Shown: piece after piece, positions 1-64,000 of the stretch
Numbering within the stretch: position 1 is the first letter of the stretch
Layout: each line of letters starts with the position of its first letter
NCBI RefSeq assembly: GCF_006716115.1
Contig: NZ_VFOO01000001.1
Location: forward strand, 1,860,001-1,924,000
DNA length: 64,000 nucleotides
Reading direction: 5' to 3'
Source of the DNA: Subtercola boreus
GTDB lineage: Bacteria; Actinomycetota; Actinomycetes; Actinomycetales; Microbacteriaceae
Notes under the pieces: generated by a model
What the model saw: the letters and a program-made list of their open reading frames with translations, nothing else
Database searches by the model: none
What the model was told of the DNA's origin: nothing
Position numbers and translations under genes: made by a program

Positions 1-2543
1 AGCGGTGCCGACAGCCGCGTCAGGGTCTCGAGCACGGTGTAGAGGGTGTCGAAGCCCTGCCGGTCGTCTCCCGACCAGAAACGGTCGCGGGAGCGGCGCA
101 CGTACCAGTTCGTGAGCACGTCGGCGAAGTCTCGGAGCCGGGACGCGGCGACGGTCGCATCCAGCGCCTCGAGGTCGGCGGTGACGCCCTCGACGAGATC
201 GCGGGTCTTCGCGAGCAGGTAGCGGTCGAGAACGTCGGTGGAGTCCGTGCGCCAGGAGGCCTCGTATCCGGCCTCGCCCGCGGCGTCAGCACCGCCCGCG
301 GCGTTCGCGTACAGGCTGAAGAAGTAGTACGTGTTCCAGAGCGGCAGGATGAACTGCCGCACCGACTCGCGGATACCCTCCTCAGTGACGATGAGGTTGC
401 CGCCCCGCAGAACCGGCGAGCTCATCAGGAACCAGCGCATCGCGTCGGAGCCGTCGCGGTCGAAGACCTCGTTCACGTCGGGGTAGTTGCGGAGGCTCTT
501 CGACATCTTCTGGCCGTCGCTGCCGAGAACGATGCCGTGGCTGATCACGTTCTTGAACGCGGGGCGGTCGAAGAGCGCGGTCGAGAGGATGTGCATCGTG
601 TAGAACCAGCCGCGCGTCTGCCCGATGTACTCGACGATGAAGTCGGCGGGGCTGTGCGTGTCGAACCAGTCGTGGTTCTCGAACGGATAGTGCACCTGCG
701 CGAAAGGCATCGACCCGCTGTCGAACCAGACGTCGAGCACGTCTTCGATGCGGCGCATCGTCGACCCGCCGGTGGGGTCGTCGGGGTTCGGGCGTGTCAG
801 GCTGTCGATGTAGGGGCGGTGGAGGTCGGGCTGGCCGTCGGCGTTCAGCGGAAGAGCGCCGAAGTCGCGCGCGAGCTCGTCGAGCGAGCCGTACACGTCC
901 ACCCGCGGGTACTCGGGGTTGTCGCTCTTCCACACCGGGATCGGTGAACCCCAGTAGCGGTTGCGCGAGATCGACCAGTCGCGGGCGTTGGAGACCCACT
1001 TGCCGAACTGCCCGTCTTTGACGTTCTCGGGCACCCATTCGATCTGCTGGTTGAGGTCTTCCATGCGGCCCCGGAAGTCGGTGACCCGGATGAACCAGCT
1101 CGACACGGCCTTGTAGATCAGCGGGTTGCGGCAGCGCCAGCAGTGCGGGTACGAGTGCTCGTAGCTCGCCTGGCGGAGAAGCCGGCCCTGGGCCTTCAGC
1201 AGCTGGGTGAGCGGCTTGTTGGCCTCGAAGACCTGGAGGCCGGCGACCTCGGTGATGTTCGGCAGGAAGCGCGCGCCCTCGTCGACCGAGATGAGCACGG
1301 GGATACCCGCAGCCTCGCAGATCTTCTGGTCTTCCTCGCCGTAGGCAGGCGACTGGTGCACGATGCCCGTGCCCTCTGTGGTGGAGACGTAGTCGGCCAC
1401 GAGGATCTGCCAGGCGTTCTGGGTGCCGTAGGTCTCGGCGTCGGCGTAGTAGTCCCAGAGGCGGTCGTACTTCACACCGTCGAGCTCGCTGCCCAGGAGG
1501 GTGCGGGTGACGGCCGCGCGCGCGGCCTCGGCGGAGTCGTAGCCAAGCTCCTTGGCGTAGTTGCCGACGAGGTCTTCGGCGAGCAGGTAGTCGGCGCTCA
1601 GTACGTCTGTCGCGACATCCGGAGCATCGGAACCCTGCTCGCGAGCGACCTCGGCATCTGCGGTGCCGTTCGGGCCCGAGGGCACGACCGCATACGTGAT
1701 GCCAGGCCCGACAGCGAGCGCGAGGTTCGTCGGCAGGGTCCACGGGGTGGTCGTCCAGGCGAGGGCGCGCACGGCGGTGAGGCCGAGCGACTCGGCCTTC
1801 GTGCCGACGAGCGGGAACGTCACGGTGACGGTCTGGTCCTGGCGCATCTTGTAGACGTCGTCGTCCATGCGGAGTTCGTGGTTCGACAGCGGGGTCTCGT
1901 CGTGCCAGCAGTAGGGCAGCACACGGAAACCCTCGTAGGCGAGCCCCTTGTCGTGCAGCTGCTTGAACGCCCAGATCACGCTCTCCATGAACGTGATGTC
2001 GAGCGTCTTGTAGTCGTTCTCGAAGTCGACCCAGCGCGCCTGCCGGGTGACGTACTCCTGCCATTCGCCGGTGTACTGCAGCACGGATGCCCGGGCCGCC
2101 GCATTGAACTCGGCGATGCCCATCGCCTCGATCTCGCTCTTCTCGGTGATACCGAGCTGGCGCATGGCTTCGAGTTCTGCGGGCAGGCCGTGCGTGTCCC
2201 AGCCGAATCGGCGGTGCACGAGCTTGCCGCGCATCGTCTGGAAGCGAGGGAACAGGTCTTTGGCGTAGCCGGTCAGCAGGTGACCGTAGTGCGGAAGCCC
2301 GTTGGCGAACGGCGGCCCGTCGTAGAAGACCCACTCGGGGGCATCTGCGCGTTGGTCGATCGACGCTTGGAAGGTGCCGTCGGCCTTCCAGAAGCCGAGC
2401 ACCTGCTCTTCGATGGCCGGGAACCGGGGGCTCGGGCTGATGCTGTTCGAGCCGCTGCCGTTCGAACCGCTGCTGTTCGAACCGGGGCTGTTCGAACCGG
2501 GGCCGAATGCCGCGCCTGCGGGTGACTCTTTGGGATACGTCAT
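1..2543 (-). CDS. ileS: Isoleucyl-tRNA synthetase, C-terminal part beyond window edge
   Basis: Class Ia aminoacyl-tRNA synthetase that charges tRNA-Ile in the cytoplasm. The frame is open to the window edge, so about 847 N-terminal residues are visible and the C-terminal tRNA-binding part is missing. The HIGH-type ATP motif is [14 protein letters not shown] (residues 77-90); the CP1 editing insertion follows; [13 protein letters not shown] lies near residue 677. The ATG at 2543 is preceded by AGGAGA at 2554-2559. Odd: residues ~14-34 are a Gly/Ser/Asn/Pro run encoded by a 12-bp repeat, not expected in the family. Expression is very likely controlled by the T-box leader just upstream. Identity is certain from the motifs and full-length similarity to IleRS. 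Confidence 0.97.
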
Positions 2544-2553
2544 GTCTGCGGTG

Positions 2554-2800
2554 TCTCCTGGACGGCTGTGTGCGCTGCTGCCTGTTCCACGAGGACGCCA
2601 GCTCTGCTCTCTCCGGCGCGGTACCACCCCGCTTACCGTCTGTGCCGTCGCCCTCTCGGGTGTCGGCGCTTCCGGTCGCTCTCTCATTGGCTGTGACGGG
2701 CCAGACCCGGCCGGTTCTACTGGGTTCAGGGCACCCCGTACGGGGCGACCATCGCTGTTCTTCCGGCGACTCCCCGGTGATGACCGGCTCATAGTCGTTG
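2554..2800 (-). promoter_or_regulatory. T-box riboswitch (ileS leader, ultrashort Stem I)
   Basis: On the minus strand, 2632-2616 reads GCGGGGTGGTACCGCGC, the conserved T-box bulge that binds the uncharged tRNA 3' end. Upstream, CCGGT-CATC-ACCGG (2787-2774) forms a short stem whose loop carries ATC (2781-2779), the Ile specifier codon. This fits the actinobacterial translational T-box class, in which the specifier sits in the apical loop of a minimal Stem I. No T-tract follows; instead CCTC near 2589-2595 can pair with the AGGAG of the ileS ribosome site, as expected for translational control. A -10-like TAATAT lies at 2813-2808 just before the leader. Confidence 0.9.
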
Positions 2801-2868
2801 GTGAGCAATATTACACGTCTGACAGGGTGGCTAGGCTGCTGTGGAGAGAGTTGCCGAGAGGAGTCGCT

Positions 2869-3483
2869 GTGGAGGAGAAGTCGGCAGCGACCGTCAGGCC
2901 TCCGCGCGGCCGGCCCCGCTCGTCGTCGCGGGAACTCCTCGAAGACGCCGCCTACGAACTGTTCCTCGAGAACAGCTACGTGAAGACGACGGTCGAGCAG
3001 ATCACCCAGCGCGCCGGCGTCGGGCGCTCGACCTTCTTCAACTACTTCGACGGCAAGAGCGACGTGTTCTGGGGCGACATCGACCGCGCCTTCGGCACTC
3101 TGCAGGCGCGCCTCGACGAGCAGACACCGGATGCCCTCCCCCTGCCCGCGCTCTCGAACGCCCTCGCGGCCGTCGCCCGAGAGTTCGGGCCATCCCGGGT
3201 ACCGTGGATCCTGACGCAGTACACTTCCATCGGGTCGGTGCCTGAGGTGGAGGCGTCGGCGCTGGCCAGGTTCGCGCGGTGCGCGGGGCAACTCAGCACT
3301 TTCGTCGCGGTGCGGCAGGGTCTGGATCCCGACACGCTCCTGCCCCGCACCGTGGCCTACGCCGCCACCGGCGCCGTAGTGGCCGCGGCCCAGGAATGGG
3401 CGGCGGCGGGCCCGTCGCGCGGCTCCCTCGAACCCTTCGTGGTGCGCGCCCTCGACGCCCTCGCGCGCGGCTTCGCCGCCTGA
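2869..3483 (+). CDS. TetR/AcrR family transcriptional regulator
   Basis: 204-aa putative DNA-binding repressor. The N-terminal helix-turn-helix (about residues 15-65) has the TetR signature: LLEDAAYELFLENSY, then TVEQITQRAGVGRSTFFNYF, with the usual second-helix and FNYF ending. The C-terminal ~130 residues are the ligand-binding/dimer domain, which cannot be assigned to a ligand. GTG 2869 was chosen because the HTH begins shortly after it and GAGAGG lies upstream; longer in-frame starts would run antisense through the T-box. A -10-like TAGGCT is at 2832-2837. It is divergent from ileS, and no obvious target gene lies next to it. Confidence 0.88.
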   Translation: MEEKSAATVRPPRGRPRSSSRELLEDAAYELFLENSYVKTTVEQITQRAGVGRSTFFNYFDGKSDVFWGDIDRAFGTLQARLDEQTPDALPLPALSNALAAVAREFGPSRVPWILTQYTSIGSVPEVEASALARFARCAGQLSTFVAVRQGLDPDTLLPRTVAYAATGAVVAAAQEWAAAGPSRGSLEPFVVRALDALARGFAA

Positions 3484-3681
3484 CGCGGGCCTGCGGCCTG
3501 GCCGCCCCACCCGTGTCGATCGCGGTGCGGCGCTCTCCCGCGCACCCCCCGCTGCGCACCCCGCTCCCCGCACTCCGTCGCGCATCCCGCACCCCGCTTC
3601 CCGCTCCCCTCACCCCGTCGCGCACACCGCACCCGGCTCCCCTCACCCCGCCGCGGGTCACGCACCACCCGCGCGGTGGAG

Positions 3682-3760
3682 TCGAATCGATTCGATGGGA
3701 CGCGAAGTGCTCCTATCGCGCCTCTACAGAGCTCTTACAGCCCCATCGAATCGATTCGAT
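3682..3760. promoter_or_regulatory. Pair of LacI-type palindromic operators
   Basis: TCGAATCGATTCGA (3682-3695) and ATCGAATCGATTCGAT (3745-3760) are perfect palindromes with central CG, the shape of LacI-family operators of actinobacterial sugar loci. Their centres are 64 bp apart, about six helical turns, which would suit one looped tetramer. No LacI gene or sugar transporter lies in the window, and the flanking genes converge here, so the regulated transcript is not apparent. Function is inferred from sequence form only. Confidence 0.5.
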
Positions 3761-3803
3761 GCACGCCCGAGCGCGTGGGCTGCGCGCGGCACGGGTGTGA
3801 CAG

Positions 3804-3891
3804 GCGCAGCACGGCGCACGGCGCGGCGCAGCACAGCGCACGGCGCGGCGCAGCACAGCGCACGGCGCGGCGCAGCACGGCGCACGGCGCG
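3804..3891. repeat. Four tandem copies of a 22-bp unit
   Basis: Units at 3804-3825, 3826-3847, 3848-3869 and 3870-3891 begin GCGCAGCAC and end GCGCACGGCGCG, differing only at one A/G position. There are no unique spacers, so it is a minisatellite and not a CRISPR array. It is non-coding as far as can be judged. Confidence 0.85.
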
Positions 3892-4029
3892 GCGCGGCGC
3901 AGCGGATCGGATCCGCCAAGCCGGAGCAGAACGCCCGGGCCGGATAGTCCCGGACTCGGCCCCCCAGCGGAGACGCTGGGCCGGACCGGAGCGGAGCGGC
4001 CGGGCCGGGCGGGCCCGGAGCGGGGGCGG

Positions 4030-5607
4030 TCAGACGCGGTTGTAGTACCCGTAGAGGTAGTCGGCGAGTGACTGGCGCGTCAGCGGGGTGGTCGGACCGA
4101 AGGTGGTGCCGCCGACGACCTGGTGTGCCTTCATCCACTCGATCGAGCGGTAGGCGGGGTTCGACTTCGGCACGTCGGTGAACGAGGGGGTGGCAGGGTT
4201 CGGCAGGGTGTCACCGCTGAAGGTGGCGAGGATCACGGCCAGGTCCTGCCGGTTGACGATGGCGTTCGGGTTGAAGTTGCCGCTCGCGTCGGGAGAGGCC
4301 AGCCCGCGCGACTTCATCCATTCGACCGCCGTGAAGGCCGCGTTGCCGACGCTGATGTCGGCGAACGACGGCGTGGTCGGAGGTACGAACGGCAGCCCGT
4401 AGTACTTGTAGAGGTAGGTCGCGACGGTCGACTTGTTGGCCTGCTTCGCCGGGTAGAACACCTGGCTGCCGTCGGCCGCCGTCACGGAGTTCGCGATTCC
4501 GAGCCGGGCGAGGAACTGGATGTCGGGGTACTTCGCGCTCGACACCGGAACGTCGCTGAAGTACTGGTCGGGCGCCGTGTTCGGCGAGCCGAACCAGTCG
4601 CGGTACACCACGAAGAAGTTGCGGTTGCCGTAGCTGGAGCAGGCGTCGCCGCTGCCGTACGGGTTCGCAAGGGCTGCCTTGTTCGGCTGGTAGGGCGTGT
4701 AGTAGTAGAGAGCAGCGGTCGCCGCATTCTTCAGCGTGACCTTCGACGAACCGCAGCTGGTGTCGTAGTTGTACTGGATGCTCGTGGCCTTGCCGACCGG
4801 GAAGTACGTGAAGTCCATGGTGCGTCCGGGCGGGTTCAGGTAGCGCTTGAACTGCCACGCCGCGTTGTACACCTGGTTGTAGAAGCCGTAGTAGTACTTG
4901 TCGCAGGTCGCCTGGGTGTCTGCGCAGCCGTAACCGGTCGCGGTCTCGTAGTCGCCGGCCGTCGGGTTCGTCGCCGCAACAAGCGAGGACTCCTTCTGGA
5001 TGAGCGTCAGCAGCACCTTCTGGCTGATGCCGCACAGCTTGCCGACCCGGTACACGATCGTCGCGGCGGTCTCGTTGGCTGCACCGACATACTTTCCGCA
5101 CATCTGGTCGGCGGCCTGCGTGTAGGTGGTCTGCTTGTAGTTCTTCAGGCACAGGCTGCCGGCCGTGCATCCGGAGCCCTTCTGGTTCAGGAACGTCTGC
5201 ACCTGTGCCGTGGTGAGCGCGGTGCCGGTGTAGAAGAGGGAGTCGTTGATGATGTTGCCGGCGCTGAAGGCCAGGGCGGCCGCCGAGGCGGTGGAGTCGG
5301 TCTGCGCCTGCGTGCTCTGCGAGCCGGCCTCGTTCTTCGAGGCACCGGATGTCGCGGCCGGCGCATGAGCGGCAGCCAGGGACTGTTGCAGGGTGGCCTG
5401 TGCCGCAGCCTGCGCCTGGATGCCCGACGCACTGTCGGTCGCACGCGGGGAGGTGTCGGCGTCCTCTGCCGACGCCGACAGCGAACCTCCGAGCACGAGG
5501 GCGACGGCGGCGACAGTGCCGACGAACGCGGAGAGGAGGGAGGAGGTTCTGCGGGAGATCGGCACCTGTTGAGAGTAACTCCCGCCCTCGACATCCGCAG
5601 TCCTCAT
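4030..5607 (-). CDS. Secreted protein with three C-terminal SLH-type modules
   Basis: 525-aa exported protein. A signal peptide spans about residues 19-47 (RRTSSLLSAF..., ending SASA-ED), followed by an Ala/Ser/Thr/Gln-rich linker. Residues ~115-350 are a Cys-containing domain often seen in actinobacterial cell-surface proteins, with VLLTLIQKESSLV resembling a lysozyme-like helix. Three SLH-like modules follow (~353-414, 415-473, 474-525), each with FxDV/I...E/FLxxxGI-type spacing, which would anchor the protein to cell-wall polymers. The start is uncertain: ATG 5607 lies 17 nt after the stop of the upstream regulator and lacks a clear ribosome site, while GTG 5565 sits just before the signal peptide. 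Substrate and function are unknown. Confidence 0.82.
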   Translation of the reverse strand: MRTADVEGGSYSQQVPISRRTSSLLSAFVGTVAAVALVLGGSLSASAEDADTSPRATDSASGIQAQAAAQATLQQSLAAAHAPAATSGASKNEAGSQSTQAQTDSTASAAALAFSAGNIINDSLFYTGTALTTAQVQTFLNQKGSGCTAGSLCLKNYKQTTYTQAADQMCGKYVGAANETAATIVYRVGKLCGISQKVLLTLIQKESSLVAATNPTAGDYETATGYGCADTQATCDKYYYGFYNQVYNAAWQFKRYLNPPGRTMDFTYFPVGKATSIQYNYDTSCGSSKVTLKNAATAALYYYTPYQPNKAALANPYGSGDACSSYGNRNFFVVYRDWFGSPNTAPDQYFSDVPVSSAKYPDIQFLARLGIANSVTAADGSQVFYPAKQANKSTVATYLYKYYGLPFVPPTTPSFADISVGNAAFTAVEWMKSRGLASPDASGNFNPNAIVNRQDLAVILATFSGDTLPNPATPSFTDVPKSNPAYRSIEWMKAHQVVGGTTFGPTTPLTRQSLADYLYGYYNRV

Positions 5608-5623
5608 TGAGGGGGACCCGCCG

Positions 5624-7063
5624 CTACGACGCCGCGTGCGCCTCTAGGAACTCGTACACTTCGCGGTCGTCGACGCCCGGGAACTTGCCCGACGGCAGCG
5701 GGGAGAGCACGTGCGCGTGCAGGCGCGCGCTCGGCCAGGCGCTCTCCGACCAGCGCTCGACCAACCCCGACGCAGGGCGCCGGCAGCACGACTCATCGGG
5801 GCAGCGGGACTGGGCCCGCTTCTCGGTGTCGCGCCCGCGGAACCATTTGGCGTCGGCGAACGACGTGCCGAAGCTGATCGAGAACTCCCCCGCCGCCGTC
5901 GTTCCCGTCTGGGTGGCGCACCAGAACGTGCCCGAGGGCGTGTCGGTGTACTGGTAGAACTCGGTGCTGCGATTGGTGCGGGTGAGCGCGACACGGGCGG
6001 CCCAGTTGCGGCAGACGAACTGGCCCTCGACGGCTCCCGTGACATCCTGCGGCAGCGGCAGGCCGTCGTTCTCGTAGGCCTTCTGGATCGCCCCGTCGTC
6101 CGTCAGGCGGAGGAAGTGCACGTCGATGCCGAGGTGCGAGGTGGCGAGGTTGGTCATCCGCAGCGCCGCTGCTTCGTGGGTGACACCGAACGCGTCGCGA
6201 AAGTCTTCGACGGAGAGGTCCCGCCGGGCCTTCGCCGCCTGCAGGAACTTCACGGATGCGGCCTCGGGCATCAGCGAAGCGGCCGCGAAATAGTTGATCT
6301 CCAGCCGCTGCTGCAGGAAGTCGGCGTAGTTCTGCGGCGGCGTGTGACCGAGCACGCGGTGCGCCATCGCCTGCAGCGCCATCGAGCGGAGCCCGTGCCC
6401 GCCGGGGATCGAGGCCGGGGGCAGGTAGATGCGCCCGCTCGCGAGGTCGGTCACCGAGCGTGCCGAATGCGGCAGGTCGTTCACGTGGATGAGGCGGAAG
6501 CCGAGGTCTTCGGCGAGCAGGCTCACTGTGCGGTGGCTGAGGGCACCGCCCGTGTGGCCGACGCGCGCCAGGGTCTGCTCCACGAGCTTCTCGAGCTCGG
6601 GGAGGTGATTGTTCCGTGCGCGCATCTGATCGCGCAGTTCGGTGTTCGCCCGGCGGGCCTCCTCGGGGGTCGCGATCGACTCGGTCGCCCGCCGGATCAG
6701 CTCGCGGTGGAGCCCGACGAGCGACTCGAGGGTCTCCTGCGGGAGGTTCCGGCTGGCGGGAACACGCGGCAGCCCGAGCGAGGCGTAGAGGTCGCCGGCC
6801 TGCGCCCGCGCGAGCTCGATCTCGAGGGCGGTGCGGGCATCCGGAGCCTCGGCGGAGAGCAGGTCGGAGAGCGGGATCCCGAGCACGGAGGAGAGGGACT
6901 GCAGCAGGGAGAACTTCGGCTCCCTGCGGCCGTTCTCGATCAGCGAGAGCTGGCTGCCGACGACACCCACCTTCTCGCCCAGCTGGTCGAGCGTGAGGTC
7001 GGACGCCTTCCGGAAATGCCGGATGCGCCGGCCGAGGGTGATCAGGTCGAGACTCGATGGCAT
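5624..7063 (-). CDS. RamB/ScfR-type XRE regulator with ImmA/IrrE-like domain
   Basis: 479-aa transcription factor. It has an N-terminal XRE helix-turn-helix (residues ~8-65, [20 protein letters not shown]), a middle ImmA/IrrE-like domain, and a C-terminal ScfR-type domain with clustered Cys ([10 protein letters not shown]). The family includes RamB of Corynebacterium, which controls acetate/glyoxylate genes and senses acyl-CoA-type signals. The metallopeptidase HExxH site is degenerate here (HRVLGH), so it is likely a sensor and not a protease. ATG 7063 has a strong AGGAGG site. It is divergent from pckG, which makes pckG the obvious target; autoregulation is plausible. Confidence 0.88.
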
Positions 7064-7206
7064 CTTTGCCTCCTGTAAAGAACGGACGATCTTTCACGGT
7101 ACTTCTTCAGAATTTAGCGCATATTGAGCGCACAGTGGAAGAACACCACAGAACTTCAGCATCCTTTCAACCGACGGATGCCACAGCCTCAGCGAGCGGA
7201 GCGATC
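7064..7206. promoter_or_regulatory. Divergent promoter region between the RamB-like gene and pckG
   Basis: The 143-bp gap must carry both promoters. On the minus strand TAAATT (7116-7111) is a candidate -10 for the regulator. AAAGA-N8-TCTTT (7077-7094) is a small dyad overlapping the regulator leader, and GCGC-ATATTGA-GCGC sits at about 7117-7131. I do not see a clear copy of the published RamB box, so operator assignment is tentative. Confidence 0.4.
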
Positions 7207-9105
7207 ATGAGCCTCTTGGACCGAACGACACAGAAGACCTCGACCTCGACGTACCCCACCCGCGTCGACAGCGTCGGAAGCCGCCCCGCCCGGGCATCCG
7301 AGACCCCGACCACCCTGCGCATCGATGCCGGGCTGGCCGCGTGGATCGCCGACGTCACCGCGCTCACCGAACCGAGCAATGTCGTCTGGTGCGACGGCTC
7401 GACGGCCGAGTACGACCTACTGACCAAGGCGATGGTCGCGCAGGGCACGCTGATCCGGTTGAACCCAGAATGGCGCCCCAACAGCTTCCTGGCCCGCAGC
7501 GACCCGGCCGATGTGGCGCGCGTCGAGGACCGAACGTTCATCTGCTCGACCACCGAGATCGATGCCGGCCCCACGAACAACTGGCGTGAGCCGGCCGAGA
7601 TGAAGGCCGAGCTGACGACGCATTTCCGCGGCAGCATGCGCGGCCGCACCATGTACGTGGTGCCGTTCTCGATGGGTCCCGTCGGCGGCCCGCTCTCGCA
7701 GGTCGGCGTGCAGGTCACCGACTCGCCCTACGTCGTGGTCAGCATGGCGCTGATGACCCGCATCGGCACGGATGTGCTCAACCTGATCACCGACGACGCT
7801 CCGTGGGTGCCCGCGCTGCACAGCGTGGGTGCGCCCCTCACACCGGGTGCGGTGGATGTCGCGTGGCCGCACAATGCGTCGAAGTACATCGCCCACTTCC
7901 CGGAGACCCGCGAGATCTGGTCGTTCGGATCGGGTTACGGCGGAAACGCCCTGCTCGGCAAGAAGTGCTTCGCGCTCCGCATCGCCTCGGTGATGGCCCG
8001 CGACGAGGGCTGGATGGCCGAGCACATGCTGCTCGTCAAGATCACCTCGCCCGAGGGCCGCGTCTACCATGTGGCCGCCGCCTTCCCGTCGGCCTGCGGC
8101 AAGACGAACCTCGCGATGCTGAAGCCGACCGTTCCCGGCTGGAAGGTCGAGACCATCGGTGACGACATCGTCTGGATGCGCCCCGGCCCCGACGGAAAGC
8201 TCCGCGCGATCAACCCCGAACGCGGCTTCTTCGGCGTCGCCCCCGGAACCGGGATCGAGACGAACCAGACGGCCGTCGACACCATGTGGGGCAACACGAT
8301 CTTCACGAACGTCGCCCTCCGCGACGACGGGGATGTCTGGTGGGAGGGCCTCACGCCGACCCCGCCGGCGCACCTGCTCGACTGGCAGGGCAACGACTGG
8401 ACGCCGGCCTCCTCGACCCCCGCGGCGCACCCGAACGCCCGCTTCACCGTGACGGCCGACCAGTGCCCCTCGATCGCCGAGGAGTGGGAGTCGCCCGAGG
8501 GTGTCGTCGTCGACGCGATCCTCTTCGGCGGGCGACGCCCGTCGACCGTGCCGCTCGTAGCGCAGTCGAAGAACTGGGCGCACGGCGTGTTCGTCGGGGC
8601 AACCATGGCCTCGGAGACCACCGCTGCCGCGGCCGGTGCCGTCGGCCGCCTCCGCCACGACCCGTTCGCCATGCTCCCGTTTGTCGGCTACAACATGGCC
8701 GACTACTTCCAGCACTGGCTCGACATGGGCGACGTGCTCGGCGAGAACGCTCCCCCGATCTTCCAGGTGAACTGGTTCCGGAAGAACGACGCGGGCTCGT
8801 ACATCTGGCCGGGATTCAGCGAGAACTCGCGGGTGGTCGAGTGGATCATCCGCCGCCTCGAAGGTGATGTGGCCGCGCGCCAGACGCCGATCGGCGGACT
8901 CCCGCTGGTGCACGAGCTGAACGTCGAAGGCCTCGGCCTCTCGGATTCGGATGTCGCGACCCTCACCGGCGTCGACAAGGCCGCCTGGCTGGCCGAGGCC
9001 GACGAGACGGCAACGTACTTCGACTCGCTCGGCGCCGACAGGATGCCCGAGACCCTCATGACCGAGCTGGCGCGCCTTCGCGCGGGGCTCGCGAAGCTCG
9101 CCTAG
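7207..9105 (+). CDS. pckG: Phosphoenolpyruvate carboxykinase (GTP)
   Basis: 632-aa cytosolic enzyme that converts oxaloacetate + GTP to PEP + GDP + CO2, the entry step of gluconeogenesis. The kinase-1 loop is [13 protein letters not shown] (about residues 291-303), with the PEPCK patterns [20 protein letters not shown] before it and IGDDIVWM after it. Length is slightly above the ~600-610 aa common for the family because of an N-terminal Ser/Thr-rich extension. ATG 7207 is preceded by CGGAG. It is divergent from a RamB/ScfR-type regulator that probably tunes it to carbon source. Downstream is a long palindrome shared with the convergent exporter operon. Confidence 0.97.
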
Positions 9106-9129
9106 CCCCCGGCCCTCGCGCCGGCCGTC

Positions 9130-9195
9130 GAACGGACGAATCTGAGCGAACACGCTGCCGTATTGGCTGGCGCGCTTGCTCAGCTTCGTCCGTTT
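9130..9195. repeat. 66-bp imperfect palindrome between convergent genes
   Basis: AACGGACGAATCTGAGCGAA (9131-9150) pairs with TTGCTCAGCTTCGTCCGTTT (9176-9195) with one mismatch and two wobble or offset positions, and pairing continues weakly inward. It lies between the ends of pckG and the exporter permease. It can act as a two-way transcription terminator although no T-tract follows. Its arm resembles that of the palindrome at 51878-51937. Confidence 0.75.
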
Positions 9196-9266
9196 GCACG
9201 TGCAGGGCGGTGTGGGCGCTGGCGGCTGTGGGCGGGCGGTTGGGCGGGCCGGTCGGCCGGCAAGGC

Positions 9267-10493
9267 TCAGTAGCGGATGGCGTCGATCACCTTCACGCGC
9301 ACCGCGACGAGGGCGGGCAGCAGGCCCGCAATCGCGCCGACGACGGTCGCCGCCGCAAGGCCGAGCAGCGCCGCCTCGAGCGGGAACGGCGGGATGTCGG
9401 TCACCCCCTGCGAGATCACGTCTTCGACCCACGGGCTCTTCACAATCAGGATCGAGAGCATCACCCCGACGACGCCGGCCGCGACCGTCGCCACCACGCT
9501 CTCCATCATCACCGCGAAGAACACCCGCGACGCCGTGGCACCGAAGCTCCGCCGGATCCCGATCTCCTGGATGCGCTGCCGCACCGTCACGAGCGAGATG
9601 TTCACGAGGCCGAGCGCCCCGAGCAGCAGCACGAGCACCGCGACGCCACTGATCATGAGCTTGATCGGCAGGAACGGGTCGTCGCCGTAGGCGGCGTAGT
9701 CCTGCCGGTTGACCTGCGCGGTGGCGCCGTCGCCGAGCGAGGCGCTGAAGTCCGACTGCAGCCGTGTGGTCAGTTCCGCCGAGATCTCCGGCGGCACCCA
9801 CATCTCGTACGACGGGTAGGAGGGGTACGTGGCATCCGTCGCCAGCTGGTCGGCGAGCCGCGTGTACGCGTCGTTCAGCATCATCATGCTCGGCTGGTCC
9901 TCGTAGGGCAGAGCGGCGGTGACACCGGTGATCACGGCCGTCACCGGCTTGGCGCCGACCAGGCTCACGGTCGGGTGGGTCGCGAGGTCGGGCGAACCGA
10001 GCCGCTGCCAGAAGATGTCGTTCACGATGAGGGCCGGCGCGAGGCGGGCGGCGTCGGCCTCGCCGAACCACGCCCCCTTCACCACCTCGACCCGGTGCAT
10101 CGTGCCGTACGGCTGGTCGACGAGGGTCGAGTTGACCGGGCTGACGCCGTCGATGAACTGGATGCTCAGCTGCTGCTGGTTCACCCGGCTGGCGTAGTGC
10201 ACGCCGTACCTTTCGAGCGCCTCGTTCCAGGTCTTGTCCATGGTGGCGGCCGGCGGCGCGGAGCCGTCAGCCGTGTACGCCGACACGTAGAGCGTGGCCG
10301 GCCGGCCGCTCGAGCGCTCGCTGGTCTCGATCGTGGCCTGCTGGGCGATGTTGCCGAGCGCCACGACACTGGTGAGCGCGCAGACCGCGACCGCAACGCC
10401 GACCAGCGAGAGCAGCACCCGGGTGCGGTGGATGCGGAGCTCCGCCCACGCCTCGACGACGCTCCCGACGAACGCAGTGACGAGCCCCCTCAC
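9267..10493 (-). CDS. MacB/FtsX-type ABC transporter permease
   Basis: 408-aa membrane subunit of a tripartite exporter. Topology fits the MacB family: one N-terminal helix (about residues 28-50, VLLSLVGVAVAVCALTSVVAL), a large extracytoplasmic MacB_PCD domain (~50-270), then three C-terminal helices around residues 277-300, 325-350 and 365-395. GTG 10493 overlaps the stop of the upstream ATPase gene (GTGA), so the two are translationally coupled. With the adaptor and ATPase it likely exports a peptide, antibiotic or lipid-like molecule; the substrate cannot be told from sequence. Confidence 0.88.
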   Translation of the reverse strand: MRGLVTAFVGSVVEAWAELRIHRTRVLLSLVGVAVAVCALTSVVALGNIAQQATIETSERSSGRPATLYVSAYTADGSAPPAATMDKTWNEALERYGVHYASRVNQQQLSIQFIDGVSPVNSTLVDQPYGTMHRVEVVKGAWFGEADAARLAPALIVNDIFWQRLGSPDLATHPTVSLVGAKPVTAVITGVTAALPYEDQPSMMMLNDAYTRLADQLATDATYPSYPSYEMWVPPEISAELTTRLQSDFSASLGDGATAQVNRQDYAAYGDDPFLPIKLMISGVAVLVLLLGALGLVNISLVTVRQRIQEIGIRRSFGATASRVFFAVMMESVVATVAAGVVGVMLSILIVKSPWVEDVISQGVTDIPPFPLEAALLGLAAATVVGAIAGLLPALVAVRVKVIDAIRY

Positions 10494-11242
10494 GAGTCGC
10501 TCCCCCCGCCCGCCGCGGCGAACGGATGCCCGGAGGCGCCGGCCCGGGCCGTGACGGGAGCCGCCGCATCCACCAGCGCGCCCTTCTCGAGCCGGAACCG
10601 CCGCGTCGCGAGCGCCGCGATCGCGGGGTCGTGCGTGATCGTCACCAACGCAGCATCCGAGGCCGTCGCGATCTCGTCGAGCAGCGCCATCACGATCTCG
10701 CCCGTCTCGATGTCGAGGGCGCCGGTCGGCTCGTCGGCGAGGATGAGACGGGGGCGCCGCACCAGCGCGCGGGCGATCGCGACGCGCTGCTGTTCGCCGC
10801 CCGAGAGCCGATCCGGGGTCGACGACAGGCGGTGCCCGAGCCCGACCCGGTCGAGCATCTCGCCGGCGATGGCCCTGCGGCGCCAGAACGCCGATCCGGT
10901 GTCGTAGAGCAGGGGCGTCATCACGTTCTCGAGCGCGGTGCGGCCCTGCAGCAGGTTGAACTGCTGGAAGATGAAGCCGACGTCGCGGCCCCGCGTCACA
11001 TCGCGCCGCCGCGCAGAGAAGTCGCGCGTCGGCTCCTCGTCGAGGAAGATCTCGCCCTCCGTGGGCGAGTCGAGCAGCCCGAGCAGGTTCAGCAGCGTCG
11101 ACTTGCCCGAGCCCGACCGACCGACGATCGACAGGCGGTCGCCGACCTCCACCACGAGGTCGACGCCGTCGAGGATGACGAGGGGGCGGTCATCCACCCG
11201 GGAGACGGTGCGGCCGACCCCCCTCAGTTCGAGGAATGTCAC
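10490..11242 (-). CDS. MacB/LolD-type ABC transporter ATPase
   Basis: 250-aa ATP-binding subunit. Walker A GRSGSGKST (about residues 41-49), Q-loop FIFQQFNLL, signature LSGGEQQRVAIARAL, Walker B LILADEPTGALD and the switch histidine in ITHD are all present, so it should be active. The start is taken as GTG 11242 (VTFLELRGV), 4 nt after the stop of the adaptor gene; an upstream in-frame ATG would run into that gene. It pairs with the permease that overlaps its 3' end. LolD/MacB-type ATPases drive mechanotransmission to the extracytoplasmic side instead of moving substrate through the membrane helices. Confidence 0.93.
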   Translation of the reverse strand: MTFLELRGVGRTVSRVDDRPLVILDGVDLVVEVGDRLSIVGRSGSGKSTLLNLLGLLDSPTEGEIFLDEEPTRDFSARRRDVTRGRDVGFIFQQFNLLQGRTALENVMTPLLYDTGSAFWRRRAIAGEMLDRVGLGHRLSSTPDRLSGGEQQRVAIARALVRRPRLILADEPTGALDIETGEIVMALLDEIATASDAALVTITHDPAIAALATRRFRLEKGALVDAAAPVTARAGASGHPFAAAGGGSDS

Positions 11243-11246
11243 GCGC

Positions 11247-12329
11247 TCAGCCCGCCACGGCGAAACCGCCGCCACTGACGTCGAAGCAGTTCGGCACGCC
11301 GTTGCAGCCGTCGGTCGGCGCGACCGCACCGGGCACGAACTGCAGCACAGTATCGCCCGCCGCCAGCCCGGAGACGACCTGCACCATGCTGCCGTCGGTC
11401 AGGCCCAGGATGACCGGCCGCTGCTCGGTCGTCCCGTCGGGCAGCACGAACCAGATGTTGCCGTTCAGCGCGGTGCCCTCGACGGCCGTGGTGGGGATGA
11501 CGAGCACGTTCTCGGCCTTCCCCGCGGCGATCGTGACATCGGCGGCGAGGCCGGAGAAGACGCGCACGTCGCCCGGCACGCTGCAGCGGAGGGTGTTGCC
11601 CGAGCCGCTGCCGCCGTCGCCCCCGCCGGTACCGCCCCCGCCGGTCGAGCCCGAACCTCCCGAGCCACCGGATCCACTTCCATCGGAGCCTGCCAGCGGC
11701 GTGACGATCGTCAGCCCGGTGCACGTGAACGGCGCCGGCCCGCCGGTGATCGCGACCTGCGCCTCTGTCGGCTGGCTGACGAGCCGGTACTGGTCGGCCG
11801 CATTCAGCGATCCCGTGACGGAGAAGGTCGGCGGTGCGATCTGCCCCGCGACATCGCCGACCGCCATCGACTGCCCGGCGAGCACCGGCAGCGCGCTGAC
11901 GATCCCCGCGATCGGGGCCGTCACGTCGACGTAGGTGATGAGCGGCTTCCGCGGGGTCTCGATGGCCGCACCGTCGGGGCCGGTCGTCTGCACCGGGTCG
12001 CGCTGGGTCTCCACCTTGATGTCGAAGATCGTGTCCCCGGCAGCGACCGTCGCGCCGACCGCGACCTGCACCTCGTCGACGACACCGATCGCGGTCGCCC
12101 GGATGGGCGAGGCCGGATCCGCGCTCACGGTCGCCTTCAGAGTGACATCGTTCGAGATCGTGCCCGTCGTCACCGTCGCCTGCGGTTCGGTGAGCTGGCC
12201 CGTCGGCACGGCAGGGTCGGCGACCGCCTGCGTGTCAGGGAAGAACGCCAGCTTGCAGAGCGCCGCCGCGATGGCGACGACCACGACCAGTCGGATGATC
12301 GGAAATACCCATTTGCGGACAACACCCAC
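11247..12329 (-). CDS. HlyD/MacA-type adaptor of ABC exporter
   Basis: 360-aa extracytoplasmic adaptor anchored by an N-terminal helix (about residues 9-29, VFPIIRLVVVVAIAAALCKLAF). Two biotinyl-lipoyl-like half motifs flank the centre (VVDEVQVAVGATVAAGDTIF and VTAPIAGIVSALPVLAGQSM), and a C-terminal beta-barrel region follows. A Gly/Ser-rich insert (~residues 210-245) sits in the middle. GTG 12329 has GAAGG upstream. First gene of the three-gene exporter operon; a possible promoter TTTGTC-N16-TAGACT lies at about 12431-12404 on the minus strand. Confidence 0.88.
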   Translation of the reverse strand: MGVVRKWVFPIIRLVVVVAIAAALCKLAFFPDTQAVADPAVPTGQLTEPQATVTTGTISNDVTLKATVSADPASPIRATAIGVVDEVQVAVGATVAAGDTIFDIKVETQRDPVQTTGPDGAAIETPRKPLITYVDVTAPIAGIVSALPVLAGQSMAVGDVAGQIAPPTFSVTGSLNAADQYRLVSQPTEAQVAITGGPAPFTCTGLTIVTPLAGSDGSGSGGSGGSGSTGGGGTGGGDGGSGSGNTLRCSVPGDVRVFSGLAADVTIAAGKAENVLVIPTTAVEGTALNGNIWFVLPDGTTEQRPVILGLTDGSMVQVVSGLAAGDTVLQFVPGAVAPTDGCNGVPNCFDVSGGGFAVAG

Positions 12330-12460
12330 GGTGGCACCTTCGTGTCGGCCCGGTTCTGCGGGCGGCGTACAGATTGCCCGTCGTTCTCCCCCACGGACAC
12401 CCCGAGTCTAGGGAGTTCCGGTGAACGACAAATCGTCCGCGAGGATGAGTTCATTGCGCG

Positions 12461-12473
12461 TATAATCGAGCAA
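12461..12473 (+). promoter_or_regulatory. Perfect -10 box giving a leaderless start
   Basis: TATAAT at 12461-12466 is followed by exactly six bases and then ATG 12473, so transcription should begin at or next to the start codon. No Shine-Dalgarno and no good -35 are seen. The spacing repeats at several other genes in the window. Confidence 0.7.
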
Positions 12474-14869
12474 TGCTCACTCCGTGTTTCTCCGCCTGGT
12501 CATCCGACCGCCCGGCATCGAACAGGTCGTCGACGATCGTCGCTTCGGGGCTCCGGTTCCGGCTGGACGAGACTCGGATCCGTGAGTTCCTGATGGGCGA
12601 GAGCCTCTACGGCGATCCGTCACTCGCGCTCCGCGAGCTCTACCAGAACGCTCTCGATGCCTGTCGGCTCGCCGTTGCCCGGCTGACGTACCTCCAGCTC
12701 GAGCCCGAGGTGTGCTCGCCCGCGCGACCGCGCATCGAAGTCGTGCAGGGCTTCAGCGACGATGGGCGAGCCTTCGTCGACTGTATCGACCGGGGTGCCG
12801 GCATGGGTGTGGAGGAACTGTCGCTCGCCTTCTGTCAGGCGGGGGTGCGAGCATCCGACCTGGTGGACCGCTCGGCGGAGGCAGCCGACTTCGCCGCAGC
12901 AGATCCCCCCGTCGAGCTGTGGCTGAACTCCCGATTCGGGATCGGCGTGATGTCGTACTTCATGATTGCCGAGCACGTCGACGTGAGCACTGCGCGCCTG
13001 AACCGCGACGGATCGATCGGCAGACTGCTCACCCTGCACATCCCCGGGCCTGCTGAAGAGTTCGAGATCGTCGACCACGGACTGGCAGAGTCGCATGGAA
13101 CACGCGTGCGACTCTGGCTGAAGCCGGGGTCACAGGTCTCCGCCGTCTCCACCCTCCGCGATCTGGTCTTCGTCTGCCCGTTCACACTTCATGCCAGCGA
13201 CAAGCGCGGGCTCGAACACCGCTGGATTCCGCATGAGCTCAATCGCGCTTCGACGAGCCAACCGGGTGCCGATTTCAGCAGTGCCGTCCCGGGTGTTCCC
13301 GGTCGCCTGTGGTGGATCGCGGGAATCGGCACCGTCCTCGCTGACGGAATCTGGGCCCAGGGTTGGCTTCATGGCATGGTTGTGAGCCTCGAGGGGACGA
13401 CCAGGCCGCAACTCACGGCCGATCGCACCAAGATCGTGCGAATGGATCACAACGCCATCGAATCCCTGGCCGTCGCAGCTGCAGCCAGCGCCGTCGATGA
13501 AGCCTGGGCGATCGTCGGCACTCCGGGTTGGCTGGGTGCGGCGACCCAGCACCAACACAGGGTCGCCGATGCTGTCATCGAACTCGCGGCTGACAGAGGC
13601 CTCGGCATCCGACTGCCCAGCGGCTCTGTGCCTCTCAGCGTCACCGGATACCTGGCGGGAGACGAAGACACCTCGGCTGGCCTGGCATCGCGGTCGGTGC
13701 TCGCCTGGCGCTTCTCCCGTCTCGCCGCCGGCGGGCACTACCTCGGCATCGGCGTGCCGAGGGGATCGGCTGAGGTTCTGCCTGCCCGTCCATCCGACGC
13801 GATCCTGCTCGGCGTGATGCACTACACCTACCGCCATGGCACCGGCCTCGAGACGAGCGACTGGTTCGGTGACGCGACATCGATCTACGAGGCCGAGCGT
13901 CATCTCGAGATCCCGCTCCGGGACGTCGTCTCGAGAGCCCGGCGGCTCGGACTGACGGTGCCGCCGGGCGCAGACGGCCTGCCGGACACCACTGAAATGG
14001 TGCGCACGGCACTGTCGTTCAGCAGGCGCCAGCGTAAGAACGACACCTTCCGACCACTGGGCCTCTTCGACATTGTGCAGACGTCGTGGGAACACGGCGT
14101 GATGCCTTCCGAGGTCGTCGCCGAGTTGGAAGCCCACTCGATAGCCGTCGATCCCTCCGTGCACTCGATGCTCGAGAAGACACTCGAGGCGGCACACCTG
14201 ATCGCTGCCAGCACGCAGTTCAATGGCGTCGCCCCGTGGCTCTGCGCGTCGGATGTCGTGGGGCTCAGCCATGTCCTGCGAGTGGCAGGTGTGACAGGGC
14301 AGGCGTGCTCCGAAGTGGTGCGGTGTCTGCGCGAGCTAGGATTCTCCGATCTGCCGGCGTTCCGACTCGATGGCGTCGAGCCCTCTGCTGACGACGTCCG
14401 AATGCTCAGCGTGGACCTCGATGGCAGAACGCCGTTCATCGACGCCGCTCAGCCCGTACGGCACTCTCATCTTGTGAAGGCCGCCAAGGAACTGAAGGTG
14501 TTGCAGAACGTCCTGGAGGAACGCTTCGCCCAGTTCGGTGTCACATTTCTCGCACCTGCTGAAGAACCTCGCGACCTCGGAAGGTTGAGCAAGAAAGAAC
14601 TGTTCTCCCACCTGGGCCTCACGGGCGCACGGCGAGATCTCGTTCTGCCCCGCCACCTGGAGATCATGAGCCTCGACGCTGACGGCCGCGCGCCCTGGCT
14701 GAACCCGGCGGAGCGCATACCCGCTTGGACAGTGGCATCCTTCGCGCTCTCCCAGAACCGCACCCTCGACGCTGTGATCGCAGACTGTCTCTGGCTCGGC
14801 TACACGGTCGAAGATCCGCGGACCGTCGAACGCGTCCGAGTCCCTGGGCCGGAACACGCCCTGCGGTAG
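12473..14869 (+). CDS. Hsp90-like (GHKL) ATPase with C-terminal winged-helix-like repeats
   Basis: 798-aa protein. The N-terminal GHKL ATPase has the Bergerat motifs of Hsp90: ELYQNALDA (residues 55-63, Glu55 and Asn59), DRGAGMG (106-112), and RFGIGVMSYFM (154-164). The rest is unlike HtpG. Residues ~520-798 show at least two clear repeats, LSVDLDGRTPFIDA and MSLDADGRAPWLNP, each followed by ~45 residues of helix-rich sequence, plus two weaker earlier copies; they look like winged-helix units. This recalls the wHTH-Hsp90 proteins proposed to act in bacterial conflict or stress systems, which is my recollection and not shown here. It is a single gene with no obvious partner, divergent from an exporter and upstream of valS. 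Function unknown. Confidence 0.75.
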   Translation: MLTPCFSAWSSDRPASNRSSTIVASGLRFRLDETRIREFLMGESLYGDPSLALRELYQNALDACRLAVARLTYLQLEPEVCSPARPRIEVVQGFSDDGRAFVDCIDRGAGMGVEELSLAFCQAGVRASDLVDRSAEAADFAAADPPVELWLNSRFGIGVMSYFMIAEHVDVSTARLNRDGSIGRLLTLHIPGPAEEFEIVDHGLAESHGTRVRLWLKPGSQVSAVSTLRDLVFVCPFTLHASDKRGLEHRWIPHELNRASTSQPGADFSSAVPGVPGRLWWIAGIGTVLADGIWAQGWLHGMVVSLEGTTRPQLTADRTKIVRMDHNAIESLAVAAAASAVDEAWAIVGTPGWLGAATQHQHRVADAVIELAADRGLGIRLPSGSVPLSVTGYLAGDEDTSAGLASRSVLAWRFSRLAAGGHYLGIGVPRGSAEVLPARPSDAILLGVMHYTYRHGTGLETSDWFGDATSIYEAERHLEIPLRDVVSRARRLGLTVPPGADGLPDTTEMVRTALSFSRRQRKNDTFRPLGLFDIVQTSWEHGVMPSEVVAELEAHSIAVDPSVHSMLEKTLEAAHLIAASTQFNGVAPWLCASDVVGLSHVLRVAGVTGQACSEVVRCLRELGFSDLPAFRLDGVEPSADDVRMLSVDLDGRTPFIDAAQPVRHSHLVKAAKELKVLQNVLEERFAQFGVTFLAPAEEPRDLGRLSKKELFSHLGLTGARRDLVLPRHLEIMSLDADGRAPWLNPAERIPAWTVASFALSQNRTLDAVIADCLWLGYTVEDPRTVERVRVPGPEHALR

Positions 14870-14934
14870 AATGGGGGCGACATCACAAAAGGCACCCCAG
14901 ACTCGGTGCCGCCTATAGTGCCTGGAGGGCCACC
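14867..14934 (+). promoter_or_regulatory. valS promoter/leader with hairpin
   Basis: Two candidate -10 boxes are seen: TAGAAT 14867-14872, whose first three bases are the stop codon of the preceding gene, and TATAGT 14914-14919. Between them GGCACC-N8-GGTGCC (14891-14910) forms a 6-bp hairpin without a T-tract. GGAGG lies just before ATG 14935. Whether the hairpin regulates translation or attenuates transcription cannot be decided. Confidence 0.45.
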
Positions 14935-17559
14935 ATGACCGCGAACGTACCTGACAAACCCGCGCTGGAAGGCCTCGAAGGCAAGTGGGACGACCTGTGG
15001 TCGGAGCGCGGCACGTACCGCTTCGATCGCGCCCTGACCCGCCGCGAGAACGTCTACTCGATCGACACCCCGCCGCCGACAGCGAGCGGGTCGCTGCACA
15101 TCGGGCACGTCTTCTCCTACACGCACACCGACGTCATCGCGCGGTTCCAGCGGATGCGCGGCCGGAGCGTGTTCTACCCGATCGGCTGGGACGACAACGG
15201 CCTGCCGACCGAGCGTCGGGTGCAGAACTACTATGGCGTGCGCTGCGACCCGACGCTGCCGTACACCGCCGACTTCGTGCCCCCGTACGAGGGCGGCGAC
15301 AACAAGAGCGGCAAGGCAGCCGACCAGAAGCCGATCAGTCGCCGCAACTTCATCGAGCTGTGCGAGCGCCTGACCGTCGAAGACGAGAAGCAGTTCGAGG
15401 CCCTCTGGCACCGGCTCGGCCTCTCCGTCGACTGGTCGCAGACCTACCGCACCATCGCCGACTCGTCGATGCGGGCGAGCCAGCTCGCATTCATCCGCAA
15501 CGTCGCGCGCGGCGAGGCCTACCAGGCGCAGGCCCCCACCCTCTGGGATGTCACGTTCCGCACGGCGGTCGCTCAGGCCGAGCTCGAAGACAAGGACATG
15601 CCGGGCGCGTACCACCGAATCGCGTTCCACGGGGAAGGCGAGAACGCCGGCAACGACATCTTCATCGAGACCACCCGCCCGGAACTGCTCGCGGCCTGCG
15701 TGGCGCTGGTCGCGCATCCGGATGACGAGCGCTTCAAGCCGCTCTTCGGCACCACCGTGACCACCCCCCTCTTCGGCGTCTCCGTGCCGATCGTCGCCCA
15801 CCACCTCGCCCAGCCCGACAAGGGCGCCGGCATCGCCATGATCTGCACCTTCGGCGACCTGACCGACGTGATCTGGTGGCGCGACCTGTCGCTGCCGAAC
15901 CGCGCGATCGTCGGCTTCGACGGGCGCATCATCAGCGAGGCTCCGGATGTCATCACCAGCGACGCCGGGCGGGAAGCGTATGCGCAGATCGCCGGCAAGA
16001 CGATCTTCTCGGCCAAGCAGGCGGTCGTCGACCTGCTGCGCGAGTCGGGTGAACTGATCGGGGACCCGAAGCCGATCATCCACCCGGTGAAGTTCTTCGA
16101 GAAGGGCGACAAGCCGCTCGAGATCGTGTCGACCAGGCAGTGGTACATCCGGAACGGCGCGCGCGACGAAGAGCTGCGGCAGCGCCTGCTCGACATGGGC
16201 GACGACGTCGACTGGCACCCGGCCTTCATGAAGGTGCGCTACGACAACTGGGTCAACGGGCTCACCGGCGACTGGCTGATCTCCCGCCAGCGCTTCTTCG
16301 GCGTGCCGATCCCCGTCTGGTACCCGCTCGACGGCGACGGCAACCCCGTCTTCGACCAGCCCATCGTCGCCGACGAGGCCGCGCTGCCGGTCGATCCGTC
16401 GTCGGATGCCGCACCCGGCTACGACGAAGACCAACGCAACACCCCCGGTGGGTTCGTCGGCGAACTCGACGTGATGGACACCTGGGCGACCTCGTCACTC
16501 ACCCCGCAGCTCGCGGGCGGCTGGGAGCGGGATCCCGAACTCTGGGAGCTCGTCGCGCCCTACGACCTGCGCCCCCAGGGGCAGGACATCATCCGCACCT
16601 GGCTGTTCTCCACCATGCTGCGCTCGGCGCTCGAAGACGGCCGCACCCCGTGGAAGCACGCTGCGCTCAGCGGTTTCATCGTCGACCCCGACCGCAAGAA
16701 GATGTCGAAGTCGAAGGGCAACGTCGTCACCCCTGCCGACGTTCTGGAGACTCACGGCTCTGATGCGGTGCGGTACTGGGCTGCATCCAGTCGCCTCGGG
16801 ACAGATGCCGCGTTCGATTCACAGAACCCGACCCAGATCAAGATCGGCCGTCGGCTCGCCATCAAGGTGCTGAACGCGGCGAAGTTCGTCTACGGGTTCG
16901 AGCTGCCTTCCGGTTCGTTCGGCGTGACGCATCCGCTCGACCTGTCGATGCTGACGCAGCTCGATGAGGTCATCATCGCCGCGACGGCCGCGTTCGAGAG
17001 CTACGACCACGCCCGCGCGCTCGAAGTCACCGAGACGTTCTTCTGGACCTTCTGCGACGACTACCTCGAGCTCGTGAAGGAGCGCGCGTACAGCGCCTCA
17101 TCGGATGCCGCGGCCAAGGCCTCGGCCGTGCTGGCCCTGCAGGCCGCGATCGACGTGCTGCTGCGGCTGCTCGCCCCGTTCATCCCGTTCGCGACCGAGG
17201 AGGTCTGGTCGTGGACGCACCATTCCTCCATCCACAACTCGGTCTGGCCGACCGGACTGACCGCCGGTGAGGGCGCTGCTTTCGCTCCGGATGCCGCACC
17301 CGCCCTGCCCGCGCACAGCTCGCTGCTCGGGCTCGCCGGGCAGGCCCTCGTGGGCGTCCGCCGCGCGAAGACCGACGCGAAGGCCTCGCAGAAGACGCCC
17401 GTTGCCTCGGCGACCATCTCAGGGCCCGCTGCGGCGCTCGAGGAGCTCGCGCTGGCATCCGAGGACCTGAAGCAGGTCGGGCGCATCGAGACGCTGACCT
17501 TCGTCGAGGGTCCGGAGCTTGCCGTGACCGAGATCGTGCTCGAGGCGGGCGACGCGTGA
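14935..17559 (+). CDS. valS: Valyl-tRNA synthetase
   Basis: 874-aa class Ia synthetase charging tRNA-Val. The HIGH-type motif is PPPTASGSLHIGHVFSY near residues 44-60, an editing domain lies at about 190-350, and KMSKSKGN is near residue 585. The C-terminal part keeps the anticodon-binding helices and ends with a short Ala-rich segment. ATG 14935 with GGAGG upstream is the natural start; earlier in-frame starts fall in the preceding gene. The GNAT gene starts inside its stop codon, so the two are co-translated. Confidence 0.97.
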   Translation: MTANVPDKPALEGLEGKWDDLWSERGTYRFDRALTRRENVYSIDTPPPTASGSLHIGHVFSYTHTDVIARFQRMRGRSVFYPIGWDDNGLPTERRVQNYYGVRCDPTLPYTADFVPPYEGGDNKSGKAADQKPISRRNFIELCERLTVEDEKQFEALWHRLGLSVDWSQTYRTIADSSMRASQLAFIRNVARGEAYQAQAPTLWDVTFRTAVAQAELEDKDMPGAYHRIAFHGEGENAGNDIFIETTRPELLAACVALVAHPDDERFKPLFGTTVTTPLFGVSVPIVAHHLAQPDKGAGIAMICTFGDLTDVIWWRDLSLPNRAIVGFDGRIISEAPDVITSDAGREAYAQIAGKTIFSAKQAVVDLLRESGELIGDPKPIIHPVKFFEKGDKPLEIVSTRQWYIRNGARDEELRQRLLDMGDDVDWHPAFMKVRYDNWVNGLTGDWLISRQRFFGVPIPVWYPLDGDGNPVFDQPIVADEAALPVDPSSDAAPGYDEDQRNTPGGFVGELDVMDTWATSSLTPQLAGGWERDPELWELVAPYDLRPQGQDIIRTWLFSTMLRSALEDGRTPWKHAALSGFIVDPDRKKMSKSKGNVVTPADVLETHGSDAVRYWAASSRLGTDAAFDSQNPTQIKIGRRLAIKVLNAAKFVYGFELPSGSFGVTHPLDLSMLTQLDEVIIAATAAFESYDHARALEVTETFFWTFCDDYLELVKERAYSASSDAAAKASAVLALQAAIDVLLRLLAPFIPFATEEVWSWTHHSSIHNSVWPTGLTAGEGAAFAPDAAPALPAHSSLLGLAGQALVGVRRAKTDAKASQKTPVASATISGPAAALEELALASEDLKQVGRIETLTFVEGPELAVTEIVLEAGDA

Positions 17560-18023
17560 GCGATCATCCGGTGACCGACGGCGTGAGCATCCGGCCCCTC
17601 GCCGCCAGCGATTTCGACGAGTGGCAGCGCCTCTACGTGGGGTACGGCGAGTTCTACAACTCGCCGACCGCGGGCGTGATCGCGTCGCGCGTCTGGGGCT
17701 GGCTGCTCGACCCGGCGCACGAGACGGAGGGGTTCGTCGCCGTCGACGGCGGTGGCCGCCTGGTCGGGCTCGCTCACGTGCGCGAGTTCGCCCGGCCCCT
17801 CGCCGGAGCGCGCGGGTTGTACCTCGACGACCTGTTCGTGGCACCGGATGCCCGTGGGAGCGGTGTGGCGACGGCCCTTCTCACCTCGCTCCGCTCGCTC
17901 GCTGCCGCCCGCGGGCTCGATGTCGTACGCTGGATCACCGCTTCCGACAACGACACCGCACAGCGTGTCTATGACAAACTTGCCGACAAGACCGCCTGGG
18001 TCACCTACAACATCACCGTCTGA
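17556..18023 (+). CDS. GNAT family N-acetyltransferase
   Basis: 155-aa single-domain acetyltransferase using acetyl-CoA. Motif A is visible as LYLDDLFVAPDARGSGVATALL (about residues 88-109, R-G-S-G-V-A core), and motif B as ITASDNDTAQRVYDKL. GTG 17556 overlaps the TGA of valS by four bases. The acceptor is unknown; fusion to the valS transcript suggests only steady expression. Confidence 0.88.
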   Translation: MSDHPVTDGVSIRPLAASDFDEWQRLYVGYGEFYNSPTAGVIASRVWGWLLDPAHETEGFVAVDGGGRLVGLAHVREFARPLAGARGLYLDDLFVAPDARGSGVATALLTSLRSLAAARGLDVVRWITASDNDTAQRVYDKLADKTAWVTYNITV

Positions 18024-18053
18024 CCTGCATTTTCTTCGCTTGGAGCTGAACAC

Positions 18054-18314
18054 ATGATTTCCGTCGGAACCCGCTGGTCGAGCGGCGACGAACCGCCCAC
18101 CCGCCTGCCCCAGGCCGTCATCGACGCCGTGCTCGACATCGAGGGCGACCTCGCCGAGCAGAACGTCGACACGTCGATGTGGTACTGGACACTCACCTGG
18201 CTCGAGGGCCGCCCCGTCGTCGAATTCGACGACGGCACCCGTATCGACTACGACCCCGACACCGACGAGGCGACCGTCTCCCAGTCCGACGACTACAGCG
18301 ACGACGAGGACTGA
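18054..18314 (+). CDS. Small acidic hypothetical protein
   Basis: 86-aa soluble protein with no signal peptide or helix. It contains WYWTLTWLEGRPVVEFDDGT and ends in an Asp/Glu/Ser-rich tail (QSDDYSDDED). ATG 18054 is preceded by TTGGAGC. It lies 30 bp after the GNAT gene on the same strand and may share its transcript. I do not recognise the family. Confidence 0.75.
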   Translation: MISVGTRWSSGDEPPTRLPQAVIDAVLDIEGDLAEQNVDTSMWYWTLTWLEGRPVVEFDDGTRIDYDPDTDEATVSQSDDYSDDED

Positions 18315-18375
18315 TCCTCCTTTCACGCGCTAGACTCAGAGTTGACGGATGCTCGTCTATGGCCCACGATGAAGC

Positions 18376-18960
18376 ATGACTCTTTCTCCGCCCGTCGCTG
18401 ATCTTCCCTTTCCAGACGTCGGCCGTAGCAACCGCCGGGCGGCGCTGGCGAGTGGTGCGTGGGGCTTCGGACTGATGAAACTCGGTCTCGACGGGATTGC
18501 GATTGCACTGGTCCCGTTGCTGACGACGGCGGGACTGTTGCTGCTCGGCGCTCTGTTCAACAGCGGCGAGATCGCGGTCGATGCTGAGATGGAGCAGGAT
18601 TTCACCCGCTTCGGCGGCCCCGCGCTCGTGCTCCTGCCGGTCTCGCTCCTCGTCGTGGCCACAGGCATCGCGGTCGGCCAGCGCATCCTGCATCGCGCCC
18701 GCATTCCGCGGGCCCGGTCGCTCGGCTGGTCGACGTTCGGCATCGTGCTGCTGCCCTGGCTCGCGTCCTTCGCGCTCCTGACGTTCGCGACCCTCGGCGT
18801 CGCCAGCACCCAGACCTACCCCGCCGACGACCAGTACTGGGCGATGTGGCCGATCTTCGTCGCCGCCGTGCTCATCGACACCGCGTTCGGCGCCGTCACG
18901 GGCGCCTTCACCTCGCTCTGGCTCATGCACAGGCGGCCGGTGCCGTCCGACTGCCCCTGA
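18376..18960 (+). CDS. Hypothetical four-helix membrane protein
   Basis: 194-aa integral membrane protein with about four hydrophobic stretches: residues ~40-62, 78-98, 118-142 and 158-180. The soluble N-terminus is ~25 residues. A TAGACT -10-like box lies at 18331-18336. The start has no strong ribosome site. No family recognised; no catalytic motif seen. Confidence 0.7.
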   Translation: MTLSPPVADLPFPDVGRSNRRAALASGAWGFGLMKLGLDGIAIALVPLLTTAGLLLLGALFNSGEIAVDAEMEQDFTRFGGPALVLLPVSLLVVATGIAVGQRILHRARIPRARSLGWSTFGIVLLPWLASFALLTFATLGVASTQTYPADDQYWAMWPIFVAAVLIDTAFGAVTGAFTSLWLMHRRPVPSDCP

Positions 18961-18976
18961 GTTCGGCCCCGGCGGG

Positions 18977-20149
18977 TCAGGCGCGGGCGCGCGGGCGGGG
19001 CCACGGCGACGCCGCGACGAGCATGATCAGGCCGCCGACGAGGAGGCCCCAGAAGGCGCTGCCGATGCCGACGATGACGATGCCCGAGGCGGTGACGAGG
19101 AACGTCGCGATCGCGGGGATGCGCTGTGCGGCATCCTCGAGCGCCGAGGTCACGGCTCCCACGAGGGCGCCCAGCAGCGCGAGGCCCGCTACGGCGGTGA
19201 TCAGGATGGGCGGCGACGCCGAGATGAGCGCCACCGCGAAGCCGGCGCCGAGCCCGAACACGATGTAGACGAACCCCGAGGCGAAAGTCGCGATCCACCG
19301 GCGTGAGCGGTCGGGATGGGAGTCGGGGCCGGCCATGATCGCAGCAGTGATCGCCGCCAGGTTCACAGCATGGCCGCCGAACAGCGCGCCGACCGCCGTC
19401 ACCGCCCCCGATGCGACGAGCACCGGACGAGGCGGAACCGTGTACCCGAACGACGACATCACGACGAAGCCGGGCACGTTCTGACCGGCCATGGTGACGA
19501 TGAACAGGGGCAGGCCGAGGCTCACGATCACGAAGGCGTCGAAGTGCGGCGGCACGAACACGAAAGCCGGCACGAGCGACATCGATGAGGAGGAGAGCCA
19601 CCCCGAGCCGGCCGAGACTCCGATGCCGATTGCGGCGACAAGCATCGCCGCGGGCACAGCCCACCGCGGCGCGAGGCGGAAGAGCACCAGCCACACGGCG
19701 ACCACCGGGATCGCGAGGGCCGGGATCTGCGTCACGGCAAGCACCGGTGCGAGACAGATGGGGAACAGGATGCCCGCCAGCATCGCGCTCGCAATGGACT
19801 TCGGGATGCGCGTGATCGCCCGGCCGAGCGCCGGCCAGAGCCCGCACAGCACGATGAGGAGCCCGCACACGGCGAAGGCACCCACCGCGGCGGAGAAGTC
19901 GTTGGTGGTCGCGCTGGCCGCGATGAGCAGGGCGGCTCCGGGGGTGGACCAGGCGAAGGAGATCGGCATCCGGTAGACGCGGGCCAGCACGATGCAGAGG
20001 ATCGCGACCGCGAAACACAGGGTCAGGAGGCCTGAGGAGGCCTGGGCATCCGACGCCCCGACGGCGTGCAGCCCGGCGATGACGAGCGCGAACGAACTGG
20101 CGAACCCCGTGATGCCCGCGACGATGCCCGCCGCAACAGGCTGGATCAC
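18977..20149 (-). CDS. BenE-type benzoate/H+ symporter family permease
   Basis: 390-aa protein with about 11-12 transmembrane helices and almost no soluble parts, matching the BenE family of proton-coupled aromatic-acid importers in length and pattern (GITGFASSFALVIAGLHAVGAS near the start; GHAVNLAAITAAI around residue 268). GTG 20149 follows a G-rich site. It lies 44 bp downstream of clpX on the same strand; between them is GTTCA-N5-TGAAC (20170-20184), a possible operator. No aromatic catabolic genes are nearby, so the substrate is open. Confidence 0.85.
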   Translation of the reverse strand: MIQPVAAGIVAGITGFASSFALVIAGLHAVGASDAQASSGLLTLCFAVAILCIVLARVYRMPISFAWSTPGAALLIAASATTNDFSAAVGAFAVCGLLIVLCGLWPALGRAITRIPKSIASAMLAGILFPICLAPVLAVTQIPALAIPVVAVWLVLFRLAPRWAVPAAMLVAAIGIGVSAGSGWLSSSSMSLVPAFVFVPPHFDAFVIVSLGLPLFIVTMAGQNVPGFVVMSSFGYTVPPRPVLVASGAVTAVGALFGGHAVNLAAITAAIMAGPDSHPDRSRRWIATFASGFVYIVFGLGAGFAVALISASPPILITAVAGLALLGALVGAVTSALEDAAQRIPAIATFLVTASGIVIVGIGSAFWGLLVGGLIMLVAASPWPRPRARA

Positions 20150-20193
20150 CCCGCCCCCACCACGGGAGGGTTCAGCTGGTGAACTCAGCTCCT

Positions 20194-21474
20194 CTACGCC
20201 GACTTCTCGACGCGGCGGGCGGCCGCGCGCGGCACGATCGTCGGGGCGGCGTTCGAGATGACGGCCTCACGGGTGATGATCACCTTGGCGACCTCGTCGG
20301 TCGAGGGCACCTCGAACATGACCGGGCCGAGCACTTCTTCCATGATCGCGCGGAGACCGCGCGCGCCGGTCTTGCGGAGCACCGCGAGATCAGCGATCGC
20401 CTCGAGCGCGTCCTTCTCGAAGTCGAGCTCGACACCGTCGATCTCGAACATGCGCTGGTACTGGCGCACCAGGGCGTTTCGCGGAACGGTCAGGATCTGC
20501 ATGAGCGCGACCTGGTCGAGCGGCGTGACCGTCGTGACGACAGGCAGGCGACCGATGAACTCGGGGATGAGCCCGAACTTGTGCAGGTCTTCGGGGAGCA
20601 CCTCGCTGAAGAGGTTGATGTCGTCGCGCTTGGAGTGGAGCGGCGCGTTGAAACCGATGCCGCGCTTGCCGCTGCGTTCCGCGACGATCTCCTCGAGGCC
20701 GGCGAAGGCCCCGGCGACGATGAACAGCACGTTCGTGGTGTCGATCTGGATGAACTCCTGGTGCGGGTGCTTGCGACCGCCCTGCGGCGGAACCGAGGCG
20801 ACCGTGCCTTCGAGGATCTTCAGCAGCGCCTGCTGCACGCCCTCGCCCGAGACATCGCGGGTGATCGACGGGTTCTCGGCCTTCCGGGCGATCTTGTCGA
20901 TCTCGTCGATGTAGATGATGCCGGTCTCGGCCTTCTTCACGTCGAAGTCGGCAGCCTGCAGGAGTTTCAGCAGGATGTTCTCGACATCTTCGCCGACGTA
21001 GCCCGCTTCGGTCAGGGCGGTTGCATCCGCTACGGCGAACGGTACGTTGAGCTGCTTCGCGAGCGTCTGCGCAAGGTAGGTCTTGCCGCAACCCGTGGGG
21101 CCGATCAGCAGGATGTTGCTCTTCGCGAGCTCGACCTCATTGGCGACAGCGTCGGCCGAGGTGAGGGTGTTCTTGGAGCGCACGCGCTTGTAGTGGTTGT
21201 AGACGGCGACAGCGAGCGACTTCTTCGCCTGCTCCTGGCCGATGACGTACTCCTCGAGGAACGCGAAGATCTCTTTCGGCTTCGGCAGTTCGAACTCGCT
21301 AGAGGCTTCTTCGCCCGTCTCGGAGAGGCGCTCTTCGATGATCTCGTTGCACAACTCGACGCACTCGTCGCAGATGTACACACCCGGGCCGGCGATGAGC
21401 TGCTGCACCTGCTTCTGGCTCTTGCCGCAGAACGAACACTTGAGCAAGTCGGCGCTCTCCCCGATGCGTGCCAT
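20194..21474 (-). CDS. clpX: ATP-dependent Clp protease ATP-binding subunit ClpX
   Basis: 426-aa AAA+ unfoldase that feeds substrates to ClpP. The N-terminal zinc-binding domain has CSFCGK...CDECVELC (residues ~13-40). Walker A is GPTGCGKT, Walker [11 protein letters not shown], the pore loop is near GYVGEDVE, and the IGF-type ClpP-docking loop region is present. The start is placed at the second ATG (21474), because GAGGAGG sits six bases before it; the ATG at 21480 would overlap that site. It is separated from clpP2 by a strong terminator, so it has its own promoter. Confidence 0.97.
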
Positions 21475-21547
21475 GTCCATCCTCCTCGTCGATGACCTTG
21501 ATAGAGCCTAACCTGTGCCACCGACAGCACGAGCCATTGGAATGGCG

Positions 21548-21581
21548 AAAGGCACCCGGTCTTCGGAGGCCGGGTGCCTTT
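21548..21581. terminator. Perfect 12-bp hairpin terminator after clpP2
   Basis: AAAGGCACCCGG and CCGGGTGCCTTT are perfect arms around a 10-nt loop, ending in TTT on one strand and AAA on the other. It lies 20 bp past the clpP2 stop codon and before the clpX start, insulating the two. Confidence 0.88.
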
Positions 21582-21601
21582 CGGTGGGCTCTGCCCCGTT
21601 C

Positions 21602-22282
21602 CTATTTGACGAGCGAGGGAAGGTTCTTGCGCGAGGTCAGCACCTGGTCGATGATGCCGTACTCCACGGCGTCAGCGGCGCTCAGGATGTTGTCGCGGTC
21701 GATGTCCTTGTTGACCTGCTCGGGAGTGCGGTTCGAGTGCGACGCGAGCGTCTCCTCGAGCCAGGTGCGCATGCGGAGGATCTCCCGCGCCTGGATCTCG
21801 ATGTCAGACGCCTGGCCACCGCCCTGGCCACCGGCCGAGGGCTGGTGGATCAGGATGCGCGCGTTCGGCAGGGCGAGACGCTTGCCGGGCGTTCCGGCGG
21901 CGAGGATGACCGCGGCAGCCGAAGCCGCCTGGCCGAGGCACACCGTCTGGATGTTCGGCTTGACATACTGCATGGTGTCGTAGATGGCGGTCATAGCGGT
22001 GAACGAGCCACCGGGCGAGTTGATGTACATCTCGATGTCGCGGTCGGGATCCTGGCTCTCGAGCACTAGCAGCTGGGCCATCACATCGTCGGCCGAGGCG
22101 TCGTCGATCTGCACGCCGAGGAAGATGATGCGGTCTTCGAACAGCTTCGCGTACGGGTCCTGGCGCTTGTAGCCGTAGGCGGTGCGCTCTTCGAAGGTGG
22201 GGAGGATGTAGCGGTCGGACGGGCTCGTTCCGTTGCCGTAGGGCGATGAAGTCGGCATTCCGCCGAACATGGGGGTTTGCAT
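21602..22282 (-). CDS. clpP2: ATP-dependent Clp protease proteolytic subunit ClpP2
   Basis: 226-aa serine peptidase. The catalytic triad is recognisable: Ser in [13 protein letters not shown], His in [13 protein letters not shown], and Asp in the [12 protein letters not shown] segment. It has an N-terminal extension compared with E. coli ClpP, usual for actinobacterial ClpP2. It follows clpP1 by 51 bp on the same strand and should form the mixed ClpP1P2 tetradecamer with it. AGAG upstream of ATG 22282 is a weak ribosome site. Confidence 0.96.
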
Positions 22283-22333
22283 AGTGATCTCTGTTCTTGG
22301 GTTCGAGGCTGCGGGGGGTTCGAAGCGGTGCGA

Positions 22334-22945
22334 CTAGTTGGAGGCGGAGGGAACGGCGTCTTCGACCTCGGTGCCGCCGCCGCCGGCGACGTCGGAGGAG
22401 AACTCCCGCACGTAGTCGACGAAGCCGTATTCGAGCGCTTCCTGCGCGGTGAACCAGTTGTCGCGGTCACCGTCGAGCATGACCTGCTCGGGGGTCTTGC
22501 CTGTCTGCTCGGCCGTCAGCTCCGCCATGCGCTTCTTCATGTCGAGGATGAGCAGCGCCTGGGTCTGGATGTCGGCGGACGTGCCGCCGAACCCACCCGA
22601 GGGCTGGTGAAGCAGAACGCGGGCGTTCGGCGTGATGTACCGCTTGCCCTTGGTGCCGGAGGAGAGCAGGAACTGTCCCATCGAGGCAGCCATGCCGATG
22701 CCCACGGTGACGATGTCGTTCGGAACGAACTTCATCGTGTCGTAGATGGCCATGCCCGCGGTGATGGATCCACCCGGTGAGTTGATGTAGAGGTAGATGT
22801 CTCGCTGGGGGTCTTCGGCTGCGAGAAGCAGGATCTTGGCGCAGATCTCGTTGGCCATGTCGTCACGGACTTCAGTGCCGAGCCAGATGATCCGGTCTTT
22901 CAGAAGACGTTCGAAAACGCTGTTTGGCATCGCCATATCGGCCAT
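22334..22945 (-). CDS. clpP1: ATP-dependent Clp protease proteolytic subunit ClpP1
   Basis: 203-aa serine peptidase. Catalytic residues appear in [11 protein letters not shown] (Ser), [12 protein letters not shown] (His) and [10 protein letters not shown] (Asp). ATG 22945 has GGAG eight bases upstream. First gene of the clpP1-clpP2 operon; a candidate -10, TACATT, lies about 45 bp upstream. A strong terminator ends the preceding tig gene, so tig and clpP are separate units. I looked for a ClgR box and did not find a convincing one. Confidence 0.96.
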
Positions 22946-23037
22946 GTGTGTCGCTCCAATTCACTTGCGGTACTTCGAATGTAGTGGAGCGTTCCGGCCG
23001 TATCGCCTCTGTTCGCTGGGGGCAGACTCAGGGCACG

Positions 23038-23071
23038 AAAAAGGGGCCCCGCGGATGACCGCGGGACCCCT
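23038..23071 (-). terminator. Intrinsic terminator of tig
   Basis: On the minus strand a 13-bp stem (arms 23059-23071 and 23042-23054, one mismatch, loop of four) is followed by a run of five T (23042-23038). It lies 15 bp after the tig stop. Confidence 0.9.
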
Positions 23072-23085
23072 CATCGTTGGCTGGA

Positions 23086-24459
23086 CTAGTGCGAGTGACC
23101 CTCGTGGTCGTGGCCCTCGTGGTCGTGGCCCTCGTGATCGTCTTCGCCACCGTCGACAGCGACGAAGGGCTCGTCGGCCCCGCGTGCGATCGTGGTGAAC
23201 TCCGAGACATCCACAGCCTTGCCGTTGGAGTCGGTGACGACCGCCTTGTCGAGCACGATCGCGAGCGCCTTGTTGCGGGCGACCTCGCCGACCATCGCCG
23301 GGATCTGGCCGTTCTGGTCGAGGACCTGGACGAACTCGCCCGGCTCCATGCCGTACTGGGCGGCGCTCTGCACGAGGTACTGGGTCAGTTCGTCCTGGCT
23401 GACCTTGACCTCTTCCTTCTCGGCGATGACGTCGAGGAGGATCTGGGTCTTGAAGGTCGCGGTGCTCGACTCGGTGACCTCGGCGCGGTGCTCGTCGTCT
23501 TCGAGGCGGCTCTCGTTCTCGAGGTGACGGTGCACCTCGTCTTCGATCAGCTTCGGCGGAACCGGCACCTCGACGAGGGCGAGCAGCGCATCGAGGGTCT
23601 TGGTGCGGGCATCCGACACCTGGCTGAACGCCTTCTGGCGCTCGACCTGGGTCTTGAGATCGGCCTTCAGCTCGTCGATCGTGTCGAACTCGCTCGAGAT
23701 CTGGGCGAAGTCGTCGTCGGCCTCGGGCAGCTCGCGCTCCTTGACCGAGTTGATGGTCACGGTGACGAGAGCGTCTTTGCCGGCGAACTCGCCGCCGAGA
23801 AGGGGTGCCTCGAACGAGGTGGTCTCGCCTGCGGTCAGCGAGTCGATGACGCCGTCGAGGCCCTCGAGCAGCTCGCCCGAGCCGACCTCGTAGCTGATGC
23901 CGGTCGCGTTGTCGACCTCGGCGTCGTCGATCGTCGCGATGAGGTCGAGCTGGGCGAAGTCGCCCGTCTTGATCGGACGGTCGACCGTGATCAGGGTGCC
24001 GAAGCGGCTGCGGAGCTTCTCGAGCTCGGCGTCGATCTCCTCGTCGGAGACGTCGATCGGGTCGACCGTGACGGCCAGCCCGTTGTAGTCGGGGAGGTCG
24101 AGCTCGGGGCGGACATCCACCTCGATCTTCAGCTGCAGGTCGCCGGTGAAGTCCTTGTTGCTCGGCCACTCGACGATGTCGGCCTCGGGGCGACCGAGCG
24201 GGCGGAGCTCTTTCTCGGAGATCGCGGCGCGGTAGAAGCCGTCGAGGCCATCGTTGACCGCGTGCTCGAGAACGGCGTCTTTGCCGACGCGCTGGTCGAT
24301 CAGGGGCGGCGGAACCTTGCCCTTCCGGAAGCCGGGAATGTTGACCTGCTCAGCGATGTGGCTGTAGGCGTGGTCGATGCTGGGCTTCAGTTCTTCGGGC
24401 GTCACGAAAATCTCGAGCTTGACGCGCGTGGGGCTGAGCTGTTCTACCGTGGTCTTCAC
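23086..24459 (-). CDS. tig: Trigger factor, with His-rich C-terminal tail
   Basis: 457-aa ribosome-bound chaperone and prolyl isomerase. The ribosome-binding signature is in [14 protein letters not shown] (residues ~41-54). An FKBP domain follows around residues 155-240 ([11 protein letters not shown] ... [12 protein letters not shown]), then the helical C-terminal arms. GTG 24459 was chosen because AGGAG lies eight bases upstream and the family sequence begins [11 protein letters not shown]; earlier starts would read through tRNA-Pro. Odd: the protein ends in a His/Glu/Asp/Gly repeat ([15 protein letters not shown]) that could bind metal. Confidence 0.96.
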
Positions 24460-24518
24460 GTGAAAAATCTCCTGTGGTGTTGAACGTGTTGAGCGATTCT
24501 GCGTCTGGATAGGTCGTG

Positions 24519-24592
24519 TCGGGGCGACAGGATTCGAACCTGCGACCTCTCGGTCCCAAACCGAGCGCTCTACCAAGCTGAGCTACGCCCCG
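24519..24592 (-). tRNA. tRNA-Pro (UGG)
   Basis: Complete cloverleaf on the minus strand: acceptor CGGGGCG/CGCCCCG, D-arm with AGCTCAGCTTGGTAGAGC, anticodon stem CTCGG/CCGAG with anticodon TGG, and T-arm GGTTCGAATCC. CCA is not encoded. It lies about 60 bp upstream of tig on the same strand. Confidence 0.96.
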
Positions 24593-24672
24593 GGAAATAA
24601 CCTCGGTAAGTCTAGTGCACCGAGTATCAGCCAAACCTGTACTACGATATTCGAGTGCCCTCCGGGGTGCGC

Positions 24673-24743
24673 GGGGATGTAGCTCAATGGTAGAGCCTCA
24701 GTCTTCCAAACTGATGACGCCAGTTCGATCCTGGTCATCCCCT
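24673..24743 (+). tRNA. tRNA-Gly (UCC)
   Basis: Complete cloverleaf: acceptor GGGGATG/CATCCCC, GCTCAATGGTAGAGC D-arm, anticodon loop CTTCCAA (anticodon TCC), T-arm with TTCGATC. Discriminator T, CCA not encoded. Divergent from tRNA-Pro; TACGAT about 25 bp upstream may be its -10. Confidence 0.95.
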
Positions 24744-24762
24744 CCGTAATGTTCCAGAACCG

Positions 24763-27192
24763 TCAGCCGGCCGTTCGGATGCTCGTGGTCGCCTGCGAGG
24801 TCACCGAACGTGTGTAGTACCCGGCCTTGGTGCCCGTCACGGTGACGGTGATCCGCGCGCCGGCATCTGCGGCGGCCAGTCGGTAGAACGACCCGGTCGC
24901 GCCGGCAATCGGTGATCCGGAGCGTTTCCACTGGAAAGTCAGCCCCACGGGCGCCGGGCCCCAGGCGGGTGTCGCGACATAGAGGTTCGACCCGACCGTG
25001 GGTGTTCCTCCGATCGCCGGCGTCGGCACCGACGTCAGTACGCCGACGACGGTCGCCGTCTCGGACGACGTGCGAGTGGATGCCGCGTAGCCGGCCTTGG
25101 TGCCCGTCACCGAAACGGAGATGTGCGCACCGATGTCCTTCGCGGTCAGTGTGTACGTCGACGACGTCGCCCCGGAGATCGGCCCACCGTTCCGGAGCCA
25201 GAGGAACGAAAGGGTGACGGGGTCCGGCTTCCAGGTGCCCGTCTTTGCTACCAGCCTGGTGCCTACGGAGGTGTCCAGTGCCGAGATCGTGGGCGTGGGC
25301 CCGTTCAGCACGCCGAGGTTGGTCACCGCGACCGTCGGGCCCGACGTCTTCGTCTGCGCGATCTGGTCGCCCTTCGCCCCCCGCACGGCGACGGTGAGCT
25401 TGAAACCGAGATCGGCGGCAGTGATGGCATACGACTTGTTCGTCGCGCCAGCGATTGCCACGCCTTTCCGCATCCACTGATAGGTGAAGGCGTCGGGGGT
25501 CGGCAACCAGGTTCCCGCAGCAGCGATCACGGTCGATCCGACGGTGGGTGAGCCGACGATCGTCGGTGTCGGCGCCTGGTCAAAGGGATGCTTCAGGGCC
25601 AGCGCGGCATCGAGCTCGGACAGATCGGCGGCCGTGCCGACCGTCACGACGGTCGCCTTGGCCGGATCGGTGCTCCCACCCAGCCATCGGGTGAGGAAGC
25701 CCGGGTTCGAGGGCGTGAATCGAACGGTGTACGGCGCGGGGATCACGGATCCGATGCTCCACCGCCCAGCGGTGTCCGTCGTGGTCGAGTAGATCACCAC
25801 GCCATCGGACGGCCTCACGAGCGAGACGATGGCCGCGCCATCCGGTCTCGGTGGGGATGACTGCAGAGTCACCGTCCCCCGAAGGGTAGCGAGCGTGAGC
25901 GCGGTGTTGATGTTCGCGTCGACGGCCGTCAGCTGCTGCCCGGCAGAGACGGTGAGAGTGGATGCCGCGGCCGACGTCGGTGAGGCACGCCACCACTGAC
26001 GGAACGACCCCTTCTCCTTCGGCGTGAAAGAGACCGAGTACGAGCCGGGAGCGACGCCCGGGAAGCGGTAGGCACCGTCCGCTCCGGTCGTCGCCGTCGG
26101 CGACGGCAGCCCGGGATACCGGGGAGTGAGCTTCACCGTCACCGCGGCCACGGGCGCACCCGAGCTCTGCAACCGGGCGGTACCCGACACGGTTGCGGCG
26201 GCGACAAGGGAGACGTCGATCGTCCGATCGGTGTCGGGCGCCGCTGTCGTCGACCGGAAAACGGTCGAGTAGCGCAGGGATGGGTCGGTGTACGTCACCT
26301 TGACGCCGACGGTGCCTGCGAAGGGGCCGATCGTGTACCTGCCCGACGACGACGTGATGACCGTGGCGGCCGTCTGGGCAGAGACGGCAATGTTCGGCAG
26401 CGGCTTACCTGCCGGGGAGGTGACCACACCAGTGATGAACGTCTTCTCCGACATCTGAAAATCCGCGTTCGTCACCTTCTGGCCTGCGACCACCTCGACT
26501 ATCTGAGGGGAAGGCTGATTCAGAAGAGGATCGGACACGGGCTGCACCGCATACTGAGCCTTTGTCAGACCGTTGATTCTGAAGTAACCCGCGGCATCCG
26601 TGGTGGCCGTGAAGATGATGCTCCCATGAGAGTTGTCCTTCGCTTGGACAACCAGTCCACCGACACCGACAGACGGAAGGGCGGTGGTGGTGATGTGGCC
26701 AGAGATGACCGCGGACGGAAGGAGGACGACGGTCGTCGAGAGTGTGGCATTCGGCGTCAGCACAAATGCCGGTGAATCCTCCAATGAGCGCGCTACGAAG
26801 TCGCCGGAGTGCGCAGCCGAACCGGCCAGACGGTAGGAGACGCGATTCGGGCTCTCCCCCGCACACGTTCGAGTGGCGAGCGCGTCAGTGAAGGTGAACT
26901 TCCCGGCACTGTCGGTCACCACAGACTTGTCGTAGACGGTGCGTGGTTCCTCACCATCGCAGCCGAATGCCTCACCGGAGAGCGTCACCCGCACGCCCGC
27001 CAGTCGAGGCCCCCCAGAGCTGCCGCCGAAGACGACTCCCGACACCGAGCCCAAGGTGTCTCCCTCCGCCGCGTCAGCCTGTGCGACCACCGGGCCCGCA
27101 ATCACGAGCCCTGCCGCCACAGCGAGGGCAGCGAGGATCGCCGCCCCGCGCATCCGAAAACCGCCGAGTCGTCGAAGATCCACGTCAGTCAT
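24763..27192 (-). CDS. Large secreted protein with carboxypeptidase-regulatory-like and Ig-like repeats
   Basis: 809-aa exported protein. A signal peptide covers residues ~14-43 (MRGAAILAALAVAAGLVIAG, then AQADA-AEG). Residues ~50-540 hold four to five Cna-B/CarboxypepD_reg-like units (pattern: ISGxV...DxxGxYxxxGLxxGxYxVxF). Residues ~550-805 hold three ~85-aa repeats with PTPTI.G.P.VG..L.A..G.W and LTFQWKRSGSPIAGAT. There is no sortase motif and no transmembrane tail, so it is probably released or loosely wall-bound. ATG 27192 follows a GGGGGG site. Such repeat arrays usually mediate adhesion or extend a catalytic domain; no catalytic domain is seen. Confidence 0.85.
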   Translation of the reverse strand: MTDVDLRRLGGFRMRGAAILAALAVAAGLVIAGPVVAQADAAEGDTLGSVSGVVFGGSSGGPRLAGVRVTLSGEAFGCDGEEPRTVYDKSVVTDSAGKFTFTDALATRTCAGESPNRVSYRLAGSAAHSGDFVARSLEDSPAFVLTPNATLSTTVVLLPSAVISGHITTTALPSVGVGGLVVQAKDNSHGSIIFTATTDAAGYFRINGLTKAQYAVQPVSDPLLNQPSPQIVEVVAGQKVTNADFQMSEKTFITGVVTSPAGKPLPNIAVSAQTAATVITSSSGRYTIGPFAGTVGVKVTYTDPSLRYSTVFRSTTAAPDTDRTIDVSLVAAATVSGTARLQSSGAPVAAVTVKLTPRYPGLPSPTATTGADGAYRFPGVAPGSYSVSFTPKEKGSFRQWWRASPTSAAASTLTVSAGQQLTAVDANINTALTLATLRGTVTLQSSPPRPDGAAIVSLVRPSDGVVIYSTTTDTAGRWSIGSVIPAPYTVRFTPSNPGFLTRWLGGSTDPAKATVVTVGTAADLSELDAALALKHPFDQAPTPTIVGSPTVGSTVIAAAGTWLPTPDAFTYQWMRKGVAIAGATNKSYAITAADLGFKLTVAVRGAKGDQIAQTKTSGPTVAVTNLGVLNGPTPTISALDTSVGTRLVAKTGTWKPDPVTLSFLWLRNGGPISGATSSTYTLTAKDIGAHISVSVTGTKAGYAASTRTSSETATVVGVLTSVPTPAIGGTPTVGSNLYVATPAWGPAPVGLTFQWKRSGSPIAGATGSFYRLAAADAGARITVTVTGTKAGYYTRSVTSQATTSIRTAG

Positions 27193-27268
27193 GTTCCCCC
27201 CAAGGAAAGGCACCGAGCCTGGGAACAACCTACCGTCAGCCGGCCCCGAACGGGCTACTCGAACGCGG

Positions 27269-27394
27269 CTACTCGAAAGCAGCCTCGAAGCCGCAGGCGG
27301 GGCAGATCCACACGCCGAGGTCGAGGGCGGCCTCGGCCCGTTCCTCGTCGCGCGTGATGGTGTGCCCACAGTTGGGGCAGGAGAATTCGGCCAT
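27269..27394 (-). CDS. 41-aa zinc-ribbon protein
   Basis: Small ORF coding for two CxxC knuckles, CPNCGH and CPACGF, separated by a short acidic/hydrophobic segment (TITRDEERAEAALDLGVWI), the form of a rubredoxin-like or transcription-factor-type zinc ribbon. It begins at ATG 27394 and ends with GFEAAFE. It lies about 75 bp upstream of the secreted repeat protein on the same strand. Role unknown; the Cys spacing and codon use make it a credible gene. Confidence 0.75.
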   Translation of the reverse strand: MAEFSCPNCGHTITRDEERAEAALDLGVWICPACGFEAAFE

Positions 27395-27473
27395 GGGGCG
27401 ATCCTATTGCTCGCGCGTGGCCGCTGCCTGCGCCGCGACGAGCTTGGCATCGATGCCGGTCGCCGGGCACAGC

Positions 27474-27487
27474 TAACCTGTGACGCA
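27474..27487 (+). promoter_or_regulatory. -10 box with leaderless start of TMEM175 gene
   Basis: TAACCT (27474-27479) is followed by seven bases and ATG 27487. There is no Shine-Dalgarno, which fits a leaderless transcript. Confidence 0.5.
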
Positions 27488-28140
27488 TGGGTGAGGTCAA
27501 CGACAGGTACCGCGGCATCCTGAAGTCGGTCGGCAACACGGAACGGCTGCAGTACTTCAGCGATGCGGTCTTCGCCATCGCGCTCACACTGCTGGTCCTA
27601 GAGATCGCGTTGCCCGAGATCCAGGATCCGACCAACCTCACCATCAACGAGGGCCTACTCGACCTCTGGCCGAAGTTTCTGGCATATGCGCTGAGTTTCG
27701 GCGTGATCGCCATCAACTGGGCGGGGCACCACCGCAAATTCGCGGTCACCACCGGTTTCGACGCCGGCGTGGTGTGGATCGACCTGCTCCTGCTGTTCCT
27801 CATCGCGTTCCTCCCGTTCCCCACGTCGCTGCTCAGCGACTACCCGGGCTACGTCACCCCGGTCATCCTCTACGCCGCCATCGTGAGCGCGATCAGCCTC
27901 GTGCAGTTCTGGCTCTGGTCGTACGCGTATCGCAAGTCGTTCCTCGACGAGCGCATCGATCGTTCGATCTACCGGATGGTCAGGGCCGACCTCCTCGTCG
28001 TGCCAGTCGTCTTCATTGTGTCGATCCCGATCGCGCTGCTGCCGTTCGACTGGGCCGCCTTCGCGGCGATGTACTTCTGGATCGTGACGTGGCCGGCGAA
28101 CATCGTCATCGGGCGTCTCCGAGCCCGTACTTCCGCGTGA
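27487..28140 (+). CDS. TMEM175 family (DUF1211) putative potassium channel
   Basis: 217-aa membrane protein. The family signature RxxxFSDAVFAIALT is present as RLQYFSDAVFAIALTLLVLE at residues ~20-39. About six hydrophobic helices follow. Bacterial TMEM175 proteins are tetrameric K+-selective channels without the usual selectivity filter. Start ATG 27487. Stands alone between a zinc-ribbon gene and dps. Confidence 0.9.
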   Translation: MGEVNDRYRGILKSVGNTERLQYFSDAVFAIALTLLVLEIALPEIQDPTNLTINEGLLDLWPKFLAYALSFGVIAINWAGHHRKFAVTTGFDAGVVWIDLLLLFLIAFLPFPTSLLSDYPGYVTPVILYAAIVSAISLVQFWLWSYAYRKSFLDERIDRSIYRMVRADLLVVPVVFIVSIPIALLPFDWAAFAAMYFWIVTWPANIVIGRLRARTSA

Positions 28141-28260
28141 ATACAGGTAACCCTGCCCTTCGTTAGCCGAGCCTCAGCTTGCTTGCGCGACATTTCAGGC
28201 TGAGTAACGTTGAGGTCACTGACCCGCCCGATGGGTCGCAGACTTCAGAAGGGAGACGTC
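28141..28260 (+). promoter_or_regulatory. dps upstream region with iron-box-like sequence
   Basis: TTAGCCGAGCCTCAGCTTG (28163-28181) agrees with the DtxR/IdeR consensus at about 12 of 19 positions, including TTAG, the central AGCCT and the right-hand CT. A further partial repeat, CAGGCTGAG, lies at 28197-28205. This would suit iron control of dps, but the match is imperfect. Confidence 0.3.
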
Positions 28261-28749
28261 ATGTCCGACGTTGTCACCACCATCAAGAGCTCGTCCAACC
28301 CGGATGTCGCCGCAGCCGCCGCGCAGTTCCTCAGCCAGGTCGTCATCGACTCGCAGGCGCTCGTGCTGAACGGCAAGCAGGCCCACTGGCACGTTCGTGG
28401 GGCGAACTTCATCGCCGTGCACGAGCTGATCGACGAGATCGTCGAGCACGCCGAAGACCACGCCGACACCGCCGCTGAGCGCGTCGTCGCCCTGGGCCTC
28501 CCGATCGACGCCCGCGTGGGCACGGTCGCCGCAAAGACCACGCTGCCCGAACTGCCCGCCGGGTTCCAGCCCGCCGAGGTCATGGTCGCCGTTCTGGTCG
28601 CCTCGATCGACGCCCTGCTCGTCAGCGTGAACAAGGCGATCACCGAGCTCGGCGCTATCGATGCTCCCAGCCAGGATGTCGCGATCCAGATCGCGCGCAG
28701 CCTCGAGAAGGACCGCTGGTTCCTCTTCGCTCACATCGCGACCGTCTAG
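28261..28749 (+). CDS. dps: Dps-type DNA-binding ferritin
   Basis: 162-aa mini-ferritin that oxidises and stores iron and protects DNA in oxidative stress. The inter-subunit ferroxidase signature is clear: HWHVRGANFIAVHELIDEI...EDHADTAAER (residues ~41-76) with the key His, Asp and Glu. The N-terminus is short (MSDVVTTIKSSSN) with little positive charge, so DNA binding may be weak. ATG 28261 follows AGAAGGGAG. A terminator hairpin ends the gene. Confidence 0.96.
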   Translation: MSDVVTTIKSSSNPDVAAAAAQFLSQVVIDSQALVLNGKQAHWHVRGANFIAVHELIDEIVEHAEDHADTAAERVVALGLPIDARVGTVAAKTTLPELPAGFQPAEVMVAVLVASIDALLVSVNKAITELGAIDAPSQDVAIQIARSLEKDRWFLFAHIATV

Positions 28750-28773
28750 ACGCTCCGCGACACCGCTTCAGGC

Positions 28774-28802
28774 CGAAAGGGCTCCGTCATGGGGCCCTTT
28801 CG
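28774..28802 (+). terminator. dps terminator hairpin
   Basis: CGAAAGGG-CTCC pairs with GGGG-CCCTTTCG across a five-base loop (12 bp with one G-T), followed by TCGTTTCGTCG. It starts 24 bp after the dps stop. Confidence 0.75.
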
Positions 28803-28825
28803 TCGTTTCGTCGTTCGCCTCCACT

Positions 28826-28890
28826 GAATCGGCGGCCCTGGCGCAATCCGTCGCGAAGACGGCCGCGGATCGGGCTGTGGCCGCCGATTC
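28826..28890. repeat. 65-bp nested palindrome
   Basis: GAATCGGCGGCC (28826-28837) and GGCCGCCGATTC (28879-28890) are perfect 12-bp arms; inside, ATCCG (28846-28850) and CGGAT (28866-28870) pair about the same centre. Size and form match the palindromes at 9130 and 51878. Confidence 0.75.
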
Positions 28891-28979
28891 GTCGTCGCGC
28901 CCGCCTATCGGGCCCGATGGGTGCCACGGATCAGGTGTCAGGCACGCCTGCGCCAGACTTTTCTGATATTCTCTCAGTT

Positions 28980-29705
28980 GTGATTCCCGTGCCCCAGCCC
29001 CGAAGCGGAGCCGCTTTAGGCGAGCAACCCCCGGGCCCGGCTACGCAGCTGCCGCAACATCTCGATGGCGCCAGACCGCCCCGCCATCGGCCGGCAGCCG
29101 TTGTCGTCATCGTGATCGCAGTGGTGTTTGCCGGAATCGCCGTCGGCGTCGCCCTGCTGCTCGGCCGCGGGTTCGATCTGGTGCTCATCGGGCTCATCGC
29201 CGCGTTCCTGGTGCTCGGGGGGCTCGGCTTCGCACTCCGTTTCCTCCCCAGCACTCTTCCGCTGGTCCCCACGGCGCGAAGCGCCCTGGGGTTCCTGGCG
29301 CTTGCCACCCTCGCCGTGCTGGTCTCCCTCTACGTCTATCCTCTCTTCGCGAACGGTACGGGGCCGGGGCGCGGGTTCGCTCCCGCAGGGCCCTCGGTGA
29401 GCCTCACCAGGCAGGCGACCGTCGTCTACTCGCTGACGGGAAGCGCGGGCGCCCGTGTGAGTGCGGCGTCCCCCCTGCCAAGCGGCGACTCGGCACCGGA
29501 GACGGTCGACCAGCTCCCGTGGGAGAAGTCGGTGCAGCTCACGGTCGACAGGACCACGCCCGGCACCTTCACCCTGGTCGCCATCGGGCTTCCCGCGGGT
29601 GATGACGCCCAGCTCGCCTGCACGATCACCCTCGACGGGACAGTTGTCGCGCATGAGGAATCGACCGGAGAGTTCCGCTCCGTCTTCTGCAGCGGCACAC
29701 CGTAG
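28980..29705 (+). CDS. Hypothetical membrane protein with extracytoplasmic domain
   Basis: 241-aa protein from GTG 28980. A Pro-rich cytoplasmic N-terminus (~40 residues) precedes three closely spaced helices (about residues 42-64, 68-88 and 102-124), then an extracytoplasmic domain of ~115 residues with two Cys near the end (QLACTI, VFCSG). TATTCT at 28967-28972 followed by seven bases supports GTG 28980 as a leaderless start; a longer ATG start at 28917 is possible. Its stop overlaps the start of a 40-aa membrane protein. Family not recognised. Confidence 0.7.
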   Translation: MIPVPQPRSGAALGEQPPGPATQLPQHLDGARPPRHRPAAVVVIVIAVVFAGIAVGVALLLGRGFDLVLIGLIAAFLVLGGLGFALRFLPSTLPLVPTARSALGFLALATLAVLVSLYVYPLFANGTGPGRGFAPAGPSVSLTRQATVVYSLTGSAGARVSAASPLPSGDSAPETVDQLPWEKSVQLTVDRTTPGTFTLVAIGLPAGDDAQLACTITLDGTVVAHEESTGEFRSVFCSGTP

Positions 29706-29827
29706 TGGGACGTCTCACTCGGGTGGCCGTTGCGGCGGCGGTCGGCCTGCTCCTTGCCGCAGTGATCGTGCTGGCGATCATCCAGCGGCTGCATCTCTAC
29801 CCCGGGCTGGCACGTCTCTGGGAATGA
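29705..29827 (+). CDS. 40-aa single-pass membrane protein
   Basis: GTG 29705 overlaps the last base of the preceding stop codon. The product has a basic N-terminus (VGRLTR), one hydrophobic helix (VAVAAAVGLLLAAVIVLAII) and a short tail (QRLHLYPGLARLWE). The tight overlap and clean helix suggest a real co-translated partner of the membrane protein before it. Confidence 0.6.
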   Translation: MGRLTRVAVAAAVGLLLAAVIVLAIIQRLHLYPGLARLWE

Positions 29828-29841
29828 CGAGCGCGGTCGCA

Positions 29842-29871
29842 CCGGCGGCCCTCTGCGCAGATGGCCGCCGG
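29842..29871. terminator. Hairpin between convergent genes
   Basis: CCGGCGGCC and GGCCGCCGG are perfect 9-bp arms around a loop that itself contains CTGCGCAG. It lies between the ends of the 40-aa gene and the convergent amidohydrolase and probably ends both transcripts. Confidence 0.6.
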
Positions 29872-29875
29872 AGGG

Positions 29876-31441
29876 TCAGGCGAGGGCGGTAGCCCAGGGG
29901 GCGAGGTGTGTGGGGCGGCCGGCGAGGAACGTGGCCGAGACGGGCATCCCGCGGAGCTCGTCAGGGTCGGAGGCCAGCGGGTCGAGGTCGGTGACAACGA
30001 GGTCGGCCGGCATACCCACGCCGATGAGGGGATTACCGTTCGCCGATGCGGCGACCGCGTCCGCCGCCGCGATGCGCTGCTCCGGATGCCACGGGGTGCG
30101 CCCGTCGCGCGAGCGGCCGACAGCGGCAGCCATCGTCACCCACGGGTCGAGGGGGGCGACGGGGGCGTCCGATCCGAGCACGAGGAGCGCACCGGATGCC
30201 CGGAGGGACGCCAGCGCGAAGGCCCTGTCGGTGCGACCCTCCCAATAGTGGTCGGCCACGTCGCGGTCGTCCATCGCGTGTTCGGGCTGCACGCTGGCGG
30301 TCACGCCGGCCGCCGCGAACCGCGCGAAGTCGGCGCCCGCGACCAGTTGGGCGTGCTCGATGCGCCCGCCCGAGCCGAGGCGTTCGAAGGCGTCGAGGGC
30401 GAGGGCGTTCGCGTGGTCGCCGATCGCGTGCACTGCCGGCACCAGCCCCGCGGCCGTCGCGCGTTCGAGCAGGGCGAGCAGGTCATCCGGAACCACCGTC
30501 AGCATCCCGTACGACCCCGGCTGCCCTTCGAGCCCCGGGTATTCGTCGTAGCAGTAGGCGGTGCGCGTGTTCAGGGAGCCGTCGGTGATCACCTTGAACG
30601 GTCCGACGGTCAGGAGGCCGCCCGTCTTGGGGATGATGTCGCCGGTGCGCAGCCGCGCCTCGATCGCCTGGTCGAGGTGCGCGGTGTAGATGCCGACAGC
30701 GACGCGGAGGTCGCGTTGTCCCGCAGCGATCCGTCGCCGCCAGACGGCGAGGTTGTCGGCCATCTCGAGGTCGACGATGCCGACCACTCCGCGGGAGGCT
30801 GCCACGCGCGCCGCTTCCGCAGCCAGGGCGTCGCCGGCCTCGGCGCTGACGTCGTTCACGAGGCCGGTGACGCGGAAGCAGTCGTCTTCGCGGAGCAGTC
30901 CGGTCGGGTGGCCGGCGAGCCCGAAGTGGGCGAGAGCCGCCGAGTTCAGCCAGCAGCAGTGCAGGTCGCCACTGATCAGGATGACCTGCCGCGCACCCGC
31001 CACGGCGTCGAGGGCTGCGCGGTCGAGGGGCGACTCCCAGAGCCCGTCGCGGAGGCCGAAGCCGATGAGGGGGGCCGGCGCCGAATCGTCCGATGCCCCG
31101 ACGCCGCCCGTGGCCGAGCCCAAGCCCGCGCCCGCACCGGGGCCCGCTCCCCCACCGCTGACGATCGATGCCACCCTCGCGAGCACGTCCCCCGCCGACG
31201 CGGTCGAGCCCGAGAAATCGTGCCGCCGGCCCTGCGCCGCCCACTGCGTGAAGTGCACGTGGTTGTCCCAGAGGCCCGGCACGAAGAATCGCCCGTCGAG
31301 CGCCAGCACGCGCGACCGGGACGGGGTCGATACGATGCCGTTCGGCACGATGGCGCGGATCCGCCCGTCGGCCAGAAGCACATCGAACGTGCCCTCGTGC
31401 CCGGGCATCCGACCGCCCTGCAGGAAGATGTCGTCGGTCAT
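29876..31441 (-). CDS. Amidohydrolase family 3 (YtcJ-like) metal-dependent hydrolase
   Basis: 521-aa predicted cytosolic hydrolase. The metal-binding HxH motif is in VPGLWDNHVHFTQW (about residues 50-63); later HAIGDHANALALDAF and HAQLV supply further ligands, and GSDAPVAPLDPW gives the conserved Asp. A Gly/Ala-rich loop interrupts residues ~95-120. ATG 31441 overlaps the stop of the paiB-like gene (ATGA), making it the last gene of the rpiB operon. Substrate unknown; members act on N-acyl or cyclic amide compounds. Confidence 0.85.
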   Translation of the reverse strand: MTDDIFLQGGRMPGHEGTFDVLLADGRIRAIVPNGIVSTPSRSRVLALDGRFFVPGLWDNHVHFTQWAAQGRRHDFSGSTASAGDVLARVASIVSGGGAGPGAGAGLGSATGGVGASDDSAPAPLIGFGLRDGLWESPLDRAALDAVAGARQVILISGDLHCCWLNSAALAHFGLAGHPTGLLREDDCFRVTGLVNDVSAEAGDALAAEAARVAASRGVVGIVDLEMADNLAVWRRRIAAGQRDLRVAVGIYTAHLDQAIEARLRTGDIIPKTGGLLTVGPFKVITDGSLNTRTAYCYDEYPGLEGQPGSYGMLTVVPDDLLALLERATAAGLVPAVHAIGDHANALALDAFERLGSGGRIEHAQLVAGADFARFAAAGVTASVQPEHAMDDRDVADHYWEGRTDRAFALASLRASGALLVLGSDAPVAPLDPWVTMAAAVGRSRDGRTPWHPEQRIAAADAVAASANGNPLIGVGMPADLVVTDLDPLASDPDELRGMPVSATFLAGRPTHLAPWATALA

Positions 31442-32082
31442 GCGGTCTGGGGCGGCACCGCGAGGGGGTGCACGCGGCGCATCTCGGCCGCGAGAGCGGG
31501 GTTCGCGTAGTGCTCGCCGACGCTCAGTTCGTGGATGATCCGCTCCACCGTCTCGGCAGGACGGTTCTGGCTGAGCTTCCACTTCGCCTCGATGCGGGTC
31601 GCCGTGAGGCGGAAGCCGACCGTGCCCGCGCTGATGCGGGCCGCGTACTCGGCGTTCTCGAGCGTCCCGTTCATACGGCGGGGCTCGGGCATCCGGTCTT
31701 CGAAGTGGTCGACGAGCCGCGCCAGCACGTCGAGGTTCTCCGCATCGGAGAGGATCTCAGGCACACCGTGCAGGTGCGCGACGATGAAGTTCCAGGTCGG
31801 CACCGCGGGATTCGCGTCGTACCAGCCCGGCGAGATGTAGCCGTGCGGGCCCTGCACCACCACGAGCACCTCGTGCTGGCCGAGTTCGTGCAGCCGTTCA
31901 TCCGGCCGACCGACGTGGCTCAGGATGGCGATGCCGTCGGCGCTCTCGTCGAGCACCACGGGGTAGTGCGAGGCGACCAGGCCGTCTGACGTGTTGCTGA
32001 CCAGCGTGACCGACGGGTTCTCCCTGATCAGGCGCCGGATCTCGTCATCGCTGGGCGCGTCGAAGGCCGGGTTCTCCCTCAT
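31438..32082 (-). CDS. FMN-binding PaiB-type protein
   Basis: 214-aa protein of the PaiB/FMN-binding split-barrel family. It starts MRENPAFDAPSDDEIRRLIRENP, contains HYPVVLD and LSHVGRPDERLHEL, and has the family's GPHGYISPGWY and VPTWNFIVAHLHG motifs. PaiB of Bacillus subtilis affects sporulation and protease genes, but most homologues are uncharacterised flavoproteins. Its start overlaps the nei2 stop and its stop overlaps the amidohydrolase start, so it is translationally coupled on both sides. Confidence 0.92.
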   Translation of the reverse strand: MRENPAFDAPSDDEIRRLIRENPSVTLVSNTSDGLVASHYPVVLDESADGIAILSHVGRPDERLHELGQHEVLVVVQGPHGYISPGWYDANPAVPTWNFIVAHLHGVPEILSDAENLDVLARLVDHFEDRMPEPRRMNGTLENAEYAARISAGTVGFRLTATRIEAKWKLSQNRPAETVERIIHELSVGEHYANPALAAEMRRVHPLAVPPQTA

Positions 32083-33017
32083 GCGGCGACCGTTCGCGGC
32101 GTCTTCTGGTCTGTGGGGCACCAGTAGAGCTTTCGTGAGCCCATCTCTTCGAGCAGGATGTTCGTTCCGCAGACGCGGCAGGGCAGACCCTCGCGTTTGT
32201 ACACCCAGTAGCGGTCGGCACGACTCCGACGCGCTTTCGCTTCGTCGGCGGGCGAGAGGTCGTCCATCGTGAGCATCATGCCGGTGCGGATGCCGATGTC
32301 GAGCAGGTAAACCCAGTCCTGCCAGAGCGCGCGCAGGCGTTTGACCGAGACGTTCTTCCCCGGGGTGTGCGGGTTCAACCGCGCCCGGAACAGCAGCTCG
32401 GCGCGGTAGACGTTGCCGATCCCGGCCACCACCGACTGGTCCATCAGCAGCAGTCCGATCGGCGTCGGCTTGGTGCGCACCCGCTTCACGAACCGGTCTT
32501 CGGATGCCCGGCTGGCGTCTTCGGCCGGGTCGGGGCCGAGCTTCTCGATCGCCACGGCGACCTGGGCGGAGTCGATCACCTCGCAGGCGGTCGGGCCGCG
32601 GAGGTCGGCGACGCTCTCGTCTGTCATGAGGCGCACACGCACCTGGCCCACGGGCTCGGGCGGGAAGGTCTCGAGGTCGGTGGACTTCGCCGTCTCGCTC
32701 TCGGCCATCCGCAGGGCACGACGGAGCCTCGGCGCGCCGATGCTGCCCCGTGCCTCCGACTCCTCGGTGATCGGCGACACGATGCCGAAGAAGTCCCAGG
32801 CGCCGTAGAGGCCGAGATGGATGCGCAACCACCTGTCGTTCTCGAACTCGAGGAACATCTGCTTGCCCACAGCGTGGGAGCTGAGCATCCGGAGCCCGTC
32901 GATCTCGGACGCGCCCTCGGCGAAGCGGCCCTGCGGGGAACTGACGGTGACGGTGTGGCCGACGAAGTCGCGCTCGAACTGGAGCGCGATGCGGTGGACG
33001 GAGTGGCCCTCGGGCAT
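32079..33017 (-). CDS. nei2: Nei2-type endonuclease VIII (Fpg/Nei family)
   Basis: 312-aa base-excision repair glycosylase/AP lyase. It begins MPEGHSVHRIA, with catalytic Pro2 and Glu3 after Met removal. The helix-two-turn-helix has GIGNVYRAELLF (about residues 200-211). The C-terminal zinc finger begins CRVCG and continues RKLYWCPTDQ: the fourth ligand is Asp where Cys is usual, so zinc binding may be altered. It lies 15 bp after rpiB; the nei-rpiB pair is conserved in actinobacteria. Confidence 0.93.
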   Translation of the reverse strand: MPEGHSVHRIALQFERDFVGHTVTVSSPQGRFAEGASEIDGLRMLSSHAVGKQMFLEFENDRWLRIHLGLYGAWDFFGIVSPITEESEARGSIGAPRLRRALRMAESETAKSTDLETFPPEPVGQVRVRLMTDESVADLRGPTACEVIDSAQVAVAIEKLGPDPAEDASRASEDRFVKRVRTKPTPIGLLLMDQSVVAGIGNVYRAELLFRARLNPHTPGKNVSVKRLRALWQDWVYLLDIGIRTGMMLTMDDLSPADEAKARRSRADRYWVYKREGLPCRVCGTNILLEEMGSRKLYWCPTDQKTPRTVAA

Positions 33018-33032
33018 GGCGCGGGCTCCGCG

Positions 33033-33584
33033 CTACTCTGCCGAGGGCTGTGCGGAGGGTGCCGCGTCGGCCTGTGCGTCCGCAGCGGCCGGCACGTCTG
33101 CTCCCACGTGCACGCCCGTGATCGCCCCGGTCGCCTCGTACTCGGCGAGCTGCGCGATGCGGCGCGCGTGCCGCTCCTCGAAGGAGAACGGCTCCGTGAT
33201 GAACGTGTCGATGAAGGAGACCGCCTCGTCGACCGTGTGCTGGCGCGCGCCGATCGCGATGAGGTTCGCGTCGTTGTGCTGGCGGGCCAGCAGCGCCGTC
33301 GCCTCGCTCCAGACGAGCGCCGCTCGCGCGCCGTTCACCTTGTTGGCGGCGATCTGCTCGCCGTTGCCCGACCCGCCGAAGACGATGCCGAGCGCCTCGA
33401 CTCCCGCCCGCTGGTCGCGCACGACACCGAGCGCGGCATTGATGCAGAAGGAGGGGTAGTCGTCGATCGGGTCGTAGCCCGTCGGTCCGTGGTCGATGAC
33501 CTCGTGCCCGGTGGCCGTGAGGTGGTCGAACAGGTGGCGACTGAAGTCGAGCCCAGCGTGGTCTGTGCCGAGGTGGATGCGCAT
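33033..33584 (-). CDS. rpiB: Ribose-5-phosphate isomerase B
   Basis: 183-aa isomerase interconverting ribose-5-phosphate and ribulose-5-phosphate in the pentose phosphate pathway. It starts MRIHLGTDHAGLDF and contains VFGGSGNGEQIAANK, the mycobacterial-type active site in which Glu replaces the catalytic Cys of E. coli RpiB; HNDANLIAIGAR is also conserved. The C-terminal ~25 residues are an Ala/Asp/Ser-rich tail. First gene of the operon, with a leaderless-type start. Confidence 0.95.
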   Translation of the reverse strand: MRIHLGTDHAGLDFSRHLFDHLTATGHEVIDHGPTGYDPIDDYPSFCINAALGVVRDQRAGVEALGIVFGGSGNGEQIAANKVNGARAALVWSEATALLARQHNDANLIAIGARQHTVDEAVSFIDTFITEPFSFEERHARRIAQLAEYEATGAITGVHVGADVPAAADAQADAAPSAQPSAE

Positions 33585-33596
33585 CCCCCGAGTTTA
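33584..33596 (-). promoter_or_regulatory. -10 box with near-leaderless start of rpiB
   Basis: Minus-strand TAAACT (33596-33591) is followed by CGGGGG and ATG 33584, the same 6-nt spacing as at 12473. The G run could alternatively be an abutting ribosome site. Confidence 0.5.
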
Positions 33597-33717
33597 CAAG
33601 TCGCGGACCCCGTGCATGTGGCTAGGCTGGAGGGCGGAAATAACGCACGCACGCGACATCCGGCCCACGAGGCCGCGCCTCGCGTATCAGCCCCACGACC
33701 AGTACGGAGAACATCAG

Positions 33718-36261
33718 TTGCCTGGAGAGAACCTCACCCGCGATGAGGCCCGCGAGCGCGCCTCGCTCGTCTCGACGTCGAGCTACGACATCAGCCTCGA
33801 CCTGACGACGGGCCCCGAGACGTTCCTCAGCACGACCACGGTGCGCTTCGCGGCGACCGAGGGTGCGTCCACGTTCATCGACGCCATCACGAAGACCGTG
33901 CGGAGCGTCACCCTGAACGGCACGGAGCTCGACCCCGCCGCCGTCAGCGACGGTGTGCGCATCCAGCTCGATGGGCTGCAGGCCGAGAACGAGCTCACCG
34001 TCGTGAGCGACGCGCTCTACACGAACACGGGCGAGGGCCTGCACCGCTTCGTCGACCCGGTCGACGGCGAGGTCTACCTGTACAGCCAGTTCGAGGTTCC
34101 GGACTCCCGCCGCGTGTTCGCGGTGTTCGAGCAGCCCGACCTGAAGGCGACATTCACGTTCACCGTGACGGCACCGAGCTACTGGCAGGTCGTGTCGAAC
34201 TCCCCGACCCCCGAGCCCGTCGCAGCCGGCGAGGGCACCTCGACGTGGAGCTTCGAGCCGACGCCGATCCTCTCCTCCTACGTCACTGCCATCGTCGCCG
34301 GCCCCTACGTGGTCGAGCGGAGCGAACTCACCTCGAGCGACGGCCGCGTCATCCCGCTCGGCGTGTTCTCGCGGGCCTCCCTCTCCCAGTTCATGGACGC
34401 GGACTACGTGTTCGAGAAGACCCGCCAGGGCTTCGAGTTCTACGAGAACGCCTTCGACTATCCCTACCCGTTCGCCAAGTACGACCAGCTCTTCGTGCCC
34501 GAGTTCAATGCGGGCGCGATGGAGAATGCCGGCGCGATCACGTTCACCGAGGCGTACGTCTTCCGCTCGAAGGTCACGGATGCCCAGCGGGAGCGCCGCG
34601 TCGTGACGATCCTGCACGAACTGGCGCACATGTGGTTCGGCGACCTGGTCACGATGAAGTGGTGGAACGACCTCTGGCTGAACGAGTCGTTCGCCGAGTA
34701 CGCCTCGACCCTCGCCACCGCCGAGGCCACCGAGTGGAAGGGCGCCTGGGCGACCTTCGCGTCGACCGAGAAGAGCTGGGCGTACCGCCAGGACCAGCTT
34801 CCCTCCACCCACCCGATCGTGGCGACGATCAACGACCTCGACGACGTGCAGGTGAACTTCGACGGCATCACCTACGCCAAGGGTGCCTCCGTGCTCAAGC
34901 AGCTCGTCGCGTGGGTCGGCCAGGACCAGTTCCTCGCCGGGGTCAGCCACTACTTCAAGAAGCACCAGTTCGGCAACACCGAGCTGAGCGACCTGCTGCT
35001 CGAGCTCGAGCACACCAGCGGCCGCGACCTCGCGGGCTGGTCGGCCGACTGGCTGGAGACCGCCGGCGTCAACACCCTGCGCCCGCTGGTCGAGACCGAC
35101 TCCGACGGGGTCATCACCTCGTTCGTGATCGAACAGAGCGCCATCGAGGCGTACCCGACCATCCGCCCCCACCGCCTCGCGATCGGGTTCTACAACCTGC
35201 ACGAGGGTGCGCTGATCCGCAACCACCGGGTGGAACTGGATGTCGCGGGCCCCTCGACCCCGGTCGACGAGCTGATCGGGCTGACCCGGCCCGACCTGGT
35301 GCTGCTGAACGACGACGACCTCGCCTACGCGAAGATCCGTCTCGACGACATCTCCCTCTCGACCGCGATCGCGCACCTCGCCGCGATCGAGGACGGTCTG
35401 GCCCGTTCCATCGTCTGGGGCTCGGTGTGGGACGCGACACGCGACGCCGAGACGAAGCCGCGCGACTTCGTGCGGCTGGTGCTCGGCAACGTGGCGACCG
35501 AGGACGAGTCGACCACGCTCCGCACGGCGCTGAACCAGGTCGTGCAGACGGCGAACACCTACGTCGCTCCGCCCTTCCAGGCGTCCACGCTGGCGCAGGC
35601 GGCCGACGAGCTGTGGGCCCTGGCGCGGAACGCGGCACCGGGTTCTGACGAGCAGTTCCAGTTCGTGAAGTTCTTCGCCGCGGCCGCACGCACCGAGGAG
35701 GCCCTGGCGCACGTCGCCGGACTGCTCGACGGCTCCGTGGTGCTCGACGGGTTGACCATCGACACCGACCTCACCTGGGACCTCCTCACCGCGCTGGTTG
35801 CGGGAGACAAGGCGGGAAGTGCGGAGATCGATGCTGCCCTCGCCGCGGACAACACCGCCTCGGGTGCACAGTCGGCCGCGAGCGCGCGGGCGTCGATCCC
35901 GACGGCGGAGGCCAAGGCGGCGGCGTGGGCATCCCTCGTCGACAGCGACAGCGCCTCGAACCTCATCGTGCGGGCGACGACCGTGGGCTTCCAGCGGGCG
36001 TCGGATGCCTCGCTCCTGACGCCCTACATCGCGAAGTACTTCGAGGTCGTGAAGACGCTCTGGGAGACCCGCACGTATCAGATCGCTGCGACGCTGATCA
36101 CCGGTCTCTACCCGGCCGGCCTCGCCTCGGTGGAGCTCCGCGACGCGACCGTGGCGTGGCTGGCGACCGACCCGGAGCCCGCTGCACTCCGCCGCCTCGT
36201 GGTGGAGAACCTCGCGGGCGTCGAGCGGGCCCTGGCAGCGCAGGCACGCGACGCCGACTGA
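33718..36261 (+). CDS. pepN: Aminopeptidase N (M1 family)
   Basis: 847-aa zinc aminopeptidase releasing N-terminal residues from peptides. The exopeptidase motif is GAMENAG and the zinc site is HELAHMW with the third ligand in WLNESFAEY. The C-terminal ERAP1-like helical domain spans about residues 520-840. The start is TTG 33718 (LPGENLTRDEARERAS), supported by GGAG eight bases upstream and by the family N-terminus; longer ATG starts run through the rpiB promoter. TAGGCT at 33621-33626 is a candidate -10. Divergent from rpiB. Confidence 0.96.
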   Translation: MPGENLTRDEARERASLVSTSSYDISLDLTTGPETFLSTTTVRFAATEGASTFIDAITKTVRSVTLNGTELDPAAVSDGVRIQLDGLQAENELTVVSDALYTNTGEGLHRFVDPVDGEVYLYSQFEVPDSRRVFAVFEQPDLKATFTFTVTAPSYWQVVSNSPTPEPVAAGEGTSTWSFEPTPILSSYVTAIVAGPYVVERSELTSSDGRVIPLGVFSRASLSQFMDADYVFEKTRQGFEFYENAFDYPYPFAKYDQLFVPEFNAGAMENAGAITFTEAYVFRSKVTDAQRERRVVTILHELAHMWFGDLVTMKWWNDLWLNESFAEYASTLATAEATEWKGAWATFASTEKSWAYRQDQLPSTHPIVATINDLDDVQVNFDGITYAKGASVLKQLVAWVGQDQFLAGVSHYFKKHQFGNTELSDLLLELEHTSGRDLAGWSADWLETAGVNTLRPLVETDSDGVITSFVIEQSAIEAYPTIRPHRLAIGFYNLHEGALIRNHRVELDVAGPSTPVDELIGLTRPDLVLLNDDDLAYAKIRLDDISLSTAIAHLAAIEDGLARSIVWGSVWDATRDAETKPRDFVRLVLGNVATEDESTTLRTALNQVVQTANTYVAPPFQASTLAQAADELWALARNAAPGSDEQFQFVKFFAAAARTEEALAHVAGLLDGSVVLDGLTIDTDLTWDLLTALVAGDKAGSAEIDAALAADNTASGAQSAASARASIPTAEAKAAAWASLVDSDSASNLIVRATTVGFQRASDASLLTPYIAKYFEVVKTLWETRTYQIAATLITGLYPAGLASVELRDATVAWLATDPEPAALRRLVVENLAGVERALAAQARDAD

Positions 36262-36284
36262 GTCGCAGATTCGACAGCGTCATC

Positions 36285-36315
36285 AGGGGCCCCTCAGAAT
36301 CGTCTGGGGGGCCCT
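36285..36315 (+). terminator. Possible pepN terminator hairpin
   Basis: AGGGGCCCC-TCAGA and TCTGG-GGGGCCCT form an ~12-bp stem with one bulge around ATCG, 24 bp after the pepN stop. No T-tract follows, and the mscS -10 (TACGAT 36319-36324) comes directly after. Confidence 0.5.
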
Positions 36316-36333
36316 CGCTACGATTGAGGCCAT

Positions 36334-37392
36334 ATGAGCGACTTCTTCACCAACCTCGGAAACTTCTACACCTCGTACCAGCACCTGCTCAACATCGTCT
36401 TCATCGTGTTGGGTGCGCTGGTCATCCGCCTGATCCTGCTGCGCTCGGTCGACCGCGTGGTGAAACGGATCGTCACCGGCGTCAAGAAGAAGCACGACGC
36501 CGCCGACACAGAGGCGATCATGGCCTCTCCGGTCGCTGCGGTGCGGGTGGTGCAACGCACGCGCACCATGGGCAGTGTGCTGTCGAACGTCATCACCTGG
36601 GCGATCGTGGTGTTCGCGTTCATCCTGATCCTCGGCGAACTGCAGTTCCAGGTGACGGCGATCGTCGCCTCGGCCGGTGTGCTCGGCGCGGCCCTCGGCT
36701 TCGGCGCCCAGAACATCATCAAGGACATGCTGAACGGCCTCTTCATGGTGGTCGAGGACCAGCTGGGCGTGGGTGACGTCGTCGATCTCGGCCCTGCGAC
36801 CGGTGTGGTCGAGGCGGTGGGCATCCGGGTCACGACCCTGCGCGACGTCAACGGAACGCTCTGGTTCGTGCGGAACGGCGAGATCCTCCGCGTGGGCAAC
36901 ATGTCCCAGGGCTGGGCGCGGGTCATCATCGACCTCGCGGTGCCGTACGACACCGATGTCGACGCCGTGCAGGAGAAGATGCTCGACACCGCCAGCACGA
37001 TGACGTCGAGCCCGAAATGGCGCTCGAGGGTCATCGAGAAGCCCGAGATCTGGGGCCTCGAGAGCATCTCTGCCGAGGCACTCGTGATCCGGCTGGTCGT
37101 CAAGACGCGCACGAACGCGAAAGACGATGTCGCCCGCGAGCTCCGGATGCAGCTGAAGAAGGCCCTCGACGAGATGGGTGTGCACCTGCCGTCGCTGAAC
37201 AGCATCGTGCTGAGCGGCTTCGAGGGGGCGAACTCGGTGTCGGGCGCGCGCCCGCCCCGCACCCGTCCGGTTCCCGTGGCCGAGACGCCCGGGCCCGATG
37301 GAACACCGGAGAATGGATCGGGTGGCCCCGGAACCCCGGGCAGCCCCGGCGGCAGCACGCCGCGCACCCCACCGCGAGGACGGATCCGATGA
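36334..37392 (+). CDS. MscS-type mechanosensitive ion channel
   Basis: 352-aa small-conductance channel protecting against osmotic downshock. Helices span about residues 16-37, 86-107 and the pore-lining TM3 at 108-140 (ASAGVLGAALGFGAQNIIKDMLNG, the MscS Gly/Ala pattern). The beta domain has VGDVVDLG and the FVRNGEILRVGNMSQGW pattern; the C-terminal alpha/beta domain follows. The last ~45 residues are a Pro/Gly-rich tail. Its TGA overlaps the ATG of the globin gene. Confidence 0.93.
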   Translation: MSDFFTNLGNFYTSYQHLLNIVFIVLGALVIRLILLRSVDRVVKRIVTGVKKKHDAADTEAIMASPVAAVRVVQRTRTMGSVLSNVITWAIVVFAFILILGELQFQVTAIVASAGVLGAALGFGAQNIIKDMLNGLFMVVEDQLGVGDVVDLGPATGVVEAVGIRVTTLRDVNGTLWFVRNGEILRVGNMSQGWARVIIDLAVPYDTDVDAVQEKMLDTASTMTSSPKWRSRVIEKPEIWGLESISAEALVIRLVVKTRTNAKDDVARELRMQLKKALDEMGVHLPSLNSIVLSGFEGANSVSGARPPRTRPVPVAETPGPDGTPENGSGGPGTPGSPGGSTPRTPPRGRIR

Positions 37393-37862
37393 CCGACGCC
37401 AGCCCTCAGCCCGCCAGCGGGATTCCGCTCATTCCGGTCGTTCCCACGGCGGGAGCCGCGGCATCCGGAACCGGCGAAGCCGCGGGTAGCACCTTCTACG
37501 AGCAGCTCGGCGGCCGCCCCACCTTCGAGAAGCTGGTGCGCGAGTTCTACCGGGGCGTTGCGTCGGATCCCGTCCTCGTGGCGATGTACCCCGAAGAAGA
37601 CCTCGAAGGCGCGATCCAGCGCCTGACCGGCTTTCTCGAGCAGTACTGGGGCGGGCCGACGACCTACAGCCAGGAGCGCGGGCACCCGCGGCTCCGGATG
37701 CGGCACAACCCGTTCAAGGTGAACCCCGACGCGCGCGACCGGTGGTTGTCGCACATGCGCGCGGCCGTGGATTCGCTGCAGCTGGCGCCCCTGCAGGACG
37801 CGACGCTCTGGGACTATCTCGAACGCGCCGCTCATGCGATGGTGAACACGTTCGACGAGTAG
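37389..37862 (+). CDS. glbO: Group II truncated haemoglobin
   Basis: 157-aa haem protein. After a ~35-aa Ala/Pro/Gly-rich N-terminal extension comes the 2/2 globin fold: FYEQLGGRPTFEKLVREFYRGV, the CD region with FLEQYWGGPTTYSQERG, proximal His in LRMRHNPFKV, and Trp G8 region DRWLSHM, as in TrHbO. These proteins bind O2 tightly and have roles in redox or NO chemistry. ATG 37389 overlaps the mscS stop. The pepN-glbO neighbourhood is conserved in actinobacteria. Confidence 0.94.
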   Translation: MTDASPQPASGIPLIPVVPTAGAAASGTGEAAGSTFYEQLGGRPTFEKLVREFYRGVASDPVLVAMYPEEDLEGAIQRLTGFLEQYWGGPTTYSQERGHPRLRMRHNPFKVNPDARDRWLSHMRAAVDSLQLAPLQDATLWDYLERAAHAMVNTFDE

Positions 37863-37910
37863 CCGACACGGCTCGCGGGACGCCCGCGACGGGAACGAAG
37901 GAGTTCTGAC

Positions 37911-39563
37911 ATGAACGCACAGTCCGACGTCATCATCGTGGGCGCGGGCCTCGCCGGGCTGGTCGCGGCTGCCGAGCTGGTCGACGCCGGTCGGCACGTG
38001 ACGATCGTCGAGCAGGAGCCCGAGGCGTCCCTCGGCGGGCAGGCGTGGTGGTCGTTCGGCGGACTGTTCCTCGTCGACAGCCCGGAGCAGCGCCGCCTCG
38101 GCGTTCACGACAGCCTCGACCTGGCCCGCCAGGACTGGTTCGCCTCGGCAGGATTCGACCGCGCCGAAGACGCCTGGCCGAAGCGCTGGGCCGAGGCCTA
38201 CCTGCAGTTCGCCGCCGGTGAGAAACGCTCCTGGCTGCGGCAGCAGGGTGTGCGGTTCTTCCCCGTCGTCGGCTGGGCCGAGCGCGGCGGCGGCACGGCC
38301 CTGACGCACGGCAACTCCGTGCCGCGGTTCCACATCACGTGGGGCACGGGCCCCGGCGTGCTCGAGCCCTTCGTGCGCCGGGTGCAGGCGGGCATCCGGA
38401 GCGGACTCGTGACGATGCGGCACCGGCACCGGGTGGACGCCCTGGTGAACACCGACGGGCGCGTGACCGGCGTGCGCGGGGCGGTGCTCGAGCCCTCGTC
38501 TGCCGCGCGGGGTGAGACGAGCTCCCGGGTCGACGTCGCTCCGTTCGAGCTCGAGGCCTCGGCCGTCATCGTGACGAGCGGCGGCATCGGCGGCAACCAC
38601 GACCTCGTGCGGCAGAACTGGCCGGCCCGGTTCGGGGCTCCCCCGGCCTCCCTGCTCTCCGGCGTTCCGGCGCACGTCGACGGGCGGATGCTCGGCATCA
38701 CCCGCGCGGCAGGGGGTACCCTCATCAACTCCGACCGCATGTGGCACTACACCGAGGGCATCACGAATTTCGACCCGGTGTGGCCGGCGCACGGCATCCG
38801 GATCCTGCCGGGGCCCTCGTCGCTCTGGCTCGACGCCACGGGGAAGCGACTGCCGGTGCCGCTCTTCCCCGGCTTCGACACGCTCGGAACGCTGGAGCAC
38901 ATCCTCTCGACCGGTTACGACCACAGCTGGTTCGTGCTCACGCAGAAGATCATCGAGAAGGAGTTCGCTCTCTCGGGCAGCGAGCAGAATCCCGACCTCA
39001 CCGGCAGAGACCTGCGGCTGCTGGCATCCCGCGTCGGTCCGGGCGCGCCCGGACCCGTCGAGGCGTTCAAGGCGCGGGGTGTCGACTTCGTCGTGGCATC
39101 CTCCCTGCCGGAGCTGCTCTCGGGGATGCAGTCCCGCTCCGGCGATGCTCCGCTCGATACAGCGCGGGTGACGGCCGAGATCGAGGCGCGGGACCGCGAG
39201 ATCGGGCACGAGTTCACGAAGGATGCCCAGATCACGGCTGTGCGCGGGGCACGGCAGTACCTCGGCGACAAGCTGATCCGGGTGGCTGCGCCGCACCGGC
39301 TGCTCGACCCGGCGGCCGGGCCCCTGATCGCGGTGAAACTGCACATTCTGACGCGCAAGTCGCTCGGCGGCATCCAGACCGACCTCGCAGGCCGCGTACT
39401 CGGTGCAGCGGGGTCGCCGGTGCCCGGGCTGTTCGCGGCAGGCGAGGCGAGCGGCTTCGGCGGCGGCGGGATGCACGGCTACCGCTCGCTGGAGGGGACG
39501 TTCCTCGGCGGATGCCTGTTCTCGGGGCGGCAGGTGGGGCGCGCGGTGGCGGCCGCGCTGTAG
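37911..39563 (+). CDS. FAD-dependent dehydrogenase (3-ketosteroid-dehydrogenase-like)
   Basis: 550-aa flavoprotein. The FAD Rossmann motif is DVIIVGAGLAGLVAAAELVDAG (residues 6-27) ending in VEQE; the C-terminal FAD-contact segment is LFAAGEASGFGGGGMHGYRSLEG. The family (KstD/fumarate-reductase-like FAD_binding_2) oxidises varied substrates, and steroid activity should not be assumed. ATG 37911 follows GAAGGAG. Downstream (39564-39667) is only a short repeat-rich gap before a convergent gene. Confidence 0.88.
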   Translation: MNAQSDVIIVGAGLAGLVAAAELVDAGRHVTIVEQEPEASLGGQAWWSFGGLFLVDSPEQRRLGVHDSLDLARQDWFASAGFDRAEDAWPKRWAEAYLQFAAGEKRSWLRQQGVRFFPVVGWAERGGGTALTHGNSVPRFHITWGTGPGVLEPFVRRVQAGIRSGLVTMRHRHRVDALVNTDGRVTGVRGAVLEPSSAARGETSSRVDVAPFELEASAVIVTSGGIGGNHDLVRQNWPARFGAPPASLLSGVPAHVDGRMLGITRAAGGTLINSDRMWHYTEGITNFDPVWPAHGIRILPGPSSLWLDATGKRLPVPLFPGFDTLGTLEHILSTGYDHSWFVLTQKIIEKEFALSGSEQNPDLTGRDLRLLASRVGPGAPGPVEAFKARGVDFVVASSLPELLSGMQSRSGDAPLDTARVTAEIEARDREIGHEFTKDAQITAVRGARQYLGDKLIRVAAPHRLLDPAAGPLIAVKLHILTRKSLGGIQTDLAGRVLGAAGSPVPGLFAAGEASGFGGGGMHGYRSLEGTFLGGCLFSGRQVGRAVAAAL

Positions 39564-39667
39564 GGCGCGGCCGGGTCGCTGTAGGGAGCGGCGGAGTCAG
39601 CGCGGGGCTGGAGGGCGGGCCTGGGGCTGTGCACGCTGCGGCGACTGGGGTGCTGCCGTTCCGGCAC

Positions 39668-40327
39668 TCAGCGGGTGAGGATGTGGCCGCGCCGGGTGCT
39701 GAGCCTCGTCCACGGGCCGGACTCGTAGAGCGCGACGGGGTCGTCAGGGCGCAGGAAGCCGAGGCTCACCGCGGCGAACGCCGCACCCGAGGCGGTCTCG
39801 TGGCCGATGCCTTCGATGGGGCGACCCCAGACCTGGCTCCGCACCCGGTGCACGAGCTGCTCGCCGGTGTCGGGCGGCAGCGCGGCCGCGACCTCGGAGA
39901 TACCGTCTCCGGCGGTCTTCTCGAGCACGGCGGAGTCGACGAGGCCGAGGTTCGTCCAGCCGCCCCGGGGCGGCGAGATGCCGGCCCACGCCGTCGGGCC
40001 CTCCGACGGAGGAAGGTTCACCTCGACCGGGCCGGTACCACCGTTCGCGACGACCGACAGGAGCGCCAGCCGGTCGAGCAGGGCCCGGATCGACACGATC
40101 TCGTCGAAGACCAGCTCCCGGTCGGTCAGCGCGAAGGTACGGAGCCCCAGAACGGTCGGACCGGTGTCGAGCAGGCCCTTCGGTGCGAGCACCGACGCGT
40201 AGACGGCCAGCACCCCCTGGCCGCCGATCAGGCGCACCGAACCGGTGCCCACCCGGGCGGAGCGCCCGAGGAACACCTTGAAGTCACCGAGGGAGAGCGC
40301 GTCGGCGAGTGAGAACGAATGGACCAT
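39668..40327 (-). CDS. Conserved hypothetical protein divergent from tesB
   Basis: 219-aa soluble protein (MVHSFSLADALSLGDFKVFLGR...). No motif or membrane segment is evident; composition suggests a mixed alpha/beta fold. Similar proteins are common in actinobacteria. A TAGTTT -10 lies inside an inverted repeat directly upstream of ATG 40327, so the gene is probably regulated together with tesB. No function assigned. Confidence 0.78.
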   Translation of the reverse strand: MVHSFSLADALSLGDFKVFLGRSARVGTGSVRLIGGQGVLAVYASVLAPKGLLDTGPTVLGLRTFALTDRELVFDEIVSIRALLDRLALLSVVANGGTGPVEVNLPPSEGPTAWAGISPPRGGWTNLGLVDSAVLEKTAGDGISEVAAALPPDTGEQLVHRVRSQVWGRPIEGIGHETASGAAFAAVSLGFLRPDDPVALYESGPWTRLSTRRGHILTR

Positions 40328-40350
40328 CAGCTTCTAAACTACAGAAGCTG
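40328..40350. promoter_or_regulatory. Operator-like perfect inverted repeat between divergent genes
   Basis: CAGCTTCT-AAACTAC-AGAAGCTG is a perfect 8-bp repeat with a 7-bp spacer. It begins next to the start codon of the minus gene and contains that gene's candidate -10 (TAGTTT, 40341-40336). A repressor bound here would block that promoter. Confidence 0.55.
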
Positions 40351-40405
40351 ACGCCGCCCCGCATGATCCTCGGGCGAGCTGTGGCCGGATCGAGACGGAG
40401 AGACA

Positions 40406-41275
40406 ATGACGGACGCCTTCGGGAGCCTGCTTTCGGCCCTCGACATCACCGACAGCGGGGCGAGAACGAACGAGGACATCTTCGTCGGCCCCTCCGAGTG
40501 GACACCCCAGGGCCGCGTGTTCGGCGGGCAGGTGCTGGCCCAGTCCCTGGTGGCGGCAAGCCGCACCCTCGACGACAGCCGCGCCGCACATTCGATGCAC
40601 GGTTACTTCCTCCGGCCCGGCGACATCGCGCAGCCCATCACGTTCTCCGTCGACCGGATCCACGACGGCAGGTCGTTCTCGACGAGGCGCACGCAGGCCT
40701 ACCAGAACGGCTTGCCGATCCTGTCGATGATCGCTTCGTTCCAGACGTCGGACCCGGGCCTCGACCACCAGGTGCAGATGCCCGAGGGCGTGCCCGACCC
40801 GGAATCGCTGCCGACGACGGCCGACATCATCGGTCACCTCGATCATCCGGTGGCCCGTAGCTGGGCCTTCGAGCGCCCCTTCGACATCCGTCACGTCACC
40901 CAGCCGGTGTACCTGCGTTCGGATGAGAGCGGCGCCGCGCAACAGGCGGTCTGGATCAGATGCATCTCCCGATTGCCTGACGATCCTGTGCTGCACCGCG
41001 CGGCCCTCGCCTACGCGAGCGACTACTCGATTCTCGAGTCGGTGTTCCGCCGTCACGGGCTGAACTGGCTGACGCCCGGGGTCAGGGTGGCGAGCCTCGA
41101 CCATGCGATGTGGTGGCACCGGCCGGGCCGGGCTGACGAGTGGGTGCTCTACACGCAGGAGTCCCCCTCGGCGACCGGCGGGCGAGGGCTGGCGATGGGG
41201 CGGATGTTCTCCCGGGACGGCCAGCTGCTCGCCAGCGTTGCGCAGGAGGGCACGATCCGGGTTCCGGGGCTGTAG
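40406..41275 (+). CDS. tesB: Acyl-CoA thioesterase II
   Basis: 289-aa double hot-dog enzyme hydrolysing acyl-CoA to free acid and CoA. Recognisable TesB blocks are VFGGQVLAQSLVAASRT, SMHGYFLRPGD, and the C-terminal SLDHAMWWHRPGRADEWVLY and GRGLAMGRMF. The Asp/Thr/Gln catalytic set is compatible. ATG 40406 follows GGAGA. Divergent from a conserved unknown gene across a shared operator-like repeat. Confidence 0.94.
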   Translation: MTDAFGSLLSALDITDSGARTNEDIFVGPSEWTPQGRVFGGQVLAQSLVAASRTLDDSRAAHSMHGYFLRPGDIAQPITFSVDRIHDGRSFSTRRTQAYQNGLPILSMIASFQTSDPGLDHQVQMPEGVPDPESLPTTADIIGHLDHPVARSWAFERPFDIRHVTQPVYLRSDESGAAQQAVWIRCISRLPDDPVLHRAALAYASDYSILESVFRRHGLNWLTPGVRVASLDHAMWWHRPGRADEWVLYTQESPSATGGRGLAMGRMFSRDGQLLASVAQEGTIRVPGL

Positions 41276-41294
41276 AGAGGGCGCCGGCGGTGCG

Positions 41295-41358
41295 GGTCAG
41301 CGGCGGTGCAGGTCAGCGCCGGTGGAGGTCAGCGCCGGTGGGGGTCAGCGGCGGTGCA
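41295..41358. repeat. Four 16-bp tandem copies over a gene end
   Basis: GGTCAGCGGCGGTGCA and close variants repeat at 41295, 41311, 41327 and 41343. The last copy contains the stop codon and last residues (HRR) of the minus-strand thioesterase, so the array is a tandem duplication of that gene's 3' end. Confidence 0.85.
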
Positions 41359-41851
41359 GGAACTGCAGGGGCGCTTCGACGAACGGTTCCCACGCCGCCC
41401 GCTCGGGGGCCGAGATGCGGCGGGGCCGGCCGTGCGCCGCGTCGAAGAGCACGAGAGTCGTGGCGGCACGGGTGAACAGCACACGCGACTCGCTCTCGAC
41501 CGGGTTCCAGACCTCGTAGCAGACGTCGAGGCTCGCACCCGCGAGTCGCCCGATCCAGAGCTGGAGGTCGAGAGGTTCCCGCAGGTACGGAATCTGTGCC
41601 AGGTACTCGATCTCCTGGCGGGCTATCAGCGAGAGCGTGTTGGCGTCGGCGCGTCCGTCGAGCACCGCCATGGCGGAGTTGCCGCTGTACTCGGTGACCT
41701 CGCCGTCCGGCGTCTGGCGCGTCGTGGAGTCGGTCGACCAGAACGCCTCGATGCGCGCCTCTTCCAGGAGGCGCAGCATCGAGACGTTGTTGACGTGGCC
41801 GTAGGCGTCGAGGTCGGACCAGCGGAGGCGAGTCGGTACGTGCAGGCGCAT
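41345..41851 (-). CDS. 4HBT-type acyl-CoA thioesterase
   Basis: 168-aa hot-dog protein of the YbgC/4-hydroxybenzoyl-CoA thioesterase type. The active-site region is WSDLDAYGHVNNVSMLRLLEEAR with the catalytic Asp and the DxxGHVNN motif. It lies just downstream of ettA on the same strand (14 bp), as in the mycobacterial ettA region. The physiological substrate is unknown; small acyl-CoAs are likely. Confidence 0.92.
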   Translation of the reverse strand: MRLHVPTRLRWSDLDAYGHVNNVSMLRLLEEARIEAFWSTDSTTRQTPDGEVTEYSGNSAMAVLDGRADANTLSLIARQEIEYLAQIPYLREPLDLQLWIGRLAGASLDVCYEVWNPVESESRVLFTRAATTLVLFDAAHGRPRRISAPERAAWEPFVEAPLQFLHRR

Positions 41852-41865
41852 CGGGCGACTGCGAC

Positions 41866-43548
41866 TCAGTCGCGGGTGAGCTTGCGGTACGCGGAACGGT
41901 GGGGCTTGGCCGCATCCGGGCCGAGACGCTCGATCTTGTTCTGCTCGTAGGCCTCGAAGTTGCCCTCGAACCAGTACCAGTTCGCCGGATCCTCCTCGGT
42001 GCCCTCATAGGACAGGATGTGCGTCGCGATCCGGTCGAGGAACCACCGGTCGTGTGTGATGACCACCGCGCAGCCGGGGAACTCGAGAAGGGCGTTCTCC
42101 AGGCTTCCGAGGGTCTCGACGTCCAGGTCGTTCGTCGGTTCGTCGAGCAGCAGCAGGTTGCCGCCCTGCTTGAGGGTCAGCGCGAGGTTCAGCCGGTTGC
42201 GCTCACCACCGGAGAGCACACCCGCCGCCTTCTGCTGGTCGGGACCCTTGAAGCCGAAGGTGGAGACGTAGGCTCGGGACGGGATCTCTGTCTTGCCGAC
42301 CTGGATGTAGTCCTGGCCGTCGGAGACGACCTCCCAGAGAGTCTTCTTCGGGTCGATTCCGCCTCGGTCCTGGTCGACGTAGGAGATGTCGACCGTGTCG
42401 CCGATGCGGAGCTCACCCGAGTCGAGGGGCTCGAAGCCCACGATCGTCTTGAACAACGTCGACTTTCCGACACCGTTCGGGCCGATCACCCCGACGATCC
42501 CGTTCCGCGGGAGGGTGAACGAGAGGTCGTTGATCAGCACACGCTCGCCGAAGCCCTTGGTGAGCTTCTTCGCGTCGATGACCTGCGAGCCGAGCCGGGG
42601 CCCGACGGGGATCACGATCTCCTCGAAGTCGAGCTTCCTGGTGCGCTCGGCCTCACTCGCCATCTCCTCGTAGCGCGCCAGGCGCGCCTTGGACTTCGCC
42701 TGGCGGCCCTTGGCGTTCGACCTGACCCATTCGAGTTCTTCCGCGAGGCGCTTCGAGAGTTTGGCGTCTTTCTTGCCCTGCACCTGGAGACGTTCCTGCT
42801 TCTTCTCGAGGTACGTCGAGTAGTTGCCTTCGTAGGGGTACAGCTTGCCGCGGTCGACTTCGGCGATCCATTCGGCGACGTGGTCGAGGAAGTACCTGTC
42901 GTGTGTGACCGCGAGCACGGCGCCCGGGTACTTCGCGAGGTGCTGCTCCAGCCACAGCACGCTCTCGGCGTCGAGGTGGTTCGTCGGTTCGTCGAGAAGC
43001 AGAAGATCGGGCTTCTGCAGGAGCAGCTTCGTCAGCGCCACACGGCGCTTCTCACCACCGGAGAGGTTCGAGACACTCGCGTCTCCGGGCGGGGTGCGGA
43101 GGGCATCCATCGCCTGTTCGAGCTGGGAGTCGAGATCCCAGGCGTCGGCAGCATCGATCTTCTCCTGCAGCGTGCCCATCTCCTCGAGCAGGGTGTCGAA
43201 GTCGGCGTCGGGGTCGGCCAGGGCGGCGGAGATCTCGTTGAAGCGATCGATCTGGCCCTTGATCTCCCCCACGCCCTCCTGCACGTTCTCGAGCACCGTC
43301 TTCGACTCGTCGAGCTCGGGCTCCTGCATCAGGATTCCCACGGTGTAGCCCGGGGACAGCGTCGCGTCGCCGTTGCTCGGAGTGTCGAGCCCGGCCATGA
43401 TCTTCAGGATGGTCGACTTTCCGGCACCGTTCGGACCCACCACACCGATCTTCGCCCCCGGGAGGAACGACATCGTGACGTCGTCGAGGATCAGCTTCTC
43501 GCCCACGGCCTTGCGGGCGCGCACCATAGAGTAAATGTATTCGGCCAT
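41866..43548 (-). CDS. ettA: Energy-dependent translational throttle protein EttA (ABC-F)
   Basis: 560-aa soluble protein with two ABC cassettes and no membrane part. Walker A motifs are GPNGAGKST and GPNGVGKST, signatures LSGGEKRRVAL and LSGGERNRLNL, Walker B LLLLDEPTNHLD and LLLLDEPTNDLD. Between them is the arm/linker region (KKQERLQVQGKK...). EttA binds the ribosomal E site and gates elongation by the ATP/ADP ratio. It has no Shine-Dalgarno; TAGACT seven bases upstream of ATG 43548 suggests a leaderless start, but the gene also follows the lipoprotein stop by two bases. Confidence 0.96.
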   Translation of the reverse strand: MAEYIYSMVRARKAVGEKLILDDVTMSFLPGAKIGVVGPNGAGKSTILKIMAGLDTPSNGDATLSPGYTVGILMQEPELDESKTVLENVQEGVGEIKGQIDRFNEISAALADPDADFDTLLEEMGTLQEKIDAADAWDLDSQLEQAMDALRTPPGDASVSNLSGGEKRRVALTKLLLQKPDLLLLDEPTNHLDAESVLWLEQHLAKYPGAVLAVTHDRYFLDHVAEWIAEVDRGKLYPYEGNYSTYLEKKQERLQVQGKKDAKLSKRLAEELEWVRSNAKGRQAKSKARLARYEEMASEAERTRKLDFEEIVIPVGPRLGSQVIDAKKLTKGFGERVLINDLSFTLPRNGIVGVIGPNGVGKSTLFKTIVGFEPLDSGELRIGDTVDISYVDQDRGGIDPKKTLWEVVSDGQDYIQVGKTEIPSRAYVSTFGFKGPDQQKAAGVLSGGERNRLNLALTLKQGGNLLLLDEPTNDLDVETLGSLENALLEFPGCAVVITHDRWFLDRIATHILSYEGTEEDPANWYWFEGNFEAYEQNKIERLGPDAAKPHRSAYRKLTRD

Positions 43549-43550
43549 GA

Positions 43551-44045
43551 CTAGAAGTCTATGGTGCGGGTCTCACCGATCAGGCACTTGCCGGTGCCGA
43601 GCAGCGGGGCCACGAGGCTGTGGTACTCCCCGAAGCCGTACTGGCCGATGAGGCACTGGCCGCCGAGCGCCACCGAGAACTGCACAGAGTCGGCCTTCAC
43701 CCCGACTGTGGTGATGTCGGGTGTCAGCTGCATGTCTGCCACGGCGAATCCCCCGTTCCGGAGGGCGGTGACGAACCCCGCCCCGTCGGGGGTCTGGTTC
43801 GCCGCCGTCGCGGCCGCGACGACCCCACTGTTGACGGCGTCGAAGAACGGGAGGTTGTCGGTGGCCGACCCTCCGGGGACGAACGTCGCCGCTGTGGTCG
43901 GGGCAGGTGCGGGCGCACCCGTCTGGGTGGACGACGAGGTCGGGGACGGGTTCGGTGCATCCGTCGCCGTGCAGGCGGCCAGGACGAGGGCAGTGGCCGC
44001 CGTCAGAACCGCGGTGAGCACGACGCGAGACGAGCGCGCTGGCAT
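43551..44045 (-). CDS. Lipoprotein of unknown function (DUF6993-like)
   Basis: 164-aa exported protein with a lipobox: a hydrophobic stretch VLTAVLTAATALVLAAC puts the lipidated Cys at residue 25. A Ser/Thr/Pro-rich linker leads to a ~100-aa domain with two further Cys (GQCLIGQYG, GKCLIGETR) that may form a disulphide. The repeated CLIG motif is conspicuous. ATG 44045 has GGAG upstream. It directly precedes ettA. No biochemical role known to me. Confidence 0.82.
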   Translation of the reverse strand: MPARSSRVVLTAVLTAATALVLAACTATDAPNPSPTSSSTQTGAPAPAPTTAATFVPGGSATDNLPFFDAVNSGVVAAATAANQTPDGAGFVTALRNGGFAVADMQLTPDITTVGVKADSVQFSVALGGQCLIGQYGFGEYHSLVAPLLGTGKCLIGETRTIDF

Positions 44046-44073
44046 GAAAACTCCATTTGTTGTGACGGATCCC

Positions 44074-44694
44074 CTATAGACGCGTCGAGTCTAGGTGAGG
44101 AGCGTGGGCGTCACGCTCCGAATCGGCCGTGGATGCCGGCGTGAAGCCGTCGGGTTCGAGCCCGTTGCCGGATTCGAGACCGCTGCCGGGCTCATGAGGG
44201 CTGCCGGGTACATGACTGCTGCCGGGTATGGTCCAGCCACCCGGCCCCAGGCCACCGCCCGCACCGAGGGAGCCGCTCGCCTCGCGCCCGTCGTCGCTCG
44301 ACGGCCCCGGCCCCGCCGCTGCCGCCGCCGATCCGGACTGCAAGCTCTTCTGGAACGTCGTGGTGCCCCAGCCGAGGTCGTGACCGACCGATTCCGCTTC
44401 GATCTCCACGGTCATCCCGCTCTTCTCCGCGTTCTCCCACTCGCGGATGCGCAGCCGGCCCGCAGCAACCACCCGGTCGCCCTTCGCGACCGAGGCTGCG
44501 AGGTTCGACGCCAGTTGGCGGAAGGCCGTGACGGTGTACCAGTTCGTTCCCATGTCGACCCAGCTGTTCTGTTGACGGTCGAATCTGCGTTGGCTCGAAG
44601 CGAGCCGGAAGCTCGTGATCTCGAGCCCCTCCGTCGTCGTGATGTGCCGGGGCGTGGTCGCGATCACGCCGGTCAGGGTGATGGTGTCGGGCAT
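44074..44694 (-). CDS. ssb: Single-stranded DNA-binding protein paralogue
   Basis: 206-aa OB-fold protein. The start MPDTITLTGVIATTPRH and the segments TSFRLASSQRRFDR and WYTVTAFRQLASNLAASVAKGDRVVAAGRLR are typical of bacterial SSB. The C-terminal ~85 residues are a Gly/Ser/Pro linker, and the end (HLDSTRL) lacks the acidic DDDIPF-type tip that recruits repair proteins. This fits the second actinobacterial SSB, encoded near ettA, and not the replication SSB. ATG 44694 follows AGAGGAG. Confidence 0.88.
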   Translation of the reverse strand: MPDTITLTGVIATTPRHITTTEGLEITSFRLASSQRRFDRQQNSWVDMGTNWYTVTAFRQLASNLAASVAKGDRVVAAGRLRIREWENAEKSGMTVEIEAESVGHDLGWGTTTFQKSLQSGSAAAAAGPGPSSDDGREASGSLGAGGGLGPGGWTIPGSSHVPGSPHEPGSGLESGNGLEPDGFTPASTADSERDAHAPHLDSTRL

Positions 44695-45001
44695 GGCGTT
44701 CTCCTCTGGTCGTGAGCGGCCGGCCTCCCGATGCGGACTGCGAGGGGCGGTTCCCGGCTGCTCCGACGAGTCTGGATGCGCTGTGCCCGGTCGAGCGGGC
44801 GCCCACGACGATCTGTGGAGAGAACCGCGATCCGGTCGGTTGTGAGCGGGAGGGCGTGCGTGCGGCACGTCAGTGCTCGCCGGCACGTCGGGGGGGCGCG
44901 GCACGTCGGCGCGGGTCGGCACCGGAGTCGATGTCAGTGGCTCGGCATAGCCTGCACTCACACCAACAGCCGGGCCGGCGCGAACACCAGGAGGTCATGT
45001 C

Positions 45002-45223
45002 ATGCACACCATCACCGTCGCCCGGCACACTGCGTCGGCCCCCACCCTGCGCCAGGTGCGCCCCACGCTCTGGCGGGTGCTCCGCTCCGACGGGAGCCTG
45101 GCCGGCTACATCGAGCGGGCGACGGAACGCTACGAGGCCCGTCGGATGCTCGTCTCCACCCGGCAGGTGGTGGGCGTCGGCGACTTCGCGTCCATCGACG
45201 ACGCCCTGTCGAGCTTCCGCTGA
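45002..45223 (+). CDS. Small hypothetical protein
   Basis: 73-aa basic protein (MHTITVARHTASAPTLRQV...) with no membrane segment. It contains LRSDGSLAGYIER and ends FASIDDALSSFR, suggesting a small beta-rich domain. A strong AGGAGG lies seven bases before ATG 45002. It is divergent from ssb. Family not recognised. Confidence 0.78.
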   Translation: MHTITVARHTASAPTLRQVRPTLWRVLRSDGSLAGYIERATERYEARRMLVSTRQVVGVGDFASIDDALSSFR

Positions 45224-45288
45224 TGCTCGCCACTCCCCTCCCCGCAACACACGCCCGCATCATCCGGGGCATGGCCGAAGGCCGGAGG

Positions 45289-45301
45289 TAGTCTTCCCCC
45301 A
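45289..45301 (+). promoter_or_regulatory. -10 box with leaderless start
   Basis: TAGTCT (45289-45294) is followed by six bases and ATG 45301; no ribosome site is seen. Confidence 0.5.
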
Positions 45302-46083
45302 TGGAATGGTGGAGCAACTTTCTGGACTGGGCCAACACTGACGGCGGCGCGTACGTGATCACGAGCATCGCGGTTCCCGCGGTCTCGATCATCGTCGCGG
45401 GGCTGCTCGCAGCCTGGATCGCGAGCGGGTCGATCAAGCGCCTGCTGGCGGGCCGGGATCGCGACCTGAAGGTCGCCGCTATCGGCGCGCTGGTGGACTC
45501 GGCTGAGCAGGCCTCCGTCTGGAACTCGCTCACCCCTCAGGAGCAGGTGCTCTCCGACCGCGCAACAGGGCAGGCCGACATCCAGGTGCGCCTGCTGCCG
45601 ATCAAGGGTGCAGCGGTCGCCGCCAACTGGGCCGCGCACTCCCTGGCGGAGATGAAGCGCAACTCCGCGACGTTCGGCTACCAGGTGGAGCCGGCCGTGA
45701 TCGTGTTCCGCGACCAGCTCGTCGAGTGGCAGAACCGGCCCGGCCGCACACGCCGCTCGTTCCAGAGCGATCTCGACCGCTGGTCCCAGCAGGGCACAGA
45801 CACCGAGCGTTCGTTGAAGGAACAGCAGGAGGCGTGGGTCGCGCAGCAGCACCACGAACAGCACGGGGCGACGGCAGCTGCGACATCCACTGCCCCGGCA
45901 GCCACCGCGCAGGCGCCGGCCGTCAACGCGCCCGCACAGCCTGCGTCTGCGTTCCAGGCACCGACATACCCGGCCCAGGCGGTCGAGGCACCCCGCGCCG
46001 GGGCCGGCACGCTCGACACCGCACGGGTGCTCAGCGACGTCGATGCTGTTCAGCGCCACATCGACGCCCCCGCCTCGCGCTGA
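45301..46083 (+). CDS. Hypothetical membrane-anchored protein with coiled middle and Ala/Pro-rich tail
   Basis: 260-aa protein with one N-terminal helix (about residues 18-41, YVITSIAVPAVSIIVAGLLAAWIA). A ~125-aa soluble domain follows with FGYQVEPAVIVFRDQLVEWQ and a Gln/Glu-rich helix (SLKEQQEAWVAQQHHEQ), then an Ala/Pro/Thr-rich linker and a short C-terminal segment. No catalytic motif seen; family not recognised. Confidence 0.75.
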   Translation: MEWWSNFLDWANTDGGAYVITSIAVPAVSIIVAGLLAAWIASGSIKRLLAGRDRDLKVAAIGALVDSAEQASVWNSLTPQEQVLSDRATGQADIQVRLLPIKGAAVAANWAAHSLAEMKRNSATFGYQVEPAVIVFRDQLVEWQNRPGRTRRSFQSDLDRWSQQGTDTERSLKEQQEAWVAQQHHEQHGATAAATSTAPAATAQAPAVNAPAQPASAFQAPTYPAQAVEAPRAGAGTLDTARVLSDVDAVQRHIDAPASR

Positions 46084-46134
46084 GCGCGGCCCGACAGAAC
46101 AGCATCGTTCGGAACGGAACGCTCTCACGCAGAG

Positions 46135-46206
46135 TCCCCCCGGAGGGATTCGAACCCCCGGCCTGATGGGTAGAAACCATTTGCTCTTCCGCTGAGCTAC
46201 GGGGGG
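46135..46206 (-). tRNA. tRNA-Arg (UCU)
   Basis: Minus-strand cloverleaf: acceptor CCCCCCG/CGGGGGG with discriminator A, D-arm GCTCAGCGGAAGAGC, anticodon loop TTTCTAC (anticodon TCT), T-loop TTCGAAT. CCA not encoded. Confidence 0.94.
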
Positions 46207-46254
46207 AGGACTCAGCCTCCATTATGCCGCAGCCACGGCACTGGGTCCGAGCAG

Positions 46255-46653
46255 CTACTCTGCCGTCTGCTTCTTCGAGCGGGCCTTCGCCGGCTTCGCC
46301 CGGTTGTACGCGATCGCCGCCCGCACCAGCGTCTTGAACGACTCCTCGTCGACCTCGTCGCCCTCCGCGAACTCGACGGAACGGCGCTGATTGCCGCCCA
46401 GCTCACCGTTGAACAGGCCGTCGGGGTCGGCGATGAGCGCGCCGTACATGAACCCGAGTTTCACCTTCGTCTTGAAGATGTTGCCGGCGATGAGGATGCC
46501 GTCGAGCTCCCAGACGGGAGCTCCCATCCACTTCCACTCCTCGACGATGCCGGGATCGACACCTCGGATGATGGCGCGCATCTCGGCGAGCTTCGCGCCG
46601 CGCCAGTCCGGATGTTTCGCGATCAGGCTGTCGATCTCCTCGGTGGGATTCAT
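46255..46653 (-). CDS. DUF1801 (YdhG/CyaY-like) protein
   Basis: 132-aa soluble protein from ATG 46653 (MNPTEEIDSLIAKHPDW). It contains VEEWKWMGAPVW and FKTKVKLGFMYGA, the DUF1801 pattern, and ends in a Lys/Arg-rich tail (KPAKARSKKQTAE). AAGGACGG upstream favours this start over an ATG at 46689 that overlaps the marR stop and has no ribosome site. Same strand as, and just downstream of, marR. Some relatives are described as iron chaperone-like; function here is unknown. Confidence 0.85.
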   Translation of the reverse strand: MNPTEEIDSLIAKHPDWRGAKLAEMRAIIRGVDPGIVEEWKWMGAPVWELDGILIAGNIFKTKVKLGFMYGALIADPDGLFNGELGGNQRRSVEFAEGDEVDEESFKTLVRAAIAYNRAKPAKARSKKQTAE

Positions 46654-46685
46654 GTCCGTCCTTCGTTTCTCTGGCTGATCGTACG

Positions 46686-47123
46686 TCATGGCGAGGCCAG
46701 CAACCCGGCCAGGAGCGCGCTGAGTCGGCGCTGATCAGCCGGCTCGAGCGAGGCCAGCAGCGGGAGAAGCTGCTCAGACACCTCGGCGAACACCCCGGCG
46801 GCGAGCTCGGCCCCGCGGGCGGAGAGCGTGACGACGACCGCCCGCCGGTCATCCGGATCGGCAGACCTCTCGACAAGGCCGCGGGCGAGGGCCCGATCGA
46901 CCAGCCCGGACAGGGTGGACTTCTCGAGCCCGAGGAAGGAGGCCAGCCCCGACATGCGGAGGCGCCGGTCGCGGAGCACCCCGAGCATCCGGAGCTGCGT
47001 GAGCGAGAGGTCGTGCTCCAGGCCGACCCGGCCGAGTACAGCCGTCACGACGAAGGCCGTCTGCGCGAGGGCATCGATGAGGGCGTTCTGGTCGCGCCGC
47101 TCGTCCCGACTCTGCTGTGACAT
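46686..47123 (-). CDS. MarR family transcriptional regulator
   Basis: 145-aa winged-helix regulator. The recognition region is LTQLRMLGVLRDRRLRMSGLASFLGLEKSTLSGLVDRALARGLVERSADPDDRRAVVVTLSARG, with the MarR wing DPDDRRAVVV. It is divergent from an NADPH:quinone oxidoreductase-like gene, the classic arrangement for a repressor of its neighbour. Its promoter, TTGGGA-N17-TAAGCT, ends six bases before ATG 47123, so the message is leaderless. Confidence 0.93.
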   Translation of the reverse strand: MSQQSRDERRDQNALIDALAQTAFVVTAVLGRVGLEHDLSLTQLRMLGVLRDRRLRMSGLASFLGLEKSTLSGLVDRALARGLVERSADPDDRRAVVVTLSARGAELAAGVFAEVSEQLLPLLASLEPADQRRLSALLAGLLASP

Positions 47124-47199
47124 GGCTGAAGCTTAGTTGACATCATTCGTGATCCCAACTACTTTCATTCGTAATACCAACCATCTTTCGGAGGATCAC
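47124..47199. promoter_or_regulatory. MarR-oxidoreductase divergent promoters with two operator repeats
   Basis: Plus promoter: TTGACA (47137-47142), 17 bp, TACTTT (47160-47165). Minus promoter: TTGGGA (47158-47153), 17 bp, TAAGCT (47135-47130). CATTCGTGATCCCAAC (47144-47159) and CATTCGTAATACCAAC (47166-47181) match at 14 of 16 positions and are 22 bp apart, two helical turns, placing two regulator sites on one DNA face over both promoters. Confidence 0.7.
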
Positions 47200-48159
47200 A
47201 TGTTTGCAGCCGTCGTCACCTCGTTCGATTCGGCCCCCCGCTACCAGGAAATCGCAACGCCCGAGGCGCAGGCACCGACCGAGATCGTCGTCGATGTGCT
47301 CGCCGCCGGCCTCCACCCCCGGGTACGTTCGCAGGCCGACGGGTCGCACTACACCAGCACCGACGAACTCCCCCTCGTCCCCGGCATCGACGGTGTCGGG
47401 CGCGGGCCCGACGGGCTGCTGCGATACTTCGTGCTCCCCGACACCGTGCGCGGATCGATGGCCGAGCAGACGGTCATCGACACCCGACGGAGCATCGTCC
47501 TTCCGGCCGGCAGCGACCCGGTCGCCGTCGCAGCCGTCATGAACCCGGCAATGTCGTCGTGGATCGCCCTCCGGCAGCGCATCGACTTCGCGCCGGGATC
47601 GAACGTGCTCGTGCTCGGTGCGACAGGAAGCGCGGGCCGCCTCGCGGTGCAGATCGCGAAGAGGTTCGGTGCGGCATCCATCGTCGCCGCCGCGCGGAAC
47701 GCCGACCTGCTGGCCGAACTCGCGGCCGCTGGCGGAGCACAGACCGTCTCACTCGCCGGCGAGCCAGCGGATGTCGCCACGCGCCTCGGCGCGGCAGCCG
47801 CGGAGGTCGACGTGGTGCTCGACTACCTCTGGGGCGAACCCACGGCGGCTGCGATGGCCGCCGTGGTCACGCACCGTACCGACGAGTCCCGGCCGCTCAC
47901 GTGGATCGAGATCGGCTCGGTGGCGGGGGCCGCGGCATCCATTCCCTCCGCCGCTCTTCGTGCCAGCCGCCTCAGCATCGTGGGCAGCGGCCAGGGCTCG
48001 GTGAGCGGGCGCGAGATCCTCGGCGAGCTGCCCGCACTCGTGCAGGCGATCGACGAGGGCGCGTTCGAGGTGGAGACCCGCGCCGTGCCGCTCCGCGACG
48101 TCGGGGCGGTGTGGCTCGACACGTCGAACACGCGCGAGCGCGTCGTTCTGGTGCCCTGA
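47200..48159 (+). CDS. Zinc-independent MDR-type quinone oxidoreductase/alcohol dehydrogenase-like protein
   Basis: 319-aa NAD(P)H-dependent oxidoreductase. The N-terminal GroES-like part has LVPGIDGVGR, and the Rossmann motif is VLVLGATGSAGRLAVQIAKRFGA (about residues 136-158). Zinc ligands of true alcohol dehydrogenases are not seen. ATG 47200 with GGAGG upstream was preferred to an upstream in-frame ATG at 47137 that lies on the -35 box. Under control of the divergent MarR, it probably detoxifies quinones or electrophiles sensed by that regulator. Confidence 0.9.
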   Translation: MFAAVVTSFDSAPRYQEIATPEAQAPTEIVVDVLAAGLHPRVRSQADGSHYTSTDELPLVPGIDGVGRGPDGLLRYFVLPDTVRGSMAEQTVIDTRRSIVLPAGSDPVAVAAVMNPAMSSWIALRQRIDFAPGSNVLVLGATGSAGRLAVQIAKRFGAASIVAAARNADLLAELAAAGGAQTVSLAGEPADVATRLGAAAAEVDVVLDYLWGEPTAAAMAAVVTHRTDESRPLTWIEIGSVAGAAASIPSAALRASRLSIVGSGQGSVSGREILGELPALVQAIDEGAFEVETRAVPLRDVGAVWLDTSNTRERVVLVP

Positions 48160-48178
48160 CCTCCGGAGGTCAGAGCGG

Positions 48179-48808
48179 TCAGCGCGGCGCGGGGGCGTTC
48201 CAGAGCAGGATGACCGGCACGTCGTGCTCGTAGCCGAGCGCGCTCAGGGTCGAGGTTCCGAGCGAGAAGATCTGCCCGCCCGTCGGGGGCAGCTCGACCC
48301 AGGCGGCGGCGAGTGCTCGCAGGATGTGACCGTGCGCGACCAGCAGCACGTCGTTTCCGGCCTGGACGTCAGCGCGCACGCGACCGAGCACGCGGAGGGC
48401 CCGCGACTGCACTTCGGCGTTGTTCTCCCCCGGAGTCGCCCCGGACGGCACCCCATCGGTCCAGAGGTTCCAGCGCCCGCGCTCCGCCTTGATCTCGACG
48501 GAGGTGCGGCCCTCGTAGGCGCCGTAGTCCCACTCGGCGAGGTTCGCATCGACGGTGGCCTGGTCGCCGAAGCCGACCAGTTCGGCCGTCTTCCGGGCAC
48601 GGATGCGCGGGCTGGTCAGCACCTGGCTGAAACGGCGGCCCGCGAGGATCCGGCCCACCGCGAGCGCCTGCTCTTCTCCGTTGGCTGTGAGCGGAATGTC
48701 GGTGACCCCGGTGTGCTGGCCGGTGAGGCTCCACGCCGTCTCACCGTGCCGCACGAGCACGATCCGTCCGGACGTCTGCGGTGCGAGTTCTGGTGACACG
48801 GGCGACAC
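48179..48808 (-). CDS. Histidine phosphatase (phosphoglycerate mutase-like)
   Basis: 209-aa branch-1 histidine phosphatase. The nucleophile motif is LVRHGETAWS (His at about residue 20), followed by LTSPRIRARKTAEL, EWDYGAYEGRT and the second catalytic His in VLLVAHGHILRALAA. Such proteins dephosphorylate sugar or nucleotide phosphates; it is not necessarily a mutase. Convergent with the oxidoreductase gene across 19 bp. Start ATG 48808. Confidence 0.9.
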   Translation of the reverse strand: MSPVSPELAPQTSGRIVLVRHGETAWSLTGQHTGVTDIPLTANGEEQALAVGRILAGRRFSQVLTSPRIRARKTAELVGFGDQATVDANLAEWDYGAYEGRTSVEIKAERGRWNLWTDGVPSGATPGENNAEVQSRALRVLGRVRADVQAGNDVLLVAHGHILRALAAAWVELPPTGGQIFSLGTSTLSALGYEHDVPVILLWNAPAPR

Positions 48809-48885
48809 TCCACTTCAGTTGCAGCTTCAACCGTATCGCACCGCCGGCCCCGGCCCCGGGCCCGGCCCGTGTCGGGGGCCGACGC

Positions 48886-48898
48886 TAGACTCGCACCA
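48886..48898 (+). promoter_or_regulatory. -10 box with leaderless start of orn
   Basis: TAGACT (48886-48891), six bases, ATG 48898. No Shine-Dalgarno is present in the short leader. Confidence 0.6.
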
Positions 48899-49518
48899 TG
48901 AGTGCACAATCAGACCGGCTGGTCTGGATCGACTGCGAAATGACCGGCCTCGACCTCAGCGTCGACGAACTCGTCGAGGTGGCCGTCGTCGTCACCGACT
49001 TCGACCTGAACCTGCTCGACCCCGGTTTCACCATCGTGATCAAGCCCGACGATTCGGCACTCGAGCACATGAACGACTTCGTCCGCAACATGCATGCCAC
49101 CTCAGGGCTCGACCAGCTCATCCCGAACGGCGTGAGCCTGGCCGAGGCCGAGTTCGAGGTGCTCGAGTACATCCTGAAGTTCGTGCCGAACGAGCTGAAG
49201 GCGCCGATTGCGGGCAACACCATCGGCACCGACCGCATGTTCCTCGCGAAGTACATGCCGCGGGTGGATGCCCATCTGCACTATCGGAGCGTCGACGTCT
49301 CCTCGATCAAAGAGCTGGCGCGCCGCTGGTTCCCGCCGATCTACTTCCACGCCCCGGCGAAAGACGGCGGGCACCGCGCCCTGGCCGACATCCTCGAGTC
49401 GATCCGCGAGCTCGAGTACTACCGCAAGGCGATCTTCGTGGCCCCGCCCGGGCCTTCATCGGTCGATCTGAAGGCCATCTCGGCAGAAGTGGTTAACGAG
49501 TTCGCTCCGAACCTGTAG
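48898..49518 (+). CDS. orn: Oligoribonuclease
   Basis: 206-aa DEDDh 3'-5' exoribonuclease degrading di- to oligoribonucleotides and pGpG. Exo I is [10 protein letters not shown] (Asp and Glu), Exo II is [13 protein letters not shown], and Exo III has [10 protein letters not shown]. Length is typical. Leaderless-type start. tRNA-His follows 45 bp downstream. Confidence 0.96.
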
Positions 49519-49562
49519 ACTCGCTTCGTTCCAAAAAGTGCTTCGCCCCCGGGCGGGGCCAT

Positions 49563-49639
49563 GGTGGGTATAGCTCAGTTGGCAGAGCGCCTGGTTGTGG
49601 TCTAGGAGGCCGCGGGTTCGAGCCCCGTTACTCACCCCA
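49563..49639 (+). tRNA. tRNA-His (GUG), CCA encoded
   Basis: Cloverleaf with acceptor GTGGGTA/TACTCAC, extra 5' G at 49563 opposite C73 (49636) as required for His identity, anticodon loop TTGTGGT (anticodon GTG), T-arm GGGTTCGAGCCCC. CCA is present at 49637-49639, unlike the three other tRNAs here. A terminator follows. Confidence 0.96.
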
Positions 49640-49644
49640 CCGAA

Positions 49645-49680
49645 ACGAGCGGTCCGACACTGTCGGGCCGCTCGTTTTTT
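49645..49680 (+). terminator. Strong intrinsic terminator after tRNA-His
   Basis: A 15-bp stem (49645-49659 with 49661-49675, one G-T wobble) followed by six T. It ends the tRNA-His transcript. Confidence 0.92.
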
Positions 49681-49701
49681 CTTCCCCCCTGGAGGTTCCG
49701 G

Positions 49702-50052
49702 ATGCTCGACCTCGACGCCGACGCCTTCGAGGCGCTTGTGGTCGCCGAACTCGACCTGCTGCCCGACGACATGATCGATGGGCTCGAGAACGTGGCCTTC
49801 GTCGTCGAGGATCGCCCCGAAGACGGATCCCTCGACCTCCTCGGACTCTACGACGGAACTGCCCTCACCGATCGCGGCCAGTACGGGTTCGGCGAGATGC
49901 CCGACCGCATCATCCTGTTCCGGGAACCGCTTCTGGCGATGTGCGCCGACCTCGACGAATTGCGGGACGAGATCCACGTGACGCTGGTGCACGAGATCGC
50001 GCACTTCTACGGCATCGACGACGAGAAGCTGCACGAGCTCGGCTGGGCCTGA
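49702..50052 (+). CDS. Small zincin-type metallopeptidase family protein
   Basis: 116-aa single-domain protein with VHEIAHFYGIDDEKLHELG at its C-terminus, the HExxHxxG...HxxG zinc signature of the DUF1025 'metallopeptidase type 2' family. Despite the motif, proteolytic activity of these minimal proteins is not established as far as I know. ATG 49702 has TGGAGG upstream. It lies just after the tRNA-His terminator. Confidence 0.9.
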   Translation: MLDLDADAFEALVVAELDLLPDDMIDGLENVAFVVEDRPEDGSLDLLGLYDGTALTDRGQYGFGEMPDRIILFREPLLAMCADLDELRDEIHVTLVHEIAHFYGIDDEKLHELGWA

Positions 50053-50248
50053 CAGGCGCACTCCAAGGGACGCAAAGCGCTCCAACCCCACCTCGCTAGA
50101 GCGTTTCGGGGCCCTTCGGCGGGGCGAGACGTGGGCGGGAGGATGCGCGGGGCGCGGTGGCCGGAAGAGGGCGCGGGGCGCGGGGCGCGGGGCGCGGGCG
50201 CGAGGCGCCGGGTGCGGGTCGCTCGGGGGGTTCAGGGCGGCGCCGCGC

Positions 50249-50261
50249 TAGCTTGGGGGCA
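50249..50261 (+). promoter_or_regulatory. -10 box with leaderless start
   Basis: TAGCTT (50249-50254), six bases, ATG 50261. Confidence 0.5.
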
Positions 50262-51829
50262 TGCCTTCGACGCTCGCCCACCGCATCCGCCGGGGAGTGG
50301 TGATCGCGGTCGGCACCGTCGTGATCCTCGGGCTGGGGGTCTACGGGCCGGCGACGCTGCTCGGTCCGCTCCCTGCCGCGACGGCGCGGGTGCTCGACAC
50401 TCCCGCCATCACGCCGGCCGCCGCCGCGCCGGTGCTGCCGTCGACCGGCGCGAGCGGGGTCACGGTCGCGGCCGGGGGCACTGCTGCCGCGACATCCGCA
50501 GCCGGCGACGGCGCACCCGCCACGCCGGGCGGCGCAGGCACCACAACCGCAGCATCGGGGGCAGGCACCACCGCGGCACCGAGCGGCGCAGGCACCACCG
50601 CGGCACCGGGCGCAGGCACCGCCACCGCAGCACCGGGCGGCGCAGGCACCTCCGCGGCACCGACCGCGCCCCCCGCAAGCGCCGTCACCACAGCGGGCAT
50701 CGCCGATCCCGTGCCCCTCGGCGGCACCACGAAGGTCATCACGGCGCTCGTCGTGCTGAGCGCTCATCCGCTCGCCGCAGGCACTCCCGGCGACCCCGTC
50801 GTCATCACTGCTGAGGACTACGCCGACTACGTGCGGTACATCGCCGACAGCGCCCGGGCCGTCTCTTTCATCACGAATGAGAGCTGGTCGGAGCGCGACA
50901 TGCTCATCGCGATGCTTCTCGGCTCCAGCAACAACCATGCCGACGCGCTGGCGCGCTGGGCGTTCGGTTCGACGGACGCGTACCTCGCCGCCGCCGAGAC
51001 CTGGCTGACGGCGAACGGGATGACCGGCACCACCGTCACGGACACCACCGGGCTCAGCGAGGGCTCTGTCGGCACGGCATCCGACCTGACGCGCATCGCC
51101 CAGCTCGCGTTCGAGACGCCCGTCATCGACGAGATCATGGCGTTGCCCTCGGCGACGGTCAACGGCAACCGCGCGGTGCAGAACCTCGCGGTCTACCTGC
51201 CCGATCTCGGCGTCACCGGGCTGTCGCTGAGCTACACCGACGAGGCGGGGCTGTGCCTGCTGTACCGCGCCACGGTGCCGCTGGCCGGCGCGGCCGGTGC
51301 TGACGGAGCGGCTGGTGCTGACGGAGCGGCTGGTGCTGACGGAGCGGCTGGCGCTGCGGCGACGACCACAACGGACGCGACGGCGACGGCCACCGCCACA
51401 GCCACCGCCACCGCCACCGCCACGATCTACGGCGCGATGCTGAGGGAGCCCGACTACCCGACCCTCGAGGCCGACCTCACGGCACTGGTGGGGAGTGCAT
51501 CCACCGGCCTGAAGCCGACCGAGCTCGCCGCAGAGGGCGCACCCTTCGTCGAGTACAGCACCGCCTGGGGACAGACCGCGCGCGGTGTTGCATCCGCCTC
51601 AGAGTCGCGGATGCTCTGGGCGACCACTCCCGTCACCCAGACATCGACGGCGGTGACCCTCACCACGGCACGCACCGGGGCGGCAGCGGGAACCGCGACG
51701 TTCGCGTTGCCGGAAGGGGCGGTGGATGTTCCGCTGACCCTCGACGCGCCGCTGGCGGATCCCGGGCCGCTCTGGCGCCTGGCGCATCCGTTCGACGTGA
51801 TCGGGGCGTTCCTCGCCTCGCGCGGCTGA
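50261..51829 (+). CDS. Degenerate S11-type DD-carboxypeptidase-like protein
   Basis: 522-aa membrane-anchored or secreted protein. A helix at residues ~12-33 precedes a long Ala/Thr/Gly/Pro linker (~45-145). The domain after it aligns with D-Ala-D-Ala carboxypeptidases, but the active site is altered: GTTK (155-158) lacks the nucleophilic Ser of SxxK, and SLS precedes YTDEAG where KTG is expected; only SSN (222-224) keeps SxN. Low-complexity inserts (GADGAA repeats and an Ala-Thr run, ~345-388) interrupt it. It is probably a non-catalytic cell-wall-associated protein. Confidence 0.75.
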   Translation: MPSTLAHRIRRGVVIAVGTVVILGLGVYGPATLLGPLPAATARVLDTPAITPAAAAPVLPSTGASGVTVAAGGTAAATSAAGDGAPATPGGAGTTTAASGAGTTAAPSGAGTTAAPGAGTATAAPGGAGTSAAPTAPPASAVTTAGIADPVPLGGTTKVITALVVLSAHPLAAGTPGDPVVITAEDYADYVRYIADSARAVSFITNESWSERDMLIAMLLGSSNNHADALARWAFGSTDAYLAAAETWLTANGMTGTTVTDTTGLSEGSVGTASDLTRIAQLAFETPVIDEIMALPSATVNGNRAVQNLAVYLPDLGVTGLSLSYTDEAGLCLLYRATVPLAGAAGADGAAGADGAAGADGAAGAAATTTTDATATATATATATATATIYGAMLREPDYPTLEADLTALVGSASTGLKPTELAAEGAPFVEYSTAWGQTARGVASASESRMLWATTPVTQTSTAVTLTTARTGAAAGTATFALPEGAVDVPLTLDAPLADPGPLWRLAHPFDVIGAFLASRG

Positions 51830-51877
51830 CCCTCTACGCACCGCAACCAGTGCTGCGGCATCCGCCCCACGCACAAA

Positions 51878-51937
51878 TGGGCGAACCTGGGGCGACACGG
51901 CACCGCATGCGGGCCCGTGTTGACCCAGGTTCGCCCA
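51878..51937. repeat. 60-bp near-perfect palindrome
   Basis: Arms begin TGGGCGAACCTGGG and end CCCAGGTTCGCCCA, with a centre CCGCATGCGG. Of 30 base pairs, 26 are Watson-Crick, one is G-T and three mismatch. It lies between the convergent ends of the S11-like gene and the 93-aa gene. Could act as two-way terminator or be a mobile palindromic element. Confidence 0.85.
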
Positions 51938-51954
51938 GATAGTCGCTCCGAGGG

Positions 51955-52236
51955 CTAGACCAGCGCCTCGCCGGGCTCCACGCCATCTTCGTCGCTGACC
52001 GGCGAATCGCTGTTCGCGGCGTCGAACGAGTAGGTCACGTGGGTCTCGCCGTTCAGTTCACGGGCGCCCGTGGCGTGGTACTCGAAGTTCGCTTCGATTC
52101 CGTCGACGAGGGCGATCACGCCGAAGGTCTTGTCGTACTCTCCGCCGACGAGGATGCGCTTGTCGGTCTGGCCGACGAGGGGTCCGTCGGTGTATTCGAC
52201 GACGTAGGAGTTCGGGGTCTGTGTTGCATCAGTCAT
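51955..52236 (-). CDS. Hypothetical 93-aa acidic protein
   Basis: Soluble protein (MTDATQTPNSYVVEYTDGPLVGQTDKRILVGGEYDKTFG...), beta-rich by composition, with an acidic C-terminus (SDSPVSDEDGVEPGEALV). TACGCT-N6-ATG before the start gives a leaderless-type promoter, although CGGAG within the six bases could also be read as a ribosome site. Family not recognised. Transcribed away from ykoC. Confidence 0.8.
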   Translation of the reverse strand: MTDATQTPNSYVVEYTDGPLVGQTDKRILVGGEYDKTFGVIALVDGIEANFEYHATGARELNGETHVTYSFDAANSDSPVSDEDGVEPGEALV

Positions 52237-52262
52237 GCTCCGAGCGTACCGGGCGGCGGGGG

Positions 52263-53051
52263 TCAGCTCTGGCTGCCGATGAAATTCCAGTGTCCGGTTG
52301 ACACGGAGACGACCACTGCGACGAGCGCCACGACGACGGCCAGGGCGATGAGCAGAGCCTCGCGCCAGCCCATGACGGATGCCCGGGCGTACGTTCGCGC
52401 GCCGGACGACCCGAACCCCCGCGCCTCCATGGCCGTCGCGAGCTTGCTCCCCCGGCGGATCGAGAGCACGAGCAGAGCGAAACCCTGACTGAAGAACCGC
52501 CTCAGCCGCCCGGAGTCGCCGACCCCGCGGGCCCGCCTGGCCAGTTCGAGCGAGCGCCAGTCCTCGAGGAACAGGCCCACCAGTCGCAGCCCCGCCAGCC
52601 CGCCGAGCACGAACCGGCTCGGCAGGTGCAGCACCTGGGCGAGGCCGTCGGCGAGGTCGGTCGGGTCGATCGTCACGAAGAGCACGATCGCGGGCAGGCC
52701 GATGGCGAGCACCCTGAGCCCGGTCGCGACGGCGAGTTCGATGGACCCGTCGGTCACGTTCACGAGCGCGAACTGCAGGTAGACCTGCCCCGACGGACGG
52801 CCGTAGAGCAGGGTGGTGAGCGCGGCAGCCGGCGCGGCGATCAGCACGGGCAGGGCGCGGAGGAGGAACGTGCGGAGCCCGAGCCCCGCCCAGAGGAACA
52901 GCACCGACTCGAGCACGAGCGCGACGCCCGCCGAGACCCAGTCGATCGAGAGCACGAGCGTGAGGCTGAGCAGAAGCGCCGCCAGGAGTTTCGCGACAGG
53001 GTTGATGGCGTAGACGGCCTGACTGCCGCGCACCGGGTTCAGGATGCTCAC
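52263..53051 (-). CDS. ykoC: YkoC/EcfT-type transmembrane subunit of ECF transporter
   Basis: 262-aa membrane protein with about five helices. The EcfT coupling motifs are recognisable: ARRARG in SLELARRARGVGDSG and a second, AMEARGFG, both of the A-R-G form. It couples the ATPase to the substrate-binding YkoE. GTG 53051 is part of a repeated GGTGCCGCGTGA block also found at the ykoD stop. Third gene of the TPP-riboswitch operon. Confidence 0.92.
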   Translation of the reverse strand: MSILNPVRGSQAVYAINPVAKLLAALLLSLTLVLSIDWVSAGVALVLESVLFLWAGLGLRTFLLRALPVLIAAPAAALTTLLYGRPSGQVYLQFALVNVTDGSIELAVATGLRVLAIGLPAIVLFVTIDPTDLADGLAQVLHLPSRFVLGGLAGLRLVGLFLEDWRSLELARRARGVGDSGRLRRFFSQGFALLVLSIRRGSKLATAMEARGFGSSGARTYARASVMGWREALLIALAVVVALVAVVVSVSTGHWNFIGSQS

Positions 53052-53172
53052 GCGGCACCGCCCCGGTGCATCGGCGTCGGGGCGGCGGAGCTGGGCGCCC
53101 CGGGCATCCAAAACTCGCGGGCGATCACGCGGCACCGCCCGGAACCGGAGGCCCGGGCATCCGGAACTCGCG
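53049..53172. repeat. Tandem partial duplication at the ykoD-ykoC junction
   Basis: The ykoD 3' end (CGCGAGTTCCGGATGCCCGG ... GGTGCCGCGTGA) is repeated in altered form in the 73-bp gap, ending in a second GGTGCCGCGTGA whose GTG starts ykoC. Without the second copy the stop and start would overlap as GTGA. Confidence 0.7.
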
Positions 53173-55014
53173 GTCGGCCAGCACGTCGACGAAGTCTGCG
53201 TCGTGGGTGACCGCGACGAGTGCCGTGCCGGCGTCGAGCAGTTCGGCGAGGAGGGCGACGAGTTCGGCCCAGGTACGGGAGTCCTGGCCGAAGGTGGGCT
53301 CGTCGAGCACGAGGAGGGAGGGGCGGGTGGCGAGCACGGTGGCGACGGAGAGGCGGCGCTTCTCGCCTCCCGAGAGGGTGAACGGATTGGCCTCGGCGAG
53401 CGCTGACAGCCGGAGGCGGGCGAGGAGTTCGTCGACCCGTTCGTCGATCTCGCGCTGCGGGAGCCGGAGTGCGGCGGGGCCCACGGCGAGCTCCTTGCGG
53501 AGAGTGCCGCTGAGGAACTGGTGCTCCGGGTCCTGGAACACCGTGCCGATGCGGGTGAGGAGCTGCTTAGATGTCCAGCGGATGGGCGTGGGGCCGGCGC
53601 CTGCGGCGAGCGCGTCGCTCGCTTCGAGGACGCCGGCGGCTCTGCTGCTGGCGTCCCGGCGGGCGCGTTCGGCGCGGCGGTCTCCGCCGGGTCGGTCGCC
53701 TGCGGGGGGGATGAGGCCCGCGAGTGTGAGGGCGAGCGTCGACTTGCCCGCGCCGTTCGGCCCGGTGATGACGGTCGCGAGGCCGGCCTCGACGTCGAGC
53801 GTGAGGCCTTCCGCGACGGGCTCCCCTTTGATGCGCGCGACGGCGAGGTCGCGGGCGCGCAGCAGTGGCGGCGCCCCGGGTGATGGCGCAGCCGGTGCCC
53901 CCTGCTCGGCGGATCCGGTGTTGAGGTTCTCGAAATCGACGAACCGGCGGCCCTCGTCGAGTCCGTCGCGGAGAGCGCGGAGGTTCCGGCCAGGGCCGCC
54001 GATTCCGCTGCGCGCCGCGAGGTCAGCCGTGTCGGCGGTCGCAGGGAAGGCAGGGTGGGAAGGTGTTGCGGGCGCGCCGGAGGGCGCGGCCGTGGAGGCG
54101 CCCCCGGGTGTCGCGAACCCCGGGGCGGCGGGCGTTGCAGACAGCGGGGCGGTGGGGGCGGGCGGGGTGGGGAGGGTTGCGAGGGCGCGGGCGGGGCGCG
54201 GGGCGCGCAGCGGGCGGGCCGGCGGGAAGCCCGGCACCCAGACTCCGGATGCCGCGAGCTCGGCGCCGCGCGCACCGAGAACCGCGTCGGGCGAGCCGTC
54301 GGCCAGCACGCCGCCGCCGGGCGCGAGCACGACGACGCGGTCGACCACGTGCTGCCAGATCGAGACGCGATGTTCGATCACCACGAACGTCGCTTCGGAG
54401 TGCGCGAGCACGCGGGCCACGGCATCCCGTACCTCCACGACGCCCGCCGGGTCGAGGTTCGCGGTGGGCTCATCGAGCAGCAGGAGCCCGGGCTGCATCG
54501 CCAGAACACCGGCAAGCGCGAGCCGCTGCTTCTGGCCGCCCGAGAGCGCCGAGGTCGGGTGTGAAAGGGGGAGGTGGAGGCCGACGGCGTCCAGTGCGGA
54601 ACCGACTCGCCGCCAGATCTCCTCGCGCGGCACTCCGAGGTTCTCGCAGCCGAAGGCGACATCGTCGCCGACCCGCGCGAGCATGACCTGGGAGTCGGGG
54701 TCCTGCAGCAGCAGCCCCACCCGGCCCCGGGCATCCTGCGGCCGCGTGCCGCCGATGAGCAGCGACCCGCGTTCCTCGCCCTCGTCTGCCGCACCGAGCA
54801 CGCCCGCGAGCGCGCTGATGAGCGTCGACTTGCCGGCGCCGGACGCGCCGAGCAGCAGCACCCGCTCCCCCGCCGCGATCTCGAGGTCGAGCCCGTCGAC
54901 GGCCCACGCGCGTCGCCCGGCGTGCCGCCACCCCCACCCGCGCGCCGACACGTCCGCGCCGCCCGCACCGGCCCCGCCGCCCGCGGCGCTGCCGCGCGCG
55001 GCGCCGCCGCTCAC
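53125..55014 (-). CDS. ykoD: YkoD: fused double ATPase of ECF transporter
   Basis: 629-aa protein with two ABC cassettes. N-terminal cassette: Walker A GASGAGKST, signature LSGGQKQRLALAGVL, Walker B LLLLDEPTANLD, H-loop IEHR. C-terminal cassette: GPNGAGKST, LSGGEKRRLSVATVL, LLVLDEPTFGQD, VTHD. A long Pro/Ala/Thr linker (~265-350) and an Arg/Ala-rich insert after the second Walker A are unusual. GTG 55014 is taken as start; GTG at about 54950 is an alternative nearer the cassette. It energises uptake of a thiamine precursor. Confidence 0.9.
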   Translation of the reverse strand: MSGGAARGSAAGGGAGAGGADVSARGWGWRHAGRRAWAVDGLDLEIAAGERVLLLGASGAGKSTLISALAGVLGAADEGEERGSLLIGGTRPQDARGRVGLLLQDPDSQVMLARVGDDVAFGCENLGVPREEIWRRVGSALDAVGLHLPLSHPTSALSGGQKQRLALAGVLAMQPGLLLLDEPTANLDPAGVVEVRDAVARVLAHSEATFVVIEHRVSIWQHVVDRVVVLAPGGGVLADGSPDAVLGARGAELAASGVWVPGFPPARPLRAPRPARALATLPTPPAPTAPLSATPAAPGFATPGGASTAAPSGAPATPSHPAFPATADTADLAARSGIGGPGRNLRALRDGLDEGRRFVDFENLNTGSAEQGAPAAPSPGAPPLLRARDLAVARIKGEPVAEGLTLDVEAGLATVITGPNGAGKSTLALTLAGLIPPAGDRPGGDRRAERARRDASSRAAGVLEASDALAAGAGPTPIRWTSKQLLTRIGTVFQDPEHQFLSGTLRKELAVGPAALRLPQREIDERVDELLARLRLSALAEANPFTLSGGEKRRLSVATVLATRPSLLVLDEPTFGQDSRTWAELVALLAELLDAGTALVAVTHDADFVDVLADREFRMPGPPVPGGAA

Positions 55015-55162
55015 GCCGCCACCCCGCCGCCAACTCCTGTGAGCGCGGGCCGCGCAGCCGAGCGCGACGCGCGCTGCGGCCGCACTCGACAGGGGAGGCC
55101 GCACTCACCAGCGCGGGACCGTCCGGCGCGCGCGGGCGGCGCGGCAGACGGCACTGCGTGGC

Positions 55163-55831
55163 TCAGACCAGCGCCCGCGACTCGCGGCCGGCCGCGAAAC
55201 GGTTGAGCGCGCCGGTGGCCGCGATACCGCGCATCGCCAGCCACGACAGCAGCCCGGCGAGCACGATCCCCGACACGATCGACGTGGCCGAGTAGATCAG
55301 GATGAACGGGGTGTCCGACCCCGGGTACGACAGCGTCAGGTCGGTGATCGAGAGCGCGATGCCCGCCCCGACGCCCGCGAGCAGCGCCACCCAGATGCGG
55401 TAGCTCGAGTAGAGGAACAGCGCGAAGACGATCTCCGCTCCGAGCCCCTGCACGGCGCCCGAGAGGAGCGTCGTGATGCCCCACTGCGTGCCGATGAGCG
55501 CCGAGACGATCGCCGCCACGAGTTCGGTATAGAGGGCCGCGCCGGGCTTCCGGATGATCAACCCGCCCAACACGCCGGCGAACAGCCAGCCGCCATTGAA
55601 CAGGCCCTGGAGACCCGGCAGGGCCGCGCTCAGCGGGGTCGTGACGGGGTTGTAGGCGAGCCCCCACGCCCAGAAGATGAGGCCGGCGGCCACACCGATG
55701 ACGCTGGCTGTGATGATGTCGACCACCCGCCAGCGGAAGCGCCCTCCGAAGCCCCGACCCGAGCCGGAGCCCGCGTCTGAACCCGAGGTGGATGAACCGG
55801 TGTTCCGGAGATCTGCAGTTGTTGCGTGCAC
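55163..55831 (-). CDS. ykoE: YkoE: substrate-binding (S) subunit of thiamine-precursor ECF transporter
   Basis: 222-aa membrane protein with about six helices, matching YkoE (GLIFWAWGLAYNPVTTPLSAALPGLQGLFNGGWLFAGVLGGL region typical of the family). GTG 55831 is preferred because AAAGGG lies eight bases upstream; ATG 55864 is an alternative start closer to the riboswitch. First gene after a TPP riboswitch, so it is shut off when thiamine pyrophosphate is plentiful. The gap to ykoD (148 bp) is very GC-rich with weak inverted repeats only. Confidence 0.92.
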   Translation of the reverse strand: MHATTADLRNTGSSTSGSDAGSGSGRGFGGRFRWRVVDIITASVIGVAAGLIFWAWGLAYNPVTTPLSAALPGLQGLFNGGWLFAGVLGGLIIRKPGAALYTELVAAIVSALIGTQWGITTLLSGAVQGLGAEIVFALFLYSSYRIWVALLAGVGAGIALSITDLTLSYPGSDTPFILIYSATSIVSGIVLAGLLSWLAMRGIAATGALNRFAAGRESRALV

Positions 55832-55880
55832 TGTCGTGCCCTTTCGTCGATACGAATGAGGCACGGGTTCTGTGAGATTG

Positions 55881-55970
55881 TCCTCCCTGCGCTGGCATGA
55901 TCCAGATCAGGTTCGACGGTCGAAGGTTGAGAACCTTCCTCTCAGCCCGGCTCACCGGACTCCCGTGTTG
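55881..55970 (-). promoter_or_regulatory. TPP (THI-box) riboswitch
   Basis: On the minus strand the conserved elements follow in order: CCGGGCTGAGAGG, then GAACCTGATCTGG, ATCATGCCAGCGCAGGGAGG. These are the pyrimidine- and pyrophosphate-sensing arms of the TPP aptamer. It ends 17 nt before ATG 55864 and 50 nt before GTG 55831; with no T-tract terminator, translational control is likely. Confidence 0.96.
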
Positions 55971-55998
55971 CCTGAAGTATCCCATAGTGTGAGGTTCT

Positions 55999-56388
55999 AT
56001 GCAGGTCCTCATCGTTCTCGCCGTGCTGATCGTGGTCGCGGGGCTGTTCCTCGCCGTGCGCGCGCACCGGCACATGACCGAGACCTGGCTGCTGCGGAAG
56101 GGCACCCGCGCGCCCGGCCAGGCCGTGACCGTCGCTCCCCCGCTCTCCGCCGGCCTGATCTCCCGGCTGGCGACGACGGTCACGATCATCTCCTACACCT
56201 CCGCGGATGGCGCAGCCCGCAGTCTGGTGCCGCGTTCGGGCGCAGCCACCTTCAAGATCGCCGGCGCGAGCGGCGGGGTGACCGTGCTCTACGACGGGGC
56301 GCATCCGCTCAAGGAGGACCGGATCCGCGTGGGCTTCGGCCGGACCCCGGAGCGGTGGCACCGGGTCCGCATCCGACAGGCTGCATAG
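55999..56388 (+). CDS. Hypothetical single-pass membrane protein
   Basis: 129-aa protein with an N-terminal helix (residues ~2-21, QVLIVLAVLIVVAGLFLAV) and a basic soluble domain with TVTIISYTSADGAARSLVP and LYDGAHPLKEDRIRVGF, resembling DUF3592-type small beta domains. Divergent from the TPP riboswitch. TAGTGT eight bases before the ATG is a possible -10. No function assigned. Confidence 0.72.
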   Translation: MQVLIVLAVLIVVAGLFLAVRAHRHMTETWLLRKGTRAPGQAVTVAPPLSAGLISRLATTVTIISYTSADGAARSLVPRSGAATFKIAGASGGVTVLYDGAHPLKEDRIRVGFGRTPERWHRVRIRQAA

Positions 56389-56440
56389 CGCACGAAGGTG
56401 AACGCCCGGCCCCCGGGAAGAAGTGTGAAAAACTGGGGTC

Positions 56441-57364
56441 ATGCAGTTGCGAATCTTCACAGAACCCCAGCAGGGGGCCAGCTATGACGATCTCCTCGCC
56501 GTTGCACAGGCCACCGAGCGGCTGGGGTTCGATGCCTTCTTCCGCTCCGACCACTACCTGCGGATGGGCGACGGCGACGGCCTGCCCGGCCCGACCGACG
56601 CCTGGACCACCCTCGCGGGCCTCGCCCGGGAGACCAGCCGCATCAAGCTGGGCACGCTCGTGTCGAGCGTCACCTACCGGCACCCGGGCATCTTCGCGAT
56701 CCAGGTCGCCCAGGTCGACCAGATGTCAGGCGGCCGCGCCGAACTCGGGCTCGGCACGGGCTGGTTCGAAGCCGAGCACCTGGCGTACGGCATCCCGTTC
56801 CCACAGAAGCGGTTCGGGATGCTCGAGGAGCAGCTCGAGATCATCGAGGGCCTCTACGGTACCCCCGCCGGCGAGAAGTACTCCTTCGAGGGCGAGCACT
56901 ATCGACTCGTGGACTCCCCCGCCCTGCCGAAGCCTGTGCAGACCCCGTTGCCCGTGATCGTCGGCGGCAACGGGACGAACCGCACCCCGGCCATCGCGGC
57001 GCGCTTCGCAACCGAGTTCAACACGCCGTTCGCCAGCATCGAGGCCACCGGCCCCCAGTTCGACCGCGTGCGGAGCGCCTGCGAGGCGATCGACCGCGAC
57101 CCGTCGAGCATGACCTACTCGTCCGCCCTCGCGGTGGTCGTCGGCGCCGACGAGGCAGAGTTCCTCCGGCGCGCCGAGGCGATCGGGCGCGACCCCGAAG
57201 AGCTGCGGGCATCGAGTATCGCCGGTACGGCATCCGAAGCCATCGACCGCATCAACGCCCTGGGGCAGCTCGGCGCAGAACGCGTCTACCTCCAGGTGAA
57301 CGACCTGCACGATCTGGAGCAGCTGGAATTCATCGCGGCCGAGATCGCGCCGCACGTACAGTAG
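56441..57364 (+). CDS. LLM class flavin/F420-dependent oxidoreductase
   Basis: 307-aa TIM-barrel oxidoreductase of the luciferase-like monooxygenase superfamily. Family blocks are FRSDHYLRMGDGDGLPGPTDAW, IKLGTLVSSVTYRHPGIFAIQVAQVDQMSGGRAELGLGTGWF and PLPVIVGGNGTNRTPAIAARFA. Actinobacterial members of this type usually use F420, but FMN cannot be excluded. No neighbouring gene indicates the substrate. Confidence 0.92.
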   Translation: MQLRIFTEPQQGASYDDLLAVAQATERLGFDAFFRSDHYLRMGDGDGLPGPTDAWTTLAGLARETSRIKLGTLVSSVTYRHPGIFAIQVAQVDQMSGGRAELGLGTGWFEAEHLAYGIPFPQKRFGMLEEQLEIIEGLYGTPAGEKYSFEGEHYRLVDSPALPKPVQTPLPVIVGGNGTNRTPAIAARFATEFNTPFASIEATGPQFDRVRSACEAIDRDPSSMTYSSALAVVVGADEAEFLRRAEAIGRDPEELRASSIAGTASEAIDRINALGQLGAERVYLQVNDLHDLEQLEFIAAEIAPHVQ

Positions 57365-57428
57365 GACCGGTCTGTGTGCTGCGCCCACCCGGGGCGCCGC
57401 CCGGCCGTGCAATCTTGAGGAGTGACCT

Positions 57429-59633
57429 GTGGACAGTTGGCCTGGATCCGCGTATCCGTTGGGGGGGACCTTCGACGGCAGCGGCACCAACTTCGCCCTC
57501 TTCAGTGAGGGTGCCGAGAAAGTCGAACTCTGCCTGTTCGGAGAGAAGGGTGCGGAGACGCGCGTGCTGCTGCACGAAGTCGACGCGTTCGTCTGGCACT
57601 GCTACTTGCCGCAGGTGCAGCCGGGCCAGCGGTACGGCTACCGCGTGTACGGGCCATACGACCCGGCGAACGGGCAGCGGTTCAACCCGAACAAGCTGCT
57701 GCTCGACCCGTATGCGAAGGCGACGAGCGGAACGATCGACTGGGACCAGTCCCTCTTCTCGTACAACTTCGGCGACCCCGACAGCGAGAACGACCTCGAT
57801 TCGGCCAAGCACATGATGTTCGGCGTCGTGATCAACCCGTTCTTCGACTGGTCGGGCGACCGCGTGCTGAAGGTGCCCTACCAGGACACGATCATCTATG
57901 AGGCGCACGTGAAGGGGCTCACCGAGCTCAACCACGAGATCCCGAAGGACCAGCGCGGCACCTACGCCGGCATCGCGCACCCGGCGACCATCGAGCACCT
58001 CCAGAAGCTCGGCATCACCTCGCTCGAACTGATGCCCGTGCACCAGTTCGTGCAGGACAGCACGCTGCTCGACAAGGGCCTCTCGAACTACTGGGGCTAC
58101 AACACGATCGGCTTCTTCGCCCCGCACAGCTCCTACTCCTCGGCCGGCGAGCGCGGCCAGCAGGTCCAGGAGTTCAAGGGCATGGTCAAGGCCTTGCACG
58201 CGGCGAACATCGAAGTGATTCTGGATGTCGTGTACAACCACACCGCCGAGGGCAACCATCTGGGCCCGACGATCTCCTTCCGGGGCATCGACAATGAGGC
58301 GTACTACCGGGTCATGGACGATGACAAGCGGTACTACATGGACTACACCGGCACCGGCAACACCCTGAACGTGCGGCATCCGCACTCCCTTCAGCTCATC
58401 ATGGACTCGCTCCGGTACTGGGTGACCGAGATGCACGTCGACGGCTTCCGGTTCGACCTCGCAAGCACCCTGGCGCGCGAGTTCTACGACGTCGACCGCC
58501 TGTCGAGCTTCTTCGAGCTCGTGCAGCAGGATCCGGTGGTCTCGCAGGTCAAACTGATCGCCGAGCCCTGGGACGTCGGGCCGGGCGGCTACCAGGTCGG
58601 CAACTTCCCGCCCCAGTGGTCGGAGTGGAACGGCAAGTACCGCGACACCGTGCGCGACTTCTGGCGCGGCGAGCCGTCGACGCTCGGCGAGTTCGCGTCG
58701 AGGTTCACCGGCTCGGCCGACCTCTACGAGCACTCCGGCCGACGCCCTGTGGCGTCGATCAACTTCGTCACCGCGCACGACGGCTTCACGCTGGCCGACC
58801 TCGTCTCGTACAACGAGAAGCACAACGACGCCAACGGCGAAGACGGCAACGACGGAGAGGCCTCCAACCGCAGCTGGAACTGCGGGGCGGAGGGCCCGAC
58901 GGAGGACACCGCCATCCGGAGCCTGCGCGCCCGCCAGCAGCGCAACTTCCTCGCGACGCTGCTGCTCAGCCAGGGCGTGCCGATGCTGCTGCACGGCGAT
59001 GAACTCGGCCGCACCCAGAACGGCAACAACAACACCTACGCACAGGACAACGAGATCTCGTGGGTGCACTGGAAGCGCGCCGACGAACCCCTCACCGAGT
59101 TCACCGCGGCCCTGATGCGGCTCCGTAAGGAGCACCCGACCTTCCGGCGATCGCGCTTCTTCGACGGCCGGCCCGTGCGGCGCGGGCGCGGCGAGCCCCT
59201 GCCCGACATCGTGTGGCTGAACCCCGACGCGCTCGAGATGGAGCCGGAGGAGTGGGATGCACCGCTCCACCGTTCGCTCGGCGTGTTCCTCAACGGGCAG
59301 GGCATCCGGGGCCGCGACTACCGCGGCGAGCGTGTCGTCGACGTGAACTTCCTCGTCTACTTCAATGCAGACGATTCGGATGTCGCGTTCACCCTCCCCT
59401 CGGCCGAGTACGGTTCGGCGTGGGACGTCGTGATCGACACGGCGGGCCAGGCCACCGACGAGGCACCCTCCCGCCCCGGTGACGTGCTCACCGTCTGGCC
59501 GAAATCGATGATGGTGCTGCGCGCCCACCGTCGCGAGACCACCGACCCCGATCACTCCGTCGCTGCGTCGCTCAGCAGCATGACGGGTGCGATTCCCACG
59601 ATCATCCCTGCCACCCGGCCGTCGGCCGGCTAG
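57429..59633 (+). CDS. glgX: Glycogen debranching enzyme GlgX
   Basis: 734-aa GH13 isoamylase-type hydrolase cutting alpha-1,6 branches of limit glycogen. An N-terminal CBM48 domain (~10-100) precedes the barrel: region I DVVYNHTAEG, region II GFRFDLAST (Asp nucleophile), region III AEPWD (Glu acid), region IV TAHDGFTL. GTG 57429 has GAGGAG upstream. It begins a cluster with treY and treZ and supplies linear maltodextrins for them. Confidence 0.96.
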   Translation: MDSWPGSAYPLGGTFDGSGTNFALFSEGAEKVELCLFGEKGAETRVLLHEVDAFVWHCYLPQVQPGQRYGYRVYGPYDPANGQRFNPNKLLLDPYAKATSGTIDWDQSLFSYNFGDPDSENDLDSAKHMMFGVVINPFFDWSGDRVLKVPYQDTIIYEAHVKGLTELNHEIPKDQRGTYAGIAHPATIEHLQKLGITSLELMPVHQFVQDSTLLDKGLSNYWGYNTIGFFAPHSSYSSAGERGQQVQEFKGMVKALHAANIEVILDVVYNHTAEGNHLGPTISFRGIDNEAYYRVMDDDKRYYMDYTGTGNTLNVRHPHSLQLIMDSLRYWVTEMHVDGFRFDLASTLAREFYDVDRLSSFFELVQQDPVVSQVKLIAEPWDVGPGGYQVGNFPPQWSEWNGKYRDTVRDFWRGEPSTLGEFASRFTGSADLYEHSGRRPVASINFVTAHDGFTLADLVSYNEKHNDANGEDGNDGEASNRSWNCGAEGPTEDTAIRSLRARQQRNFLATLLLSQGVPMLLHGDELGRTQNGNNNTYAQDNEISWVHWKRADEPLTEFTAALMRLRKEHPTFRRSRFFDGRPVRRGRGEPLPDIVWLNPDALEMEPEEWDAPLHRSLGVFLNGQGIRGRDYRGERVVDVNFLVYFNADDSDVAFTLPSAEYGSAWDVVIDTAGQATDEAPSRPGDVLTVWPKSMMVLRAHRRETTDPDHSVAASLSSMTGAIPTIIPATRPSAG

Positions 59634-59642
59634 CCCCTCATC

Positions 59643-59681
59643 ACCCCGCGGGGGGCCCGGTTCGCCGGGTTCCCGCGGGGT
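59643..59681 (+). terminator. Hairpin with TTCG loop after glgX
   Basis: ACCCCGCGG-GGG-CCCGG, TTCG loop, CCGGG-TT-CCCGCGGGGT: a long stem closed by a very stable TTCG tetraloop, 10 bp after the glgX stop. No T-tract, so read-through into treY is possible. Confidence 0.65.
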
Positions 59682-59699
59682 CTCCACGAGACGAGACCC

Positions 59700-62111
59700 A
59701 TGCCTGCTCCTGCCCCCAAGTCGACCTACCGCCTGCAGATCACCCCCTCGTTCACTCTCGACGATGCGGCGGCCACAGCCGGCTACATCCACGATCTGGG
59801 CGCGGACTGGCTCTACTTCTCCCCGCTCCTGAAGGCCGAGAAGGGCAGCGACCACGGCTACGACGTGGTCGACCACTCGGTCATCGACCCCGACCGGGGC
59901 GGTGCGGCGGGTCTGGATGCCGCGGTAGCCGCCGCGCGCGCCCTGGGGCTCGGCGTGCTGATCGACATCGTGCCGAACCATGTCGGTGTGGCGACGCCCA
60001 CCATCAGCGGCTGGTGGTGGGACCTGCTGAAGCACGGCCGCTCCTCGGCGTTCGCGTCGTACTTCGACGTCGACTGGTCGTTCGGCGAGGGCAAGGTGCG
60101 CATACCTGTGCTCGGTTCGGCACCGGTCGCGGGCGAGGAGATCGAAGGGCTCGAAATCGTCGGCGACGAGCTGCACTACTACGACAACGTGTACCCGATC
60201 GCGCCGGGGACCGCGTCTGCGGGCTCCCCCACCGCCGTGCTCGAACGCCAGAACTACGAGCTGATGGACTGGCGGCGCGCCGACGACAAGCTCAACTACC
60301 GGCGCTTCTTCGCCGTGAACTCGCTCGCGGGCATCCGGGTCGAGGAGCAGATCGTCTTCGACGACTCGCATGTCGAGATCGCGCGCTGGTTCCGCGAAGG
60401 CCTCGCCGACGGCCTGCGGGTCGACCACCCCGATGGGCTCCGCGACCCGGAAGGCTACCTCGAACGTCTTGCGACGCTCACCGGACAGGGCTACGTGCTG
60501 GTCGAGAAGATCCTCGAGGGGCGCGAGCAGCTGCCGTCATCGTGGCCCACCGCGGGCACGACGGGGTACGACGCACTGGCCGACTTCGACCGGGTGCTGG
60601 TGGACCCTGCCGGGCAGGCGGCGCTGGATGCCCTCGACCAGGCGTCGGCAACGGACGACCGGCCCGTGCCCGCCTCGTTCGAGTCGCTCATCCACACCAC
60701 GAAGCGTGGCATCGCCGACGGCATCCTGCGCTCGGAGGTGCTGCGCATCCAGCGTGACCTCGCCGCGAGCGGTGCTCTCGACGGCGCTGCGGGAGCGCTG
60801 GCGGGTGGCGCGGCTGGCCCGGGCGCGTCCGGGCCCGACGCCTCCGGCATCGACGTTCTCGACGACTCGGTCGCCGACGCGATCGCCGAACTGCTCACCT
60901 GCTTCCCGGTGTACCGCTCCTACCTGCCGCTCGGGCTCGACCAGCTCGAGGCTGCGGCGTCTCTTGCCGTGTCGCATCGGCCGGAACTGGCGTCCGCGAT
61001 CGAGGCGATCCTCCCGGCGCTCTCGGATGCGTCGAACGAGGCCGCGAAGCGCTTCCAGCAGACCTCCGGCATGGTGATGGCGAAGGGCGTCGAAGACACG
61101 GCGTTCTACCGCTACAACCGGCTCACCTCGTTGAACGAGGTCGGGGCCGATCCGGGTGAGTTCGCGGTGGATGTGGCCGAGTTCCACAAACGCCAGGTGG
61201 CGCGCCTCCGGAACTACCCGCACGCCATGACCACCCTCTCGACCCATGACACCAAGCGCGGGGAGGACACCCGGGCACGCATCAGCGTCATCTCCGAGCT
61301 GCCGGAGGAGTGGGCATCCACTCTGCGCCAGCTCCGCTCGCTCACCCCGCTCGGCGACGCCCAGCTCGAGAACCTGCTCTGGCAGGCCATCGTCGGCGCG
61401 TGGCCGGCGTCACGGGAGCGGCTGCACGCCTACGCGGAGAAGGCCTCCCGCGAGGCCGGCGACTCGACCGGTTGGCTCGACGTGGACGAAGCTTTCGAAG
61501 CGAAGATGCACGGGCTCATCGACAGTGTGTTCGACAATCCGGCTGTGACCGCGATCCTGTCGGCGTTCATCGCGAAGGTGGAACAGCCCGGCTGGTCGAA
61601 CTCGCTCTCGCTGAAGCTGCTGCAGCTCACCGCACCCGGTTCGCCCGATGTCTACCAGGGCAGCGAGCTGTGGGAGACGTCGCTGGTCGACCCCGACAAC
61701 CGGCGACCGATCGACTACGCGAAGCGGCGCACACTGCTGGCGTCGATCGACGGCGGGCTGCGGCCGGCGATCGATGCGACCGGAGCGGCGAAACTGCTGG
61801 TCACGTCTCGGGCGCTGCGGCTGAAGCGCGACCGGCCGGGACTGTTCGAGGGCTACCGTCCGCTGGTCGCGACAGGTTCCGCGGCGGCTCACGTCATCGC
61901 GTTCGACCGCGACCAGGCCGTGACTGTCGCGACGCGGCTGCCCGTCGGTCTCGCAGCCGCCGGCGGCTGGGGCGACACCTCTCTCGAGTTGGATGCGGCG
62001 CGCGTCGTCGACGTGATCACGGGCCGGTCGTTCGACGGCTCCCGCATCCTTCTGGCAGACCTGCTCGATGAATACCCGGTCGCGCTGCTCGCGCCGGCAA
62101 CCGAAGCGTAG
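59700..62111 (+). CDS. treY: Maltooligosyl trehalose synthase TreY
   Basis: 803-aa GH13 enzyme that converts the reducing-end maltose of maltodextrins to a trehalose unit. Diagnostic segments: [26 protein letters not shown]-type [25 protein letters not shown] (nucleophile region), [13 protein letters not shown] (acid Glu), [32 protein letters not shown] and the end [14 protein letters not shown] ~25-aa Gly/Ala insert near residue 365 is unusual. treZ follows after 12 bp. Confidence 0.97.
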
Positions 62112-62123
62112 AGGCGAAGCGAC

Positions 62124-64000
62124 ATGGCGATCAAACAGTTCGATGTGTGGGCGCCGCGGGCGTCAGCGGTGACGTTGCGGCTGCGGGAGGTGGGCGCCTC
62201 CGAAGAGGCGGTCGACCTCGCGGCGGCGACGGCGGCAGCGGGCGCCGACCCGGCGACGACGGATGTGGATGCCGCGGGTGCGGGTGCTGCGGGTGCCGGT
62301 GGCTCCACCGGCGGGCTCCGGTCGGTCCCGATGGAGCCGCGCGGCGACGGCTGGTGGACGGCTCCCGGCCTCGACGGGTTCCTCGAGGCCGACTACGGCT
62401 ACGTGGTGGTTCCGGCCGACTCCGACACCCCGCCCGACGACGACGGGGACTCCTACGCCGATGCGGGCGCCGACGGCCCGGAGCCCGGCAGCGATCGCCT
62501 GGAGCCCGATTCGGAGCTGCAGCGGGCATCCGAGGGCCCGATCTACGATGCCGTGGCGCCGAGCGTCAGCGACGAGCAGGTGCTGCCCGATCCGCGTTCC
62601 CGTCGCCAGCCCTCGGGCGTGCACGGACTCTCTCGCACCTACGACCCGGCCACCTACACCTGGCACGACCAGGCGTGGAAGGGCCGGCAGCTCGCGGGCG
62701 GCGAGATCTACGAGCTGCACCTCGGCACCTTCACGCCCGAAGGCACGCTCGATGCCGCGATCGAAAAGCTCGACCACCTCGTGTCGATCGGCGTCGACTT
62801 CGTCGAGCTACTGCCGGTCAACGCCTTCAACGGCACGCACAACTGGGGCTACGACGGCGTGCTCTGGTTCGCCGTGCACGAGCTCTACGGCGGGCCGGAA
62901 GGGTACCAGCGCTTCGTGGATGCCTGCCATGCGGCAGGTCTCGGCGTCATCCAGGACGTCGTCTACAACCACCTCGGACCGAGCGGCAACTACCTGCCGC
63001 TGTACGGTCCATACCTGAACGACGCCGCCGCGAACACCTGGGGCTCGGCGATCAACCTCGACGGCCCGGGCTCGGCCGAGGTGCGCCGCTACATCATCGA
63101 CAACGCGCTGATGTGGCTGAACGACTACCACGTCGACGGGCTGCGGCTCGATGCCGTGCACGCCCTGCACGATTCATCCGACCCCCACCTGCTCGCCGAG
63201 CTGTCGACCGAGGTGGATGCCCTCTCGAGCTTCCTCGGAAAGCCGCTCACCCTCATTGCCGAGAGCGACCTCAACGACCCCGTGATGTTCACCCCGCGGG
63301 AGAGCGACGGGTACGGGCTCGCGGGGCAGTGGAGCGACGACTTCCACCACGCGGTGCACGTCGCGCTCACGCGGGAGACCACCGGCTACTACGAGGACTT
63401 CGACTCGCTCGCGGCGCTCGGCAAGGTGCTGACCGAGGGGTTCTTCCACAACGGAACGTACTCGTCGTTCCGCGAGCGGAACCACGGCAAGCCGATCGAC
63501 ACGGCCCACACCTCGTCCTGGCGGCTCGTCGTGGCGAACCAGAACCACGACCAGATCGGCAACCGGGCGACCGGCGACCGGCTGACCGCGTCGCTGACGG
63601 ATGGCCAGCTCGCCATCGCCGCGGTGCTGACGCTGCTCGGGCCGTTCACCCCGATGCTGTTCATGGGCGAGGAGTGGGCGGCCTCGACTCCGTGGCAGTT
63701 CTTCACGTCGCATCCGGAACCGGAGCTCGGTGAGGCGACCGCTCGCGGGAGGATCGCGGAGTTCGCGAAGATGGGCTGGGACGAGTCCTCGGTGCCCGAC
63801 CCGCAGGACCCGTCGACGTTCGAGAACTCGAAGCTGGACTGGAGCGAGGCGGCGGGCGACGGTTCTGGTGCCAGCGCGGGCTCGGGCGCTGGTTCGGGTA
63901 CCGGCTCGGGCTCGGGCGAGACGCGGCACACGAAGCTGCTGCGCCTGTACCGCGAACTCGCGGCGCTCCGCCGGGAGGCCCCCGAGTTCACCGACCCCCG
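62124..64000 (+). CDS. treZ: Maltooligosyl trehalose trehalohydrolase TreZ, 3' end beyond window
   Basis: About 625 residues are visible; the frame is open at the window end. It releases trehalose from maltooligosyl trehalose made by TreY. Barrel motifs: [26 protein letters not shown] (nucleophile), [11 protein letters not shown] (acid Glu), [28 protein letters not shown] is the usual start. Two low-complexity inserts are odd: an Ala/Gly/Asp segment at ~38-65 in the N-terminal domain, and a Gly/Ser run around residues 575-595. ATG 62124 follows GAGGCGAAG. Confidence 0.95.

Follow-up and report, generated by a model that had tools for sequence, protein, structure and literature searches.

Gene X (12473..14869, forward strand) encodes a 798-residue protein in which an Hsp90-type ATPase is joined to wHTH-like repeats and no effector domain is found. 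Throughout, the window means the whole stretch of 64,000 nucleotides that was analysed. Our preferred interpretation, to which we give a probability of roughly 45% from sequence comparisons, is that X belongs to the HSP90-wHTH ATP switches, for which a part in bacterial immunity is predicted, and has been cut down to the switch and its recognition array, working by direct capture. Alleles of X at the same chromosomal locus are also far more divergent than the core genes on either side of them.

Domain architecture of X

The Hsp90 N-terminal (Bergerat) ATPase domain covers residues about 24–240 (12542..13192, forward), and E55, N59, D106, G110, G156 and G158 are invariant in all 45 aligned rows. 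It is followed by the proximal Hsp90 middle (S5-like) subdomain at residues about 241–344 (13193..13504, forward); the earlier note's statement that X has no middle domain is not supported. Within this subdomain Arg318, placed by its offset from the aligned range, falls near the position of TRAP1 Arg402, the middle-domain arginine of that chaperone. Both the sequence and a structure model of X match the fold of the Hsp90 N domain plus the proximal middle domain, and the catalytic residues are present. In a structure search of BFVD with the model of the window protein, many phage RIIA proteins match the Hsp90 part.

The remainder of the protein consists of a middle region (residues 345–560; 13505..14152, forward), with a weak repeat at 432–497 and a degenerate one at 503–555, and of three clear wHTH-like repeats at residues 565–624 (14165..14344), 631–690 (14363..14542) and 718–777 (14624..14803), all on the forward strand. 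Of the five HTH-like repeats, three are clear and two weak; the spacing of about 115 residues proposed earlier is not supported. The combination of an Hsp90-like ATPase with wHTH-like repeats does hold: X matches PF24410 (HSP90-wHTH), the sole Pfam family found in it, at 105.7 bits against a gathering score of 23, with the ATPase N-terminal to the repeats as in that family.

For X the NCBIfam HtpG model gives 39.6 bits against a cut-off of 371, over residues 40–219 only, so that X lies below the cut-off for the full N-M-C architecture. It has the N domain, the proximal middle domain and its arginine in common with HtpG and TRAP1, but no match to their distal middle and C-terminal domains. By Pfam there is neither an HtpG-like nor an enzyme domain after residue 344, in agreement with the earlier note, and no caspase or TIR effector is fused to X. 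Against the anti-phage systems catalogued in PADLOC 2.0.0, X matched 0 families.

Distribution and genomic context

Of 12 Subtercola genomes 4 have X and 8 lack it; in Herbiconiux it is present in 3 of 16 and missing from 13, and the genes number nine in total. At locus 1 it lies between pckG (7057..9105, forward) and valS (14938..17559, forward), in the window, in G153 and G203, and in Herbiconiux G288 and G093. Among the 11 Subtercola genomes in which this interval can be read (that of G090 is unreadable at a contig end), three contain X, six are empty (G286, G248, G300, G301, G302 and G303) and two hold transporter genes without X: all three in G007, the permease alone being called in G299. 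X is thus not universal beside valS. Locus 2, between the genes for a Helicase_C_3 protein and an XPB helicase, contains X in 3 of 12 Subtercola genomes (G153, G203 and G302) and is empty in the other nine, while locus 3, between glnA and glnE, contains it in Herbiconiux G403. The named neighbours of X are core genes and do not make up a defence island. The reading frame is uninterrupted in the window, G288, G093, G153 (both copies), G302 and G403; both copies in G203 (S. boreus P27979) have broken frames, from either decay or sequencing error.

In the window the transporter genes, for a MacB/FtsX-like permease, an ABC ATPase and an HlyD-like protein, occupy 9267..12329 on the reverse strand, and they are found in the same interval in some other Subtercola. 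X lies on the valS side of this trio in the window and in G203, but on the pckG side in G153 (L023), so one of the two must have moved or been inserted twice. Such an arrangement could be read as the work of one selfish or mobile gene with a habit of inserting next to promoters, its diversity being due to repeated gain, since X is a single-gene insert between core genes and occupies three different loci. However, the one aligned junction shows no clear target duplication (the neighbours being partly annotated), and the locus-specific clades described below favour descent of alleles at each locus over free movement; we hold this reading to be quite improbable. Around X in G093 (L022), positions 7881–8429 hold a second 3' fragment of pckG behind X, of 182 residues and 84% identical to the pckG of that genome itself, which looks like a remnant of a pckG-flanked segment imported from a relative; STAS- and phosphatase-like remnants, named by eye, also lie around X in this locus.

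A TATAAT −10 box (12461..12466, forward) stands 6 nt before the start codon of X, and a TANNNT box is found at this same spacing in 5/5 locus-1 genes, so the transcript is likely to be leaderless. At the other end, the stop codon of X overlaps a TAGAAT that is the probable −10 box of valS (14867..14872, forward). The overlap is seen in the window and in G288, and the four empty sites compared have TAGAAT (two) or TATAAT (two) at that position. X also runs in the same direction as pckG and valS at all five locus-1 sites. Co-direction and overlap together might suggest a specialised housekeeping chaperone or a regulator of these neighbouring core genes, but 8 of the 11 readable Subtercola genomes have no X between pckG and valS, X also occurs at two unrelated loci, and its sequence is very divergent; we regard such a role as very improbable indeed.

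Within 14867–14937 of the window, the valS leader contains an inverted repeat, GGCACCCC..GGTGCC, that is short and conserved and has no match in Rfam at gathering score. Elsewhere in the window, 55867–55976 on the reverse strand matches the TPP riboswitch aptamer (Rfam score 55.0, gathering score 54.3).

Relatives of X and their partner domains

Among 84,980 species genomes scanned there are 328 relatives, of which the best 80 were examined. In 72 of these 80 the longest ORF exceeds 1000 residues (1002–2293), and most relatives have more repeats than X. Ten of the 80 were used to build an iHD-CE profile, which was then run on all of them. It matches the same ORF, as a fusion, in 71, and a site just upstream, where the ORF is split, in another two (L068 and L110). 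The seven that it misses are L099, at a contig end, and six others, all from Subtercola or Herbiconiux; it has no match in the window or in L021–L034. Eleven long relatives were scanned with Pfam, and the iHD-CE family is nearly full length in ten of them and partial in the eleventh, L049. Among six scanned, iHD-CE is preceded by a caspase (Peptidase_C14) in L071 and by TIR_2 in L067; one or the other was found in 2 of 14 relatives scanned, so a caspase or TIR effector is not universal there. A small gene of one particular cluster lies within 7 kb, mostly directly upstream, at 22 of the best 80 loci; the single member of this cluster that was scanned is Pepco, a partner that is likewise not universal. 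The relatives thus do carry further domains, as the earlier note had said.

X itself has none of these parts: neither the iHD-CE adaptor nor a caspase, a TIR domain or Pepco is found within it or next to it. By Pfam, iHD-CE (positive control 4/4) and Peptidase_C14 are both found in 0/12 Subtercola genomes, and so is Pepco, for which 1 of 14 control genomes matched, below the cut-off. The suggestion that X stands alone here is upheld to that extent. HD-CE occurs in a single one of these genomes, G090, for which the search gave no X.

These observations bear on whether X might instead be a helper-like sensor subunit that switches in trans, driving an unlinked effector such as a TIR protein, a nuclease or a membrane protein. 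With iHD-CE fused or just upstream in 73 of the best 80 relatives, passing on a signal is the usual mode of the family. But the absence of iHD-CE, caspase and Pepco from all 12 Subtercola genomes and the occurrence of HD-CE only where X was not found speak against it, as does the fact that X is the sole called neighbour that loci 1 and 2 have in common (locus 3 being judged by gene names only). We consider action in trans possible, although on the unlikely side.

Divergence of X relative to its flanks

At locus 1 the X proteins are 43–53% identical in all ten pairs. The flanking proteins (pckG, valS and an XRE-family protein) are 88–97% identical within Subtercola, 83–87% between the two Herbiconiux and 73–81% between genera. 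The X proteins of locus 2 are 38–45% identical. One row in these comparisons is the broken gene of G203, whose pieces are separated by the letter X. Conservation within X is highest in the N domain (59–72%), compared with 35–45% for the C-terminal part.

For silent sites we use fourfold-site identity in excess of that expected, corrected for composition, leaving out the broken locus-1 gene of G203. Between the window and G153 this excess is 0.47 [0.43, 0.50] for the flanks and 0.09 [−0.01, 0.17] for X; the corresponding values are 0.25 and −0.02 for G288 and G093, and 0.21 and −0.01 at locus 2. The four between-genera pairs (flanks 0.11–0.21, X 0.01–0.09) say little, because silent identity is low in the flanks too. 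Silent divergence of X alleles at the same locus is thus shown, in these alignments, to be near saturation when that of their within-genus neighbours is not, and since X has lower silent identity than its flanks within genera, its alleles look older than the common ancestor of the flanks. Alternatively, the lower codon bias of X (GC3 of 0.78, against a median of 0.89 for 45 window genes) could have hastened silent saturation.

Two clades appear in the tree, each at 100/99: one holds the locus-1 genes of both genera, the other those of locus 2. The branching order within locus 1 is unsettled. An AU test did not reject the Subtercola locus-1 alleles as a single clade (p = 0.107), which leaves allele sharing across genera unproven.

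Copies without the ATPase in Herbiconiux G403

At locus L147 (G403:C223) an 892-residue X at 7113–9791 is followed by two head-to-tail copies that lack the ATPase. The first (9795–11434) contains a frame break; the second (11450–12994) begins at a point just past the X middle domain, and PF24410 matches both this copy and the second piece of the first. Codon-aligned nucleotide identity between the second copy and X is 0.81–0.86 over X residues 373–532, 0.48–0.68 across the variable stretch that comes next and 0.78 for the final 34 residues, so that the ends are conserved and the core is variable. Profile searches of the best 80 of the 328 loci, the window and L021–L026 gave no further clear case, though L086 has repeats upstream of the X homologue and L048, L050, L061 and L081 have repeats past the end of the called ORF. 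The G403 copies are a single case; they may instead have arisen by a tandem duplication that has since decayed, or serve as separate subunits.

Signs of decay raise the broader question of whether X is an orphan, a functionless module remaining after loss of its effector. Frames are broken in both G203 copies and in one of the truncated copies of L147, X is patchily present, and it has fewer repeats than most relatives. Set against this are the seven intact reading frames listed above, the invariance of the catalytic residues over 45 aligned rows, the constant spacing of the −10 box in the five locus-1 genes, and the fact that two genera and three loci have the effector-less form, on the strength of which we think decay rather unlikely.

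Proposed mechanism and comparison with known systems

By analogy with Hsp90, X would form a dimer that closes on ATP and opens once this is hydrolysed; the repeat array would pick a ligand, either a component of an invader or one that marks self from non-self. Given the acidic character of the array at locus 1, this ligand is more likely to be a protein than a nucleic acid. ATP-driven closing would then capture or remodel the ligand, in which case X could act by direct interference and would need no fused effector. In relatives the switch sits behind iHD-CE, and in some also behind a caspase or TIR domain; lacking these parts, X could act only directly or through an unlinked partner. Against the immune reading stand the lack of a PADLOC match, the core genes as neighbours, the absence of X from most of the Subtercola and Herbiconiux genomes and the broken frames in G203. 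Conflict with invaders may maintain the many alleles. These would be exchanged when the conserved flanks recombine, and the ATPase-less copies may provide a further route in one genome. Taken to its full extent, the proposal is that X is the counterpart of a polymorphic immune receptor, driven by Hsp90 and without an effector, with one gene per core locus and an old, divergent pool of alleles that outlives species and perhaps genera, recombined through housekeeping flanks and in some genomes, such as Herbiconiux G403, re-tailed from silent, sensor-only cassettes that lie head-to-tail after the expressed gene. In this complete form we hold it to be doubtful.

NLR/STAND immune receptors combine an ATP switch, driven by a P-loop ATPase, with recognition repeats. 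X has the same plan, with an Hsp90-type rather than a P-loop ATPase and without an effector. Nicastro et al. are said to have described HSP90 modules as STAND analogues (NAR, 2023). The HSP90-wHTH modules of predicted immune systems (PF24410 with PF24401, iHD-CE) resemble X in placing the Hsp90 ATPase before the wHTH repeats, whereas X has no iHD-CE, fused effector or Pepco, has fewer repeats than most, and sits at fixed core loci. A GHKL ATPase module is also found in VcSduA, a GHKL ATPase–Shedu nuclease which is reported to protect against phages (PMC12137116); there the C-terminal part is a nuclease, whereas Pfam finds no nuclease domain in X.

The HSP90-wHTH module and its predicted immune role are already known from Pfam entries. 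What appears to be new, as far as we have looked, is the effector-less form in Microbacteriaceae, the unusually old allelic divergence at fixed loci, and the ATPase-less copies, none of which we found described in the openly licensed papers searched.

If X works alone, it would be a very small form of the HSP90-based switch predicted for bacterial immunity, and an easy case for finding out what the wHTH arrays bind and whether clamping driven by ATP suffices. The pairing of conserved neighbours with very divergent alleles, together with the ATPase-less copies in one genome, offers a testable system for the diversification of recognition domains. If the cassette reading is true, X would represent cassette-based diversification of a bacterial immune sensor.
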